Shown: piece by piece, positions 1 through 6,830 of the stretch | Layout: every line of letters begins with the position of its first letter | How positions within the stretch are numbered: position 1 is the stretch's first letter | NCBI GenBank assembly: GCA_030620115.1 | Contig: JAUXFG010000186.1 | Span: 1 to 6,830 of the forward strand | Reading direction: 5' to 3' | DNA length: 6,830 nucleotides | Origin: Candidatus Fermentibacterota bacterium | GTDB taxonomy: Bacteria; JAFGKV01 | Translations under genes and position numbers: made by a program | The notes under the pieces: generated by a model | Told to the model about the DNA's origin: nothing | Database searches by the model: none | The model's input: only the letters and a program-made list of their open reading frames with translations

Positions 1-15
1 GATCTGCGCTTGCAG

Positions 16-534
16 TTACAGCCTCATCCGTACTGCGGCTCCTAAGGTCATGGTATCAGTATCGATATTCTCCTGAACCTGGCCAAGATCCCATTCATCG
101 AAACGGTAGTTTGCATTTATATCCAAATAGAGCGCAGGCATGATCTCGAAGTTGACTCCCGCCCGTAGTGCAAAGAACGGCTTATCAGCAAAATCCCCAT
201 CCGAGTAGTAGATGCCAAGCCCAAGCCCCCCATAGACTCCGCGGCCAGCAATAGCGTAGACCTGCGGTGCGGTCACCCGATGTTCCGAGGCCGCATAGCC
301 CCGCGGGAGAAATTCGAGATCGGCCTCCAGGGTGATCAGGGAGCCTGAAACACGCTGGTAAGTAATGATCCACGCGACACCGTTCTCGTCAATGTTGTCC
401 ACTTCTATCTTGTCGATGGTCTTCCAGTAGTGCACTGCGAGCCCCAATCGATTCTCCGGCTGAGCCTGGGAAGCATGCGCCAAAAAAACAAGCATTGCCG
501 CAGCAATCATCAGCGTCATGGGCCATCTTCTCAT
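16..534 (-). CDS. small outer-membrane beta-barrel protein, secreted
   Basis: A 172-residue protein, probably a small outer-membrane beta-barrel of unknown role. The start is the ATG at 532-534 because a strong Shine-Dalgarno (AAGGAGG) sits 6 bases upstream; an in-frame Met 13 codons earlier has no such site and would put polar residues ahead of the signal peptide. Residues 1-24 form a Sec signal peptide: RR near the N-terminus, a hydrophobic core around residues 7-19, and a likely cleavage after the SQA motif at residue 24. The mature part, about 148 residues, alternates polar and hydrophobic residues with many Gly, Tyr and Phe (for example YLDINANYRF near the C-terminus). This suits about eight transmembrane strands, the size of OmpA-like or OmpW-like barrels. 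The chain ends in VRMRL, not the usual terminal Phe or Trp. I do not recognise a specific family. It follows a repeat-rich non-coding region and seems to be transcribed on its own. Confidence 0.72.
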   Translation of the reverse strand: MRRWPMTLMIAAAMLVFLAHASQAQPENRLGLAVHYWKTIDKIEVDNIDENGVAWIITYQRVSGSLITLEADLEFLPRGYAASEHRVTAPQVYAIAGRGVYGGLGLGIYYSDGDFADKPFFALRAGVNFEIMPALYLDINANYRFDEWDLGQVQENIDTDTMTLGAAVRMRL

Positions 535-540
535 TGTTTC

Positions 541-547
541 CCTCCTT
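541..547 (-). promoter_or_regulatory. Shine-Dalgarno of the beta-barrel gene
   Basis: On the minus strand AAGGAGG lies 6 bases before the ATG at 534. It matches the 16S rRNA 3' end almost perfectly and decides the start codon against the upstream Met at 573. Confidence 0.8.
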
Positions 548-557
548 GGGGTTCGCG

Positions 558-670
558 GAATCTGGTAATCCACAATCTGTTAATCTATGATATAGAAGAG
601 GAAGACACAAAGAAATGGGGGATTGGGGAAGAAGAATCTATAATCTGGCAATCTGGAATCTGACAATCTT
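558..670 (+). repeat. two degenerate GAATCTG heptamer arrays
   Basis: Two arrays of the word RAATCTG lie on the plus strand. At 558-586 the units are GAATCTG, GTAATCCA, CAATCTG, TTAATCT. At 634-670 they are GAATCTA, TAATCTG, GCAATCTG, GAATCTG, ACAATCTT. Most units are 7 bases and some are 8. The first array starts 24 bases before the beta-barrel start codon, so it lies in that gene's leader or promoter. The same word recurs at 1046-1080, and in reverse complement as a short remnant at about 3350-3369. No protein-coding role is apparent. Confidence 0.7.
587..615 (-). promoter_or_regulatory. weak sigma70-like promoter candidate for the beta-barrel gene
   Basis: On the minus strand TATCAT (587-592) matches the -10 consensus at 5 of 6 positions. 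Seventeen bases upstream, TTTCTT (610-615) is only a poor -35 box. The position, about 50 bases before the start codon, is reasonable. The stretch is AT-rich in an otherwise GA-rich region, so a chance match is possible. Confidence 0.22.
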
Positions 671-732
671 GGAAGAGGGGAAGAGGGGAATTTCGAAATG
701 CTGGATTGAGGGAATGGGGGAAGGAAGAAGAG

Positions 733-800
733 AGCGTTCAGCGTTCAGATGACGGAACGAGAAGCAAGGCGAGATTCTTCGCTTCCGCTCAGAATGACAG
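733..800 (-). repeat. inverted half-copy of the CTGAACG / CATTCTGA module
   Basis: Read on the minus strand, this segment has a CTGTCATTCTGAGCG arm, then CGAAGAATCTC, a short linker, TCGTTCCGTCATCTGAACG and a second CTGAACG-type unit. It matches 3249-3322 over the whole length apart from about 9 bases missing inside the arm; 29 bases (733-761 against 3294-3322) are identical in reverse complement. It is thus a third, shortened and inverted copy of the module found beyond the helicase remnant. Translation of this strand gives low-complexity peptide (SERKRRIS-type), not a protein. Confidence 0.8.
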
Positions 801-855
801 GGGTAGTGGGCCGATGAGCTTGTGAGGAGAGGGAAGAAGGATGGAGGAGAGGAAA

Positions 856-890
856 AACATCGAACATTCAACATCCAACATTCAACATCG
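856..890 (+). repeat. five perfect-period heptamers, AACATYC type
   Basis: Five consecutive 7-base units with no spacing error: AACATCG, AACATTC, AACATCC, AACATTC, AACATCG. The first four bases (AACA) and the T at position five never change. Positions six and seven vary, and the order of variants is symmetric about the middle unit. Confidence 0.85.
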
Positions 891-924
891 AAGTTTGGAG
901 GAGAAGAGATGGGGGAAGTTCGGG

Positions 925-945
925 ATCCCGCGTCCGACGCGGGAT
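925..945. repeat. 21-base near-perfect palindrome
   Basis: The arms ATCCCGCGTC (925-934) and GACGCGGGAT (936-945) are exact reverse complements around a single central C. The 10 base pairs are GC-rich and could form a stable hairpin or a dimeric protein-binding site. No T-run follows on either strand, so it does not look like a classical intrinsic terminator. Confidence 0.7.
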
Positions 946-1045
946 TCGAGACGAAGTTTGGGGAAATCGACGAGGCTCCTGATGAAGTTCTTGGGAAGAA
1001 AGGGAGAGGGGAATTCCGAATTGCTGGATTGCTGGAATGCGGGAA

Positions 1046-1080
1046 GAATCTGGAATCTGTAATATGGAATCTGCAATCTG
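1046..1080 (+). repeat. five perfect-period heptamers, GAATCTG type
   Basis: Five consecutive 7-base units: GAATCTG, GAATCTG, TAATATG, GAATCTG, CAATCTG. It is the cleanest array of this word family in the window. It ends 42 bases before the stop codon of the helicase C-terminal remnant. Confidence 0.85.
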
Positions 1081-1114
1081 AAGAGGAAGAGAGCATGGAG
1101 TGTACAGATGACAG

Positions 1115-1137
1115 ACCGAACCCTAGCTCGGGTCGGT
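1115..1137 (-). terminator. weak hairpin over the helicase stop codon
   Basis: ACCGA-A-CCC and GGG-TCGGT can pair as an 8-base-pair stem with one bulged A and a 6-base loop holding the TAG stop of the helicase remnant. No T-run follows on the minus strand, so an intrinsic terminator is doubtful. A decayed terminator or a chance structure are both possible. Confidence 0.2.
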
Positions 1138-1851
1138 GTGGTGGAAACACTTGTGGAGGACGACGGTCTTGAAGTCGACCAAGACGTCGAAGCAGATACG
1201 TAACGCATCGACGTAGGGGCTCCTCGATGCGGCCTCACCATTGATGGTTTCGATGACAAGCCGACGTTTCGGTTGGAACCGGCGCGACAATAGATGACGC
1301 AGGAAACCAAGATACTCAGCCATGCGCGGATCATCGGGGGGTACTCGGAAAATCAACGCTTTGGCGAGTCGTTCTGAAATCACCACAAGATCAGTGCCCC
1401 GATACACGAGATGCGTTCCCACGAGCCGTTTCGGCAGTTCCTCTCGCAACGAATGGAGCCCCAAGCCACAGAGACTTGCAGGATCGGTGGCATTGAGCCA
1501 ATAGATGACTTGCTCCGGCAAGGCTCGCTGCAGCTCCCGGAACGCGCGATGCGAGATAAACTGGGGCCCCGGGATCCCCTCGAAGAAACAGCCCGCAAGT
1601 ATCTCCCCCGACAGCTCCATCAGCCGCAAAGATCGGAAAACACCGGCCCAACGGAAAACAGGCAATTCCCTGGCGACCAGCTCCCGGAACAGGATGCCAT
1701 AACGATCCAGCAAGAGCCTGACACGATCCTTGCTCCGTTCCTGGGCTTCCAGGGCATCATCCGGAAACGCGGGTCTTGGTAGCCGAAACCATGTCCCCGT
1801 GTACGGAAGTGCGCCTCTCCACTTGGAGAAGCCCGCCCGGCCGCTAAACCG
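1123..1851 (-). pseudogene. lhr: C-terminal remnant of an Lhr-type helicase
   Basis: A frame open on the minus strand from about 1884 to the TAG at 1123, with lhr-like sequence from about 1810. It has no credible start: the first possible start is a TTG at 1713 inside conserved sequence. Recognised family stretches include GTWFRLPRPAF, then DRVRLLLDRYGILFREL, RLMELSGEILAG and FFEGIPGPQFISHRA, all typical of the extended C-terminal region of large Lhr proteins (about 1,400-1,500 residues in E. coli-type Lhr). The first residues, GRAG at 1831-1842, may be the tail of helicase motif VI. The frame differs from that of the N-terminal part, and the conserved region that should lie between them (end of RecA2, winged helix and following domains) is absent. 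I read it as the 3' end of the same broken gene. An assembly error joining distant parts is the main alternative. Confidence 0.75.
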
Positions 1852-2935
1852 CGGACGAGAGGGAGGGCGGAGACTGGACGAGCATCACCTCATCAAGCGC
1901 CCCGATATCGATGCCCAACTCCAGGGAACTCGTGGCAACAATAGCCTTCAGATCTCCAGCCTTCAGCCTGCGTTCGACTTCCCCCCTGATCTCTCGCGAA
2001 AGCGAACCATGATGCGCATAGGCAAGAGGACCATGGGAGCCATGGTTTATCTTCAGGGTCACTCTCTCGGCCAGTCGCCGGCTGTTGGCGAACAACAAGG
2101 TGGAGCGATTCCGTCTGATGATTTCCCTGAAGCCATCCACCAGAGGCTCCCACAATGATTCCGTGGCCGGACGATCGATTGCTTCCTTGGGGAAACACAC
2201 ACCAATAGCGTACTGTTTTATGCTGGTCGACCGAACACATGACACAGGCCTGGGTGTAAAGAGAGGGCTTTCCGAAGAGCCGCCTTTTTCGAAGCCGCCG
2301 ACGAACTGAGCAATAACCTCCACGGGACGAATCGTGGCTGACAAGGCGATCCGTTGGAATTCACCAGACAGCATGACCAAACGATCCACTGCAGTCATCA
2401 GATAGACACCACGCTTGTTGCCCGCCACGGCATGGATCTCATCGAGGATCACGGTAGAAAGCCCTGTGAGCATCGATCGCCCCCCGGTTGAGAAAAGAAG
2501 AAGATTCAGGCTCTCAGGTGTGGTGATGAGAATCTCAGGAGGATGACGCAACATGCGGCGGCGGTCCGCCTGCGGGGTGTCGCCGCTACGTGTCCTGACA
2601 TGGATGGTGGGAAATGGCTGCCCAGCCGCCTCGAAGGTCTCCTCCAACTCCTTGAGCGGTCGAAGGAGATTCCTCTGTACATCGTTGTTCAGGGCCTTCA
2701 AGGGGGAGACGTAGAGCACTCTTGTTGCTCCCCTGGCCCATCTGCCGGTAATCAGGGCATTCAGTGCCCACATGAAGGCAGCCATGGTCTTGCCACTGCC
2801 GGTAGGCGCGGCGATCAACACGTGTTCGCCGGCGGCGATCCGCGGCCACGCCTGCTCCTGCACTGGCGTAGGCTGCCCAATACTTTCGCAAAACCAGCGT
2901 TCGATCAGTGGGTGAAAAAGGGATCCAGTCTCCAT
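1844..2935 (-). pseudogene. lhr: N-terminal part of a broken Lhr-type SF2 helicase
   Basis: The first 363 codons of a large ATP-dependent DNA/RNA helicase of the Lhr family (superfamily 2, nucleic-acid repair or processing). Residues counted from the ATG at 2935 show the usual motifs in order: Q-motif region QPTPVQEQAW (21-30), Walker A APTGSGKT (43-50), VSPLKALNND (76-85), TTPESLN (138-144), the DEIH box (165-168), SAT (199-201), FANSRR in RecA2, and motif V ATSSLELGIDIG (334-345). The frame stops at TAG (1844-1846) just after LVQSPPSLSSA, exactly where intact members continue with Gln-Arg-x-Gly-Arg of motif VI. Without motif VI the ATPase is expected to be inactive. The start at 2935 fits family N-termini (FHPLIERWF). 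A Met 15 codons upstream is rejected because those codons are repeat sequence. No good ribosome site is visible. The 3' part of the gene lies at 1123-1851 in another frame. Confidence 0.85.
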
Positions 2936-2987
2936 TGTGCCATCTGAACGTTGAACGCTGAACACTGTCTTCTTCCTCACCCCACCC

Positions 2988-3088
2988 AGATTCTTCGGTC
3001 GCTCTGCTCCCTCAGAATGACACGCGACGATGGGTCCTTGTACGTAATACCACTGTCATTCTGAACAACTATAGGGAGCGAAGAATCT
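2988..3088. repeat. palindromic module, first copy
   Basis: Left arm 2988-3022 and right arm 3054-3088, 35 bases each, enclose a 31-base loop. The outer 10 bases (AGATTCTTCG) and the inner 11 (TCAGAATGACA) of the left arm pair exactly with the right arm; the 14 bases between them do not. The result would be a long stem with an internal bulge. The right arm has lost some agreement with the second copy (ACAACTATAG where the second copy has GCGACTCCAA). It resembles a small non-autonomous palindromic element of the REP or MITE kind; no transposase is present. Confidence 0.75.
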
Positions 3089-3182
3089 CGCTTCACTCCA
3101 GAATCCATTCTCCCATTCCCGTCTCTTCCTCCTCGGTCTGTCATCTGAACGCTGCACGCTTCCTTCCCCCTCCCCTCCACCC

Positions 3183-3283
3183 AGATTCTTCGGTCGCTCT
3201 GCTCCCTCAGAATGACACGCGACGATGCGTCCTTGTGCGTTATACCACTGTCATTCTGAGCGACTCCAAGGAGCGAAGAATCT
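3183..3283. repeat. palindromic module, second copy
   Basis: Arms 3183-3217 and 3249-3283, with the same 31-base loop length and arm spacing as the first copy, displaced by exactly 195 bases. The left arms are identical and the loops differ at only a few positions. The right arm holds CTGAGCG and GGAGCGAAGAATCT, close to the form of the inverted copy at 733-800, so this copy may be nearest the ancestral sequence. Confidence 0.78.
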
Positions 3284-3367
3284 CTCCTTGCTCCTCGTTC
3301 CGTCATCTGAACGCTGAACGCTGAACACACTCTCCTCCCTTCCCCTCCAGATCACTGATTCCAGATT

Positions 3368-4600
3368 CTAGAACTCCCTCAGCTCTCCTTCATCATCGAA
3401 GATAGTCTGGAAATTGCCGATTACCTCGAGCTTCTCTTGGCATTCCCGAAGCACCGCTCCGGACACGTACATCTCTTCAAGATGGAGGGTATCCCGAATA
3501 CGGATGATTCTCTCCTCCCGTGGTTGCAGGGAACCAGCCGCCCTGGAGGCGATCTCCAACGCATGCCTAGCATTATCCGCAATCATCGGGATCTTCGCGC
3601 GCTCCAAGAATGTGCTGGTCACCACGTTCTCATACATTGCGGCGAGATCGATCTTCTCGAAGAACCTCCTCGTGATCACGTCGGCAAAACCGACACCGAC
3701 CGCATTGCCATGCGACGCAGGCGTCAGATCAGTGACGACGATTTCCTTTATTCTCGGTTTTTCCGGTTCTTCCTGTCCTCTTATCTTTATTCTTCCGGTG
3801 ATGTTTGGATCAATTCCGGTGCCACTTATATCTTTCCCTTGTCTGTCGATAATGAGGATATCGATCTCCTCAATTGGAAGGCAAGGCATACTGCGCCTTG
3901 CATATTCAAGAAGGCCTGGCTCCTCCCGCATTATATCGTCTGGCCCAAGTGCCCGGACGAGGGCGGTTTCATCGCGTGCATTCTCAACAATGGCCAGGCC
4001 CATAACTATCTTACCAGTGGAGAATATCTGCTGTGCGGTGGCGGGGGTGAGCTCTTTCAGGCCCTCCACACCACACCGGTGTATCTCCAGGGCCTGTTTG
4101 TGTTTCCCGAGACCAATGACGCACATCTTGACAAGCCCACTCTCGTATTGGCCATGGAAATCGGTATGGGGTTTGATGCGATTGATCAGGATTACTCCAT
4201 CAGCTTCATACGCATGCCTATCCATGAACACCCGCTGCTTCAAACCACCGAGAGAGAATTCGACCACGTCCATGGAAGACAAGACCGGAATTCCCATACG
4301 TTCCTCGGAAATGCCAAGGCTCGCCAATACCTCACGCTGTCCCTCGGCGGTCGCGCCGCCGTGGCTGCCCATGGCTGGTACGATGAAAGGGCTTCCTCCC
4401 CCTCGACGGACAAATTCGATGACGCGTTTGATTGCCAAGCCCAGATCAGTGATTCCACGACTTCCCACAGCAATTGCGATCCTGGCCCCGTGTTCGATCT
4501 TGATTCCAGACTGTTGGAGCTCCTCGTCCACCGCAGTGCCCACATCAGGCAGTCTCTCGGTCTCGAACTCCTGCCGGACCTTGATCAGCTTCCGCGTCAC
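3368..4600 (-). CDS. LarA/DUF2088-family protein, nickel-dependent 2-hydroxyacid racemase-like
   Basis: A 410-residue protein of the LarA (lactate racemase, DUF2088) family, close to the usual length of about 420. Characterised LarA interconverts L- and D-lactate in the cytoplasm using a nickel-pincer nucleotide bound to Lys, with His residues as ligands and acid-base catalysts. Counterparts visible here, numbered from the GTG start, are His80 in AMGSHGG, His145 in RIKPHTDF, Lys158 in GLVK and His167 in GKHKQA. The central part (GKDISGTGIDPNITGR) and the stretch VTDLTPASHGNAVGVGFADV are strongly family-like. The GTG at 4600 is chosen because it lies 5 bases after the dehydrogenase stop; an upstream ATG (4702) would run 97 bases into that gene. 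The last gene of the operon. Substrate unknown: lactate, glycerate or another 2-hydroxyacid. No lar cofactor-synthesis genes (larB, larC, larE) lie in the window. Family firm, reaction inferred. Confidence 0.8.
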   Translation of the reverse strand: MTRKLIKVRQEFETERLPDVGTAVDEELQQSGIKIEHGARIAIAVGSRGITDLGLAIKRVIEFVRRGGGSPFIVPAMGSHGGATAEGQREVLASLGISEERMGIPVLSSMDVVEFSLGGLKQRVFMDRHAYEADGVILINRIKPHTDFHGQYESGLVKMCVIGLGKHKQALEIHRCGVEGLKELTPATAQQIFSTGKIVMGLAIVENARDETALVRALGPDDIMREEPGLLEYARRSMPCLPIEEIDILIIDRQGKDISGTGIDPNITGRIKIRGQEEPEKPRIKEIVVTDLTPASHGNAVGVGFADVITRRFFEKIDLAAMYENVVTSTFLERAKIPMIADNARHALEIASRAAGSLQPREERIIRIRDTLHLEEMYVSGAVLRECQEKLEVIGNFQTIFDDEGELREF

Positions 4601-4605
4601 AATGC

Positions 4606-5559
4606 TCAGTTCACCACATTGACGGGGTTGCCGTCCAGAAAAGCTCTGATATTGTCTGCGGTCATCTGTATCAGTCGTACCCGTGATTCGAGGCTGGCCC
4701 ACGCGATGTGTGGAGTGATATGGCAGTTCCTTGCCCCAACAAGCGGGTTTTCCGGAGGCGGCGGTTCCACGTTCATCACGTCGAGACCCGCGCCGGCAAT
4801 GACTCCTGTGTTCAATGCGAGGGCAAGATCTTCCTCATTCACCAGCGGCCCCCTGGCCGTGTTGATCAACAAGGCCGATGGCTTCATCTTCGACAGGTTT
4901 TCGGTCCGGATTATCCCTTTGGTGTCGGGAGTCAAAGGACAGTGCAGGCTGATGATCTCGCTCTCAGAGAAGATCGTATCAAGATCCACGAACTCTATCA
5001 CAAGATCGTCCAAGGATACGGGGTAGAGATCATACGCGATAACCTTCATGCCGAACCCCAGCGCAATCCGCGCCGTCTCCCGCCCGATTTTGCCACATCC
5101 AAGGAGCCCAAGCGTCTTTCCTTCCAGCTCCATCTGTGGATAGTCCCAGTAGCAGAAGTCTTTGCTGGATGCCCACTTCCCCTCCTTGACAGTCCGATCA
5201 TGATGGCCCACGTGGCGTGCAAACTCCAGGATATGCGCAAAGACCATCTGAGCCACTGAAGAGGCGCAGTAGTCGGGAATGTTGGTGACAACAACATTTC
5301 TTTCCTTGGCTGCGGCCAGGTCGATCACGTTGTAGCCGGTGGCAATCACGCCGATATACCGCAACTCTGGGAGCCGGAGAATCAGGTCGCGATCAAATAC
5401 CACTTTGCTGGTGATCACGATCTCAGCATCCTTGCTTCTCTCATACGTCTCCTCCGGAGCGGTCCGATCATAGACCGTACACGTACCGAGAAACTCTATG
5501 GGCTCCCAGTTGAGATCCCCGGGATTGATGGTATAGCCATCGAGAATTGTTATCTTCAT
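4606..5559 (-). CDS. D-2-hydroxyacid dehydrogenase, NAD-dependent (glycerate dehydrogenase-like)
   Basis: A complete 317-residue member of the D-2-hydroxyacid dehydrogenase family, which interconverts D-2-hydroxyacids and 2-oxoacids with NAD(H) or NADP(H) in the cytoplasm. The substrate-binding part carries ATGYNVID (73-80) and NIPDYCASSVAQ (93-104). The Rossmann domain has GCGKIG (154-159), followed by Asp177 at the end of the second strand, which usually favours NAD. The catalytic triad is present: Arg236 in NTARG, Glu265 in NVEPP and His284 in TPHIAW. The overall pattern is closest to glycerate dehydrogenase/hydroxypyruvate reductase types, but lactate-like or other substrates cannot be excluded. 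The ATG at 5559 overlaps the AOR stop as ATGA, with GAGAGG 9 bases upstream on the minus strand, so translation is probably coupled. The LarA-like gene follows 5 bases after the stop. Confidence 0.9.
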   Translation of the reverse strand: MKITILDGYTINPGDLNWEPIEFLGTCTVYDRTAPEETYERSKDAEIVITSKVVFDRDLILRLPELRYIGVIATGYNVIDLAAAKERNVVVTNIPDYCASSVAQMVFAHILEFARHVGHHDRTVKEGKWASSKDFCYWDYPQMELEGKTLGLLGCGKIGRETARIALGFGMKVIAYDLYPVSLDDLVIEFVDLDTIFSESEIISLHCPLTPDTKGIIRTENLSKMKPSALLINTARGPLVNEEDLALALNTGVIAGAGLDVMNVEPPPPENPLVGARNCHITPHIAWASLESRVRLIQMTADNIRAFLDGNPVNVVN

Positions 5560-6830
5560 GTCTTGCCGCCTCTCCTGGCTCTGATCTCATTGTATTCCCT
5601 GATCATGGTGTCCAATTCATCCCTGGTGAGGGTCGCCCCCTCCTCCGTGGGCTGCGTCAGGAATGGTTTCGGCAACGTATCGGTAGAGGCATCGAGCCCC
5701 TCTCTCGTATTGAACTCCCTGGTGAGGTTCGTAATATCGTTCGCCATGTCCTCAAGCTTGTCCTTGGAAAGCTCCATCCCTGTGGTAGCGCTGATGAGCC
5801 TCAGAAGCTCATCCCATCCGAGGAAATCCCGGAAAAACCGGCACAGCACCAGGCTGTCGAAGATCACTGCCCTATCTTCGTAGTCAATGTGAAGCTTCGC
5901 CTTTCCTGAGATCTGGTTCTTGTCCATCTCGCCGGAGAGCTCCGCCTTGTAAAACGTTCCCCTGAGATGGCAGGCGCCCCGCGCGGAAGTTGCATAGGAG
6001 AGCCCCATTCCCTTGAGCACCCGTGGGTCGAATCCACCTGGTTCGAGCCCCTTCACGTGGATGGCCTCGTCCTCCAGTCCAAGCTCCTCGGCAGCCGGCT
6101 TGATCCCTCGCGCGAAGATCTCACCTACGCCTCTCCGATGAGAAATCATCTCGTAGAGCTCCCCGACCTTCTCAGGCTGGTTGTAGTCGATCTCGTATTC
6201 CAGCTTGCCGGCCTTTGAGGCCTCGACGGCAAAGGAGGAGATGTTCCCCGCGCTCATGGTGTCGATCCCCAATCGGTCGCAGAGCACGTTGAGCCACGCG
6301 ATTTCTTCCATGCTGTCGATGGCGTTGAGACCGCCGATGGCATAGAGGGTTTCGAACTCCGGCCCCTCGAGCTGAAGCCCTGCATGCCTGCCGTGCTTGA
6401 TGGTGGATTTCTTCTGGCAACGGAGAAAACAGATCGGGCATCCGGTACCCTTTACTTCGAAGTTCTCCTGCATGTAGTCTGCGGAGATCTTCTCCCACTC
6501 AGAGAATACGCCGCTCTTCCAGTATCGTGTGGGGAAACACTTGAAGGCGTTGGTTACTCCCACTTGGTTGGGAGTACCACGCTCTTGATAGACCTTCGTG
6601 ACCGGGGACTCTTTGCCTTTCTTTCCAATCTCCTTCACCAGCTCCTTGAGCTCCTCGTCGTCTGCGATGTCGCACTTCTTCGTGCCTGCGAACGCAATAC
6701 CTTTGAGGTTCTTCGACCCGAGCACCGCACCCATGCCGCCCCGGCCCAGGCTTCGCCATATGTCGGATTTGATGCAGGCGATAGCCACCAAATTCTCCCC
6801 TGCCGGTCCAATCACCATGGCGCCGGCTCC
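5556..6830 (-). CDS. aldehyde:ferredoxin oxidoreductase family, tungsten-type, 5' end off window
   Basis: The last 424 residues of an AOR-family protein (normally about 600); roughly 180 N-terminal residues lie beyond the right edge. These cytoplasmic enzymes oxidise aldehydes to carboxylic acids, or run in reverse, at a tungsten-bis-pterin centre and pass electrons to ferredoxin through one [4Fe-4S] cluster. Numbered from the first visible codon, the cluster ligands are Cys131, Cys134 and Cys138 (C-x2-C-x3-C in GCPICFLRC) and Cys330 in DSLVLCRF. The pterin-contact regions RGGMGAVLGSKNLK and GMGLSYATSARGACHLRG are intact. The C-terminus ends in RGGKT, and the TGA overlaps the dehydrogenase ATG. 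First visible gene of the operon. Substrate unknown; the neighbours suggest an aldehyde that yields a 2-hydroxyacid. No ferredoxin, pterin-synthesis or tungstate-transport gene is visible. Confidence 0.9.
   Translation of the reverse strand, partial: GAGAMVIGPAGENLVAIACIKSDIWRSLGRGGMGAVLGSKNLKGIAFAGTKKCDIADDEELKELVKEIGKKGKESPVTKVYQERGTPNQVGVTNAFKCFPTRYWKSGVFSEWEKISADYMQENFEVKGTGCPICFLRCQKKSTIKHGRHAGLQLEGPEFETLYAIGGLNAIDSMEEIAWLNVLCDRLGIDTMSAGNISSFAVEASKAGKLEYEIDYNQPEKVGELYEMISHRRGVGEIFARGIKPAAEELGLEDEAIHVKGLEPGGFDPRVLKGMGLSYATSARGACHLRGTFYKAELSGEMDKNQISGKAKLHIDYEDRAVIFDSLVLCRFFRDFLGWDELLRLISATTGMELSKDKLEDMANDITNLTREFNTREGLDASTDTLPKPFLTQPTEEGATLTRDELDTMIREYNEIRARRGGKT

Follow-up and report, generated by a model that had tools for sequence, protein, structure and literature searches.

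The stretch of DNA analysed here (the window) is the entire 6830-base contig C278 of a 4.1 Mb draft genome that is 98% complete. Its minus strand carries three co-oriented genes: an aldehyde:ferredoxin oxidoreductase (AOR; 5556-6830), a D-2-hydroxyacid dehydrogenase (DHDH; 4606-5559) and a LarA homologue of nickel-pincer-nucleotide (NPN) isomerase group 22 (LarA22; 3368-4600). The AOR gene is truncated at the contig end, such that the window holds its C-terminal 424 residues, spanning the end of the AFOR_N domain and the AFOR_C domain, without a start. The DHDH gene begins with ATG and encodes 317 residues, and the LarA22 gene begins with GTG and encodes 410. The coordinates bear out the close packing reported in the preliminary description: AOR ends and DHDH begins within the same four bases, ATGA, and the GTG of LarA22 follows the DHDH stop after a gap of 5 bases. 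A chance overlap of open reading frames as the source of the three genes is ruled out by their family scores. AOR matches the Pfam AFOR_C model with 335 bits; DHDH matches 2-Hacid_dh (87.9 bits) and 2-Hacid_dh_C (203 bits), both above the cut-off; and LarA22 matches the NCBIfam model NF052515 (NPN isomerase group 22) with 509.6 bits against a cut-off of 400. Of the families named earlier, AOR and DHDH thus stand, whereas 'LarA' is right at the level of the superfamily only. Like other members of its family, DHDH has full-length NAD-binding and catalytic domains, its best PDB relative being 5tx7 (E 2e-101).

A search of the genome with the first 161 residues of a homologue located the missing N-terminus of AOR at one end of contig C219. 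C278 and C219 overlap by 17 identical end bases; reading through the join yields an AOR of 579 residues, whose alignment with full-length homologues (44-51% identity) continues over the junction. The join probably completes the gene, and a reading of AOR as a gene fragment was rejected on this ground. Independent support for it comes from a cassette of the same order in a metagenome-assembled genome (MAG) of the Bdellovibrionales (see below). Across the join, the run extends in one direction as P411-SDR-Fe-ADH-AOR-DHDH-LarA22. On C219, all in the same direction as AOR, it comprises an Fe-alcohol dehydrogenase (Fe-ADH; 711 to about 1868), whose start was set at the GTG that aligns with the Fe-ADH start of the Bdellovibrionales cassette, an SDR gene (2079-2870) and P411 (2943-4178), a 411-residue protein without a known family, for which no Pfam or NCBIfam family was matched. 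The family-model matches of Fe-ADH include lactaldehyde reductase; both lactaldehyde reductases and 1,3-propanediol dehydrogenases are among its PDB relatives; and a search of 386 genomes found no close relative outside its own genome. The intergenic gaps in the upstream run measure 72, about 210 and 228 bases, and tight packing is confined to AOR-DHDH-LarA22 (-4, +5); hence, the upstream genes may form separate transcription units. A DDE transposase gene lies upstream of P411 (C219 4787-5704, minus strand).

A search with a single protein gave two relatives in named genomes, one of them the Bdellovibrionales MAG RIFOXYD12_FULL_39_22. There, PorA-like and PorB/PorC-like genes, a gene for a 418-residue protein (P418), Fe-ADH, DHDH and LarA22 follow one another in one direction. 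The proteins shared with the window genome are 68% (Fe-ADH), 55% (DHDH) and 54% (LarA22) identical; the homology between P411 and P418 is distant (23%, pairwise E 4e-11); and the two LarA22 proteins are sisters in the tree (support 0.88) within a clade of five (0.996). The P418-Fe-ADH-DHDH-LarA22 order and direction are thus those of the run in the window genome; however, the Bdellovibrionales cassette contains genes for a 2-oxoacid:ferredoxin oxidoreductase and lacks AOR and SDR. Judged by gene content and order, Fe-ADH-DHDH-LarA22 is a core common to two very distant lineages. The Bdellovibrionales genome has no LarB above the cut-off (24.9 bits) despite its LarA22. A single-sequence AlphaFold model of P418 was too poor for use (pLDDT 35). 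A Polaromonas plasmid carries a P418 homologue (54%), after which comes a stretch resembling an SDR; an Fe-ADH and a DapA-family gene are close by.

Of 386 sampled genomes, 36 carry a group-22 member scoring above the cut-off, as do 52 of the 64 genomes of a second phylum, and group 22 is also present on haloarchaeal plasmids. We examined 43 group-22 loci of foreign genomes, in most of which the neighbourhood extended about 8 kb to either side, and 15 loci from the second phylum, two of which lacked the isomerase among their predicted open reading frames. At none of the other group-22 loci examined (about 60) was there a match to the window AOR, and among these loci a DHDH orthologue adjoins LarA22 only in the Bdellovibrionales MAG. 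Elsewhere, DHDH orthologues (47-58% identity) adjoin neither LarA22 nor AOR, and AOR relatives of 44-51% identity sit among unrelated genes. The preliminary description had looked to a conserved order of the three genes; this holds for DHDH-LarA22, which recurs with Fe-ADH in the second, very distant lineage, but not for AOR, and the order AOR-DHDH-LarA22 is unique as far as searched. Such a distribution would suit a newcomer AOR acting on an unrelated aldehyde, by detoxification or oxidation, the pathway proper comprising only Fe-ADH, DHDH and LarA22 with P411 and SDR. We consider this unlikely: its absence from the Bdellovibrionales cassette and every other group-22 locus examined, and the unrelated settings of its relatives, speak for a recent arrival, but AOR is placed between Fe-ADH and DHDH, and this position together with the 4-base overlap with DHDH suggests translational coupling.

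The AOR retains a C-x2-C-x3-C motif, a fourth cysteine, and a glutamate and a histidine that align with those of the Pyrococcus furiosus enzyme; we take the four cysteines to be the Fe-S residues and the glutamate and histidine to be catalytic. Its identity to most of the AORs encountered is about 30-40%, and to three of them 44-51%; in its single large subunit, its AFOR_N and AFOR_C domains and its Fe-S and catalytic residues it resembles the class I tungsten oxidoreductases (PMC13328260). A 50% identical homologue adjoins moaA and a tungstate/molybdate-type ABC transporter (WtpC/TupB-like genes). The same genome encodes a second, split AOR on contig C198 (4731-10073, minus strand), in the order AFOR_N fused to a NuoE-like 2Fe-2S domain, a NuoF-like protein, and Fer2/Fer4 fused to AFOR_C; for the AFOR_N/NuoE-like fusion, coverage by any plasmid record stayed below 80%.

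With regard to the nickel-pincer side, larB (282 bits against a cut-off of 175), larC (108 against 90) and larE (307 against 150) lie on contigs other than the window's, and the complete cofactor set to which the preliminary description had pointed is therefore present in the genome. In LarA22, R48, H80, H145, K158 and H174 are invariant among 24 aligned members. Their spacings (32/65/13/16) are close to those of LarA1 (33/66/10/16), whose NPN-binding and catalytic residues are R75, H108, H174, K184 and H200 (PMC11770544); the equivalence rests on spacing, and the alignment of a group-22 member to 2yjg supports the two catalytic histidines only. The Pfam Lar_N model is matched by all 24 aligned members at E-values up to 1 (best 1.7e-11), the window protein scoring 17.5 bits against a cut-off of 23.3 and other members reaching 45.6. 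For one member, a lactate racemase came up as a weak PDB match (E 0.013). PDB matches of group 22, from both profile and single-sequence searches, were mainly to TAL-effector repeats and were taken as spurious, and an AlphaFold model of LarA22 from a 3-sequence alignment was too poor for use (pLDDT 43.5). LarA22 resembles the LarA superfamily (PMC7583248, PMC11770544) in a candidate Lar_N region, in how its putative NPN-binding and catalytic residues are spaced and in the presence of larB/C/E in the genome; it differs in that group 22, although named (NF052515), has no activity in the literature searched. LarA22 is therefore a predicted isomerase.

The genes beside group 22 elsewhere place LarA22 as a candidate C2 isomerase of hydroxy or sugar acids. 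Within the window's own LarA22 clade two loci have a DUF1537-type four-carbon acid kinase and a PdxA-like gene (the kinase tested with Pfam SBD_N/NBD_C in one locus, the PdxA-like gene assigned by eye). On plasmid records, group 22 adjoins, in different cases, a four-carbon acid kinase, PdxA and lactate-oxidation genes, with the order kinase-PdxA-LarA22 in Rubrobacter; altronate and IlvD/Edd dehydratases with larB/larC; UxaA; UxaC with larE/larB/larC; altronate dehydratase with larC; and, at two loci, enolases with SDR genes, one of these also with FAH. In the second phylum, four loci pair LarA22 with an Fe-ADH (one tested) of another type, 34-36% identical to that of the window genome. In three genomes of another phylum (L058, L172 and L173), LarA22 follows a SucD-like gene; L172 and L173 have a SucC-like gene further upstream, and L172 also an oxidoreductase gamma-like gene (all families by eye). 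These neighbours are mostly sugar-acid genes and would indicate C4-C6 sugar acids no less than the lactaldehyde or glyceraldehyde named in the preliminary description. LarA22 might then be a C2-epimerase (e.g., of erythronate/threonate), with DHDH and SDR oxidising the acids and AOR or Fe-ADH taking a short aldehyde from their cleavage. The SDR of the run, which is nearest (40%) to SDRs adjoining haloarchaeal LarA22, is in keeping with this, as are the kinase and PdxA-like genes in the nearest clade. Nevertheless, none of the sugar-acid genes seen elsewhere occurs in the run of the window genome, and P411 matches no known family. We regard this explanation as somewhat unlikely.

Overall, we favour, with a probability of about 0.42, the reading of an anaerobic catabolic operon that would break down a small 2-hydroxy (or polyhydroxy) aldehyde or acid, most likely a C3-C4 compound, by an oxidative route. 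Fe-ADH would interconvert a diol or polyol and a 2-hydroxyaldehyde; AOR would oxidise the latter to a 2-hydroxyacid, reducing ferredoxin; LarA22 would invert C2 by the nickel-pincer hydride mechanism; and DHDH would convert the D form to a 2-oxoacid, yielding NADH. The Bdellovibrionales cassette would have its low-potential step elsewhere, in the conversion of the 2-oxoacid to acyl-CoA by the 2-oxoacid:ferredoxin oxidoreductase. This reading draws on the tight AOR-DHDH-LarA22 packing, the upstream genes in the same direction, the same-order core in the Bdellovibrionales with its P418 and PorA/PorB-like genes, the sister placement of the two LarA22 proteins, the presence of larB/larC/larE, the residues kept in AOR, the moaA and transporter genes next to its 50% identical homologue, and the occurrence of group 22 beside larB/C/E and hydroxyacid or sugar-acid genes. 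Against it count the confinement of AOR beside LarA22 to this one of about 60 loci, the isolated DHDH orthologues elsewhere, the upstream gaps and the lack of any family match for P411. We infer the substrate (C3-C4 most likely), the direction, the tungsten and a single pathway joining all the enzymes.

As to the direction, the same enzymes could run reductively as an electron sink: DHDH would reduce a 2-oxoacid, LarA22 set the stereochemistry, and AOR and Fe-ADH carry the acid via the aldehyde to a diol. AOR and alcohol dehydrogenase are a known acid-to-alcohol couple (PMC10816221), AOR-initiated ethanol formation is known (PMC12727526), and the lactaldehyde reductases and 1,3-propanediol dehydrogenases among the Fe-ADH matches would fit. 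We nevertheless hold it to be quite unlikely: in the Bdellovibrionales, the core lacks AOR and is accompanied by a 2-oxoacid:ferredoxin oxidoreductase, an arrangement more in keeping with oxidation, even if this oxidoreductase can work in both directions. The probabilities of the four readings are not meant to sum to one, and the readings overlap in part.

Beyond the oxidative operon, it is conceivable, if doubtful, that P411/P418-(SDR)-Fe-ADH-DHDH-LarA22 is a new catabolic module with an interchangeable low-potential ferredoxin step, filled by AOR in one lineage and by 2-oxoacid:ferredoxin oxidoreductase in the other. If true, it would be the first pathway in which a tungsten enzyme and a nickel-pincer isomerase work together, and would provide the first function for group 22. 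The preliminary description called such a pairing unusual and knew of no described example with these three parts, and our literature search, outside which lay many subscription papers and supplements, likewise found no paper combining 'nickel-pincer nucleotide', 'LarA' and 'tungsten', which is weak evidence of novelty. PMC13411273 contains both 'tungsten' and 'lactate racemase' but does not link them, and the words racemase and hydroxyacid are both absent from the main text of the 2026 tungsten oxidoreductase classification (PMC13328260). According to that classification, most tungsten oxidoreductase clades lack a defined physiological role. Term searches likewise returned no activity for NPN isomerase group 22, which is thus a widespread nickel-pincer subfamily without an assigned reaction in the literature searched. 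By setting dehydrogenases beside the isomerase, the shared core offers a concrete, assayable guess for the roles of both group 22 and the tungsten oxidoreductase.

The remainder of the window contains remnants of an Lhr-type helicase (1123-2980, minus strand), with DEAD and Helicase_C domains in a 378-residue frame and WH4_Lhr in a 196-residue frame in another phase, the middle being apparently missing. Inverted 51-base arms, 96% complementary, flank this remnant. Dispersed repeats occur at 2982-3294, and also at 733-783 and 3272-3322, and include two 118-base copies that are 90% alike; stretches on contig C46 resemble the window repeats in translation. An outer-membrane beta-barrel-like protein is encoded at 16-573 on the minus strand, scoring 26.3 bits, just below the Pfam cut-off of 28.7.
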